Both the position numbers and the translations under genes were made by a program. Under the pieces are notes generated by a model. It was not told where the DNA came from. It did no database searches and was given only the letters and a program-made list of their open reading frames with translations. 42,330 nt of DNA from Candidatus Saccharimonadota bacterium (lineage in GTDB: Bacteria > Patescibacteriota > Saccharimonadia > Saccharimonadales > UBA10212), in contig JACPKG010000008.1 in NCBI GenBank assembly GCA_016187175.1, forward strand, positions 1-42,330. Direction: 5' to 3'. Each line of letters starts with the position of its first letter. Within the stretch, counting starts at the first letter, position 1. Positions 1 to 42,330 of the stretch are shown here, one piece after another.

Positions 1-2531
1 AGGATATATCCGGCAGTAAACTAGGCGGTAGTATCAGTTACTACGACCGCACCGGCCAGACGCTGCTTTGGCAAGATTACGACGCTATCAAGCGGGTACC
101 GGTAGCGGGCACGGAAATTTCACAGTTTATCAAGGATGCTACAGTAGCGGTAGAAGACCGTGATTTTTATAAACACCGTGGTTTTGATATTAAGGCCATC
201 AGCCGGGCCGCCTTTAATGATATTTTTCACCGCGGGGCTAAACAAGGCGGCTCAACTATTACCCAGCAGCTAGTAAAACTCAACCAGGACTGGACCAATC
301 AAAGAAGTATCGGCCGTAAAATTAAGGAAGTAATTTTGGCCGTTGAACTGGAACGGACCTATACCAAAGATGAAATATTAACCGGCTATCTAAACGTCGC
401 GCCTTATGGCGGTGTCGATTACGGCGTCCAGGCGGCAGCGGCCGATTATTTTCACAAATCGGCCAAAGAACTGAACTTGGCAGAATCAGCCATGTTAGCT
501 GCTATACCGAAGTCTCCAGCCATTTATTCTCCTTATAATAAAGAGTTCTTTGATCGCGAGGCCTTTATCGGCCGCTATAACTATGTGCTCGATTCTATGG
601 TCGAAATCGGTAAGCTAACCAAAGATCAAGCCGAGGAAGCCAAAAAGGTTGATATTTTAGCAGCCGTGCAGCCTCAGCAGACCAAATTCGCCGGCATTCG
701 CTCTCCTTATTTCGTGCTAGCAGCTAAAAACGAGTTAAGCCGAAAATTTGTACCGACTGGCGGCAGCGGCTCAACCAAAATTGGCGGCTGGAAGGTAATA
801 ACTAGTATGGACCTAAAACTACAGGAACTAGCTGAACAGCAGGTCCAAAAAGGTCTAGTCCAGGTTAAGCGCCAGGGCGGCGACACGGCAGCTTTGGCCG
901 CCGAAGACGTCCAAACCGGCCAGATGGTAGCTCTGGTTGGTGGCGTCGACTTCAACAATCCGGAGTTTGGCCAGATTAACTACGCTCAGACTCCTATACC
1001 TCCAGGATCCAGTTTTAAGCCATATGACTATGCCGCACTAATCGAAAATAGTACCAATGCCGGCGCCGGTTCGGTTTTATACGATATTCAGCAACCATTG
1101 CCGGGTTACCCCTGCACCAACAAGGCCAATCCGCGTCAGGGCGGCAACTGCCTGCAAGACTATGACTTCCGGTACCCCGGCCCCTTATCGCTACGCTATG
1201 CCCTTGGTGGCTCACGGAACATACCGGCGGTCAAGGCTATGCTTATTACTGGCGTTGACAAAACCATCAAAACAGCCGAAGCCATGGGTCTAAGAAGTGG
1301 GTACAAGTGTTACGCAGACACAGCTCTGACGCAGACCACGCAGTGCTACGGCGCTTCGGCTATCGGCGACGGTGCTTTTTTGCATCTGGATGAGCATGTC
1401 AATGGTTTTGCTACGCTGTCGCGCCTAGGCAATTATTTACCCCAGACCTATATCATGAAGATACAAGATGCCGCCGATAAGACAATTTACGAATGGAAAC
1501 AGCCTAAGGCCGAGCAGGCGCTCAGACCCGAGACCGCCTATATCGTAACGAATATGGTTTCAGATACGAATGCCAGCTACTTGGCTGGCGGACGACCAAA
1601 ACCGCAGCGCTATAATGGCTGGAGTTTCGGCATCAAGACTGGTACGACCAACGACGCTAAAGACGGCCTGATGATGGGTTTTTCTACCAAATACGCCGCA
1701 GGCGTCTGGGTTGGCTATCATAGCCGCCAAAAAGCCATGAGCGGCTTTATGGAAAACATGACCCAACCGATATTGACTGGCTGGATGAATTCCGTGCACA
1801 AAGATATCAAACCTGTCAACTGGACTGAACCGCCTGGCCTGCAGCGTTTGCCGGCCTTCGTCGTGACCGGTCATGTCGGCGTTGGCTCGGTCGAACCAAG
1901 CCCCAGCACAGAGATTTACCCCTCATGGTATAGGCCTAAAGGTGCGTCTAGTTCACAAAATTCGGTAGTTGATAAGGTTTCTAACAAACTGGCGACCAGC
2001 TGCACGCCCGAGCTGGCCAAGCAAAAGATTTCTGGTAACACCAATGCCGATCAATTTTCAATTGATATTTTCTATGGCGCTAATGCGGCCGCCGGTGCCA
2101 ATACCAGCTCAGCAGATGACGTCCATAACTGCAGCGACCAAAAACCGACTATAACCTTGACTAGTAGTAGCAGTAGTGACGGCACATATACTTTGACTGC
2201 CACAGCTACAGCTGGCACTCATCCTTTCAGCGAGGCCTCCAGACCGCAGTTCCCTGGCACTATTAATTTCTTGGTCGACGGCCAGAGCCTAAAATCCTTC
2301 AGTGATCTAACGGAATCACCAAGTACCCGCTCTTTTACTTACAAACCATCTGAAGGCAACCATAGTGTTAGCGCCCAAGTTATTGATAGTGTACTTTATG
2401 ATTCTAGTAGCGAAACGTTAACTATCACCTATATTCCGCCGGCCACCACAACTCCCACACCAGCCCCAACACTGCCCGTCAATCAAGGCAATGGGCGGGG
2501 TGGCGGCAATGGCAACGGTAACGACGACTAA
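1..2531 (+). CDS. Class A penicillin-binding protein (PBP1A-like), 5' truncated by the window
   Basis: Bifunctional peptidoglycan synthase: a GT51 glycosyltransferase polymerises glycan and a transpeptidase cross-links it outside the membrane. The frame is open from base 3, so the N-terminus (including the membrane anchor) lies upstream; the TTG at 336 is internal. GT51 motifs EDRDFYKHRGFD (about nt 153) and GGSTITQQLVK (about nt 246) are visible. The transpeptidase shows SSFKP (about nt 1008, catalytic Ser), SRN (about 1213) and KTGTT (about 1635). After the enzyme domains comes a Ser/Thr-rich stretch, a beta-rich region resembling a bacterial Ig-like domain (about nt 2140-2440), and a Pro/Thr then Gly/Asn-rich tail. 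The stop overlaps the convergent radA stop by 3 nt, so no room remains for a terminator. Confidence 0.95.
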   Translation, partial: DISGSKLGGSISYYDRTGQTLLWQDYDAIKRVPVAGTEISQFIKDATVAVEDRDFYKHRGFDIKAISRAAFNDIFHRGAKQGGSTITQQLVKLNQDWTNQRSIGRKIKEVILAVELERTYTKDEILTGYLNVAPYGGVDYGVQAAAADYFHKSAKELNLAESAMLAAIPKSPAIYSPYNKEFFDREAFIGRYNYVLDSMVEIGKLTKDQAEEAKKVDILAAVQPQQTKFAGIRSPYFVLAAKNELSRKFVPTGGSGSTKIGGWKVITSMDLKLQELAEQQVQKGLVQVKRQGGDTAALAAEDVQTGQMVALVGGVDFNNPEFGQINYAQTPIPPGSSFKPYDYAALIENSTNAGAGSVLYDIQQPLPGYPCTNKANPRQGGNCLQDYDFRYPGPLSLRYALGGSRNIPAVKAMLITGVDKTIKTAEAMGLRSGYKCYADTALTQTTQCYGASAIGDGAFLHLDEHVNGFATLSRLGNYLPQTYIMKIQDAADKTIYEWKQPKAEQALRPETAYIVTNMVSDTNASYLAGGRPKPQRYNGWSFGIKTGTTNDAKDGLMMGFSTKYAAGVWVGYHSRQKAMSGFMENMTQPILTGWMNSVHKDIKPVNWTEPPGLQRLPAFVVTGHVGVGSVEPSPSTEIYPSWYRPKGASSSQNSVVDKVSNKLATSCTPELAKQKISGNTNADQFSIDIFYGANAAAGANTSSADDVHNCSDQKPTITLTSSSSSDGTYTLTATATAGTHPFSEASRPQFPGTINFLVDGQSLKSFSDLTESPSTRSFTYKPSEGNHSVSAQVIDSVLYDSSSETLTITYIPPATTTPTPAPTLPVNQGNGRGGGNGNGNDD

Positions 2532-3880
2532 TCTTTTTCCAAAAAAGTGTTTAGGGCGCTGCGAACATTGCTGACCGGTAACAAAAAGGCTGGTTTTTTG
2601 CCGCTGCGAACAGTTGGTCCGATGGCGGCTTCAAAACCCAGTTTTTTGGCTTCGGCGAGACGCTTTTCTAGATACGGAACGTGCCGGACTTCGCCGGAGA
2701 GACCCACTTCGCCAAATACCACAGCGTTCTTTTTAAGCTGCATACTTTTGGCGGCACTGGCGACGGCCATGCAGACGGCCAGGTCAGCCGCCGGTTCGCT
2801 CAAGCGGATGCCGCCGACGATATTCACATAAATGTCACGGTCGGCTAATTTTAACTTGGTGCGGCGCTCCAGCATGGCGATTAATAAATTGACGCGGTTT
2901 AAATCTATACCGCTGGCCGTCCGTTTGGGGTAGCCGTAGCTGGTACGGTTCACTAAGGCCTGAATCTCCACTAGCAGCGGCCGGCTGCCTTCCATGGTAG
3001 CGTGCACAATCGAGCCGTCACTGACTTGCCGTTCGGCTAACAACGCTTCTGAAGGATTATTCACCGGCTGCATGCCTATCTCAGTCATTTCAAAAATGCC
3101 GGCTTCGGTCGTGGCCCCGTAACGATTTTTGCTGGCCCGCAGTATCTTAAAGCCGCCAGCCTGTGGCGAATCTCCTTCCAATTGCAAAACCACATCTACG
3201 ATATGTTCCAAAACTTTGGGACCGGCTATAGCACCTTCTTTGGTAACATGGCCAACTAAAATCAAGGCTGTGTTAGTTGCTTTAGCGGCCGTTGCTAGCA
3301 ATTGCGTGCTGCCAGTTATTTGGCTGATGGACCCGGCCGCCGAAGTCAATTCATTGACTGCTATGGCTTGCACCGAGTCAACTATTACGACGTCAAAATC
3401 ACCGCTGGTAATAGTGGTGGCAATATCGTTGGCGACATTGGATACGGCCAACTGTAAAGCTTTATGCTGAGCACCGAGCCTCTCGGCTCGGGACGCTACC
3501 TGGCGGGCCGATTCTTCGCCGCTGACATACAGAACTCTGTTGTTTTTCGAAGTGTTATAGGCGATTTGCAGCAGCAACGTGCTTTTGCCAATGCCCGGCT
3601 GGCCGGCTAGCAAATTAACGCTGCCGGCGACCAAGCCGCCACCGAGAACTTCGTCAACGTCGTCCAGTCCGGTTTTAAGACGTGGCGTTTTTAAGCTGGC
3701 GGCAGCCGTAACTGATTCTAGCTTTAACTTATGGCCGCTGGATTTAGGACTCAGGCTAGAAACATCCACCTCTTCCTGCAAGCTGTTCCACTCGCCACAA
3801 GTCTGGCAGCGTCCCGTCCAAGTCAAACTGGCCGCCCCGCAATTTGAACAAACATACCTAATTCCTGGTTTTTTTACCAC
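2528..3880 (-). CDS. radA: DNA repair protein RadA (Sms)
   Basis: RecA-like ATPase that promotes branch migration in recombination and repair. The 450-aa protein has the N-terminal four-cysteine zinc finger (CSNC...CQTC, residues 11-31), the Walker A motif GQPGIGKST near residue 93, the RadA-specific KNRYG motif near residue 252, and a C-terminal Lon-protease-like domain. Length is typical of the family. The start is GTG: the upstream frame closes after three codons, and an extended -10 box lies 6 nt before the GTG, so the message is probably leaderless. It ends tail to tail with the penicillin-binding protein gene. Confidence 0.96.
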   Translation of the reverse strand: MVKKPGIRYVCSNCGAASLTWTGRCQTCGEWNSLQEEVDVSSLSPKSSGHKLKLESVTAAASLKTPRLKTGLDDVDEVLGGGLVAGSVNLLAGQPGIGKSTLLLQIAYNTSKNNRVLYVSGEESARQVASRAERLGAQHKALQLAVSNVANDIATTITSGDFDVVIVDSVQAIAVNELTSAAGSISQITGSTQLLATAAKATNTALILVGHVTKEGAIAGPKVLEHIVDVVLQLEGDSPQAGGFKILRASKNRYGATTEAGIFEMTEIGMQPVNNPSEALLAERQVSDGSIVHATMEGSRPLLVEIQALVNRTSYGYPKRTASGIDLNRVNLLIAMLERRTKLKLADRDIYVNIVGGIRLSEPAADLAVCMAVASAAKSMQLKKNAVVFGEVGLSGEVRHVPYLEKRLAEAKKLGFEAAIGPTVRSGKKPAFLLPVSNVRSALNTFLEKD

Positions 3881-3886
3881 AGATTT

Positions 3887-3896
3887 AGTCTATCAA
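3887..3896 (-). promoter_or_regulatory. Extended -10 promoter of radA (leaderless)
   Basis: On the minus strand TTGATAGACT is followed by 6 nt and then the GTG start codon of radA. Transcription would begin at the start codon itself. There is no ribosome binding site to explain initiation otherwise. Confidence 0.5.
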
Positions 3897-3913
3897 CTAA
3901 GTAAGCACGCAGT

Positions 3914-4798
3914 CTAACGCTGAGATTTGAGAAGCTCCTGAACAAAAGCCTGTACCGTTGGACCGAGTAACTTAATTTCCCTCAGATGACCCGATCTATA
4001 AAGCTTCTCTAATGTTTCTAGATTCATACTTAGGCTTTCTGATTCTGAGGCATATGGATCCTGCCAGGCAGGCCTATAGGAGCTGGGATTATAGTTTTCG
4101 CCAATGCGGATGACTTCAAGAAGTTCATCATCAATAGTCATTTTGCCTTGTTTCTCTAGCGGGACATCTATTTCTCCCACATTGGTTTTACGCATTAACA
4201 TTGACCATAAATAGCCAACTGCGCGAGAACTTAGCTCTGGATGTTCCCTAACAAAGTGCTTCATATCAATATAAGTAGCATATTGCAATATTTCACTCTC
4301 GGCTTCAGGAGCTGGAGACTCTACGACAGCAACTTGGGCATGACCGATAACAAAAGTTGCGCAAGCATATGGCAGCCTATCACGCGTTCTTACAAAAAGT
4401 GTATCTTGTTCTTGATCATTAACTACAGTATAAAAACCCGCACCTTCGTCGCTGTCTTTATCAAGCCGTGGGTATTCTCCTGCTCCTGCATCAACTTCAG
4501 GCATCTCCTTAGCGATTCGTTCCGCAACTTTTTGGAATGCTTCAAGAGCTCTAGTTTCCCCTTCTTTGTCCGGATCTGGAACCATAAAATCCATGCTGGC
4601 TTCCTCTACTGGTACCAGCTTGACTATTCCGAACAATGCATCTGCTGATGATGAGCCATGATAATTTACAACCTCTGCCCATCGAGGGATATTATAACTC
4701 GCATCAACAATAGCCAGACGTCTTCCGTGACCTGACTTTTCTAAAGCCCTTAATGCATCGCCATCTAGCCCTCGGTCAATACTTTTTAATGGTGGCAT
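3914..4798 (-). CDS. RbsD/FucU-family (sugar mutarotase-like) protein with C-terminal extension
   Basis: The first ~160 residues match the layout of RbsD/FucU pyranase/mutarotases, which interconvert anomers of ribose or fucose. An LKSID start, LRALEKSGHGRRLAIVDASY (residues 16-35, with the GHG histidine and the following Asp of the family), a middle FYTVV segment, and LPYACATFVIGHAQV (compare the family PYxNxxLxxGV end) are all present. FucU and RbsD are ~140 aa; here residues ~160-294 form an extra acidic, helical region that I do not recognise. The start is supported by GGAG 9 nt upstream. The family call is by eye from motifs, so substrate is unknown. A short palindrome (4060-4072) lies in the C-terminal region. 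Confidence 0.6.
   Translation of the reverse strand: MPPLKSIDRGLDGDALRALEKSGHGRRLAIVDASYNIPRWAEVVNYHGSSSADALFGIVKLVPVEEASMDFMVPDPDKEGETRALEAFQKVAERIAKEMPEVDAGAGEYPRLDKDSDEGAGFYTVVNDQEQDTLFVRTRDRLPYACATFVIGHAQVAVVESPAPEAESEILQYATYIDMKHFVREHPELSSRAVGYLWSMLMRKTNVGEIDVPLEKQGKMTIDDELLEVIRIGENYNPSSYRPAWQDPYASESESLSMNLETLEKLYRSGHLREIKLLGPTVQAFVQELLKSQR
4060..4072. repeat. Short palindrome inside the RbsD/FucU-like gene
   Basis: CCTGCCAGGCAGG is a perfect palindrome. It encodes the SYRPAWQD stretch of the C-terminal extension. It resembles the GC-rich palindromic repeats found in nusA and dnaE in this window, but is shorter, so the relationship is tentative. Confidence 0.35.
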
Positions 4799-4862
4799 AC
4801 GAATCTCCTATTCAAGCAAAGGATATATTAAATCGCCTTTTTTGCAAGCATGAGCGTAATAG

Positions 4863-5840
4863 TTAGCGGACGGTTTGGGCTTGCAGGCGGGTATCGATGG
4901 CACCGTATAGTTGACGTAACTCGCCAGCAACAGCGTTGTATTGTTCGACAAGGCTGTTGTACCTCTCTACATCTCGTTTGTACCGGGTAACCCCAGCGTT
5001 ATAGGTGTCAACTGACGCATTATATGATGCCACTTGGTTGTTATAAGTCTCGATTTGATTTGAGTTTCGCAGTGAATCCAGTCTCGCCTCTTCCGATTGC
5101 AGCCTAGCCAGCTGATCCTTCAGGTTAGTTTCCTGAGCATCGATGTTGGCCTTCAGATCCTTGATTTGAACTTCATACTGCTCGGCCTTGGTTCTGCGGT
5201 TAGTGAACTCACCTTCGTATTTTTGCGAAAAGGCCACAACCGCCGCCCGGTTGCTAAAGTAACGGCTGTAGTAATCTTCGAGAGTACGGGGTAAAGTTGG
5301 AATTTCCGTACCAAAAATTGAGTGCATTTCGTTAAGCAGATCATTCGGCTCGGTCTTTTTGTAAGCTTCGATTGTTGCTTTTATTCGCTCATCACTCAGA
5401 TGGTTCTGATAGTAATCTTGTAGTAAGCCGTGGACGTATTTTTTGTCTTTGGAGCTTAGACGGTCATAGGCTGCATGGAGCATCTCATGGGCTGAGGTGA
5501 CTTCTTCAATACCGCCTAGGCGCTCGTCTTGAACGTCATAAACGTAAATGCCTGCTTGGGTCGGATGATAACAGCCTAAAATGATGGTCTGCTCAGCCGC
5601 CGAACAGTTTTGGCGAAAGCTATTGGTGTCGCCCAGCAGTTGCGGATGGTTGACATAAAAAATCCGCCTGGCTTTATCGTTCATCGTCCCGGCATTAGCC
5701 AGGGCGACAACGGCCTGCGGCGGATCATAGTCACGAAGTTTGGCCCAATCATAAATATTTTGCCGCTGCCAAAAACCAATAATCGGCAAAGCTAGCAAAC
5801 TGGCTGTCAAAACCAGGCTAACGATCCTTTTTCGACTCAT
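4863..5840 (-). CDS. Membrane-anchored HExxH-motif protein with C-terminal coiled coil
   Basis: Unrecognised 325-aa protein. Residues 6-23 form a hydrophobic segment after a basic start (MSRKR), typical of a signal anchor that places the rest outside the membrane. Residues 118-122 are HEMLH, the zinc-metallopeptidase HExxH signature, in the context TSAHEMLHAAYDRLS. A Glu in NEMHSIFGTE about 50 residues later could be the third ligand. Residues ~205-320 are a long heptad-like, Gln/Asn/Tyr-rich coiled coil. A zincin-like cell-surface protease is a reasonable hypothesis, but the motif alone does not prove activity. Its promoter is divergent to the next gene and appears leaderless. Confidence 0.75.
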   Translation of the reverse strand: MSRKRIVSLVLTASLLALPIIGFWQRQNIYDWAKLRDYDPPQAVVALANAGTMNDKARRIFYVNHPQLLGDTNSFRQNCSAAEQTIILGCYHPTQAGIYVYDVQDERLGGIEEVTSAHEMLHAAYDRLSSKDKKYVHGLLQDYYQNHLSDERIKATIEAYKKTEPNDLLNEMHSIFGTEIPTLPRTLEDYYSRYFSNRAAVVAFSQKYEGEFTNRRTKAEQYEVQIKDLKANIDAQETNLKDQLARLQSEEARLDSLRNSNQIETYNNQVASYNASVDTYNAGVTRYKRDVERYNSLVEQYNAVAGELRQLYGAIDTRLQAQTVR

Positions 5841-5847
5841 TACTTAA

Positions 5848-5857
5848 AGTATATCAA
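5848..5857 (-). promoter_or_regulatory. Extended -10 promoter of the HExxH-protein gene (leaderless)
   Basis: The minus strand reads TTGATATACT, 7 nt and then ATG at 5840. The box has the same TTGATA core as the radA box. It is divergent with the promoter at 5873 in only 45 bp of intergenic DNA. Confidence 0.5.
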
Positions 5858-5872
5858 CAACACCTGAGCGCG

Positions 5873-5878
5873 TATAAT
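5873..5878 (+). promoter_or_regulatory. -10 box TATAAT of the 85-aa ORF (leaderless)
   Basis: A perfect TATAAT is followed by 7 nt and the ATG at 5886, so the mRNA should begin at the start codon. No good -35 is visible. Confidence 0.5.
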
Positions 5879-5885
5879 CTGAGCT

Positions 5886-6143
5886 ATGAGCACCCCATTT
5901 GAAGTAAGACAAGAGTTCAAAGATCAAGTTGCAGCCATCACTGAAGGACAGGGTATAGAGGCAGCGGTAGCACTTAGAAGCCTATACGCACTTTACTTTG
6001 CCGCTAAAGCAACAGCGAATACTGCCGAAAAGGCATTTTTACTGGGCGAAGGATTCAAATTCTCTTTGGGGAATGGAGTCCCTTACCCTGAAGACGAGAT
6101 GATCTTTGCAGATGAAGCCCACAAACACTATCACCCAAAGTAA
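5886..6143 (+). CDS. Small hypothetical protein, 85 aa
   Basis: Not recognised. An 85-aa protein with an Ala-rich amphipathic middle (about residues 22-48) and an acidic, His-containing end (ADEAHKHYHPK). It has no signal peptide and no clear transmembrane span. Support for it being real is a perfect TATAAT placed for leaderless initiation at this ATG, and its position between genes with no competing frame. Function unknown. Confidence 0.5.
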   Translation: MSTPFEVRQEFKDQVAAITEGQGIEAAVALRSLYALYFAAKATANTAEKAFLLGEGFKFSLGNGVPYPEDEMIFADEAHKHYHPK

Positions 6144-6187
6144 TAAATTCGAATTCTATTCCCCACCCCTAGTTCTTCACGCTTATT

Positions 6188-6210
6188 GCTACAAGGATAA
6201 ACCTTGTAGC
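6188..6210. other. Perfect 9-bp hairpin downstream of the 85-aa ORF
   Basis: GCTACAAGG, loop ATAAA, then CCTTGTAGC. It lies 45 nt past the stop at 6143. No U-tract follows on either strand (TTATG on plus), so it is at best a weak terminator or 3'-end stabiliser. Confidence 0.4.
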
Positions 6211-6279
6211 TTATGTAATGGGCGTCTGCCGAGCCCTGATTAGATGTTGTCAAAATACTTAACCCTCCTTCGCTACCAA

Positions 6280-6323
6280 CTTCGCCAAGGCTTCGCTGGT
6301 CAAGAAAGCTTCGGCGGACAGGC
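6280..6323. repeat. Degenerate copy of the GC-rich palindromic repeat
   Basis: Contains TTCGCCAAGGCTTCG and, after a short insert, AAGCTTCGGCGGACAGGC. These match the two halves of the 26-bp repeat in nusA (9339-9364) and its flank. It sits in the gene-poor stretch 6144-6558, which otherwise holds a small hairpin and the rod-like RNA candidate. Confidence 0.5.
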
Positions 6324-6356
6324 AAGTCAAGTATCTACTACGTGGTTGTTAAGCGA

Positions 6357-6553
6357 GCCCCATCTTTTTGAAGACATGTAAGTTGAACCTGAGCAAACAT
6401 GTCAAAAGTACAACTACTATGCTGAGGACTCAGTCGAGCGACTCCATGAGAGTTAGTAAAGAACGAGACCGACCGAAGGGAGTCGTCCGAAGCTGTTGTG
6501 CTCTGTGACAAGTGGCTGCGTCAAGTGAAACTTACGTCGAAAAAAGATGGGGC
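6357..6553. ncRNA. Candidate rod-like structured RNA, ~197 nt
   Basis: The two ends are complementary: GCCCCATCTTTTT (6357-6369) pairs with AAAAAAGATGGGGC (6540-6553). Inside, GTAAGTT pairs with AACTTAC, and TGTCA and GTACAAC pair with TGACA and GTTGTGC. Near the tip CGACTCC pairs with GGAGTCG. The whole thing folds as one long interrupted rod about 197 nt long, the general size and shape of 6S RNA, but I see no diagnostic sequence. It lacks tmRNA, SRP and RNase P signatures. The coding strand is undetermined. An alternative is a decayed inverted-repeat element. Confidence 0.4.
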
Positions 6554-6558
6554 GAGCG

Positions 6559-9045
6559 TTACTCGGGGGATGCGGCGTAGGTCAGCTCGGGTTTTGGAGA
6601 CTTTTTGGCACTGACATTCACCACGTCGCCTTTTTGGTAGCTTTCGTCCAACATGCCAGCGGCAATCGAATCTTCCAGAGTTTCTTGCAGCAAGCGGCGC
6701 ATTGGCCGGGCACCATTCTGGACATCGTAGCCTTGCTCCAACAGATACTCCTTGGCGACCTTGCTGACTTGCAGACCAATACCTTTTTTGACTAAACGGG
6801 CACGTAGATCATCAAGCTGCAGGTCTAGAATCTGCAGGGCGTTTTTTTTGGTCAAAGCGCGAAAGACAATAACTTTATCTATACGGTTTAACAGCTCCGG
6901 TCGCATCAGCTTTTTCAGATCATCCAACACTTTACCTTTGTTGGTATTATGTAGGTCTTCTAGATTGTTAAGGTCCGCACCGGTAGCCGAAAAGCCAAAA
7001 CTGCCTTCTTTTTGCAGCTTTTCGGCACCGATATTGCTGGTCATGATGACGATGGTGTTAGTAAAGTCAATCTTACGACCCTTAGCGTCGCTTAAGACAC
7101 CATCTTCCAGAATTTGCAACAGCATGTTAAAGACATCCGGGTGAGCTTTTTCAATTTCATCAAACAGCACTACACTGTAGGGCTGGCGGCGGATTTTGAC
7201 GGTCAGCTGGCCGCCGTCATCGTAACCAATGTAGCCGGCCGGCGCGCCAACCAAACGGGCAACGGTATGGTGCTCGCCAAATTCGCTCATGTCGATTTTG
7301 ACCAAGGATTCCTCTGAGCCAAAAAATTCCCTGGCCAAGACCCTGGCCAGCTCGGTTTTGCCAACTCCAGTCGGACCCATGAAGATAAAGGATCCGATGG
7401 GCCGTTTTTCACTGGCGATGCCAGAACGTGAGCGCCGGACCGCCCGAGCTACAATGCCTACTGCCTCATCCTGGCCAATGATGTATTTAGCCAGATTCTT
7501 TTCCAGATTAATAAGGTGCTTGGCTTCGCTACGGATAACTTTAGTAACCGGCACGCCGGTTATTCTAGCCACGGTTTCGGCCACATCGTCACTGGTTATA
7601 GTAATTGGCTTACCGGTCTTGTGAGTTGCTTCAAGCTGCTTAATTTGCTCATGTAGCTGGCTAGCTTTCTGCTTTTGCTGGGCGGCCTTTTCATAGTCTT
7701 CGGCTTCCACGGCGTCTTCGATCCGAGTGTTAACCAGTTTTATTTCTTTTTGCAGTTGGCGCAACTGCGGCGGTGTTTTACCCTTGTTGACGCGCAAATA
7801 AGCGGCTGTTTCATCTAGCAGATCGATAGCCTTATCCGGCATATAGCGGTCATTGATATATCGTCGGGCAAAAGCTACGGTGTCGGCTAGCACTTCGTCA
7901 TTAACTTTTACACCGTGGAATTCTTCGTAATGCTTACGCAGGCCCTTCAGAATAGCCAGCGTCTCGGCAACGGTTGTTTCTGGTACCTGTACAGGTTGGA
8001 AGCGACGCTCCAGCGCGGCGTCTTTTTCAACGTAGCGAGTGTATTCGTCGGTTGTAGTGGCGCCAATCATATGGATTTTACCGCGCGCCAAGGATGGTTT
8101 TAGGATATTACCAGCATCCATGCTGCCTTCGGCGGCGCCAGCTCCAACAATTAGGTGCAGCTCATCAATAAAGACAATGGTGGTCTTATCATTTTCCAAC
8201 TCGTTAATGACTTTTTTCAGGCGGTCTTCAAACTCGCCGCGGTATTTGGTGCCGGCGATCATGCCAGCCAGATCCAGAGTAATGATACGTCTATCCAGCA
8301 GGCTGTCGGGTACTTCTTCGTTGACAATACGCTGGGCAATACCTTCGACAATAGCTGTTTTACCAACACCAGGTTCACCGATTAACACTGGGTTGTTTTT
8401 TGTACGGCGATTCAAGATGGTAATGACCCGCTTGATTTGAGCCTCACGGCCGACAACCGGATCCAGCTTGCCCTGGCGGGCGAGATCGGTCATGTCTGTA
8501 CCAAAAAATTCTAAGGCGCTTTTTTTGCCGTTCTTACCACGACGACGACTGGTGCCAGCAGCCCGGTCTTCCTCTTCATACTGCTGGCGGTTCAAAAACT
8601 GTTCGACTTCACCCGACAGTCTATCAACATCAACGTTCATGTCTCGCATCAGTGTGGTGGCTCGGGCATTTTTTTGACTTAAAATACTGTATAAAATATG
8701 CTCGGTGCCGCAATAGTCCTGGTTGAAGTCTTGGGCAATTTCCCAGGCCATTTTTAGAGTCAGTTTGGCCGTTTCGGACAGGCCCTTGCCACCCATACTA
8801 ATAACCAGTGTCTTCGGTGTTAGGTTAAGGGCCAGGCGGGCTCGATCAAGCGTAATGCCCGCGCCTTCTAAAATCTTTGATCCAATCGAGCCTTCTTGCG
8901 CCAGCACACCCAGCAGTAAGTGCTCAGTACCAATATAGGCGCTACCGGAAGCTCTGGCGATGGCATCGGCATGCCTTAAGCTATGCAGAGCGTTATTGGT
9001 TAAATGACTCAAAAATTCTTGAAAATCTGGCGAATTTGGAATCAT
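6559..9045 (-). CDS. clpC: ATP-dependent Clp protease ATP-binding subunit ClpC
   Basis: AAA+ unfoldase that feeds substrates to ClpP (not in this window). The 828 aa contain the double Clp-N repeat (residues ~1-150), a first AAA module with GEPGVGKT, a linker with a UVR-type motif ([11 protein letters not shown]), and a second AAA module with [10 protein letters not shown]. The C-terminal D2 domain and a short tail ending ASPE follow. Length is normal for ClpC. The start ATG at 9045 follows a ~120-nt leader that contains an imperfect inverted repeat. Transcription starts at a promoter overlapped by a CIRCE operator, so HrcA repression and heat-shock induction are expected. Confidence 0.97.
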
Positions 9046-9070
9046 AGAAAAATTTTAATCCTTAAAATTT

Positions 9071-9167
9071 TTAGTCAGTAGTTGATAGTTATTAGTCTAT
9101 AGTCTTGAGCATTTTTTGTGCTGTAATTTTTTTGACTAACGACTGTCGACTATTTACTAACGACTAA
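9071..9167. repeat. Imperfect long inverted repeat in the clpC leader
   Basis: TTAGTCAGTAGTTGATAG at one end and a GACTAACGACTGTCGACTAT-type arm at the other are roughly complementary, with short TAGTC/GACTA units repeated inside. The loop holds GAGCATTTTTTGTGCTG. Similar degenerate GTC/GAC-rich sequence occurs at about 21041-21105. It probably forms a hairpin in the clpC 5' UTR. Confidence 0.4.
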
Positions 9168-9171
9168 CTCC

Positions 9172-9211
9172 ATTATAGCACAAATTAGCACTCTCGGGTC
9201 AAGAGTGCCAA
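9172..9211 (-). promoter_or_regulatory. clpC promoter overlapped by a CIRCE operator
   Basis: On plus, TTAGCACTC (9185-9193), a 9-nt spacer and GAGTGCCAA (9203-9211) match the CIRCE consensus TTAGCACTC-N9-GAGTGCTAA with one mismatch. On minus a TTGACC -35 (9197-9202) lies in the spacer, and TATAAT (9172-9177) follows. HrcA binding would block the promoter directly. CIRCE is the known HrcA target. Confidence 0.9.
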
Positions 9212-9218
9212 ACTTAGC

Positions 9219-10484
9219 TTAGGTTTCTGCTTCTTGCTTCTGTCCACTCTCACCTGTAACCTGTTCACTGTTGTCGGTGCCGTGTTCCTCAATTGCTTTA
9301 AGCAAACTCTCCTCCAGGTCGGCCTTTTTCTTCAGCTTCCCGCCTTCGCCAAAGCTTCGGCGGGCAGGCTGGACGACTGATTTGCCTTCCCCCTTTGCGA
9401 AAGCTGCGGGGGACTCCACCACTTTTTCTCCGGCTGTTTGTTTGCCCTTTTCGGCTTCGACGTCCAGCTCATATCCAGTTAGCTTGCCAGCCAAACGAAC
9501 GTTTTGGCCAGCCTTACCAATAGCAATGCTCAATTGGTCTTCGGGAACAACGACCGTCGCCTTAGCACCCCCTTTGGCAATTTTGACTTTAGTGACATTG
9601 GCCGGCTTCATAGCGTTAGAAATGTATGTTTCAGGGTTCCCATCCCAAACAATAATGTCAATCATTTCCTGGCTGCCAATTTCATCGCGCACAGCATTAA
9701 TACGCGTACCATGGCCACCTACGAACGTACCAACTGGATCAACGCCCTGGACATTGCTGACAACAGAGATTTTCGATCTAACGCCAGCCTCACGAGCAAT
9801 GTCTTTGATTTCTACCGCGCCCGAGCTCATCTCTGGCACTTCGTTACGAAAAAGCAGCTCCACGAACTCTCGCGACCCACGGCTAACAATCAATTGTGGA
9901 CCACGGAAACTTTTTTCGACGTCTTTCAGAAAAAATTTAAGCCGTTGGCCCGGGTAATAGCGTTCAGCCTGAATCTGCTCGCTGATCGGCATAATTCCTT
10001 GGGCACGGCCAAGCTCTACCCGTACCACCCGGCCCTCTACGCGGCTAATGACGCCATTAACTAGGGTGCCGATTTTATCTTCGTATTCAGCTAGCACGAT
10101 TTCTCGTTCAGCCTCGCGCAGACGCTGTAAAATCACCTGCTTGGCGGTTTGGGCCGCCACTCGTCCGAAATCTTCAACTTTCTGGGCCAGTTCTACCGTT
10201 TCACCAAGCTTGGCGTTTTTGCGGATAACCTGGGCCTCGGCCAGGCCGATTTGGCTACGCTCGTCTTCTATCAGACCGACGATCTCTTTAGCTACATAAG
10301 CTGTAACTTCGCCGGTATTCAGATTCATGGTAACTCGTACTTCCTGTTCGCGATCTCCATAATCGCGGCGCCAAGCAGCCGCTAAGGCCTGCTGGACAAT
10401 ATCCTGCACTTGCTCTTCGGGCAAGTTTTTTTCCTCAGCGATAACTCTTATAGCTTGAGCTAGTTGTTTAAAATCCATTTCCAT
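9219..10484 (-). CDS. nusA: Transcription termination/antitermination factor NusA
   Basis: RNA polymerase-binding elongation factor. The 421 aa contain the N-terminal NusA domain (residues ~1-125), an S1 domain (about 135-200, GTLVNGVISRVEGRVV), and two KH domains ending with AIGKAGQNVRLAGKLTGYEL. The remaining ~75 residues are a low-complexity charged tail. Two palindromic repeat insertions sit in this tail (SPAAFAKGEG and PARRSFGEGG), placed outside the folded core. The start has GGAG 9 nt before ATG; a second in-frame ATG is two codons later. An intrinsic terminator lies ~115 nt upstream on the same strand. Confidence 0.96.
   Translation of the reverse strand: MEMDFKQLAQAIRVIAEEKNLPEEQVQDIVQQALAAAWRRDYGDREQEVRVTMNLNTGEVTAYVAKEIVGLIEDERSQIGLAEAQVIRKNAKLGETVELAQKVEDFGRVAAQTAKQVILQRLREAEREIVLAEYEDKIGTLVNGVISRVEGRVVRVELGRAQGIMPISEQIQAERYYPGQRLKFFLKDVEKSFRGPQLIVSRGSREFVELLFRNEVPEMSSGAVEIKDIAREAGVRSKISVVSNVQGVDPVGTFVGGHGTRINAVRDEIGSQEMIDIIVWDGNPETYISNAMKPANVTKVKIAKGGAKATVVVPEDQLSIAIGKAGQNVRLAGKLTGYELDVEAEKGKQTAGEKVVESPAAFAKGEGKSVVQPARRSFGEGGKLKKKADLEESLLKAIEEHGTDNSEQVTGESGQKQEAET
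9339..9364. repeat. 26-bp GC-rich palindromic repeat, copy 1 (in nusA)
   Basis: Ends CCCGCC and GGCGGG with centre TTCGCCAAAGCTTC. It keeps the nusA frame open and encodes PARRSFGEGG. Confidence 0.75.
9388..9413. repeat. 26-bp GC-rich palindromic repeat, copy 2 (in nusA)
   Basis: Same length and layout as copy 1. The core AAAGCT is shared, and the stem has changed in a compensatory way to CCCCC/GGGGG. It encodes SPAAFAKGEG, a different reading frame of the repeat from copy 1. Confidence 0.65.
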
Positions 10485-10534
10485 GTCGTTTCACTCCAAT
10501 TTACAATTTACATTTTTCAATTTTGCCTACTCCG

Positions 10535-10548
10535 TCCGCCATGGCGGA
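10535..10548. repeat. Perfect 14-bp palindrome upstream of nusA
   Basis: TCCGCCATGGCGGA, flanked by CTACTCCG and CTACGAAGG. It resembles the GC-rich repeats in this window. In the minus orientation it falls in the nusA leader. Confidence 0.5.
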
Positions 10549-10600
10549 CTACGAAGGCCGGGCAATGAATTATCAATTGCTATTTATCAAACCCTGAATG

Positions 10601-10626
10601 AAAAAATCCGACCACGTCGGCCGGAT
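10601..10626 (-). terminator. Intrinsic terminator upstream of nusA
   Basis: Reading minus, CCGAC-GTG-GTCGG (flanked by ATCCG/GGAT) is followed by ATTTTTT. It lies ~115 nt upstream of the nusA ATG, with the divergent ORF starting at 10690. It could end transcripts coming from the minus-strand genes beyond 11188, or act as an attenuator for nusA if a promoter lies further upstream. Confidence 0.6.
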
Positions 10627-10673
10627 AACTGACGTTAATTGTATCAGACTGCCTACTGTGGCGCAAGGTTTGG

Positions 10674-10683
10674 TTGATACAAT
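10674..10683 (+). promoter_or_regulatory. Extended -10 promoter of the M1-domain ORF (leaderless)
   Basis: TTGATACAAT, then 6 nt, then ATG at 10690. This is the same extended box as at 28926. Confidence 0.5.
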
Positions 10684-10689
10684 AGATTG

Positions 10690-11130
10690 ATGGCTAAAAG
10701 CATCGCTCGACTTTATAAATCTTTCAAGCCGACTAGTTACAAGTTAGCTCTAAGCGCTGGCGAAGTCGACAGTTACGCCGAGGGACTAATAACAATTACC
10801 GGCCAAAAAATAGGGCCGCCCAGCCAAAGAATTACGTTCCACCAAAAGGGCCTAAAAATCATCACTGCCAAGATTGTCCGAAATGATAAAAAAGGTTCAA
10901 GGGAGTATGAAGTTGTCAGAATTAACCATCTACCGACTTTTGAAGAAGTCCGCCTGCACACCGCTGAACTTCTGTATCCCGGTGACTACGAAGTGGTTCT
11001 GGACTATAAGATTGATCAACAAAAGGCTGCCCAACTTGAAGGGCTGAAGGACAAAAAACCCAATCGGGAGCTGCTGCCATCCATCGACGAATCTGATGCC
11101 TGGAGCAATGTAGAATTCAGACTAATTTGA
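10690..11130 (+). CDS. Stand-alone M1-aminopeptidase N-terminal-like domain protein
   Basis: A 146-aa protein whose pattern matches the N-terminal beta-saddle domain of M1 aminopeptidases: FKPTSYKLALSAGE at the start, ITITGQKIGPPSQRITFHQK (compare the family GxVxIxxxxxxxxxxxxLH), LKIITAKI, and LLYPGDYEVVLDYKI near residue 100. The gluzincin catalytic domain (GxMEN, HExxH) is absent, and no continuation is visible downstream. It is either a truncated remnant or a dedicated small beta-domain protein. I chose ATG 10690 over TTG 10687 because the -10 box points to it. Confidence 0.6.
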   Translation: MAKSIARLYKSFKPTSYKLALSAGEVDSYAEGLITITGQKIGPPSQRITFHQKGLKIITAKIVRNDKKGSREYEVVRINHLPTFEEVRLHTAELLYPGDYEVVLDYKIDQQKAAQLEGLKDKKPNRELLPSIDESDAWSNVEFRLI

Positions 11131-11136
11131 TCAAAA

Positions 11137-11154
11137 TACTTAACTTGTTAAGTA
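11137..11154. other. Small palindrome after the M1-domain ORF
   Basis: TACTTAAC-TT-GTTAAGTA. It lies 6 nt past the stop codon and 33 nt from the convergent aminopeptidase stop. The U-tract is poor, so a terminator function is uncertain. Confidence 0.35.
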
Positions 11155-11187
11155 CCTCTTGTAGGCCACACGCTTCAGGCTATACGC

Positions 11188-12399
11188 TCATATAGTGAAT
11201 TGACCGTTTTGGTAGATAATTTGTTGGTTACCGTCCGCCAATGTGGCAGTTACAGTTCTATCAGCTGTTGAAATCATGTCTACGTGTATCGCTGAATCGT
11301 TATAGCCCAGTTTTTGAAAAACGCTCTTGGGCACTTTTACCGTGCTACCAGCGTAGGTGTCGTGATAAGAGTTGCCGACTGCTAGGTGGGTATTACCAAA
11401 AGGACCGCCCATGTTCTCATCAAATAGGGTTTCGGCCATAAATTTCGTGATACGGCTTAGCCGCTTATCAGTTAGCGAGTATTCGCCGACCTGTGCAGCA
11501 CCTCTGTCTACAGCCAGCATTTCCTTCAGTAGTTTCTGGTTCTTGGTCGCCGAACTTTTAATGACCCGCCCTTTTTCAAAATGCAGTTCAATACCTTCGA
11601 CCTTCGGACCATAATAATAAAGCGGCTGGTTAAAGCGGATCCAGCCCTTTGTACCGCGCCAATCTGGTGAAGTAAAGACTTCAAAACTGGGGATGTTACG
11701 GCCGCTACCGCCTAGCCAACGGCGTTTTTCACCCATCACAAGCTGTAAATCTACATCTTCACCTTTAACGTCTAGCTTTTTAATTTTTAGATTGCTCAGC
11801 TTCTTGGCTACCCGCTCAACTTCGGCAAAAATTTTACGCCACTCAGCAATAGGGTCGGCGGCATCCAAATAGCAAGCCTTGATAATTTGCTGCCAATACT
11901 GATTGAGGGGGAGGCCGGCTTCTTTGGCCATCGAAGGCGTGCCATAAAGAGCCACAGTCCAGGTATGCCGCCCATCATTTTCTTTTTTATCAAACCACTC
12001 ACGTAGTGGCTTGCGGCTTTTCTGAGCTAACATGATTTTTTTCGGATCTACCCTGTCCAGCTCGTGCACATCGTAATCAGCTATAACTGCGATCCGGTGG
12101 TCAGCGACTGCCACTAGGCCTTTGTAATAAGGGACCGGGAAAGCCGTCAGTTGCTCGTTGGTGGCATGGTCATAAAAGTAGCGTGCAAAACCATCCATGT
12201 CGTCGCCAAGGGAACTTATCATAAGGCCACCACGCTCAAAGATGACTTTTTTAAGAGCTCGGTAAAACGGTAATGCCGACAATGGCGCTTGCAGGTAAAC
12301 AAGTTGGCCGGGTTTAATGCCAGCACCACTACTTAGCGCAAAATTAATCAGAATTTGAGCGTATTTCTCAAGAATTTCTGGTGATGGTTGATAACTCAT
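11188..12399 (-). CDS. M29-family aminopeptidase
   Basis: Cytoplasmic metalloaminopeptidase of the thermophilic aminopeptidase T/AmpS/PepS group. The 403 aa are family length. It starts MSYQPSPEILEKYAQILINF with the family's LxPGQLVYLQ segment. The C-terminal half carries the presumed metal-binding region: FEKGRV (Glu), NTHLAVGNSYHDTYAG (His, near residue 340) and IHVDMIS (His and Asp). Start: TATAAT lies 10 nt before the ATG, giving a very short or absent leader. Gene order with yraN and rnhB downstream on the same strand does not indicate a specific pathway. Confidence 0.92.
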   Translation of the reverse strand: MSYQPSPEILEKYAQILINFALSSGAGIKPGQLVYLQAPLSALPFYRALKKVIFERGGLMISSLGDDMDGFARYFYDHATNEQLTAFPVPYYKGLVAVADHRIAVIADYDVHELDRVDPKKIMLAQKSRKPLREWFDKKENDGRHTWTVALYGTPSMAKEAGLPLNQYWQQIIKACYLDAADPIAEWRKIFAEVERVAKKLSNLKIKKLDVKGEDVDLQLVMGEKRRWLGGSGRNIPSFEVFTSPDWRGTKGWIRFNQPLYYYGPKVEGIELHFEKGRVIKSSATKNQKLLKEMLAVDRGAAQVGEYSLTDKRLSRITKFMAETLFDENMGGPFGNTHLAVGNSYHDTYAGSTVKVPKSVFQKLGYNDSAIHVDMISTADRTVTATLADGNQQIIYQNGQFTI

Positions 12400-12409
12400 A
12401 TTGGGATTG

Positions 12410-12415
12410 ATTATA
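12410..12415 (-). promoter_or_regulatory. -10 box of the M29 aminopeptidase gene
   Basis: TATAAT on minus, 10 nt before ATG at 12399. It implies a 5' leader of about 3 nt. Confidence 0.45.
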
Positions 12416-12423
12416 CCTAAAAG

Positions 12424-12765
12424 TTAGTCGATTTCGACTAGTTCTACGTTTTTAAACTCTGGGCCGGAAATCTCGGCACCTGTAATCCGGCAGTCGCCGT
12501 GCCAATTATTAGCCTGACACCAGACTCGCACGGCAAACTTTATTTGGTTTAATTTCCTTGGCGTAATGTGTTCCAGCCCGCTGCCTTGCTCTCCGCTGAC
12601 ACGGTATTTAACTTCAATAAAATAGATAACCTTATTATGCTTAGCTACTATGTCTATTTCACAGATTTTGGTCTTCCAGTTGCGAGTCAAAATTTCAAAA
12701 CCCTGCTCATGCAGCAGCCTCGCAACAACCGCCTCAGCCTTATTGCCTAGAGCAGTTGTAGCCAT
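12424..12765 (-). CDS. yraN: YraN/UPF0102 family nuclease-fold protein
   Basis: 113 aa with the UPF0102 pattern: GNKAEAVVARLLHEQGFEIL, RNWKTKICEIDIVAKHNKVIYFIEVKYR. The E-(x)n-EID-(x)n-EVK arrangement is the restriction-endonuclease-like core; its natural substrate is not established. The start overlaps the end of rnhB by 19 nt, so the two are translationally linked. This rnhB-yraN pairing is common in bacteria. Confidence 0.92.
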   Translation of the reverse strand: MATTALGNKAEAVVARLLHEQGFEILTRNWKTKICEIDIVAKHNKVIYFIEVKYRVSGEQGSGLEHITPRKLNQIKFAVRVWCQANNWHGDCRITGAEISGPEFKNVELVEID

Positions 12766-13331
12766 AGTTCTTCTTGATTTAAGCGGTAGATTGGTTCAAA
12801 AAATTGTCTGTGAATTCTTTTGAGCGCGCCAAATTTATCTAAGGCTGCCAGATGTTCCGGCGTAGCATAACCAACATGGGAATCAAATCCGTAGCGGGGG
12901 TGGCGCCTGGCCAGCTCGATCATATAGCGGTCGCGGCGGACTTTGGCATAAATCGAAGCGGCCGAGACAATCGGAAAATCAGCGTCAGCATCAATAATGC
13001 AGCGGACTCTTTTGTAGCTGCTAGATAAGTAGTTAATCGGCCCGTCCATGATAATTTCATCACCGTAGTCTACGCCCAATTGCTTCAGTGCCCGTGCAAC
13101 ACCTAACTTCATCGCACTACTTAAGCCCCGCTGGTCGATCTCAATTGACTTGACCCAGCCTTCGCCAAAGACACAACTGTTTACTAAAGGCTCAAATAAG
13201 GCTTCGCGTTGTTCTCGTGTCAAAACTTTGGAATCGGTGATGCCGCCAGGTAGGCTAACAGATTGTCGAGCCGCAACAATCAGCAACGGTCCAGCTAGAC
13301 ACCCCCTCCCGACTTCATCTACCCCAACCAT
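12747..13331 (-). CDS. rnhB: Ribonuclease HII
   Basis: Removes ribonucleotides from RNA:DNA hybrids and single misincorporated rNMPs. The 194-aa protein begins MVGVDEVGRGCLAGPL, with the catalytic DE of the RNase HII active site, and contains SAASIYAKVRRD and the Asp of IIDADADFP. A small -10 box TACTCT (13339-13344) is 7 nt before the ATG, suggesting a leaderless mRNA. The 3' end overlaps yraN. Confidence 0.95.
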   Translation of the reverse strand: MVGVDEVGRGCLAGPLLIVAARQSVSLPGGITDSKVLTREQREALFEPLVNSCVFGEGWVKSIEIDQRGLSSAMKLGVARALKQLGVDYGDEIIMDGPINYLSSSYKRVRCIIDADADFPIVSAASIYAKVRRDRYMIELARRHPRYGFDSHVGYATPEHLAALDKFGALKRIHRQFFEPIYRLNQEELWLQLL

Positions 13332-13338
13332 ATAATAT

Positions 13339-13344
13339 AGAGTA
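13339..13344 (-). promoter_or_regulatory. Possible -10 box of rnhB
   Basis: TACTCT on minus, followed by 7 nt and ATG at 13331. Weak match, but it fits the leaderless spacing seen elsewhere. Confidence 0.3.
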
Positions 13345-13379
13345 CTACAAAGTTAAGAGTACAGAATAAAGAGAGAGCT

Positions 13380-13910
13380 TTAGGTCTCCGTTTTTTCTTG
13401 TTGACGAGCCGCTAATACTTGCTTAACTTTAGCTTCCTCTTTGGCTTCTGCCTCGGCTTTTTTGGCTTCTTGCTCCTCGTGAACTTTTTCCTGCTCTTGC
13501 TTGATCTTGGTTTCTTCCTCGGCTGCGGCTTCATCAGCAGCAGTATTAATCGCTTCCCTATCAAAATCGACGCCGGCTAAGCGGGCGCTTTTACCTGTTA
13601 ATTCGCGCATGTAAGTTAAGTAGTTGCGGCGGACTTTGCTGCGTTTAACAACCTCGATTTTCAAAATGCTTGGCGAATGAATCAAGTAGGTCTTTTCTAC
13701 ACCTACGCCACTAGCGATACGGCGAACGCTAAGAGTGCTTGTCAGGCTACCGCGGCGAGTAACACGCAGTACCAGCCCCTCGAAAACCTGCACGCGTTCT
13801 TTACTGCCTTCGCGAACCTTTTGGTGTACCCGGACAGTGTCGCCGCTGCGTACGTCAACAACGGCTTTCTTCTTGAACCTGGCGCTAATTTGACTGGCAA
13901 CACTTTCCAT
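13380..13910 (-). CDS. rplS: Ribosomal protein L19 with C-terminal extension
   Basis: Large-subunit protein at the 30S-50S interface. The first ~115 residues are a normal L19 (VRVHQKVREGSKERVQVFEGLVL, VEVVKRSKVRRNYLTYMREL-type end). About 60 further residues form a highly charged Lys/Glu/Ala helix (EEETKIKQEQEKVHEEQEA) not present in typical L19. Start: ATG at 13910 is preferred over the GTG three bases upstream because it occupies the same position relative to the family A leader (TAACG.GATG) as the other copies. Preceded by a 35-codon uORF. Confidence 0.93.
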   Translation of the reverse strand: MESVASQISARFKKKAVVDVRSGDTVRVHQKVREGSKERVQVFEGLVLRVTRRGSLTSTLSVRRIASGVGVEKTYLIHSPSILKIEVVKRSKVRRNYLTYMRELTGKSARLAGVDFDREAINTAADEAAAEEETKIKQEQEKVHEEQEAKKAEAEAKEEAKVKQVLAARQQEKTET

Positions 13911-14018
13911 CACGTTAGAACCTCACTCTTAGCTGATAAAAACTTTTGATCGTTGGCAGTATAGCAAAACTTCCACGTTGAGTGAGCTGGAAAGTTGCAG
14001 GCTGAGGCCTAAGGTGAT
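13909..14018 (-). promoter_or_regulatory. Family A leader element of rplS
   Basis: Inverted repeat whose ends, read on minus, are ATCACCTTAGGCCTCA and TGAGGTTCTAACGTGAT; the AT of the rplS start codon is in the helix. An internal hairpin pairs GCAACTTTCC with GGAAGTTTTGC. The same layout precedes gatC. Confidence 0.6.
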
Positions 14019-14022
14019 CCAT
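13915..14022 (-). CDS. Leader uORF of rplS, 35 codons (family A)
   Basis: Reads from ATG 14022 to TAA 13915, ending CTAACGTG-ATG so the stop is 4 nt before the rplS ATG. The peptide begins MDHLRPQPATFQL, has QRG at residues 15-17 and PT at 23-24, and ends VRF. It shares 14 of 35 residues and exact length with the gatC uORF. Its promoter is 11 nt upstream. Whether the peptide matters, or only the act of translating it, cannot be told from sequence. Confidence 0.5.
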   Translation of the reverse strand: MDHLRPQPATFQLTQRGSFAILPTIKSFYQLRVRF

Positions 14023-14033
14023 AAGTCTCGTAA

Positions 14034-14062
14034 ATACTACCTTAAACCCCCTTTTAGCGCAA
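14034..14062 (-). promoter_or_regulatory. Promoter of the rplS leader
   Basis: On minus: -35 TTGCGC (14057-14062), 17-bp spacer, -10 TAGTAT (14034-14039). The predicted start (~14027) is about 5 nt before the uORF ATG. Confidence 0.6.
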
Positions 14063-14092
14063 GGAAAACGATATCCAGGACAGTCCTGATAT

Positions 14093-15688
14093 TTAACCAA
14101 CCACTCTATATACCTCCTCGAGGGTTGTTAGGCCATCAAAGGTTTTGAGCAGACCGTCATGCAGCATTGTATGCATACCATCTTCAACAGCTTTGGCTTC
14201 TAGCCTTTCAGTAGTTATTTGGTTCGGCGGCAATCTCAGGATTTCCTGGACACCTGGTGTCATTAGCAATTGTTCGCGTAGCGCTATCTGACCGCTGTAG
14301 CCAAAAGGGTTTTGAGCTGAGCTACCAGCCTTATACAATGTCACCTCATTTAAATCCGGCCGTTTTAGCTCCGGCGGAAAGGTATCTACTACAACCTGCA
14401 GTTGTCTTTTCAGGGCATCATCAGGTTTGTAGGGTTGTTTGAGACTATCATCTAAGCGTCGGACTAACCGCTGGGCCATGACCAGCCGCATAGCGCTGGT
14501 GAATAAGGGATTGATACCGACTATGTCCAGCAGGCGGGTCAGGGCCGCAGCGGCGCTGCTGGCGTGAAAAGTGCTTAAAACAAGATGTCCGGTTAAAGCC
14601 CCTTGTAGGGCGGTTTTGGCGGTGTCTTGATCGCGAATTTCGCCTACCATCACCACGTCTGGATCTAGCCGCAGCACAGCCCGCAGCTTGTCCGCGAAAC
14701 TCTGTCCCTCCAGTTTGCCGACTACTGGGATTTGAGTCACGCCGGGCATGTTATACTCCACGGGGTCTTCCAAAGTTATAATTTTTCTTTCGGCCGTGTT
14801 GAGTGTATTAATTAAAGAGTAGAGAGTAGTGGTTTTACCCGAACCGGTAGGACCAACAACCAGTACCATACCGGTTGGATGTCTAATGATATCGTCGACA
14901 ACTTTAGCTTCTTTTTCACTTAAGCCCAGGTTTTGTAAATTGAACAGTTCAAGTCGCAAGTTAAAAAGGCGGGCCACAATGTCCATACCATAGATCGTTG
15001 GCACAGTTTCTACCCGAAGATTCAAAGTTACTTGCTCGCCGGTAGCCATTTTATAAGAACGGCTGATGTGGCCCGCCTGGGGTTCGGTGTTGTCGGTAGA
15101 AATGTTGGCCGCACTAGCTAATACCGATATAAGGTGTTTGTATTTTTCATAGCTCAAATAAGCTACCGGATGCAGTACACCATCCACCCTAAAACGCACT
15201 CGGACATTATCGCGCTGGCATTCCAGATGAATGTCGCTTGATTTAAGAGCGTAGGCTTGTTGAACTAAATAAGCCAGCATGTCATCAGGCCGCACCTTAT
15301 CTAAAGTAGCGCTAACTGACTCGATCATTTTGCTAGCTTCGGTGCCGCTGATGGCTATGTCCTGATACTCGACCTTTTTAGGCGGGTCATAAAGCTTCAT
15401 ATAGTCCGAAAAGCCAGACTCGGAAATAATAGAAAAGCTTAGGCGCTGATCAGTGAAGCGTTCGGTTAATTTCTTTATGACTTGTTGCGCGGTAGTTGTG
15501 GTTATTCCGAAATGAATGTGGTATTCATCAGATGTCAGGGGCACAACTCTCAGATTGTAGAGCTCCGGAACGCTTAGGATATTTTTAAACAGTCGTTTTT
15601 GCAGTTGAGTCGTGTCAACATAATTAAAACCTAGCACATCAGCTCGCCGCTTGGTGACTAGCTCTTCTTGTTTTCTGGCATCATTCAT
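14093..15688 (-). CDS. pilB: PilB/GspE-type secretion/pilus assembly ATPase
   Basis: Hexameric cytoplasmic ATPase that drives type IV pilus extension or type II-like secretion. The 531 aa contain the N-terminal MshEN-like half, Walker A GPTGSGKTTTLYSL near residue 273, the Asp box ITLEDPVE, the Walker B MVGEIRD and the His box TGHLVLSTFHAS. The usual zinc-binding CxxC pairs of PilB/GspE are missing from the C-terminal region (position of SSAQNPFGYSGQIALREQ). Adjacent rplS leader lies past its stop. It is preceded by a family A leader with a uORF that overlaps its ATG. No pilin genes are visible in the window. Confidence 0.93.
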   Translation of the reverse strand: MNDARKQEELVTKRRADVLGFNYVDTTQLQKRLFKNILSVPELYNLRVVPLTSDEYHIHFGITTTTAQQVIKKLTERFTDQRLSFSIISESGFSDYMKLYDPPKKVEYQDIAISGTEASKMIESVSATLDKVRPDDMLAYLVQQAYALKSSDIHLECQRDNVRVRFRVDGVLHPVAYLSYEKYKHLISVLASAANISTDNTEPQAGHISRSYKMATGEQVTLNLRVETVPTIYGMDIVARLFNLRLELFNLQNLGLSEKEAKVVDDIIRHPTGMVLVVGPTGSGKTTTLYSLINTLNTAERKIITLEDPVEYNMPGVTQIPVVGKLEGQSFADKLRAVLRLDPDVVMVGEIRDQDTAKTALQGALTGHLVLSTFHASSAAAALTRLLDIVGINPLFTSAMRLVMAQRLVRRLDDSLKQPYKPDDALKRQLQVVVDTFPPELKRPDLNEVTLYKAGSSAQNPFGYSGQIALREQLLMTPGVQEILRLPPNQITTERLEAKAVEDGMHTMLHDGLLKTFDGLTTLEEVYRVVG

Positions 15689-15767
15689 CCTGTTTAGAAG
15701 TCCAATTCACTGCCAGTAAATGGCAGATTTTATCTTTGATAAAATACTTACTTCTAACGGGATCCAT
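15681..15767 (-). CDS. Leader uORF of pilB, 28 codons (family A)
   Basis: ATG 15767 to TGA 15681. The peptide starts MDPVRSKYFIKDKIC. Its first 15 residues are nearly those of the uORF before the 21670 gene. A 4-nt loss in the second internal hairpin shifts the frame, so it passes the TAA used by its relative and instead stops 8 nt inside pilB (ATGAATGA). Predicted transcription start is at or next to this ATG. Confidence 0.45.
   Translation of the reverse strand: MDPVRSKYFIKDKICHLLAVNWTSKQDE
15687..15763 (-). promoter_or_regulatory. Family A leader element of pilB
   Basis: Arms on minus: ATCCCGTTAGAAGT and ACTTCTAAACAGGAT. Two inner hairpins, ATTTTAT/ATAAAAT and TGCCA/TGGCA, make a three-way junction. 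It is nearly identical to the element at 21896-21975. Confidence 0.6.
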
Positions 15768-15774
15768 CAACACC

Positions 15775-15780
15775 ATTAAA
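15775..15780 (-). promoter_or_regulatory. -10 box of the pilB leader
   Basis: TTTAAT on minus, 7 nt before the uORF ATG at 15767. It gives a leaderless uORF. Confidence 0.4.
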
Positions 15781-15879
15781 GCACAAGCGTAAATTAGCTG
15801 AAAGCTGAAGGCTAGAAGCAGAAAAGCAGTTGCGATTTCAGGCTTTCGGCTTTTTGCTTTTTTGCTTTAAGCTATTGCT
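15781..15879. repeat. Degenerate low-complexity inverted repeat
   Basis: Contains AGCTGAAAGCTGAAGGCT and AGCAGAAAAGC on one side, and GGCTTTCGGC and GCTTTTTTGCTTT on the other. The two halves are roughly complementary. It belongs to the same style of degenerate short-unit repeat as 9071-9167 and 34421-34489. Confidence 0.4.
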
Positions 15880-16374
15880 ATGCGCAGCATAGTGCTTGTT
15901 GTTCATAATATCCGCTCGGCTTATAATGTCGGAGCTTTGCTCAGGACCGCCGAAGGACTAGGCCTAAGCCATGTTTATCTAACTGGCTATACGCCTTATC
16001 CAGCCACCAGGCGCGACAGCCGGTTGCCCCATATCGCCAGCCGGGTTGATAGACTAATTCAAAAAACGGCGCTTGGGGCCGAAAAGTTAATGAACTGGAG
16101 TCATGAAGATAACATATTTATACTTTTAGATAAGCTTAGGCGCAGTGGCTACCAGATTGCGGCGCTAGAACAGACAAAAAAGGCCACGCCCTTACAAAAA
16201 TTCATACCAGTTAATGATATAGCTTTGGTTGTCGGCAGCGAAATTGATGGGCTTGAACCAAAAATTCTTGCAATAATTGATGAACATGTCGAGATTCCGA
16301 TGCAGGGCCAGAAAGAATCTTTTAATGTTGCTATAGCCGCCGCTATCGCACTCTATTACCTCAAAAACCAATGA
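15880..16374 (+). CDS. SpoU/TrmH-family RNA 2'-O-methyltransferase
   Basis: SAM-dependent 2'-O-methylation of tRNA or rRNA. The 164-aa protein is a minimal SPOUT domain with the three family motifs: NIRSAYNVGALLRTAEGLG (motif 1), ALVVGSEIDGL (motif 2, near residue 113) and ESFNVAIAAAIALYYL (motif 3). Small size resembles TrmL, but substrate cannot be assigned. A possible -10 TAAGCT is 6 nt before the ATG. Confidence 0.9.
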   Translation: MRSIVLVVHNIRSAYNVGALLRTAEGLGLSHVYLTGYTPYPATRRDSRLPHIASRVDRLIQKTALGAEKLMNWSHEDNIFILLDKLRRSGYQIAALEQTKKATPLQKFIPVNDIALVVGSEIDGLEPKILAIIDEHVEIPMQGQKESFNVAIAAAIALYYLKNQ

Positions 16375-16409
16375 CGGACGCATCTGTAAGACATGTGAAA
16401 GGTTAAATC

Positions 16410-16426
16410 TTGCACAGTGTTGCACA
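16410..16426. promoter_or_regulatory. Direct repeat TTGCACA-N3-TTGCACA upstream of the CAP gene
   Basis: Two identical 7-mers, ten bases apart start to start (one helical turn), within an ATCTTG...CAAGAT frame. They lie 15 bp upstream of the -35 box of the CAP gene. This spacing is typical of an operator, but no regulator is known. Confidence 0.3.
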
Positions 16427-16440
16427 AGATGGACAAGGAG

Positions 16441-16469
16441 TAGACAAAGCGCTTATAGCAGGATAGAAT
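16441..16469 (+). promoter_or_regulatory. Promoter of the CAP-domain gene
   Basis: -35 TAGACA (16441-16446), 17-bp spacer, -10 TAGAAT (16464-16469). The start codon is 12 nt past the -10, so the leader is about 6 nt. Confidence 0.6.
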
Positions 16470-16481
16470 TAGCTTATTAAA

Positions 16482-17387
16482 ATGGCCAAAATAAAAACGT
16501 CTCCCCGCGGCAGGAGTCATGACCACCCTTTTCGACCAAGGAAAGTCAGTACCCGCGCTTTTAACCGAGTTTATTGGCCTTACTTGCCGGTCATATTTAT
16601 TATCGGCATTTTGCTTTTTGTAGGCGTCCGCCAAGAGAGCTTTCAGTCAGTTCTTAAAAAACCCAGCGGTTCGGTCTTATCTTATGCCTCTAGCATGAGA
16701 CAAGACGCTTTACTAGCCGACACTAATAAAGAACGCGCTCGCCAGGGGTTGCCCATCCTGACACTAAATGACCGGCTTGATCTGGCCGCTCAGGCTAAAG
16801 CGCAAGATATGACTACGCGCGACTACTGGAGCCATAAGACGCCAGATGGCCAACCGCCTTGGATCTTTGTGGCCCAGTCCAATTACACTTATCAAAAACT
16901 TGGCGAAAACCTGGCCGCCGGCTTCGAGAATGAACGATCAACAATCAACGGCTGGATGGCCAGCCAAACTCATAAGGCCAACATACTCGATCCCAATTTT
17001 AGCGATGTCGGTTTTGGGATAGCTCAAAGCGCCAATTACACTTCTGCAGGCGGTGGCCCCATGACCATCGTGGTAGCCTTTTACGGCAAGGGCAGTGCCG
17101 AGACATCAACCTTAAGCAATGTCAGAGGTGACAGTACCCCAAGCAATGTCTCATTGGCCCAGTTAGCAGTAGCCGAGCTACCAATTGTCAGTCTAGCAAC
17201 TAACCTAGCCACCTTGCTGGCGATAGGCGCAATTGGTATATGGGTAGGCCGACACTTCTTGATTCTAAAACGCGCCTTAGCGGCTGGCGAAAAATACGCC
17301 ATTAAACATCCTCTTTTGGATATCGGATTAATTACTATTGCCGCTTTATCGTATCTCCTTACCCGCACCGTCGGTTTGATACATTAG
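16482..17387 (+). CDS. CAP (SCP/PR1-like) domain membrane protein
   Basis: Predicted surface protein of 301 aa. A basic N-terminus is followed by a transmembrane segment (PYLPVIFIIGILLFVGV, residues ~30-47). The CAP domain (~78-205) shows NKERARQGLPILTLNDRLDL, AKAQDMTTRDYWSH (the family His), GENLAAGF and HKANILDPNFSDVGFGIA. Two C-terminal hydrophobic segments (about 235-262 and 278-298) anchor it again. The catalytic activity of bacterial CAP proteins is generally unknown. It ends 2 nt from the convergent dnaE stop. Confidence 0.9.
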   Translation: MAKIKTSPRGRSHDHPFRPRKVSTRAFNRVYWPYLPVIFIIGILLFVGVRQESFQSVLKKPSGSVLSYASSMRQDALLADTNKERARQGLPILTLNDRLDLAAQAKAQDMTTRDYWSHKTPDGQPPWIFVAQSNYTYQKLGENLAAGFENERSTINGWMASQTHKANILDPNFSDVGFGIAQSANYTSAGGGPMTIVVAFYGKGSAETSTLSNVRGDSTPSNVSLAQLAVAELPIVSLATNLATLLAIGAIGIWVGRHFLILKRALAAGEKYAIKHPLLDIGLITIAALSYLLTRTVGLIH

Positions 17388-17389
17388 GT

Positions 17390-20300
17390 CTATTTAACCA
17401 CTACATTCCGTGGGCCAAAAATGGCGGCTAGATCCCTCACGCTTTGCTCGTTTAAGTCGACAGTTTGGGGTAATTTAATAGCTTGTTTAACGCCACTGGC
17501 ACCGGTTACTATGACAACTTCCGTTTCTCCTTTATGGTTATCCAGGTTTTGCTTTAACGCCATCAGTAGTGATTGGTCCTCGCTATTCTTAATGCGAATG
17601 TAGAGCTTTTGCCTAGACGTGCTGGGGTGCCTTTGGTTAGCAAACATGATGGTTTTTTTACCAGTTGACTTGTAATTCTTGGCGTCAGCGACGCTTATTG
17701 GACTGATGTGTTCGACGACAACTTTTAGCTCATCAAGCGGCGCGCCTGACACTCTGTCACGGCAACTCAGTTTACCTTTGGCAATCAAAACCATATCTCT
17801 TTGTAATGCACCAGGCTGGTAAATTTTGGGAAATATAACAAGCTCTAACTCGCCGCTGATATCGACGATTTTCATAAAGGCCATTTTAGAACCATTTCTG
17901 GTAGTTATTTCCCTGATATCAATAACTGAACCGCCGACTACGACTAAGGCACCATCCATTTCTGGCTTTAATTCAGATATTCTCAATGTCTTGTCGGCTA
18001 GCATTGCCTCATAGTCGCCTAAGGGATGTCGGCTTAAATAAAGACCGAGTAATTCTCGCTCCCAAACTAGCTGCTCATCTAGTGAGAATTCGACGGCCGG
18101 ATCTTCCAATGTTAAGCCTGCCGCTACCTGCTCGCCGCTGCTTGCGCCGAACAGGTCAACCTGACCGGCCGCTGCATCACGATGCAACCTATTGGAAAAA
18201 GCCAAGATATTATCTAGGTTATGCAGCAGCAGTGAACGGCTGCCAAAATTATCCAGCGCCCCTGATTTTATAAGACTTTCCATGGATTTTCGATTAACAA
18301 TCTGCGGGTTAACATACCTACAAAAATCATCCAAAGAATTAAATTTACCGCCTAACTCCTCACGCGCCCGCAGTATTTCTTCAACTGCGCCGTGTCCAAC
18401 GTTTTTAATCGCATCCATTCCGAACCTGATTTGGTTTGTTTCGGGAACCACAGCGAACTCGTGAAAGGACTGGTTGATATCTGGCGCCAGAACTTCGATA
18501 GCCATGTGTTTGCATTCGGCTATCTCGATTGCCAGGCGGTCAGTATTGTCAAAATCGCTGGTCATCAAGGCCGCCATAAAAGCCGCAGGATGATGCGCCT
18601 TCAGGTAAGCCGTTTGATAAGCAATCAGTGCATAACAGGCTGAATGTACTTTATTAAAGCAGTAGGCTGCAAAATCCTCGAGCTGATTCCAGAAACGTTC
18701 CATCAACTTTCTATCAGCGCCGGAGGTTTTGACGGCGCCCTCAATAAAATTATTTTTAAGCTTAGCTAGTACCTCTGGGATCTTTTTGCCGATACCTTTT
18801 CGAAGCGTGTCAGCCTGGCCACCAGAGAATCCCGCCAAATCTTTGCTGATCTGCATCACCTGTTCTTGATAGACAATGACACCATAGGTGTTTTTTAGCG
18901 CTGACTTCACCGCGGGATGGATATATTCGATTTTTCTGAGGCCATGCTTACGGGCGATGAAGTCGTCTATCCACTGCATTGGCCCTGGACGATAGAGAGC
19001 CACCATAGCGATAATATCTTCAAATTCTGTCGGTTTTAACTGTTTTAGGTAACGGCGCATACCAGCCGACTCCAGCTGAAAAACACCGGTTGTTTCGCCG
19101 CTTTGCAAAAGCTGGAAGGTTTTTTGGTCGTCTAGGGGAATTTCAGCAATATCAATATCCTGGTGGTAGACTTTGCGAACAATTCGAAGCGCGTTTTTAA
19201 TAATCGTAAGATTGGATAAGCCAAGAAAATCAATTTTAAGTAGACCAATATCCTCTACCGGTCCCATGGAATACTGCGTGGCAATCACGCCTTTTTGAGC
19301 CATTTCTAGTGGCGTAAACTTGACTATATCGTCCGGCGCTATAACTACGCCAGCAGCGTGCACGCCGTGGCTGCGGATAGTACCTTCAAGTTTGGTAGCC
19401 AGATCAAAAACCCGTTTGGCCTGCGGGTTAGCGTCATTCTCGGCTTTTAGTTCTGGTACGGCGATTAAATGTTCGGCCAGGGGTGTATGGCGACCCTGCA
19501 CTGGCGGCGGAATCATCTTAGCCAACCGATCGGCTTCGCTGTAGGGTACCTGCAAGACCCGCGCCACGTCCCGAACCGAGTTACGCGCCGCCATGCGACC
19601 AAAGGTTACAATGTTGGCCACTTGATTGCGGCCGTATTTTTCGATGCAGTAGTCAATAACCTCGTCACGCCGGGAGTCTTGGATATCGATATCCATATCC
19701 GGCATGCTGATACGATCGGGATTTAAAAACCGCTCAAACAAGAGATCGTATTTCAGGGGATCAATCTCCGTTATTCTCATAGCATATGCCAAAATTGAGC
19801 TGGCCGCGCTACCCCTGCCCGGTCCGAAGACAATGCCGCGGTCCTTACCCCAATTAATAAAATCAGCCACTATCAGAAAGTAGCTGCTAAAACCCATTTT
19901 CTCGACAACTTGAAGCTCATATTGAGCCCGATCAATAATTTTCTCATTCAATAGTTTCTTAGCTTGGAAAATCGATAATTTTTTGGCTTCTTGTCGACTG
20001 ATGCTGCCCGCCTTCGCTGAGGCTGCGGCGGGTTTTCGACCGTAGCGCCAGGCCAATCCTTGCCATACTTGTTTTTCCAACAGGCTTTTTTCCGTCTCTC
20101 CTTTGCCGGTAGGAAACTTCGGGATGAGAATATTGTCCAGCTCGATCTCGGCGCTGCAGCGCTGGGCGATGGCCCTCGTATTAGTTATTAGCTCCGGATG
20201 GCTGCCGCCCCAGCGCCTGATGATTTCTTGAGGATCCACTACATGCAGTTCAAAGTCCTTAAGGCTGAAACGGTCCTCATCGGTCAAATAGGCACCAGTT

Positions 20301-21019
20301 TGGACGCATAGCAGTATTTCATGAGCTTCTTTGTCTTCACGCTTCAGGTAGTGTGCGTCGCTAGTCACGACTGCTGACAGAGAAAGGTCGGTCGCCAATT
20401 CTAATAATTTTTGGTTGACTTGCATTTGTTCTTCCCAGGCCGATGGGTGATTGATATGACCGTGGTCCATCAACTCAATGTAGTAGCGGTCGCCAAAAAC
20501 CGATTTGTACCAGCCGGCGATAGCTTTGGCATGATCATACTGTCCCTGGCGCAAGGCATCGCTAACTTCACCACCGATGCAGCCTGAAAGGATGATCAGA
20601 CCCTCGTGATACTTTTCGATGAGCTCACGGTCTATGCGCGGACGGTAATAAAACCCCTCTATGTTGCCGATCGTCGAAAGCTGCATCAGGTTTTGGTAGC
20701 CAGTTTGGTTCATCGCCAACATAGTCAAATGGTAGTATTGGCGGTCTTTTTCCGGTTCTTTGTCAGTATATTTTCTCGGTGCAACATAGGCCTCCATACC
20801 TATTATTGGCTTAATGCCAGCCGCCTTGGCTGTTTTATAAAATTCAATCGTTCCACTCATGGTGCCGTGGTCTGTCAGGGCCACTGACGCCATGCCATGG
20901 TTTTTAATATAACTAATTAGAGCCGGAATTTTGGTTAGGCCGTCTAGCAGCGAATACTGGCTATGGTTGTGCAAGTGCACAAAATCCGAATTCTGGAGTC
21001 GTCGTTTGGCCTTCGGCAT
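17390..21019 (-). CDS. dnaE: DNA polymerase III alpha subunit DnaE
   Basis: Replicative polymerase, 1209 aa. It opens with the PHP domain (FVHLHNHSQYSLLDGLTKI), followed by the polymerase core with PDMDIDIQDSRR (catalytic aspartates), a helix-hairpin-helix region and the C-terminal OB-fold region. Residues ~327-338 (KPAAASAKAGS) come from a palindromic repeat inserted in frame in a surface-type linker. TATAAT 6 nt before the ATG indicates leaderless transcription. No separate epsilon-like exonuclease is encoded nearby. Confidence 0.96.
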   Translation of the reverse strand: MPKAKRRLQNSDFVHLHNHSQYSLLDGLTKIPALISYIKNHGMASVALTDHGTMSGTIEFYKTAKAAGIKPIIGMEAYVAPRKYTDKEPEKDRQYYHLTMLAMNQTGYQNLMQLSTIGNIEGFYYRPRIDRELIEKYHEGLIILSGCIGGEVSDALRQGQYDHAKAIAGWYKSVFGDRYYIELMDHGHINHPSAWEEQMQVNQKLLELATDLSLSAVVTSDAHYLKREDKEAHEILLCVQTGAYLTDEDRFSLKDFELHVVDPQEIIRRWGGSHPELITNTRAIAQRCSAEIELDNILIPKFPTGKGETEKSLLEKQVWQGLAWRYGRKPAAASAKAGSISRQEAKKLSIFQAKKLLNEKIIDRAQYELQVVEKMGFSSYFLIVADFINWGKDRGIVFGPGRGSAASSILAYAMRITEIDPLKYDLLFERFLNPDRISMPDMDIDIQDSRRDEVIDYCIEKYGRNQVANIVTFGRMAARNSVRDVARVLQVPYSEADRLAKMIPPPVQGRHTPLAEHLIAVPELKAENDANPQAKRVFDLATKLEGTIRSHGVHAAGVVIAPDDIVKFTPLEMAQKGVIATQYSMGPVEDIGLLKIDFLGLSNLTIIKNALRIVRKVYHQDIDIAEIPLDDQKTFQLLQSGETTGVFQLESAGMRRYLKQLKPTEFEDIIAMVALYRPGPMQWIDDFIARKHGLRKIEYIHPAVKSALKNTYGVIVYQEQVMQISKDLAGFSGGQADTLRKGIGKKIPEVLAKLKNNFIEGAVKTSGADRKLMERFWNQLEDFAAYCFNKVHSACYALIAYQTAYLKAHHPAAFMAALMTSDFDNTDRLAIEIAECKHMAIEVLAPDINQSFHEFAVVPETNQIRFGMDAIKNVGHGAVEEILRAREELGGKFNSLDDFCRYVNPQIVNRKSMESLIKSGALDNFGSRSLLLHNLDNILAFSNRLHRDAAAGQVDLFGASSGEQVAAGLTLEDPAVEFSLDEQLVWERELLGLYLSRHPLGDYEAMLADKTLRISELKPEMDGALVVVGGSVIDIREITTRNGSKMAFMKIVDISGELELVIFPKIYQPGALQRDMVLIAKGKLSCRDRVSGAPLDELKVVVEHISPISVADAKNYKSTGKKTIMFANQRHPSTSRQKLYIRIKNSEDQSLLMALKQNLDNHKGETEVVIVTGASGVKQAIKLPQTVDLNEQSVRDLAAIFGPRNVVVK
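20007..20032. repeat. 26-bp GC-rich palindromic repeat, copy 3 (in dnaE)
   Basis: Ends CCCGCC/GGCGGG and centre TTCGCTGAGGCTGC, the same layout as the two copies in nusA. Encodes PAAASAKAG in dnaE, the same reading frame as nusA copy 2. Confidence 0.75.
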
Positions 21020-21025
21020 ACTTCA

Positions 21026-21031
21026 ATTATA
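21026..21031 (-). promoter_or_regulatory. -10 box TATAAT of dnaE (leaderless)
   Basis: TATAAT on minus, 6 nt before ATG at 21019. It places the transcription start at the start codon. Confidence 0.6.
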
Positions 21032-21102
21032 CTTAAAAATTAGTCGTCAGTCCTTAGTCTCCAGTTGTCAGGTGATGACTTTCGACTTTTTGTGACTCTC
21101 GA

Positions 21103-21146
21103 CAAAAGCTAAAATTACTTGACTGATCAAGTAATTTTAGCTTTTG
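21103..21146 (-). terminator. Perfect 19-bp hairpin at the end of the YtxH gene
   Basis: CAAAAGCTAAAATTACTTG, 6-nt loop, then its exact complement. It covers the last two codons and the stop of the YtxH gene. The A/T-rich base gives some U's on both strands, so it could terminate in either direction. Confidence 0.5.
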
Positions 21147-21547
21147 AAATACTTAGCGAGGTTTTTCTTGGCCGCTTTGGCTTGTTTCAACGCTCTATTT
21201 AGTTGCGGGTCATCAGCGTTACCGGTCTTGATGGCCTTTAAAACATGAGAGGCTTTATTTTGAGCATCTTTGGCTCGTACAACCGCCTCGTTGAATTCGA
21301 CCCGCGCCTTGGAGCCTAAAGCTAGGGTTTTACTTTTAGCGGTTTTAATTAAATCATTCAACTCATCGTGAGCCCTTTGCAGTTGTTCCTCGGCGTTTTC
21401 CTTTAAAGCCTCGGCTTTATCAGCAATGTCCTCACGCGTTTCTTGGCCGCTTTTGGGCGCTGTCAACAGGCCTGTTATGTAGCCAACTGCACCGGCCAGC
21501 AGCGCCCCGATGGCTAATTTGCGACCCGTATGTTCATCTTTTGCCAT
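21137..21547 (-). CDS. YtxH-domain (Gram-positive-style) membrane-associated protein
   Basis: 136 aa. A basic start is followed by a hydrophobic Gly/Ala-rich helix (LAIGALLAGAVGYITGLL, about residues 10-28), then PKSGQETREDI, the YtxH hallmark, and a long Ala/Lys/Glu helix up to the C-terminus. Function of the family is poorly known; stress-response and envelope roles have been proposed. It is preceded by a family B leader with a strong GGAGGG sequence 8 nt before the ATG. The stop lies within a perfect hairpin. Confidence 0.8.
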   Translation of the reverse strand: MAKDEHTGRKLAIGALLAGAVGYITGLLTAPKSGQETREDIADKAEALKENAEEQLQRAHDELNDLIKTAKSKTLALGSKARVEFNEAVVRAKDAQNKASHVLKAIKTGNADDPQLNRALKQAKAAKKNLAKYFKS

Positions 21548-21548
21548 T

Positions 21549-21650
21549 TCACCCTCCTAAACTTTTCATTAAATTATGGTTAGTCTGCCTAAATAAGCTA
21601 GGCATATTATAGTTCAGGACGTCTTTTTCGTGTAAGTCGAGACATTTCAT
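21549..21650 (-). CDS. Leader uORF of the YtxH gene, 33 codons (family B)
   Basis: ATG 21650 to TGA 21549, with one base between the stop and the YtxH ATG. Begins MKCLDLHEKD and ends HNLMKSLGG. The GGAGGG that encodes the final GG also serves as the ribosome binding site of the main gene. It has the same length and 12 of 33 identical residues as the uORF before the sugar kinase (31583-31684). Confidence 0.5.
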   Translation of the reverse strand: MKCLDLHEKDVLNYNMPSLFRQTNHNLMKSLGG

Positions 21651-21670
21651 AATGAAAAGTTTCGGCGGGT
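21551..21670 (-). promoter_or_regulatory. Family B leader element of the YtxH gene
   Basis: On minus, ACCCGCCGAAACTTTTCATT pairs with a 3' arm containing AATGAAAAGTTTAGGAGGGT. The pairing buries the GGAGGG ribosome binding site. The element reaches the stop codon of the upstream 21670 gene. Confidence 0.6.
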
Positions 21671-21897
21671 CATTTATTTTTTCTCTTAATTGTGACTAGT
21701 TTGCTGATTAGGTTTATTACCGGCATGGCAGTGACACCTTTCCTGACAGCCGAAGCTGCCGATTCAACGCTTTCGGCCACATCGGCCGCCCGCTTGAACA
21801 CCCTTATCAGATAGATTAAGGCAACGCTGAAAATTATCAAAAAAACTGCCAAAACTGCGCTAACAATAATTAATAAAACTTCAGCTGCGGCGTCCAT
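21670..21897 (-). CDS. Small single-pass membrane protein, 75 aa
   Basis: Not recognised. MDAAAEVLL then a strongly hydrophobic helix (residues ~7-31), a helical AADVAESVESAASAVR stretch, and a basic tail KLVTIKRKNK, a layout reminiscent of DUF948-like proteins. I chose the ATG at 21897 rather than one at 22014 because the family A leader and a promoter with 17-bp spacing lie between them. Likely cotranscribed with the YtxH gene, whose family B leader abuts this stop codon. Confidence 0.6.
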   Translation of the reverse strand: MDAAAEVLLIIVSAVLAVFLIIFSVALIYLIRVFKRAADVAESVESAASAVRKGVTAMPVINLISKLVTIKRKNK

Positions 21898-21975
21898 CCC
21901 GTTAGAAGTCCAATTCACTGCCAATAGTGAATTGGCAGATTTTATAGTTGATAAAATACTTACTTCTAACGGGAT
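21896..21975 (-). promoter_or_regulatory. Family A leader element of the 75-aa membrane protein gene
   Basis: The arms on minus, ATCCCGTTAGAAGT and ACTTCTAACGGGAT, form a perfect 14-bp helix that includes the AT of the start codon. Inner hairpins are ATTTTAT/ATAAAAT and TGCCAA/TTGGCA. Compared with the pilB copy, one inner stem differs by a compensatory length change. Confidence 0.65.
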
Positions 21976-21979
21976 CCAT
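21902..21979 (-). CDS. Leader uORF of the 75-aa protein gene, 25 codons (family A)
   Basis: ATG 21979 to TAA 21902; the stop is 4 nt before the main ATG (TAACGGGATG). Starts MDPVRSKYFINYKIC. A promoter with 17-bp spacing predicts transcription starting exactly at its ATG. Confidence 0.5.
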   Translation of the reverse strand: MDPVRSKYFINYKICQFTIGSELDF

Positions 21980-21985
21980 ATCTTA

Positions 21986-22014
21986 AGTATAAACTCAGTT
22001 TTATTAACCTGCAA
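21986..22014 (-). promoter_or_regulatory. Promoter of the 21670 leader
   Basis: On minus: -35 TTGCAG (22009-22014), 17-bp spacer, -10 TATACT (21986-21991), then 6 nt to the uORF ATG at 21979. Confidence 0.65.
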
Positions 22015-22026
22015 CTAAACTATGGC

Positions 22027-23448
22027 TTAGAGATTAAGGAGTTTTTTAATCAATTTTTGGGCAAGACCCGGGTTGGCCTGGCCTTGGCTTTTGGCCATGA
22101 CCTGGCCTACCAAAAAACCGATGGCTTTTTCATCACGCCTAACGTCCTCAACAGCTTGGGGGTTTTCAGCAATAACTTCAGCGACTATCCTTTCTATCCT
22201 GCGCTCGTCCGAAACCTGTAGCAGTTTGAGACGGGCAGCGATAACCTTAGGTTTATCTGTAGAGCTGAGCAGTTGTTCAAACACCTTTTTAGCGCCACTG
22301 GAGCTTAACTCACCTCTGTCTACCATTTTAGATAGCAAAATTAACCTTTCGGAGTCAATTTCTGGCTCTATCATACCGGCCATTTCTGGTTCGATAGGCT
22401 GGGCATGTATCAACCAAAAGGCTGCCCTACGAGCGTCATTGGCGTTAGCTTTATCTAGAACGTCCAAGATGGGCTCTACGATTGATGGACGATCCAGAAT
22501 ATCTTCGATGACTTTGGGCTGAATGTCTATTTTAGATAACTTGTGCCGGATCATTTGGGGCAACTGGGGCATAGAATCTTCAATTTCCCGAATATATTGA
22601 CCGTCAAGTTCGATAGGTGGAACATCCGGCTCAGGCATATAGCGATAGTCCTGCGCTTCTTCCTTGCTGCGCTGGGCAAGGCTTTTTTGTTTAATCTCGT
22701 CCCAGCCACGAGTTTCCTGGATAACCCTCCCGCCTTTTTTGAGCAATTCTGCCTGGCGCTTAATTTCATAATCAACGGCCGCTTCAACGCTGCGGAAGCT
22801 ATTGAGGTTTTTAATTTCACTACGTATACCAAGCTTGTCTGGGTCTTGGCTAACGCTAATATTTATATCAAAGCGCAGATGGCCGTGGTATAGGTCGCCA
22901 TCTGTTACGCCAGCATATTTCATTATCAGCCACAGCTCCCTGGCATAAGCTTTAGCTTCAGCGGCACTATGGATATCCGGCTGACTGACGATTTCCAGTA
23001 ACGGCGTTCCGGCTCGGTTAAGGTCAACCAGGGAGTAGTCGGCACCAGCTGGATGGGTATTTTTGCCGGCGTCCTCTTCCAGGTTGGCTCGTTCAATCCT
23101 TATGCATTTCTTTTCACCACCAACTTCGATATGTAGGTGCCCGCCCGCTATAATGGGCGATTCATACTGAGTTATTTGGTAGCCCTTGGGCAAATCAGGA
23201 TAAAAGTAGTGTTTACGTTCAAAGTGGCTAAGTTTTTGCGGCTGAGTACCTAAAGCTATAGCAGCTTTGGTGCAAAGTTCAATGGCCGCCTGGTTAAGAA
23301 CTGGCAAGGCGCCGGGCAGACCAACGCAGATATGGCTGATCAAGGTGTTGGGCGGAGCTTCCCGAGCATCATTGCCAACAGCGGCAAACAGTTTGGTCTT
23401 AGTCTTAAGCTGAACATGGGTCTCAACCCCAATCGTCGGCACATACAC
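22027..23448 (-). CDS. gatB: Aspartyl/glutamyl-tRNA amidotransferase subunit B
   Basis: Part of GatCAB, which converts Glu-tRNA(Gln) and/or Asp-tRNA(Asn) to the amidated form. The 473-aa protein shows VPTIGVETHVQLKTKTKLF, HICVGLPGALPVLN, YFYPDLPKGYQITQYE and the C-terminal YqeY-like tail domain that binds tRNA. The start is GTG at 23448; no convincing ribosome binding site precedes it. A 22-codon frame (23423-23491) starting in an ATGA overlap with the upstream gene reads across this GTG and could couple translation. Confidence 0.95.
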   Translation of the reverse strand: MYVPTIGVETHVQLKTKTKLFAAVGNDAREAPPNTLISHICVGLPGALPVLNQAAIELCTKAAIALGTQPQKLSHFERKHYFYPDLPKGYQITQYESPIIAGGHLHIEVGGEKKCIRIERANLEEDAGKNTHPAGADYSLVDLNRAGTPLLEIVSQPDIHSAAEAKAYARELWLIMKYAGVTDGDLYHGHLRFDINISVSQDPDKLGIRSEIKNLNSFRSVEAAVDYEIKRQAELLKKGGRVIQETRGWDEIKQKSLAQRSKEEAQDYRYMPEPDVPPIELDGQYIREIEDSMPQLPQMIRHKLSKIDIQPKVIEDILDRPSIVEPILDVLDKANANDARRAAFWLIHAQPIEPEMAGMIEPEIDSERLILLSKMVDRGELSSSGAKKVFEQLLSSTDKPKVIAARLKLLQVSDERRIERIVAEVIAENPQAVEDVRRDEKAIGFLVGQVMAKSQGQANPGLAQKLIKKLLNL

Positions 23449-23487
23449 TGTTAACGGTTAATTGTAAACGCACGGTAAACGCCTTTT

Positions 23488-23898
23488 TCATAGGGCACCC
23501 AAATCCTTCAGGCCTTGCCGCACACCGGCCAAGGCCTGCTTGGCTTCGTTTTTACGCAGACGAGTCGTCGGCTCGTGGACTAGGCGGTTACGCAGTTTGT
23601 GGGCATACCAAATCGCGTCGTTATCAGAAATTTCATGCTGAGCAGCAACTAGCCGCTCACCCATGGTCTTGCCCCTGTAGCTTCGTTTTCGAAGGGCTTC
23701 GTCCAGCAGTTTATCGGCATCAATAACAGCCAGTATCATGCCATCGTAAGTTTTTACGCGGGCTAGAATCTCCAGCCACTTTTTTTGATAATACTGCTGG
23801 CTGAGCTTACGCGGCCGGTGGACGACCAGCCGGCTAAGAATAAAGAGTACGAGTAGGCCAAAGATAATTGCTGCAATCAGAAAAATTATGGTATTCAT
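23488..23898 (-). CDS. Small membrane-anchored protein between gatA and gatB, 136 aa
   Basis: Not recognised. A hydrophobic N-terminal helix (residues 3-23, IIFLIAAIIFGLLVLFILS) is followed by a basic juxtamembrane region and a helical cytoplasmic or extracytoplasmic domain with conserved-looking motifs DADKLLDEALRKR, RGKTMGERL and AHKLRNRLVHEP. The start ATG overlaps the gatA stop (ATGA), and it sits inside the gatC-gatA-gatB row, so it is translated with these genes. A tRNA amidation role is not implied. Confidence 0.75.
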   Translation of the reverse strand: MNTIIFLIAAIIFGLLVLFILSRLVVHRPRKLSQQYYQKKWLEILARVKTYDGMILAVIDADKLLDEALRKRSYRGKTMGERLVAAQHEISDNDAIWYAHKLRNRLVHEPTTRLRKNEAKQALAGVRQGLKDLGAL

Positions 23899-25322
23899 GA
23901 AGTCGCCTCAAACGCTCTAGCAATTTCCAGTAGCTGCCTATCAGCTTTTTGCGGAGCCAGAATTTGCAGCCCAACTGGTAAGTTGCCTGATACACCAACC
24001 GGAATGCTAATAGCCGGGATGCCAGCGATGTTGGCCGCTACAGTCATGATGTCCGATAGATACATGCTTAGCGGGTCTTTCGTCTTTTCGCCAATCTTAA
24101 AAGCAGTTGTTGGGGCAGTCGGACCGATCAAAAAATCATATTTAGAAAAAGCCTGCTCAAATTCCTGAATAATTTTGGTGCGGACTGTCTGGGCCTTTTT
24201 GTAATAAGCATCATAATAGCCGCTGGAAAGAACATGGGCGCCGATCATAATCCGGCGTTTAGCCTCGGAGCCAAAGCCTTGCTCTCGAGCCAGTTCATAG
24301 CTTTCTTCAAGGTCTTTGGCTTCATTGGTAAAGTGGCCGTATCTTTGACCGTCATAACGGGCCAAATTAGAAGAAACTTCAGCTGGGCAAATAACGTAAT
24401 AAACGGCTAGGGCCAGCGGCAAGCTGGGTAAACTAACTTCTGATACCTCAGCGCCCGCTACCTTGATTTTGTCGGTTGCCCCATCAATAACTTGGCGAAC
24501 GCCGCTGTCCAGCCCTACATCGAGATACTCCCTAATAACGCCAATCCTCGAACCTCGAACCTCGAACCTCGAACCTCGGAGCGAATACCCTTCTGGGTTT
24601 CGCCCTATTGTGGTGCCGTCAAGTTCATCCTTACCGCTCATGACCTCCAACACTAAAGCGGCGTCAGCGACAGTTTTTGTCAGCGGACCAATAACGTCAA
24701 CGCTGCTGGCCATAGCGACCACTCCGCTGCGACTCACCAAGCCATAGGTCGGCTTTAGGCCAACCACGCCACAAAAACTGGCCGGTAAGCGCACTGAACC
24801 GCCAGTATCAGTGCCCAGCGCGAAAGGCGCCATGCCAAGCGCAACCGCCGCCGCCGAGCCGCCGGAACTGCCGCCTGGCACCCGGGTTTTGTCGTATGGA
24901 TTTTTGGTCACAAAAAAATCACTGTTTTCTGTGCTGCTACCATGGGCCCAAGCATCCAGGTTGGCTTTGGCCACGCAAATCGCGCCTGCGGCTTCCAGTC
25001 TATTGATGGCTGTGGCCTGGTACGGCGCCTCAAAGTTCTTCAGCATATTGCTGGCGGCTGTGGTGTTGCCGCCAAGCGTCAAAAAATTATCCTTAGCAAC
25101 AAACGGTACGCCGGCCAGCCTGCCGATTGCCTGTCCGTGCTTTACCTGCTCATCAATTTCTGTTGCCCGCTGCAGCGCCCGTGTTTTGACAACTGAAATA
25201 ATGGCGTTAAAATCCGATTGTTTAGTAATCTTCTTTAGCGATTTTTTTACGAGTTCGGTTGCGGTAGTCTTACCAGCTTGGACATTGGCGACAATTTCCG
25301 AAATGGCGGGCCAATTATTCAT
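23895..25322 (-). CDS. gatA: Aspartyl/glutamyl-tRNA amidotransferase subunit A
   Basis: Glutaminase/amidase subunit of GatCAB. It has the amidase-signature triad: Lys in FVAKDNFLT, then PGGSSGGSAAAVALGMAPFA with the cis-Ser and, further on, the nucleophile Ser in TDTGGSVRLPASFCGVVG. Start ATG 25322 gives the usual MNNWPAISEIV start with GGGGCGG upstream; the frame could extend to an ATG at 25391, but that part is the family C repeat. A five-copy 7-bp tandem repeat interrupts the coding region. Stop overlaps the next gene by 4 nt. Confidence 0.95.
   Translation of the reverse strand: MNNWPAISEIVANVQAGKTTATELVKKSLKKITKQSDFNAIISVVKTRALQRATEIDEQVKHGQAIGRLAGVPFVAKDNFLTLGGNTTAASNMLKNFEAPYQATAINRLEAAGAICVAKANLDAWAHGSSTENSDFFVTKNPYDKTRVPGGSSGGSAAAVALGMAPFALGTDTGGSVRLPASFCGVVGLKPTYGLVSRSGVVAMASSVDVIGPLTKTVADAALVLEVMSGKDELDGTTIGRNPEGYSLRGSRFEVRGSRIGVIREYLDVGLDSGVRQVIDGATDKIKVAGAEVSEVSLPSLPLALAVYYVICPAEVSSNLARYDGQRYGHFTNEAKDLEESYELAREQGFGSEAKRRIMIGAHVLSSGYYDAYYKKAQTVRTKIIQEFEQAFSKYDFLIGPTAPTTAFKIGEKTKDPLSMYLSDIMTVAANIAGIPAISIPVGVSGNLPVGLQILAPQKADRQLLEIARAFEATS
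24546..24580. repeat. 7-bp tandem repeat in gatA (five units)
   Basis: CCTCGAA occurs four times head to tail, then CCTCGGA. It encodes SRFEVRGSR in a surface loop just before the segment IGVIREYLDVG. Gain or loss of one unit would frameshift gatA, while three units keep frame. Confidence 0.8.
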
Positions 25323-25428
25323 TATCCGCCCCGCTAAACTGCCAGAGGTCCGACCTGGCAAAAAGAGAAGTAAAATCTGGTGATTTTGCATAAAATCTCT
25401 TGGCTTTTTGCCAGGTCGGACTTCCCAT
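25315..25428 (-). CDS. Possible leader uORF of gatA, 37 codons (family C region)
   Basis: ATG 25428, 5 nt after the gatC stop, to TAA 25315, which overlaps the gatA start by 8 nt. Starts MGSPTWQKAKRF. The frame covers the whole family C hairpin. The same frame is closed in the rpiB copy, so coding support is weaker than in families A and B. Confidence 0.3.
   Translation of the reverse strand: MGSPTWQKAKRFYAKSPDFTSLFARSDLWQFSGADNE
25348..25421. repeat. Family C hairpin repeat upstream of gatA
   Basis: GTCCGACCTGGCAAAAAG pairs with CTTTTTGCCAGGTCGGAC, with inner AAAATC/GATTTT. A near-identical copy with compensating base changes lies at 36689-36764. Confidence 0.8.
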
Positions 25429-25433
25429 AATAC

Positions 25434-25724
25434 CTAAAGGACTCTTTGGACTTTAAATTGATTTTTTTCGACTGCTGGAGCGTTTTTTAACAACTCTTTA
25501 GGTTTGGCTTGGTATTCGATCGGTTGATCGGCTCGCATAACATTTTTTAAGCCCGTTACCTGGTAGGTCGGCTCAAGACTTCTCGTATTAACTTTCTCCA
25601 ACTGCTCGACGTATGAAAGGATGTCTGAGAGTTCCTGCCTGAAACGTTCAATTTCTTCCTCTGTCAGTTTTAGGCGTGATAACTTCGCCAATTTAAGAAC
25701 TGCGTCACGGCTTAACTTACTCAT
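25434..25724 (-). CDS. gatC: Aspartyl/glutamyl-tRNA amidotransferase subunit C
   Basis: Small clamp subunit of GatCAB, 96 aa, starting MSKLSRDAVLKLAKLSRLKLTE and containing FRQELSDILSYVEQLEKVNT, both typical. Gene order is gatC-gatA-(small TM gene)-gatB on minus. The start ATG forms the end of a family A leader helix, and the leader carries a 35-codon uORF whose TAA is 4 nt upstream. The weak GAGG in the 3' arm would be masked unless the helix opens. Confidence 0.95.
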   Translation of the reverse strand: MSKLSRDAVLKLAKLSRLKLTEEEIERFRQELSDILSYVEQLEKVNTRSLEPTYQVTGLKNVMRADQPIEYQAKPKELLKNAPAVEKNQFKVQRVL

Positions 25725-25832
25725 CCCGTTAGAACCTCACCTCTGGCTCATGATTATCGTCCATCGTTGGAAATCCAAGGCAACCCCCACGTAAAACTAG
25801 CTTATAAGTTGCAAACTGAGGTCTAACGGGAC
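25723..25832 (-). promoter_or_regulatory. Family A leader element of gatC
   Basis: On minus, CCCGTTAGACCTCA pairs with TGAGGTTCTAACGGG (one bulged T), with the GAGG and start codon at the 3' end. An inner stem GCAAC/GTTGC and a TTGG/CCAA hairpin match the layout of the rplS leader. Confidence 0.65.
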
Positions 25833-25836
25833 TCAT
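25729..25836 (-). CDS. Leader uORF of gatC, 35 codons (family A)
   Basis: ATG 25836 to TAA 25729, 4 nt before the gatC ATG. Starts MSPVRPQFATYKLVLRGG and ends VRF. It has the same length as the rplS uORF with 14 identical residues spread over the whole peptide (RPQ, AT, L, RG, PT, VRF) and synonymous third-base changes at R5, L13 and G17. Confidence 0.55.
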   Translation of the reverse strand: MSPVRPQFATYKLVLRGGCLGFPTMDDNHEPEVRF

Positions 25837-25848
25837 ATATCTAATAGA

Positions 25849-26718
25849 TTAGTATAGCAAATCATCGAAGTTGTTGGCTGCTTGGCAGACTTTAAGCATC
25901 GCCTGTGAGCGCGGGACGTTGTATTGCTCGGCACCAGGGTCATAGTCCGGCTCCCAGTGCAGCGATATGCCACGCACGATGATACTGGCCAGTAGCGGCC
26001 GAAAAACTTCGTCTTCGCTCAAACCACTCTTTTGCATGAATAGTACGACCAGGTTTGCTGAAAATTCTTTGGGCCCCCTCACCCAGTACTTAACAAAGTT
26101 ATTGGCTAGACTATAGAACCTTGGCCACCGGGGATCCAAGTGTTCAGGATCAACCAAAACAAATCCTCCAGGATTATTTGGATCAGCAAATATATGGTCT
26201 GGCTTGATGTCGCCGTCCTGCCAGGCCGGAACCAAGGTCGGTCGAAGCGTGTCAAACCGAGTCTTGGCATCTGATACCACTTTTCGCTGGTCGGCGGTTA
26301 AATTTTTCGGCAATTTTTCGGCCATATAGGCCGCTAAACTGTCGCTTTTGAAGGTTTTGCGGATTTCCTCTCCGCTCGCCGGTTCTTTATCAAGAACAAT
26401 TAAGAAATTAACCAAAACTTCAGTAATCATCGCTGGATTGGATTCAACTTCGTTGCCCAATGAACCGCCCTTAATCCACTCGGTTACAATCCAATCTTCG
26501 TTTTGGGCGTAAATCTGCGGCGCTCGAAACTTGAAGTCTGTTTTTTGCCCCATCCGGTTGGCGGTCTCTGAATTCTCTGGAACCCTGGCCAGCAGTTCGC
26601 GAGCTTTGTCGGCCTTGGCTTTTTTAGCAAAAACTTTTTGGCCTCTATATTCCGCCTCATAAGCCTCGAAACGATTCGTCGACTGAATTGTTCTAATAAT
26701 TTTTAAGCCTGGGGGCAT
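25849..26718 (-). CDS. Protein-kinase/aminoglycoside-phosphotransferase-fold protein
   Basis: 289 aa with a kinase-like catalytic arrangement: VFAKKAK (possible ATP-binding Lys, residue ~30), IVTEWIKGGSLGNEV hinge-type segment, WQDGDIKPDHIFAD (catalytic loop, compare HGDLKPxNxL) and GFVLVDPEHLD (metal-binding Asp, in place of DFE/DFG). The overall style is closest to APH/choline-kinase-like enzymes. The substrate is unknown. The stop lies 12 nt from the gatC leader uORF, so the gatC promoter is within its coding end. Its own promoter is leaderless. Confidence 0.7.
   Translation of the reverse strand: MPPGLKIIRTIQSTNRFEAYEAEYRGQKVFAKKAKADKARELLARVPENSETANRMGQKTDFKFRAPQIYAQNEDWIVTEWIKGGSLGNEVESNPAMITEVLVNFLIVLDKEPASGEEIRKTFKSDSLAAYMAEKLPKNLTADQRKVVSDAKTRFDTLRPTLVPAWQDGDIKPDHIFADPNNPGGFVLVDPEHLDPRWPRFYSLANNFVKYWVRGPKEFSANLVVLFMQKSGLSEDEVFRPLLASIIVRGISLHWEPDYDPGAEQYNVPRSQAMLKVCQAANNFDDLLY
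25851..25859 (-). promoter_or_regulatory. Extended -10 box of the gatC leader
   Basis: TGCTATACT on minus, inside the last codons of the kinase-fold gene. The uORF ATG at 25836 is 14 nt past the hexamer, so the leader would be about 8 nt. Confidence 0.4.
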
Positions 26719-26724
26719 GAAATC

Positions 26725-26730
26725 ATTTTA
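26725..26730 (-). promoter_or_regulatory. -10 box TAAAAT of the kinase-fold gene (leaderless)
   Basis: TAAAAT on minus, then 6 nt to ATG 26718. It directly follows the uvrB terminator U-tract (26735-26740). Confidence 0.5.
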
Positions 26731-26734
26731 ACTT

Positions 26735-26825
26735 AAAAAAGTTCGGGTGACGTGGGAGGAGGGCACCCCACTGCCCGCAGACAAGGTCGAGGACAGTGGG
26801 AGGTGCCTCGAGCGGCAGGACCCGA
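26735..26825 (-). terminator. Large structured terminator after uvrB
   Basis: Minus strand: TCGGGT (26825-26820) pairs with ACCCGA, followed by ACTTTTTT. Inside, GGCACC-TC-CCACTG pairs with CAGTGGGGTGCC around a GC-rich loop. It begins 4 nt after the uvrB stop. Its length (~85 nt) and the second strong stem exceed a simple terminator, so a stable small RNA processed from the uvrB 3' end is possible. SRP RNA motifs are absent. Confidence 0.6.
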
Positions 26826-26829
26826 GGTT

Positions 26830-28788
26830 TTAAAGTTTAGCTCTAATTTCCGCAATCAGGTCGCGCAGGTCGGCGGCTTTTTCAAATTCTAAATTAGCTG
26901 CCGCCAAGTCCATCTGAGCCGTTAGGTCGCGGATAAGGTGCTTATACTCATCCTTTGGTATCTTTCGCAGATCCAGTTTCGGTTTTTCTTGCTTGACTGT
27001 TCGTGGCAGCATTTCGCTAACTTCACGGCTGATACTTTTTGGTTTAATAGCATGCACTTTATTGTATTTATCTTGAATTTTGCGCCGACGATTGGTCTCA
27101 TCGATAGTGCGCTGCATACTGCCAGTGATAGTATCAGCGTACATCAGTACCCGACCTTCGACGTGACGGGCCGCCCGGCCAACTGTTTGGATTAAGGCCT
27201 GCTCGCTGCGCAAAAAACCTTCCTTATCAGCGTCTAAAATTACCACTAAGCTGACTTCCGGCAAATCAAGCCCTTCGCGCAGCAGGTTGATGCCGACCAG
27301 TACGTCATAAACTCCTAGACGTAAATCACGCAAGATATCGGTCCGTTCCAGTGTGTCAATTTCGCTGTGAATGTAAGCCACCTTGATATCAAGTTCCTGC
27401 AAATATTCCGCTAGGTCTTCTGCCATTCGCTTAGTCAGAGTGGTCACAAGCACACGCTGTCCCTTACCGACAGTCCAACGGATTTCAGCAATCAAATCAT
27501 CAATCTGGCCGGAGGTAGGCCGGACTTCAATGACAGGATCAAGCAGTCCGGTTGGCCGGATAACCTGCTGTACGGGTTCGGGGCTGCGAGATAGCTCATA
27601 CTTCGCTGGCGTAGCCGAAACATAAATAACCTGATTCATATGCCTCTCGAACTCTGTGAATGTCAGCGGTCGATTATCCAGGGCGCTAGGCAGGCGGAAG
27701 CCGTGTTCTACTAATACTTCCTTGCGCGCTCGGTCACCGTGGTACATGCCCAGCACCTGCGGAACGGTCATATGTGATTCGTCAATGAACATTAAATAGT
27801 CGTCTGGAAAATAATCCAGCAGTGTGGCTGGCTGTTCACCTTCTTCACGATCGGTCAGGTATCGACTGTAGTTTTCGATACCTTTGACAAAGCCGGTTTG
27901 CTCCAGCATTTCCAGATCAAAATTTAGGCGCTGTTCTAAGCGCTGGGCTTCCAGCAATTTGCCTTCTTTTTCAAACCAGGCCAGGCGATCATCGGCTTCT
28001 TCACGGATTTTAATCAGTGCCCGCTTCAGTTTTTCTTCCGGTGTCACGTAGTGGCTGCCTGGAAAAATACTTAACAAGTCAAGCTTTTTTTCTATCTCAC
28101 CGCTAAGGGGATCTATTTGAGTCAGGCGTTCCACTTCATCGCCAAAAAATTCAATGCGGTAGGCTACTTCTTCGCCGACCGGGAAAATATCTACCACGTC
28201 TCCCCTGACCCGGAAGGTACTGCGGTGAAAATCCATGTCGTTACGGCGGTACTGAATGTCTGTTAGACGGCGGAGCAGTTTGTCGCGCACCAAGCGTTCG
28301 CCAACTTTAAGCTTCAAAGTCATACCGGCATAGTCCTCCACCGAGCCGATGCCATAAATACAGGAAACGCTAGCCACTATAATCACGTCGCGTCGTGACA
28401 GCAGCGCCGCTGTGGCGGCGTGGCGGAGGCGTTCAATTTCCTCGTTGATATCACTGTCCTTCTCAATATAGGTGTCGGTACGCGGCATGTAGGCTTCCGG
28501 CTGGTAATAATCAAAGTAGCTGACAAAGTAGTGGACGGCACTGCTTGGAAAAAATTGCCGGAATTCGTTATAGAGCTGAGCGGCCAGGGTTTTATTGTGG
28601 CTGATGACTAACGTCGGCTTTTGGGTGTTGGCTATCACGTTGGCCATTGTAAAAGTTTTGCCACTGCCAGTAATCCCTAACAACGTCTGATGTTTCTTGC
28701 CCTTCTGCAGACCTTCGATTAATTGAGCAATCGCCGACGGCTGGTCGCCCGTCGGCTGATACTCCGAAGACAGCTTAAATGCAGCCAT
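26830..28788 (-). CDS. uvrB: Excinuclease ABC subunit B
   Basis: Damage-verifying helicase of nucleotide excision repair. The 652-aa protein has Walker [16 protein letters not shown], the beta-hairpin region [14 protein letters not shown], the helicase motifs DESHMT and QTVGRAARH, and the C-terminal UVR motif ([18 protein letters not shown]) that contacts UvrC. Length is normal. Two family A hairpins lie in tandem immediately before the ATG, with a GGAGG ribosome binding site locked in the nearer one. UvrA and UvrC are not in the window. Confidence 0.97.
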
Positions 28789-28917
28789 CCCGATTAGACC
28801 TCCGCTCCGCGGCAGATTTCTGTCGAAATCTTAGGTCTAACGGGATAGGCCCCGTTAGAAGTCTGATTCTTTACTGAATCAGAAATCTTCGCTAAAAAAT
28901 TACTTCTAATCGGGGCC
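28787..28917 (-). promoter_or_regulatory. Tandem family A leader elements of uvrB
   Basis: Distal element 28848-28917 has arms GGCCCCGATTAGAAGT and ACTTCTAACGGGGCC with inner TGATTC/GAATCA. Proximal element 28787-28846 has arms ATCCCGTTAGACCT and AGGTCTAATCGGGAT, with inner CCGC/GCGG and AGATTTC/GAAATCT. The proximal 3' arm contains GGAGG and the AT of the uvrB start codon, so closing the helix would hide both. Confidence 0.65.
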
Positions 28918-28919
28918 AC
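28794..28919 (-). CDS. Leader uORF of uvrB, 41 codons (family A, tandem)
   Basis: GTG 28919 to TAA 28794, 5 nt before the uvrB ATG. Starts [12 protein letters not shown] and has a second PVR unit (AYPVRPKI) at the second hairpin. It reads straight through both hairpins: the internal TCTAAC is out of phase for the TAA. The predicted transcription start is the GTG itself. The frame preserves an open path of 41 codons across a duplicated element. Confidence 0.5.
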
Positions 28920-28925
28920 CCTTAA

Positions 28926-28935
28926 ATTGTATCAA
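28926..28935 (-). promoter_or_regulatory. Extended -10 promoter of the uvrB leader
   Basis: TTGATACAAT on minus, then 6 nt to the uORF GTG at 28919. The same decamer occurs at 10674. Confidence 0.55.
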
Positions 28936-29514
28936 CTAGGAGCTGTAGAGGTGGCGGTAGTCAGCGTGGAGTTTATCGAGCATGCGAGTCAATTTTGCGA
29001 CTAGTTCGTCGGGGTCGGGTTCAAAAAGGACGAGTTCTGGTTTGGCGTTAGGTAAAAGCTTGAGCAGATCTTCTATCTGGTCGCCAATACCGCCAGCGCC
29101 TTCTAAAACTCCGATTGGTGTATGGGTTTCGGCGGCGATAGTGAATTCATGAAGAGTGCCTAGTCGGCCGCCCACGCTGATGACCGCGTCAGCTGAATTG
29201 ATAAGTAGCGCGTCACGGCCGCCATAATGCAAGCCAGTGTATAAAATAGCGTCATAACCTTCGATGGGCAAACGATACTTTAAAACATGCTCGACTTTCG
29301 TGGCAGCCGGACTCAGACCAAGACTCATCTTGCCGCCGGCTTTTTTGTAACCAATGGCGGCCGTGTTAGGCAAACCCGTGGTTGCGCCAGTCATCAGGCT
29401 ATGGCCGGCCTTGGCAATTGCCACACCGACAGCCAAAGCTAACTTTTCGCCTTGTTCAAAACTTGGCCCTTTGGCGGCGCCCGAAACGCAAATTTGATAT
29501 TTTCCACTCACCAT
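28936..29514 (-). CDS. LOG-like (SLOG/TIGR00725-type) Rossmann-fold protein
   Basis: 192 aa. A glycine-rich Rossmann start (YQICVSGAAKGP), GHSLMTGATTGLPNTAAIGYKKAGG, and VGGRLGTLHEFTIAAE, a variant of the PGGxGTxxE motif used by LOG phosphoribohydrolases and related nucleotide-binding proteins. A nucleotide-derived ligand is likely, but the reaction is not defined. It starts 6 nt after the stop of the 29521 gene, which suggests an operon with that gene and the sugar kinase. The uvrB leader promoter overlaps its 3' end. Confidence 0.8.
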   Translation of the reverse strand: MVSGKYQICVSGAAKGPSFEQGEKLALAVGVAIAKAGHSLMTGATTGLPNTAAIGYKKAGGKMSLGLSPAATKVEHVLKYRLPIEGYDAILYTGLHYGGRDALLINSADAVISVGGRLGTLHEFTIAAETHTPIGVLEGAGGIGDQIEDLLKLLPNAKPELVLFEPDPDELVAKLTRMLDKLHADYRHLYSS

Positions 29515-29520
29515 GGCTAG

Positions 29521-30567
29521 TTACTTCACCACCGCATAATCTTCTAGCAGTTGTTTCGGTTGGGGCACTACTGTTTCTTTAATCCCGCCCCCAACTCCTT
29601 CTAATTGAGAAGGGAAATTAGCTTGGTATTGCCGGTAACGATTTATTAACTCTATCCACAAGGCTTGCCCGGCATGATGTGATTGCTGCCGTGAATAGTT
29701 AAGGCCAGCTAGGTGGTTGGTGGCTACGTCTTTAATATGCAGAGAAACGGCCCTTTCATTATCCAGCGCCAGCAAGTTGCTGGCGTCCCGCCAGAAGTCA
29801 AATATTGGGTTTATATGGAAAATTGTACTTATATGAGCATCAAGACTAAGACCCTCTAAACCCTCTAGGAGTATTAAGCTTAGGTATAGCGCCGAGGCGT
29901 GACTTATCCGCTGGCTAGGCCAAATAGCTACCGAGCCGCCAGGTTTGCTAACGGCCACATAGTTAGAGGGTCCAGGGCAGCCTTGATATAAACTACCGCT
30001 CAACCTGACAAAACCTACTGACCGTAGTTCATAGCTAGTAGTCGGCGTAGACTTAACGGCTTTAGCAAAGGACTGTTGCCATGAAGCCGATTCAATATAT
30101 GGGGCAGCTATTAGTATTGCCCGTAGATCTGCACGCTTAAGCATTGACTCTAACGAGCGGTAGTTTAACAACTTCATCGTCTTTTTTGGCGGACAAGCCC
30201 GCAGCAGCGATTTTGCAGCAACCGACTTAAGGGCCCAGACTTCACTATGGCCGTGTGTATGCATAAGCAGTTCGATAGCCTTTGATAGCCGTTCATCAAA
30301 GCTCGAATTAGCATTTAATCCCAGCGCCTTGTTTAACAGGACGATATCGCCGTCGAACTTGGCCTGCAGGCTGTAATATAGTTCCTGACTGGTTGTATCA
30401 CTCGGATCAAGACCAAGCTGGGCTTTTTTTTGTCTGACCTTATTGGTAATTTCATTAACCAAGCGAATATCGGCGCTTGGATAGCCGTACTTTTGTTCAA
30501 GCCCGGCAATAGTTTCTCCTACCTCGTCTTTAGCCTGGCCTAACATTTTAGCCAGAGGAGCTGACAT
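29521..30567 (-). CDS. Hypothetical protein, 348 aa
   Basis: Not recognised. The N-terminus is helical (LGQAKDEVGETIAGLEQKYG), then an EITNKVRQKKAQLGLDP segment and ELYYSLQAKFDGDIVLLNKALG. The middle has ADLRAILIAAPYIESASW and GGSVAIWPSQRISHASALYLSLILLEGL; the end has many His residues (NYSRQQSHHAGQALW). No signal peptide or transmembrane span. It lies 3 nt after the sugar kinase and 6 nt before the LOG-like gene on the same strand, so it is probably translated as part of that operon. Confidence 0.65.
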   Translation of the reverse strand: MSAPLAKMLGQAKDEVGETIAGLEQKYGYPSADIRLVNEITNKVRQKKAQLGLDPSDTTSQELYYSLQAKFDGDIVLLNKALGLNANSSFDERLSKAIELLMHTHGHSEVWALKSVAAKSLLRACPPKKTMKLLNYRSLESMLKRADLRAILIAAPYIESASWQQSFAKAVKSTPTTSYELRSVGFVRLSGSLYQGCPGPSNYVAVSKPGGSVAIWPSQRISHASALYLSLILLEGLEGLSLDAHISTIFHINPIFDFWRDASNLLALDNERAVSLHIKDVATNHLAGLNYSRQQSHHAGQALWIELINRYRQYQANFPSQLEGVGGGIKETVVPQPKQLLEDYAVVK

Positions 30568-30570
30568 TCC

Positions 30571-31581
30571 TTAGCGTATCCTTTCCGGATGGTACCAGCG
30601 CGGTGCGCTACGCAGGTACTGTTCGACTTGACGGACGCTTAGCAGCCCGGCTTGGGCGCCAACTTTTTGGACAACGCTCATGGCATTGATCGGCGCCCAA
30701 AGCAGCGCGCCCTGGATATCCGCGCCGCGCATGATTGCCGCTACAAAAGTTGCGCTAAAAGCGTCACCAGCGCCTGTTCGTTCGAACGGTGGTTTAGGGT
30801 CGGGATAAATCGGCATTTTGTAGCGGTTCACCCCGTCGCTGGCGTAGGCGCCGGCGTGTCCATCACTAATAACTACAATTTTTGGCCCTAAATCATGCAA
30901 TCGGTCTAGTAAATCATGGATGTCATGGCGATCCCCGCCAGAAATGACGGTTGCTTCCTCTCTATTCACGGCCAGTAGCTCACTCCGCTCATACAGTTTC
31001 CGTAGTCTTTTTACCCCAGCTTCGATCTGGAATGTGCCTGGTTGAAAGGCTAATTTAACCGGTGGGTGAGACTCCAGCCAGGCAACGATTTGGTCGTGAT
31101 ACTCCAGGGCGTGTTGAGAGACAGAGCTAAAATATATCCACTTTGGGATATCAATCACCCGGAAACTCGGCCAATGGTAGGCGTATTCTTCATGTTTTAT
31201 TAGGATCGTCCTGTCTTCTTTATACCAAAGAACGTAGTGGTAATTACTTTTTTTACCCGGATTAACATGTACAAAACGTGTGTCAACGTCTGCCTCGCGC
31301 AACGCCGTCATAATTTCGCGCCCCCACTCGTCACCTCCTACATTGGTAATCAGCCCTGAGTCAAACTCCAGTTTAGCGAAGGCCACGGAGGCATTACCAG
31401 CATTCCCGACCGCCGGAATTACTTCGGCGTGGTCAAAAGGCACTTTACTGGCAAAAGGCATGGACAGCCAAGGCGAATCGTTTTTGTCTTTAATAACTTT
31501 GACTTCATCCTTCAGCAGTTTAATAAAGACGTCTGTAACAACGTCGCCCACCGCTAGCACATCCAGTTGTTTTTGGCTCAT
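30571..31581 (-). CDS. PfkB-family carbohydrate kinase
   Basis: 336 aa. The ribokinase/PfkB pattern is clear: LAVGDVVTDVFIKL at the start, VIPAVGNAGNASVAFAKL (the substrate-side Gly motif), and PPFERTGAGDAFSATFVAAIMRG, which is the PfkB signature 2 with the catalytic Asp in GAGD. It transfers phosphate from ATP to a sugar or nucleoside; the substrate cannot be deduced. Start ATG 31581 is one base after the stop of a 33-codon uORF. It heads a probable operon with the 29521 and 28936 genes. Confidence 0.9.
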   Translation of the reverse strand: MSQKQLDVLAVGDVVTDVFIKLLKDEVKVIKDKNDSPWLSMPFASKVPFDHAEVIPAVGNAGNASVAFAKLEFDSGLITNVGGDEWGREIMTALREADVDTRFVHVNPGKKSNYHYVLWYKEDRTILIKHEEYAYHWPSFRVIDIPKWIYFSSVSQHALEYHDQIVAWLESHPPVKLAFQPGTFQIEAGVKRLRKLYERSELLAVNREEATVISGGDRHDIHDLLDRLHDLGPKIVVISDGHAGAYASDGVNRYKMPIYPDPKPPFERTGAGDAFSATFVAAIMRGADIQGALLWAPINAMSVVQKVGAQAGLLSVRQVEQYLRSAPRWYHPERIR

Positions 31582-31709
31582 TTCACCCGCCTAAACTCTT
31601 CATCATATTATGGAGCGTTCGATTCTTTTTCATTCGTCTTGATAGGAATATTGCGTTTTTCTCCTCACTGACGAAACATTGCATAATGAAAAGTTTCGGT
31701 GGGTGAAAT
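31580..31709 (-). promoter_or_regulatory. Family B leader element of the PfkB-kinase gene
   Basis: Minus arms ATTTCACCC and GGGTGAAAT are a perfect 9-bp closing helix that includes the AT of the start codon and the GGCGGG site. An AAACTTTTCATTAT/ATATGATGAAGAGTTT segment extends it. The predicted transcription start (~31713) is just outside, so the element makes up the entire 5' leader. Confidence 0.6.
31583..31684 (-). CDS. Leader uORF of the PfkB-kinase gene, 33 codons (family B)
   Basis: ATG 31684 to TGA 31583, one base before the kinase ATG. Starts MQCFVSEEKN and ends HNMMKSLGG. It shares length, both ends and 12 residues with the YtxH uORF. Confidence 0.5.
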   Translation of the reverse strand: MQCFVSEEKNAIFLSRRMKKNRTLHNMMKSLGG

Positions 31710-31719
31710 CCTTACGCCT

Positions 31720-31728
31720 ATTTTAACA
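31720..31728 (-). promoter_or_regulatory. Extended -10 promoter of the PfkB-kinase leader
   Basis: TGTTAAAAT on minus. It predicts transcription from about 31713, roughly 29 nt before the uORF ATG. Confidence 0.5.
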
Positions 31729-31791
31729 TAAGAAGTTAAAGAGCGATTGTCTGTATTTGCGTTATTTAGTTAGACATGTTTCAATATCCTT

Positions 31792-32502
31792 ATGGCACTT
31801 GAGAGGCTACCTCCTGCTGACGCTGATATTGACCCTAAAGATAGAGAAGCGGCCATGCTATTATTCGGATTTAAGACTGTTGCTGAAGGTCCGCCTGTAA
31901 CTTTCGACGAAAATGGGAATATGCATACAGTGTTTGCCGATTTAAGTCAAAAACGCGAAATTTTCAACATTAATGATGTCCCGTCTGGATGGTGGCTGCC
32001 GGGACCCGTTTTTAAAAGATACAGAGAATGGGATCAGGCTGGTTATCCTCACAGGATTGGCGAGAGATTGGATCCTGCTGTTAACTATATTTTGAAGGCC
32101 TGGGCATATTCTTTAGAGCTTGCTGAACCATTTAGGGTGTCCTTTTTTGCAAACGACCCCGCTAGAGTAAGAAGGATCTATCCAGAAGGGCTAGCTGCGC
32201 CGCGCATAGGTCTTCTGGAGGTTGATGGCCGATATTCTGCGCAGTACTTGAGTGCAATTGGCAGCGATCGTCCGCTTGAAGTGGGCCTTCCTTTTGTGGC
32301 CGGTAGACTTCAAACATCCTTTCAGCTACCACTTGATCAACATATACGACCGAATCTCCATCTACTTGATACTTTCAAACTCACCTTTCCCGATGAAAGG
32401 GCTTACGAAATCCCGGGTGGATTTATGCACTTAATTCCATCACCACAGCATCTTAACGGACTAGATGCCATCCATCTCATACCAGGACCTTCAGAAATTT
32501 AA
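31792..32502 (+). CDS. Hypothetical protein, 236 aa
   Basis: Not recognised. Predicted cytoplasmic, no signal or membrane helix. Contains LLFGFKTVAEGPPVTFDENGNM, a Trp-rich segment SGWWLPGPVFKRYREWD, and VNYILKAWAYSLELAEPFRVSFF. It is one of seven plus-strand genes in the window. The leader shows only a weak -10 (TTCAAT) 6 nt before the ATG. It may converge with the aldolase gene across 40 bp. Confidence 0.6.
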   Translation: MALERLPPADADIDPKDREAAMLLFGFKTVAEGPPVTFDENGNMHTVFADLSQKREIFNINDVPSGWWLPGPVFKRYREWDQAGYPHRIGERLDPAVNYILKAWAYSLELAEPFRVSFFANDPARVRRIYPEGLAAPRIGLLEVDGRYSAQYLSAIGSDRPLEVGLPFVAGRLQTSFQLPLDQHIRPNLHLLDTFKLTFPDERAYEIPGGFMHLIPSPQHLNGLDAIHLIPGPSEI

Positions 32503-32542
32503 GATTTGGCCTTACCGGCGCTGTTAAACCATTCGACTAGGC

Positions 32543-33413
32543 TCATGGTTTGGCTCGTCCTGACGAGCCAAACATGTCAATTTTGGACTCCACGACTTTT
32601 TGGACTTCATTAATTACTTTGTCCATCAGTTTAACTACGGCATACTCGGTTTTGTTTTGGGCTAAAACTTGCTCGAGCGTGTTACGGAAGGCAATACGCA
32701 TATCGCTGTTGATGTTAACTTTGGTGACGCCGATTTTGACTGCCTCGACAAAATAGTGGGCTGGCGTACCGCTGCCGCCATGTAAGGAGATATTGCAGTC
32801 AATTGCTGCCCTAATCCGACGCAACAGGTCGAGATCTAAAACTTTAGGCAAAGGATAATGACCGTGCAGATTACCGATCGCCGCCGCATACGTATCAATA
32901 CCGGTAGCTTCCACAAACGCTTTGGCGCCTTCGGGGGTAGAAAAGGTCTTTTTTATCTCTTCGTAATTTATGACTTCCTGGTGAACATTGCTACTGCCAG
33001 CAAAATAGTGCGGTTCCGCCTCGACTAGGGCGCCAGTTTTTTTAGCCGCTTCAACCACTTTTTTGGTGCCGGTAATAATTTCTTCATCCGTGGCATCGTG
33101 CTTGGCCTGCGAAATATCGATGTGGATACATTCAAAACCGGCATCAAGGCCGGCGATGGCATCTTCAACACTTGGGCTGTGGTCCAGGTTGATGTACATT
33201 TCAATTCCGTATTGTTGTTTATAGTTATCCACCCTTGCTAACTTCAACCAGCAGCGGTGATTTTTTAGCCACGGCTGCCCGTACTACGGCAATCAGGGTT
33301 TCTTGGTTATCCAGATTAAAGGCACCGAGGGCGAAGTGTTCGGCCCGGGCGCGGGCAAAAGCCGCTCTGGCGGCTTGGCAACTGCTTCGAATCTGGGCAA
33401 TGGTTAGCGGCAT
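32543..33413 (-). pseudogene. Class II fructose-bisphosphate aldolase (GatY/FbaA type), split by frameshift
   Basis: Zn-dependent cleavage of fructose-1,6-bisphosphate, lower glycolysis. The first frame (33225-33413) encodes the N-terminus up to SPLLVEVSKGG. The second frame (32543-33247) resumes at LKLARVDNYKQQYGIEMYIN and has the metal-binding LDHSPS, EAEPHY, NLHGHY and SLHGGSG motifs. Compared with GatY, roughly 14 residues are missing at the junction. The same ~20 nt reads as VEVSKGG in one frame and LKLARVD in the other, and both look genuine. It could be a real deletion, programmed frameshift or assembly collapse of a direct repeat. Confidence 0.75.
32549..32572 (-). terminator. Hairpin at the 3' end of the aldolase gene
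   Basis: TTTGGCTCG, 6-nt loop, CGAGCCAAA. It lies in the last ten codons of the aldolase. No strong U-tract follows, so function is uncertain. Confidence 0.35.
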
Positions 33414-33422
33414 ATTGTTTCC

Positions 33423-34403
33423 TTAATGAGCATGGTTGGTGTGGTCGGTTAATAATTTGTGGGCGGCTTTGGCGATGGCTTCCGCATCCAGACCGAAGTG
33501 TTTCAGCAGTTCTTCCGGCTCGCCGGATTCACCGAAGCGGTCCTTTATACCAATGCGAATCATCGAAGTCGGTAGTTTCTCGCCTAATAGCTCGGCCACG
33601 GCGCCCCCCAAGCCGCCGATTATTTGGGCCTCCTCAGCAGTCACAACGTGGCGTGTTTTGGAAGCGCTCTGCAGTATAATTTCTTCATCCAATGGTTTTA
33701 TGGTCGGTATATGAACCACGTCAGCACTGATATCCTTATTCGCCAGCAGCTTTGCGGCCGTCAGAGCCTGGAAAGTCATAGTGCCCGTAGCCACAATTGT
33801 AACGTCTGATCCCTTCCTAAATACGTAGCCTTGGCCGATCTCAAATGGCGTGTGGGGTGAGGTGAAAACAGTAGTGGCCTCGCGAGCTAGGCGCATATAA
33901 TTTGGGTGCTTGTCTTTGGCCATTGCCAGCGTCGCTTTTTCAGCCTCCACGCTGTCACAAGGGGCAATAACCACCATATTGGGCAGTGTCCGCATGAGAG
34001 CGATGTCCTCCAACATTTGGTGAGTGGCACCGTCAGGACCGACGCTGACGCCGGCATGTGAGCCAATAATTTTAACCGGCCGGTCATTGAGAGCGATGGT
34101 AGTACGGATTTGTTCCCAATTGCGACCCGGGCTAAAGGCCGCGTAGCTAGAAACAAAGGGAATCTTGCCCATAGCTGCCATGCCGGCTCCAATTGTTACC
34201 AGATTCTGTTCGGCTACTCCAACCTCTATAAACCTCTCGGGAAACTCATTGGCAAATAGATGCATTTGGGTAGATTCCGTCAGGTCGGCACAAGCCGCCA
34301 CAACGTTTTTATTAAATTTGGCAGCTTCAAGCAAACCCCGGCCAAAGCCTTTGCGAATCGGCTCTTTCTCACTCCAATCATGTCTTAAATGCATCTCAGG
34401 CAC
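33423..34403 (-). CDS. Transketolase C-terminal subunit
   Basis: Pyrimidine-binding and C-terminal domains of a split transketolase, 326 aa. It shows EVGVAEQNLVTIGAGMAAMG with the Glu that activates thiamine diphosphate, SYAAFSPGRNWEQIR, and the C-terminal DRFGESGEPEELLKHFGL. It works with the N-terminal subunit encoded just upstream (34500-35375), moving two-carbon units in the pentose phosphate pathway. GTG start at 34403 with GGAGG 5 nt before it, the site lying in a small hairpin (GTGACCGGAGGTCAC). Confidence 0.95.
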   Translation of the reverse strand: MPEMHLRHDWSEKEPIRKGFGRGLLEAAKFNKNVVAACADLTESTQMHLFANEFPERFIEVGVAEQNLVTIGAGMAAMGKIPFVSSYAAFSPGRNWEQIRTTIALNDRPVKIIGSHAGVSVGPDGATHQMLEDIALMRTLPNMVVIAPCDSVEAEKATLAMAKDKHPNYMRLAREATTVFTSPHTPFEIGQGYVFRKGSDVTIVATGTMTFQALTAAKLLANKDISADVVHIPTIKPLDEEIILQSASKTRHVVTAEEAQIIGGLGGAVAELLGEKLPTSMIRIGIKDRFGESGEPEELLKHFGLDAEAIAKAAHKLLTDHTNHAH

Positions 34404-34404
34404 C

Positions 34405-34419
34405 GTGACCTCCGGTCAC
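34405..34419 (-). promoter_or_regulatory. Hairpin holding the ribosome binding site of the transketolase C gene
   Basis: On minus GTGACC-GGA-GGTCAC; GGAGG overlaps the loop and one arm. It may modulate initiation at the GTG 34403. Confidence 0.4.
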
Positions 34420-34420
34420 A

Positions 34421-34489
34421 GAATGCAGAATGTAGAGTGCAGAATGCAGTAAAAGCCTTTCATTCCTCATTCTTCGTTCTTCATTCTTG
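34421..34489. repeat. Degenerate short-unit repeat between the transketolase genes
   Basis: On minus, GAATGAAGAACGAAGAATGA is followed by a CTGCATTCTGCACTC type stretch. Units of GAATG and CATTC are partly complementary. Same style as the repeats at 9071-9167 and 15781-15879. Confidence 0.45.
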
Positions 34490-34499
34490 ATGTGTAGCA

Positions 34500-35375
34500 T
34501 CATTGGTGTTCGCTCCTGATTTTGCCACCTAGCGTGCGTAGTTCGTGCAGGGCTTTTTTGGCCTCTTCGCGATTCGGCGGTTTGCCGTGCCAGTGAAAGT
34601 CATGTTCCATAAAGTCAACGCCCTTGCCCGGAATCGTATGGGCGATAATAACGACTGGCTTCTCAGTCACCGCTTTGGCCATTTCGACCGCACTGATAAT
34701 TGCTTCGATGTCATTGCCGTTAATCTCCAGCACAAACCAGCCAAAAGCTTCCCATTTGGCGCGTAGATTTTCCAGAGGCATTACTAGTTCTGTTGGCCCA
34801 TCAATTTGAATGTTGTTACGGTCAACGATAGCTATTAAGTTACCGGGGTTGTATTTGGCGGCCAGCATAGCTGCCTCCCAGCTGTTACCTTCGTCCAATT
34901 CACCATCGCTACAAACCACATAAACGCTACGGCCTTTGATTTCATCCATTTTTAGCGCCAGGGCCATACCGGTAGCCTGTGACAAACCACTGCCTAGTGG
35001 CCCGCTGGTGGTCTCCATGCCTGGCAAGCGCAAACGCTCGGGGTGGCCCTGCAAACGTGAACCAAGCTGGCGCAGAGTCAGCAGCTCAGTTTTTGGAAAG
35101 TAGTCGGCGTGCGCCATCGCGGCATAGCGTACTGGCACGCAGTGACCATTGGAAAGAATCAGGATATCGCGTTCGTCCCAATCTGGTCTTTTAGGATCGT
35201 GTTTGAGAATTTTAAAATACAGCGCCGTAAAAATATCGGCTAGTCCCAAAGGACCGGCGGAGTGACCGCTGCCAGCATGTTCTAACATCCGGATGATGTC
35301 AACACGGATATCATTAGCTTTGCTCTCGAGCTCCTTAATCGAGTAATCCACCATACTTCTTATTGATTTTATCAT
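34500..35375 (-). CDS. Transketolase N-terminal subunit
   Basis: Thiamine-diphosphate-binding half of a split transketolase, 291 aa. It shows EHAGSGHSAGPLGLADIFTALY, ILSNGHCVPVRYAAMAH, TSGPLGSGLSQATGMAL, and the metal/ThDP motif SDGELDEGNSWEAAMLAA followed by VDRNNIQIDG. The ATG at 35375 is followed seven codons later by another ATG (35354), which gives the usual MVDYSIKELE start; the latter may be the true one. A large hairpin (35401-35478) lies in its leader. Confidence 0.94.
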   Translation of the reverse strand: MIKSIRSMVDYSIKELESKANDIRVDIIRMLEHAGSGHSAGPLGLADIFTALYFKILKHDPKRPDWDERDILILSNGHCVPVRYAAMAHADYFPKTELLTLRQLGSRLQGHPERLRLPGMETTSGPLGSGLSQATGMALALKMDEIKGRSVYVVCSDGELDEGNSWEAAMLAAKYNPGNLIAIVDRNNIQIDGPTELVMPLENLRAKWEAFGWFVLEINGNDIEAIISAVEMAKAVTEKPVVIIAHTIPGKGVDFMEHDFHWHGKPPNREEAKKALHELRTLGGKIRSEHQ

Positions 35376-35400
35376 CCTTCTAGCCTAACTTTTACTTATG

Positions 35401-35478
35401 TTGCCTGAGGCACACACGGTGCGCGCGAAATGTGTTAAAGCTCAACGCATTTCGTGACCCGCATGTGCCGAATGGCAA
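35401..35478. other. Long hairpin upstream of the transketolase N gene
   Basis: TTGCC...GGCAA enclose GGCACA/TGTGCC, then GAAATGTGTT/AACGCATTTC with a 7-nt loop (AAAGCTC). On minus it contains a 9-codon frame (ATG CGG GTC ... TAA) in its 5' arm. Only 12 nt separate it from the rpe stop. Confidence 0.55.
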
Positions 35479-35490
35479 TGTAATAAAGAG

Positions 35491-36135
35491 TTAGGTCGTC
35501 CCGGTTTCGTCGGCAATGCGTTGTAAACGATGAAATACTCTTGCCGGATTATCGGCTTCATGAATAACAGCGCCGACAACAAAAACATCTATACCACCAC
35601 TAGCCAAATGGGAGATATTTTGTTCGTTAACACCCCCGTCCCAGCCGATTTCTAGCTGTGGTTTCTTGCTTTTCAGATAGCTAACCTTGTGCAGCAAATT
35701 CTGGTTAGCATAGCCGCCGTAGTGCCCGAGGTTACCGCTGAAAATTAAAACGTGGTCAATTTTCGGCAGTGCCGGCTCAATCCTGGCGGGATTAGTTTTT
35801 GGCAGCAGCGCTATTCCGACCTTGATGCCATAATGAGCGCAGTAATTAGAAAAAGTTTCGAAGTCTCCTTTAGCTTCAGCGTGGACAATTATCATGTTGG
35901 GCCGATGCTCCGATATTACCTTTACTGCTAGCCGAGGGTCCTCGTACATGAGGTGAAAGTCCGCTTTAATGCCTACTGGCCACCACGCCCCCTCCGGCTT
36001 CACGGTTTTGGAGGCTGCAAATTTTCCGTCGGTTAGATCAATTTGGATCCGATGGGCAAAACCAGCTACCTTCTCCATTTGGCGGCGGTATTGTTCTTCG
36101 TCAGTGGCTAGTATGGACGGACAAATAACGGCCAT
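35491..36135 (-). CDS. rpe: Ribulose-phosphate 3-epimerase-like protein
   Basis: TIM-barrel epimerase, interconverting ribulose-5-P and xylulose-5-P. It starts MAVICPSILATDEEQ, with ADFHLMYEDPRL (metal-ligand His) and IGWDGGVNEQNI (catalytic Asp). The first metal-binding motif, normally LHxDxMDGxF, reads IQIDLTDGKF: the His is Gln and the Met is Thr. The family call is solid; full activity is less certain. I prefer ATG 36135, which is 1 nt after the rpiB stop with GAGG upstream, to the TTG at 36150. Confidence 0.85.
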   Translation of the reverse strand: MAVICPSILATDEEQYRRQMEKVAGFAHRIQIDLTDGKFAASKTVKPEGAWWPVGIKADFHLMYEDPRLAVKVISEHRPNMIIVHAEAKGDFETFSNYCAHYGIKVGIALLPKTNPARIEPALPKIDHVLIFSGNLGHYGGYANQNLLHKVSYLKSKKPQLEIGWDGGVNEQNISHLASGGIDVFVVGAVIHEADNPARVFHRLQRIADETGTT

Positions 36136-36136
36136 A

Positions 36137-36628
36137 TCAGACCTCGTCAAGTTTGGCGTTGCGGCGGACGTGACGTTCTTCGCCGGAAAACGGCACTTCC
36201 AGCCAAAGCCTAACAGCGTTTTTTATATCATCCGTGCTTAAAAAACTGACCCCCAGGCTAAGCATGTTACTGTCATTATGAGCACGGCTCAGGCGGACAA
36301 TTGCGTAGGGGTCGTGGCTAGTTTTGTTGCTAGCGTCAATCACCCGCCTGGCAATAGCCAGGCCGTAAAAAACGCCGCAGCGCACCCCACGGAATCTGTT
36401 GGCCGCAATAGCTTCGCCTTCACCGCTACGGCCAAAAATTACACCTCTATCACATTCCCCATTGGCAACCGCTCTGGCCGCCGGAAAGACGTAATCGGGG
36501 TAGTCGTCGTCTGGTTTTAGCGACTGCGGCCCAAAATTCCGGCAATTATGGCCTAGTGACTCTAAATAACTTTGCAACTCTTTGAGCTGTTCGAAGCCGG
36601 CATGGTCAGTAGCTAGCGCAATATTCAC
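36137..36628 (-). CDS. rpiB: Ribose-5-phosphate isomerase B
   Basis: 163 aa. Begins MNIALATDHAGFEQLKELQ, with the family DHAG motif. The active-site region IFGRSGEGEAIAANRFRGVRC lacks the E. coli-type Cys (CGTG) and instead carries the Glu of the actinobacterial/Mycobacterium type. The start is GTG; GGAG is 9 nt upstream. The start overlaps the stop (GTGA) of a 57-codon frame that contains the family C repeat. Followed by rpe with a 1-nt gap. Confidence 0.92.
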   Translation of the reverse strand: MNIALATDHAGFEQLKELQSYLESLGHNCRNFGPQSLKPDDDYPDYVFPAARAVANGECDRGVIFGRSGEGEAIAANRFRGVRCGVFYGLAIARRVIDASNKTSHDPYAIVRLSRAHNDSNMLSLGVSFLSTDDIKNAVRLWLEVPFSGEERHVRRNAKLDEV

Positions 36629-36798
36629 AATGTGTCTCCGCCGCCATTAACCATTTTGCCCTTACCATTTACCCTACATCGTGATAAAGGTTCGACCTTG
36701 TAAAAAGATAGGTAAAATCTGGTGATTTTGCCTAAAATCTCTTGGCTTTTTACAAGGTCGGACCTGTCAAAAAGGTAAACTGTCAACGGATAACGCAT
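36625..36798 (-). CDS. Possible leader uORF of rpiB, 57 codons (family C region)
   Basis: ATG 36798 to TGA 36625, overlapping the rpiB GTG as GTGA. Contains SDLVKSQEILGKITRFYLSF; the matching frame of the gatA copy reads SDLAKSQEILCKITRFYFSF but has no start codon there. The gene before it is GAPDH. Confidence 0.3.
   Translation of the reverse strand: MRYPLTVYLFDRSDLVKSQEILGKITRFYLSFYKVEPLSRCRVNGKGKMVNGGGDTL
36689..36764. repeat. Family C hairpin repeat upstream of rpiB
   Basis: GGTTCGACCTTGTAAAAAG pairs with CTTTTTACAAGGTCGGACC. Relative to 25348-25421, TGGC/GCCA has changed to TTGT/ACAA on both arms, keeping the pairing. Confidence 0.8.
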
Positions 36799-36828
36799 GG
36801 TGAATGATGAATGGTGAACAGTCAACAT

Positions 36829-37986
36829 TTAAAACCTGCGGAAACCGTCAATGTTCTTAGCGATACTTTCGTTTGGAGAGGAAGAAGAAGGAGTCGGTTG
36901 TGCATCCGCAGGCTCGGGTTGCTCAAGCAGGCTGTCGTGCGGCGGTGCCAGAAGTGGCTCGGCCGGCTCAGGATTTTTGGACAAGCGGCGCGCCACATCG
37001 GCCGTCAGTTCCACCAAGCGGTTGGAGTAACCCCATTCATTATCGTACCAGGCGACAACCTTCACAAAATTGCCGGTTACAACATGTGTTAGGCCCAAAT
37101 CGACAATCGCCGAGTGGCTATTACCGATAAAATCTGTGCTGACCAGTTCCTCTTCGGTGACGGCCAAAATTCCTTGGAAATAGGGGTCGGCTGCCGCTTT
37201 TTTGAAAACGTCGTTAACTTCATCAACTGTCGTATCTTTTTTTATTAAAACAGCCATATCAATTAACGAAACTACAGGTGTAGGCACCCGGATACTTAAA
37301 CCCTCAAATATACCTTCGACGACTGGTAGTGCCTGGGCCACGGAAATTGAGGCGCCAGTCGTCGTCGGCACGATATTGCTGGCGGCACTGCGGGCTTCGC
37401 GCAGATCCTTGGCCGGCGCGTCCAAAAGGCGTTGGCTGGCAGTGTAGCTGTGAATGGTAGTCATCATAGCTTTTTCGATACCGAAATTTTCTTCCAAAAC
37501 TGCCATCACCGGCGCTACGCAGTTAGTGGTACAGGAGCCGTTGTTAACAATTTCACCGGCTTTCTCAATAGCTTCTTCATTAACACCCAAAACTATGGTT
37601 GTCGAGCCAGCACCTTTAGCCGGTGCACTGATTATGACTTTCCTGGCCCCAGCGCTGATGTGGGCTTTGGCCTTCTCTGGGTCGACAAACAGGCCAGTAG
37701 ATTCAATGACAATATCTACGCCTAGGTCTTTCCAGGGCAGGGCAGCTGGATCTTTCTCGGCCAGCACTTTGATCTTTTGGTCCTCAACTATGATGTTTTG
37801 TTCATCAAAGCTAACTTTGCGATGGTATTCACCGTAATTGCTGTCGTGTTTGAGCAAATGAGCCAGGGTTTTGGCATCGGTTATGTCATTAACCGCCACA
37901 ACCTCCAGATCCGGCCGCTCAAAAGCAATCTTAAAGGCGTTTCTGCCAGTACGGCCAAACCCATTAATAGCAATTTTGGTTTTCAT
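36829..37986 (-). CDS. gap: Glyceraldehyde-3-phosphate dehydrogenase with C-terminal extension
   Basis: NAD-dependent glycolytic enzyme, 385 aa compared with the usual ~335. NAD-binding GFGRTGRNAFK (normally GFGRIGR), the active site GSCTTNCVAPVM with the catalytic Cys, and WYDNEWGYSNRLVEL at the end of the standard fold are all present. About 50 further residues, Pro/Ser/Glu-rich (PEPAEPLLAPPH), are an extension of unknown use. A promoter (38036-38064) has a 17-bp spacer. Likely transcribed with rpiB and rpe. Confidence 0.95.
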   Translation of the reverse strand: MKTKIAINGFGRTGRNAFKIAFERPDLEVVAVNDITDAKTLAHLLKHDSNYGEYHRKVSFDEQNIIVEDQKIKVLAEKDPAALPWKDLGVDIVIESTGLFVDPEKAKAHISAGARKVIISAPAKGAGSTTIVLGVNEEAIEKAGEIVNNGSCTTNCVAPVMAVLEENFGIEKAMMTTIHSYTASQRLLDAPAKDLREARSAASNIVPTTTGASISVAQALPVVEGIFEGLSIRVPTPVVSLIDMAVLIKKDTTVDEVNDVFKKAAADPYFQGILAVTEEELVSTDFIGNSHSAIVDLGLTHVVTGNFVKVVAWYDNEWGYSNRLVELTADVARRLSKNPEPAEPLLAPPHDSLLEQPEPADAQPTPSSSSPNESIAKNIDGFRRF

Positions 37987-38035
37987 GAAAGGCTTACCCG
38001 CCCCCTTTGATTAAGCTTACGTTTATCTAGCGCTT

Positions 38036-38064
38036 ATTGTACGAGTATGACCATTCTAGCGCAA
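38036..38064 (-). promoter_or_regulatory. Promoter of the GAPDH gene
   Basis: On minus: -35 TTGCGC (38059-38064), 17-bp spacer, -10 TACAAT (38036-38041). It gives a leader of about 43 nt before the ATG at 37986, with a G-rich ribosome binding site. Confidence 0.6.
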
Positions 38065-38072
38065 CATCTTGA

Positions 38073-38663
38073 TTATCTATCAATCTCCACGCCGTCAAAC
38101 TGGGGTAGGCCTAGTAATTCTTCGATATTATTGACCTTTTCAAAAATATCTAAAGATTCGCCCAAATACCCGGCTTTGTCCAGTATAAGTTTCTTAACGT
38201 CTACGAATGGTAGAGCTTCAACTTCAATTTTTTCCCCGGCATCCAGATGAGGTTCGGCTATCTTTTTACCATCCCAGGCGATATAAAAGTAAATGAACCA
38301 TTCTAATTTCGAATGCGGTTGGGTAACTTCGATAAGTCGCCATTTTGTAAACTGAAAGCCCGTTTCTTCCAACACTTCGCGTTTCGCCGCGTTCAGAGTA
38401 TTTGTATCGTGATTGTCCACGCGACCTGTAGGCAGGCTTTTACGTGAACCAGTGTGCGGTTGATCGTCGTCTAAAATTAAAATTTTATCTTTCACTACTG
38501 CTATCACAGCAATGGTGTCCGGTCTTCGCAGCATCTCGAAAGTATGAAGCGAGCCATCAAACATCTTTTGTGGCCACTGATAGACATCAAAAATCTGACC
38601 CTTAAAAACACCTTTAGCATTATCGGGTATCAGCACCGCATCAACGGGGATTGTTTTATTCAT
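38073..38663 (-). CDS. Nudix hydrolase
   Basis: 196 aa. The Nudix core REVLEETGF follows LPTGRVDNHDTNTLNAAK, but the box (normally Gx5Ex7REUxEExGU) has one extra residue and no Glu in its first half; it is a variant. N-terminal residues contain VLIPDNAKGVFKGQIFDVYQWPQKMFDGS, as in ADP-ribose-pyrophosphatase-like members. Substrate unknown. The start overlaps the ppa stop as ATGA, so pyrophosphatase and Nudix are translated together. Confidence 0.82.
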   Translation of the reverse strand: MNKTIPVDAVLIPDNAKGVFKGQIFDVYQWPQKMFDGSLHTFEMLRRPDTIAVIAVVKDKILILDDDQPHTGSRKSLPTGRVDNHDTNTLNAAKREVLEETGFQFTKWRLIEVTQPHSKLEWFIYFYIAWDGKKIAEPHLDAGEKIEVEALPFVDVKKLILDKAGYLGESLDIFEKVNNIEELLGLPQFDGVEIDR

Positions 38664-39193
38664 TGTTGATGGGCGCGGGCTATTGAATCAGCGATGACTT
38701 TTTTGGCTTCATCGGCGCCGCCCCAGCCCTTGAATTCAACCTTCACACCCTGCCAGTTGTTCTTCCAGTCCTTAACGTGTGTATAGAAATACTCGACTTT
38801 CTTTTTGAAGTATGGCTCCAGATCATCCACTGACTTGATATGCTCTTTACTAATATCATCTTTGGCCACACAAATTAGCTTCTCGTCGCCTTCGCCGTCA
38901 TCGATCATATAAAGGATGCCGATTGGCCGGACCGGCACCAAAGTACCATGCACGATAGGCTCATCAATCATTAGTAGGGCGTCAAGTGGATCGCCATCTT
39001 CACAAAGAGTTTGGGGAACATAGCCATAGTCTGTTGGGTAGCCAAGAGTAGTGGCGTTCACCCGGTCTAAAATTCTTAGGCCCGTTATCTTGTCGGTTTC
39101 ATATTTATTACGGCCGCCACCTTTTTGAATCTCAATGATTACATTGACAACATCAGGCGCATCTTTACCGGCGGTAACTGTTTGATCAGGCAT
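38660..39193 (-). CDS. ppa: Inorganic pyrophosphatase
   Basis: Family I pyrophosphatase hydrolysing PPi to 2 Pi, 177 aa. The metal-binding motif DYGYVPQTLCEDGDPLDALLM (with its Asp residues) is intact, and KVEFKGWGGADEAKK marks the end. Ribosome binding site AGGAG 6 nt before the ATG. The paired TATAGT/TACAAT sequences at 39220-39230 could serve as the -10 for both this gene and the divergent GDPD gene. Confidence 0.96.
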   Translation of the reverse strand: MPDQTVTAGKDAPDVVNVIIEIQKGGGRNKYETDKITGLRILDRVNATTLGYPTDYGYVPQTLCEDGDPLDALLMIDEPIVHGTLVPVRPIGILYMIDDGEGDEKLICVAKDDISKEHIKSVDDLEPYFKKKVEYFYTHVKDWKNNWQGVKVEFKGWGGADEAKKVIADSIARAHQQ

Positions 39194-39223
39194 TTCTTCT
39201 CCTTTTTCTACCCAACATTGTAC

Positions 39224-39229
39224 TATACA
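39224..39229 (+). promoter_or_regulatory. -10 box of the GDPD gene
   Basis: TATACA, 8 nt before ATG 39238, near-leaderless. The sequence is nearly palindromic (TTGTACTATACAA), so it may also work for ppa on the other strand. Confidence 0.4.
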
Positions 39230-39237
39230 AGCATAAG

Positions 39238-39897
39238 ATGAAAATTATCGGCCACCGCGGAGCTCGGGGACTAGCGCCAGAAAATACAATTGCCGGTATC
39301 CAAAAAGCCTTGGAGTATCACGTTGATATAATCGAATTCGACGTACGCGTCACAAAAGATGGTATCCCTATTCTTCACCACAACCCACAACTGGTCGATC
39401 AAAGCGGCAACAAATTGTCTGTCTCCGGCCATACATATAGTGAGCTAAAAGAGCACAAGGACGATTTAGCCATGCTTGACGAGGCTCTGAGCGTAGTCCA
39501 TGGTCGAGCGCCAATATACGTTGAAGTTAAGACTAAAGTCAGGGTTGCGCCAATTGTAGAAGTTCTTCGCAAATACAAACACCCTTATTTACTGGCTTCC
39601 AAAAGCCAAAAGACATTACTTAAGCTTCATGCAGCTATGCCAAAGGTTGCAAAGATAGTCATTGAAAGCTGGTCGGGCGTACGGGCAGTCTATCGTGCCA
39701 AACAAGTTGATACTAAATTCATAGCTATGAATCAATTGTTTTTGTGGTCCGGTTTTATTAGATCTATGAGACACAGGGGTTACGAGCTTTATGCCTACAC
39801 CCTTAATAATCCGAAGAGGGCCCGTTACTGGACAAGATACGGTCTGGCAGGGGTGGTGACAGACTTTCCGGACCGCTTCCAGAACAAAAAGCAATAA
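39238..39897 (+). CDS. Glycerophosphodiester phosphodiesterase
   Basis: TIM-barrel enzyme releasing glycerol-3-phosphate from glycerophosphodiesters, 219 aa. The signature GHRGARGLAPENTIAGI (catalytic His, Arg, Glu) is followed by IIEFDVRVTKDGIPILHHN (metal-binding Glu and Asp, second His). No signal peptide or membrane helix, so it is predicted to be cytoplasmic. It ends 19 nt before the convergent thioredoxin reductase stop. Confidence 0.92.
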   Translation: MKIIGHRGARGLAPENTIAGIQKALEYHVDIIEFDVRVTKDGIPILHHNPQLVDQSGNKLSVSGHTYSELKEHKDDLAMLDEALSVVHGRAPIYVEVKTKVRVAPIVEVLRKYKHPYLLASKSQKTLLKLHAAMPKVAKIVIESWSGVRAVYRAKQVDTKFIAMNQLFLWSGFIRSMRHRGYELYAYTLNNPKRARYWTRYGLAGVVTDFPDRFQNKKQ

Positions 39898-39916
39898 ACA
39901 ATCTGTTCTCTATCCT

Positions 39917-40927
39917 CTAATAAAGTTGGGGGTGGCCTACTACTGGTTGCGGCAGCGGCCCCCGCTCTTGCGTCTCTAGATATTCACGGATCATCAGTGC
40001 GGCGGTGGCTCCTTCGCCAGTAGCACTGGCAATTTGGAGGGTCGCGCCACTACGAACGTCACCAGCACAAAAAATACCAGCTACCCTAGTCATTAAATGA
40101 ATATCGGTTTTTATAAAGCCCCGCTCATCTAACTCGACACCACTGTCTTCTGTGAATTTGGTATTTGGTAGCAGACCGACAAACACAAATACGCCGTCGG
40201 TTGGAAATTCAACTTTCTGGCCGCTGTTTTTATCTGTGCCAATGACCTTGGTAACCTTGCCGTCTTGGCCAACAATTGCGTCGGTCGTAGTATTGAGATG
40301 AATGGTGATTTTGTCTTTATGTTTCACTAGCTCTTTGATTAGCACGTCACTAGCCTTCAGGCTGCTGCGAACCAGCATATCTATGTGGCTGGCGAATTTG
40401 GTCAAAAAAATTGATTCCTGGGCGGCTGAATTACCACCGCCAATCACTACCAGTTTCTTATCGCGGAAAAAGGCGCCGTCACAGGTTGCACAGTAGTGGA
40501 CGCCCCGGGCATAGTACTCGTCCTCGCCTGATACACCAATTTTTTTATACTCACTGCCCGTAGCGATTAACACCGTCTTGGCATAGATATCGCCTTCGGT
40601 GGTGGTCAGCTTTTTTAGTTTGCCCTGGTCTTCAATTTTTTGGACTTCACCCAGCTCAATTTTCGCGCCGAAGCGCTCGGCTTGTTTGCGCATTTGTTCA
40701 GATAATTCCAGGCCCGATATGCCTTTTTCGAAACCAGGGTAGTTATCAACCCAGTCAGTAACAGCTGCCAAGCCGCCAATAGCTCCTTTTTCAAACAACA
40801 GCGTCTCTATATCTTCGCGGGAGGTATAAAGCGCGGCGGAAAGAGCTGCCGGACCAGCTCCCACAATTACTAAATCGTGCGGCAATTTCTCACTGCCTCG
40901 GCCCTCAACCGTCTGTGTCTGATCCAT
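39917..40927 (-). CDS. trxB: Thioredoxin reductase
   Basis: NADPH- and FAD-dependent enzyme, 336 aa. FAD site GAGPAALSAALYTSR, NADPH site GGGNSAAQE, redox-active CATCDGAFF, and the C-terminal GDVRSGATLQIASATGEG FAD-binding motif. It has its own leaderless promoter 6 nt upstream of ATG 40927 (TTGATATATT) although a glutaredoxin gene lies only 17 nt upstream, so the pair may be expressed both together and separately. No thioredoxin gene in this window. Confidence 0.96.
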   Translation of the reverse strand: MDQTQTVEGRGSEKLPHDLVIVGAGPAALSAALYTSREDIETLLFEKGAIGGLAAVTDWVDNYPGFEKGISGLELSEQMRKQAERFGAKIELGEVQKIEDQGKLKKLTTTEGDIYAKTVLIATGSEYKKIGVSGEDEYYARGVHYCATCDGAFFRDKKLVVIGGGNSAAQESIFLTKFASHIDMLVRSSLKASDVLIKELVKHKDKITIHLNTTTDAIVGQDGKVTKVIGTDKNSGQKVEFPTDGVFVFVGLLPNTKFTEDSGVELDERGFIKTDIHLMTRVAGIFCAGDVRSGATLQIASATGEGATAALMIREYLETQERGPLPQPVVGHPQLY

Positions 40928-40933
40928 CGTTTT

Positions 40934-40943
40934 AATATATCAA
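40934..40943 (-). promoter_or_regulatory. Extended -10 promoter of trxB (leaderless)
   Basis: TTGATATATT on minus, 6 nt before the ATG. It shares the TTGATA core with radA, the HExxH gene, the M1-domain ORF and the uvrB leader. Confidence 0.55.
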
Positions 40944-40944
40944 A

Positions 40945-41193
40945 TTAGGCAATCGCGGGTGCGAGCTTTTGGAGATTAAAGCCAATTACGACTTCTTGGG
41001 TATTGTCTTGCTTAGTAACAATAGTTATTGGCACGGTCATAGCGCCACTAGCTTTGAATACTTCATCTTGGCGTTCAGGGTGATCTTCCAGGTTCACTTC
41101 GTTGTATGGTAGGCCCTTGGTCTTCAGGTAACGTTTAACCATGGGGCAGTAAGAACAGGTGCTGGTAGTGAAAATAGTGATATTTTTGGGCAT
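40945..41193 (-). CDS. Glutaredoxin-like protein (NrdH type)
   Basis: 82-aa thioredoxin-fold protein with the CSYC active site at residues 13-16 (TCSYCPMVKRYLKTKG) and TVPITIV holding the cis-Pro. It probably takes electrons from the adjacent thioredoxin reductase, as NrdH-redoxins do, though this is an inference from gene order. AGGAGGG 7 nt before the ATG is the strongest ribosome binding site in the region, in contrast to the leaderless neighbours. Confidence 0.9.
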   Translation of the reverse strand: MPKNITIFTTSTCSYCPMVKRYLKTKGLPYNEVNLEDHPERQDEVFKASGAMTVPITIVTKQDNTQEVVIGFNLQKLAPAIA

Positions 41194-41266
41194 TTAAGGG
41201 ACCCTCCTGGGCTGTTTGTTAGTTAATTTGTAATTTGCTTTTGTTGTTTATGATTAAACTGCTATT

Positions 41267-41295
41267 AGTTTAACTAGCGCTTGTGGTTTAGTCAA
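41267..41295 (-). promoter_or_regulatory. Promoter of the glutaredoxin gene
   Basis: On minus: -35 TTGACT (41290-41295), 17-bp spacer, -10 TAAACT (41267-41272). Leader of ~67 nt with a strong ribosome binding site. Confidence 0.6.
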
Positions 41296-41343
41296 TACCA
41301 CTATATATTGTGTTTTTCGCACCAGAATTCCACACCGCCGACC

Positions 41344-41856
41344 CTATTTAACGTCTAGAAGGACAATGTCAAAGACCAAATCCGCATTAGCCGGTATGCC
41401 CGACCCTAACGGTGGATTAGCGCCATAAGCTAGGTCAGCCGGGATTAGCAGGCGGCGCTGACCATTAACCTTCATGCCGGGCAAACCATTCGTCCAGCCC
41501 TTAATAACCTGGTTTAGGCTGAATGTTACAGGTTGGCCGGTATCTATCGAGCTTTCAAAAATTGTGCCTGTTGCCGCCACCGCGCCGGTGTATTGTACTG
41601 TTACTGTCGCTCCCGGTTTAACTTCAGCGCCTGTCCCCGCGACTAAATCTATTGACTGCAGCGAATCCACTTTTGCAACGGGCGTAAATTCAGCCAATTT
41701 GGCACCCTTAAGTCGCTCTGTTTTTACTTGGTTTTCTTCAGTGTCGACTTTTTGGTGAGTGGCCTGCCAAAAGCCAACTACACCAACTCCCAAACCGGTG
41801 GCTATAAATAAAACTGCCAGAAATATCCAGCCGGCCCGTCTTAAAGCACTCGTCAT
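41344..41856 (-). CDS. FKBP-type peptidyl-prolyl isomerase, membrane anchored
   Basis: 170 aa. A basic start and hydrophobic residues 11-32 (IFLAVLFIATGLGVGVVGF) anchor it in the membrane. Residues ~70-168 are the FKBP domain: VTVQYTGAVAATGTIFESS, FSLNQVIKGWTNGLPGMKVNGQRRLLIP, LAYGANPP, DLVFDIVLLDVK. It likely assists folding outside the membrane. The start codon is 1 nt past the pheT stop, so it is translated with that gene. Confidence 0.93.
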   Translation of the reverse strand: MTSALRRAGWIFLAVLFIATGLGVGVVGFWQATHQKVDTEENQVKTERLKGAKLAEFTPVAKVDSLQSIDLVAGTGAEVKPGATVTVQYTGAVAATGTIFESSIDTGQPVTFSLNQVIKGWTNGLPGMKVNGQRRLLIPADLAYGANPPLGSGIPANADLVFDIVLLDVK

Positions 41857-41857
41857 C

Positions 41858-42330
41858 TTAAACCCTTTCCGCTTTCAGCTCTTTCTTGGCCCTGGTTGAT
41901 ATTTTATCAAGTAATTTGTTCGACTCGTCTGTCGTCAAGGTTTTGTCCGGATGGGATAAAATAATATGCCAGGTAGTCTGTTTATGTTTTTTATCGCCCG
42001 GCCGCATCGAGGGTTGATAAATGTCAACCGGAGTTAACCAGTAGTTATAGCCGTGCTCATCCGATATTTGGCCAAGAGTTTTTAATACAAAGTCCGTTAG
42101 CTTACCGTAGCTTAAAGTGGCGTCAGTCCGTAGACAGAGATCTTGTTCGATAGCCGGAAATTTGTTTAAAGGTTGATATTGCAGCGGTTGGACGGCCGAC
42201 AGCAGGACCGAAACATCTATTTCCGCCTGGGCAATAAAGTTGGGCAGTTTGAGGGAGCGCTTAAGCGCTTGGGTTGGTTCGCCAACCAGCCCAAATATCT
42301 GGCCTTTTAAATGAACAACAGCTGAACGCT
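41858..42330 (-). CDS. pheT: Phenylalanyl-tRNA synthetase beta subunit, 3' end only
   Basis: The frame runs off the window. The visible ~156 residues cover the end of the catalytic-like region (VVHLKGQIFGLVGEP) and the C-terminal FDX-ACB anticodon-binding domain: YQPLNKFPAIEQDLCL, WLTPVDIYQP, and HPDKTLTTDESNKLLDKI. The protein attaches phenylalanine to tRNA(Phe) with PheS. Stop TAA followed by G and then the FKBP ATG. The alpha subunit should lie outside the window. Confidence 0.9.
   Translation of the reverse strand, partial: RSAVVHLKGQIFGLVGEPTQALKRSLKLPNFIAQAEIDVSVLLSAVQPLQYQPLNKFPAIEQDLCLRTDATLSYGKLTDFVLKTLGQISDEHGYNYWLTPVDIYQPSMRPGDKKHKQTTWHIILSHPDKTLTTDESNKLLDKISTRAKKELKAERV

Follow-up and report, generated by a model that had tools for sequence, protein, structure and literature searches.

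The known sequences nearest to the elements that we describe here are the MITEs of prokaryotes and the Rickettsia palindromic elements. Prokaryotic MITEs are short and dispersed, carry terminal inverted repeats, contain no intact nuclease and have their ends in common with a longer coding copy; the review that covers them mentions neither start codons nor GIY-YIG (PMC10969869). Rickettsia palindromic elements are palindromes of ~100-150 bp that hold an open frame and are tolerated inside ORFs, in frame, because they can be translated (PMC10969869). Two further precedents come from T4, namely genes 38 and 25, in which a short RNA structure that forms between SD and AUG brings the two back to a workable distance, and the stand-alone homing endonuclease genes, which are free-standing nuclease genes with an RNA structure that hides the nuclease's own ribosome binding site (PMC3014915). 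Lastly, non-intron GIY-YIG insertion sequences have been described in the rRNA genes of CPR bacteria, outside group I/II introns and together with many short (<200 bp) uncharacterised inserts, Saccharibacteria being reported to lack rRNA insertions (PMC11270868). We found no paper that joins GIY-YIG with a seat at start codons or with uORFs of Saccharibacteria.

The window analysed here is a stretch of 42,330 nucleotides from a Candidatus Saccharimonadota bacterium, and it contains two elements of what we call family B (table 1). The first-pass annotation of this DNA had described them as two uORFs of equal length with shared ends and 12 identical residues, lying before ytxH and a sugar kinase gene. 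Both 33-codon frames are present, on the minus strand, and translate as MKCLDLHEKDVLNYNMPSLFRQTNHNLMKSLGG (ytxH) and MQCFVSEEKNAIFLSRRMKKNRTLHNMMKSLGG (kinase gene); their similarity holds, with 13 identical residues by our count in place of 12, and the two downstream genes had been named correctly. The junction before the main ATG is also as described, both elements ending in GGNGGGTGAAATG, i.e. GGNGGG-TGA-A-ATG. The 3' motif GTTTAGGNGGGTGAAATG has three matches in the window (with up to 3 mismatches) against 0.08 expected, two of them being the junctions and the third lying in the second element, whose 5' arm matches when read in reverse. In the predicted fold of each element, an end-to-end helix of ~20 bp encloses the SD of the main gene (-33.3 and -35.9 kcal/mol; z -4.1 and -4.2 against dinucleotide shuffles), in agreement with the suggestion that the final GG codons form this SD and are covered by a helix. 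Aligned with each other, the two elements match well at their ends and not in their middles. As in MITEs, both copies are short, have terminal inverted repeats and lack an intact nuclease or transposase. The leader ahead of the pfkB element abuts the pfkB ATG directly in relatives that are free of the element.

Table 1. Positions in the window of the family A and family B elements, their parts and their host genes.
Feature	Positions	Strand	Remark
Family B mini-element before ytxH	21545..21672	-	128 nt; takes in ytxH ATG at 21545-21547
5' arm of ytxH element	21650..21670	-	ACCCGCCGAAACTTTTCATTA
33-codon frame M..MKSLGG* of ytxH element	21549..21650	-	best read as relic of GIY-YIG frame
3' arm of ytxH element	21551..21571	-	TAATGAAAAGTTTAGGAGGGT; SD of ytxH inside
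ytxH (YtxH-like protein), host gene	21137..21547	-	PF12732
Family B mini-element before pfkB-type kinase gene	31578..31705	-	128 nt
5' arm of pfkB element	31684..31704	-	ACCCACCGAAACTTTTCATTA
33-codon frame M..MKSLGG* of pfkB element	31583..31684	-	
3' arm of pfkB element	31585..31605	-	TGATGAAGAGTTTAGGCGGGT; SD of pfkB inside
Host-derived leader ahead of pfkB element	31705..31724	-	promoter-like TTAAAAT + AAGGA
PfkB-family kinase, host gene	30571..31581	-	PF00294
Family A mini-element, start of the gene of a 114-aa ORF upstream of ytxH	21895..21979	-	likely start codon ATG 21895-21897
Family A mini-element (class 106), start of gatC	25722..25836	-	ATGAGT duplicated both sides

Several lines of evidence link family B to a GIY-YIG nuclease. 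A 289-nt version with the same ends (L042/L092 in G015:C56; 5' arm GTCCACCGAAATTTTTCATCATGCAATATG, 3' arm GATGAAAAATTTAGGCGGATAAAAATG) encodes such a nuclease (MQYVYVLRSKKD...YLRKALHSTMKNLGG, printed also as MQYVYVLRSKKDKQLYVGCTYDVKKRLYEHN...REKWLKTGWGRRYLRKALHSTMKNLGG), as does a second long copy with B-type arms (L090 in G004:C25), and PF01541 is matched at 1.2e-12 and 5.1e-15, respectively. The start (MKC/MQC) and the end (HN-MKSLGG stop) of the mini-frame correspond to the two ends of the nuclease gene in L092 and L090, and the GIY-YIG catalytic domain is missing from the 33 codons of each window copy. Furthermore, decayed copies retain the tail of the nuclease outside the arm (YLRKSIHKMMKNLGG in G008; MRKSVHNIVKNLGG* before a cupredoxin gene of the window's genome), and the GH1 copy of G008 has 40 of 50 nt of its 3' end in common with L092. 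Because longer copies with like ends encode nucleases that match the termini of the uORF, the window copies are best read as degenerate miniatures of a GIY-YIG element. We consider it probable that they are reduced copies of a mobile element whose full form would comprise one GIY-YIG gene between inverted arms of ~20 nt, seated between the host SD and the start codon, and the 33-codon uORF is best read as the remains of the nuclease frame, the middle of which would have been lost or have diverged beyond recognition. Since no homology to the nuclease is detectable in the interiors of the mini copies beyond their ends, it is from these ends that we infer an internal deletion. An intact B-type partner nuclease was not found in the window's genome.

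Pattern and model searches (149-393 genomes of the order) restrict family B to the window's own GTDB family. A scan of named genomes returned matches in Saccharibacteria and single exact ones in a Bacteroidetes MAG and in Thermodesulfobacterium; the hosts of the named family B records are Candidatus Saccharibacteria. The search of relatives that the first-pass annotation had called for did yield further copies before other genes. There are 13 full mini copies, all immediately ahead of the start codons of unrelated genes, the hosts being ytxH (two genomes), pfkB, hsp20, recA, an Fe/Mn sod, an SPFH gene, rpmI (L35), msrB, an MGMT-like gene and three GH1 genes (Pfam names). Weaker copies precede atl (G013) and oxidoreductase-like, radA-like, ndk-like and cobO-like genes, and copies reduced to the tail stand before the cupredoxin gene and a small basic ORF in the window's genome (G000), where a single-pattern or BLAST search returns the two window copies only and a degenerate pattern was needed for the tail-only ones. 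In one copy (L263) the element is inverted, and tandem copies are present in G006.

Empty sites in relatives place the insertion of family B between the host SD and the AUG. At pfkB (a slash marks the junction), the empty sites read ..GCCGTAAGGATT/ATGGCT in G001 and ..GTAAGAAGT/ATGAGT in G006, and the filled site of the window's genome reads ..GGCGTAAGGATT/TCACCC...GGGTGAA/ATGAGC; at recA, the empty site of G001 reads ..GGAGAATTT/ATG (printed also as ..GTAAGGAGAATTT/ATGGCT) and the filled site of G006 ..GGAGATTTT[ACCC..GGGT]GCAATG (printed also as ..TTGGAGATTTT[ACCC..GGGT]GCAATGGCT). No target-site duplication is evident when the filled and empty sites of pfkB and recA are compared. Even within a genus the presence of the element is patchy, as it occurs at pfkB in 1 and at ytxH in 2 of 16 genomes, and family B is dispersed and multi-copy with empty sites, as MITEs are. 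It differs from MITEs in that its partner is a GIY-YIG nuclease and not a known transposase, in that the seat is at start codons only, and in that no target duplication is evident. Upstream of recA in the window's own genome (L339, G000:C4), the place at which G006 has the element is taken by another nested hairpin, whose outer arms are B-like (ACCCGCCGAAAGT...ACTTTGGTGGGT).

The sequences suggest that a second and larger family, the family A of the first-pass annotation, is the same kind of element as family B. The motif TCTAACGGGATG occurs, as exact matches, 19 times in the window's genome, 29 times in G006, 15 times in G002 and 11 times in G013, against 0 for the reversed control pattern in all genomes of the GTDB family, and an arm search free of ATG returned 57 family A elements against 0 for its control. 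All but two of the 78 two-armed copies (76/78) stand at the start of an ORF, and in 61 of the 78 the host gene begins with the same 5 nt (ATGRR) as are found in the flank ahead of the 5' arm, compared with 22.6 (maximum 36) in shuffles. The gatC site, for example, is empty in G001 (..TTAGACAT/ATGAGTAAG) and filled in the window's genome (..TTAGATAT/ATGAGT-CCCGTTAGA...TCTAACGGG-ATGAGTAAG), and in G006 the same site holds a different length class of family A. Of the 73 copies with a start codon in this flank, 66 keep the frame open as far as the junction; in the other two frames, 3 and 0 do so. The open frame ends with TAA at -7 (45 copies), with a TGA that overlaps ATGA (17) or by fusion in frame (4); open frames to the junction are seen in reversed-orientation copies too. 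These counts argue for clear selection on translation as far as the junction in family A. Rickettsia palindromic elements resemble family A in their translatable palindrome; they differ in that the elements here lie before the start codon, where the frame ends, and family B keeps no frame. Four family A copies of 272-274 nt carry a GIY-YIG gene, which is intact in three, one of them in the window's genome (L174, G000:C13). The full-length nucleases of the A and B types are 53% identical over 73 residues, and UPF0213 proteins are the nearest solved structures. The first-pass annotation had suggested that the arrangement may have arisen more than once; the two families do differ in arms and target footprints, but both are linked to GIY-YIG, and they resemble two families within a single type of mobile element more than two independent inventions of a leader.

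Degenerate A copies occur elsewhere on the minus strand of the window, one of them class 106-like (13908-14020, CCTCAGCCTGCAACTT...GTGAGGTTCTAACGTGATG) at the start of ORF 13380-13913 and the other class 73-like (15685-15766, ATGGATCCCGTTAGAAG...CTTCTAAACAGGATGAAT) at the start of a T2SSE-type ATPase gene (14093-15688). At 28787-28912, also on the minus strand, two A-like palindromes in tandem stand right ahead of the start of ORF 26830-28788. Class 73 copies (L166, L176, L207, L219 and L238) have a three-way-junction fold with an internal hairpin, which varies on both sides between copies (CCGATTCGC/GCGAATCGG, CCAGTTCGC/GCGAACTGG). A third repeat, 85 nt long and with inverted arms of ~20 nt (GGTCCGACCTGGCAAAAAG), is found at 25346-25430 and 36688-36772 of the window, upstream of gatA and of ORF 36137-36628, respectively; the two are 86% identical and do not stand at a start codon.

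Across 18 family B copies, 321 of 342 arm cells are paired, whereas dealing the 3' arms among the copies, a control that ignores the relatedness of copies, gives 293.9 (sd 3.7, maximum 312) and reaches 321 in 0 of 10,000 trials; 32 arm cells show changes on both sides. The loop measures 78-79 nt in 11 of 15 mini copies although identity in the interior averages ~35%, a constancy for which a neutral relic would not account. Within the interior no folding signal was found (mean z 0.13), and RNAalifold gave no consensus pairs for family B besides the end helix. The flank ahead of the 5' arm is SD-like in 10 of the 18 copies, compared with 17% for control windows, and the remaining 8, the ytxH copy of the window included, have no clear SD there. 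Counting the flanks only, the gap between SD and AUG is 7-9 nt at pfkB, hsp20, recA, sod and SPFH (our reading of the sequences), and an SD-hairpin-AUG geometry fits 10 of the 18 copies as well as the recA and pfkB empty-site comparisons. Based on these comparisons, what is kept in family B is the terminal helix of ~20 bp and the seat immediately before the start codon.

An SD inside a covarying helix, with a loop of near-constant length, would also be expected of a cis-regulatory RNA, that is, a thermometer-like SD hairpin of a stress regulon that is kept for regulation. The hosts lean to stress genes (hsp20, recA, sod, msrB, ytxH, SPFH and methyltransferase-like), and the atl copies of G008 and G013 are still paired though both arms have changed. 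However, L35, pfkB, GH1, CobO-like and Ndk-like genes are hosts as well, the element is patchy at pfkB and ytxH even within a genus, longer forms encode a nuclease, and Rfam offers no match in the window. We therefore regard this explanation as unlikely, while some B copies could have taken on such a role after insertion (domestication). A lower probability still is given to the proposal that the arms belong to a palindromic (REP-like) repeat in its own right, some loops of which GIY-YIG genes entered later. Solo palindromes of ~45 nt that consist of B-type arms only do occur away from start codons (L279, L280 and L281, in G004, G003 and G011), and the long inverted arms of most GIY-YIG ORFs in these genomes vary from site to site; yet decayed mini copies hold C-terminal codons of the nuclease in register with the 3' arm, and the stop codon of the nuclease lies within the arms, which makes an independent origin of the arms improbable.

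The first-pass annotation read the two uORFs as a leader family. On the rival explanation of a conserved regulatory leader peptide, ribosomes that translate the 33-codon uORF would open the helix and, by coupling, initiate on the main gene. Both window copies do have an open frame, the junction frame is stop-free in 5 of 16 copies and the other two frames in 0/16 and 0/16, and translation to the junction is clearly selected in family A; but descent from a nuclease frame also fits the fewer stops, and the middle of the peptide is not conserved. In-frame stops interrupt 11 of the 16 copies, the recA copy has no junction stop, three copies have no ATG before KSLGG, and L263 is inverted. Given the frame breaks, the missing recA stop and the inverted copy, something other than the peptide is kept by selection in family B, and we reject a leader peptide there as very improbable. 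The GG codons are retained where the frames upstream are broken, which is the pattern that the first-pass annotation had itself named as counting against its proposal. A known RNA family was also rejected, as Rfam has no gathering-level match in the window and a permissive scan returned chance hits only.

Like the rRNA inserts of CPR bacteria, the elements that we attribute to a GIY-YIG nuclease are inserts with a small GIY-YIG ORF in CPR genomes; they differ in their seat at the start codons of protein genes, in their multi-copy miniature families and, in family A, in the duplication of the start codon. A GIY-YIG ORF with 17-nt inverted arms does lie inside the 5' domain of the 16S rRNA gene of a relative (L068, G002:C3:799-1005), contrary to the reported absence of rRNA insertions in Saccharibacteria (PMC11270868). 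Another, with perfect inverted arms, directly abuts the RNase P RNA gene of the window's genome or lies within it (L183, G000:C3:3900-5100). Further GIY-YIG ORFs (L066, L074, L083 and L087) have common CCCAGCAC arms and apparently form a third arm family.

With its arms paired, a family B insert would be looped out and the host SD would come to lie ~7-9 nt from the AUG; when they are open, the SD that the element brings (GGNGGG, just ahead of the AUG) may take over as a spare. The proposed loop-out is like the structures of T4 genes 38 and 25, but those are short and not mobile, and the putative loop here is ~120 nt. In T4-type homing endonuclease genes, too, a free-standing nuclease gene goes together with a structured ribosome binding site; there the hidden site is the nuclease's own, and here it would be the SD of the downstream host gene. 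Family A would instead capture the host start codon and return ribosomes at the host AUG. Given the shared ends, it is likely that a GIY-YIG enzyme moves the copies and catalysed their spread, and the start-codon seat may reflect targeting or the mere survival of harmless insertions. We tentatively propose, as a possibility that we rate somewhat below even, that GIY-YIG-driven mobile elements target translation starts: family A would duplicate ATGRR and remain harmless because it can be translated over its whole length, whichever way round it lies, up to a stop at the host AUG; family B would enter between SD and AUG and remain harmless because it folds out and brings a spare SD; and some copies would now switch the translation of stress genes.

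Insertions are not usually tolerated at start codons and ribosome binding sites. The elements described here would mean that selfish DNA can occupy the most sensitive spot of a gene while the gene stays readable, the two families having found two routes to tolerance, by being translated through (A) and by folding out (B). Apparent 'conserved upstream ORFs and SD hairpins' in reduced CPR genomes would thereby become a testable question about mobile elements, and calls of leader peptides or riboswitches in these genomes should be made with caution, as they may concern relics of such elements. Furthermore, the elements suggest a possible life cycle for the free-standing GIY-YIG genes that are abundant and unexplained in CPR.
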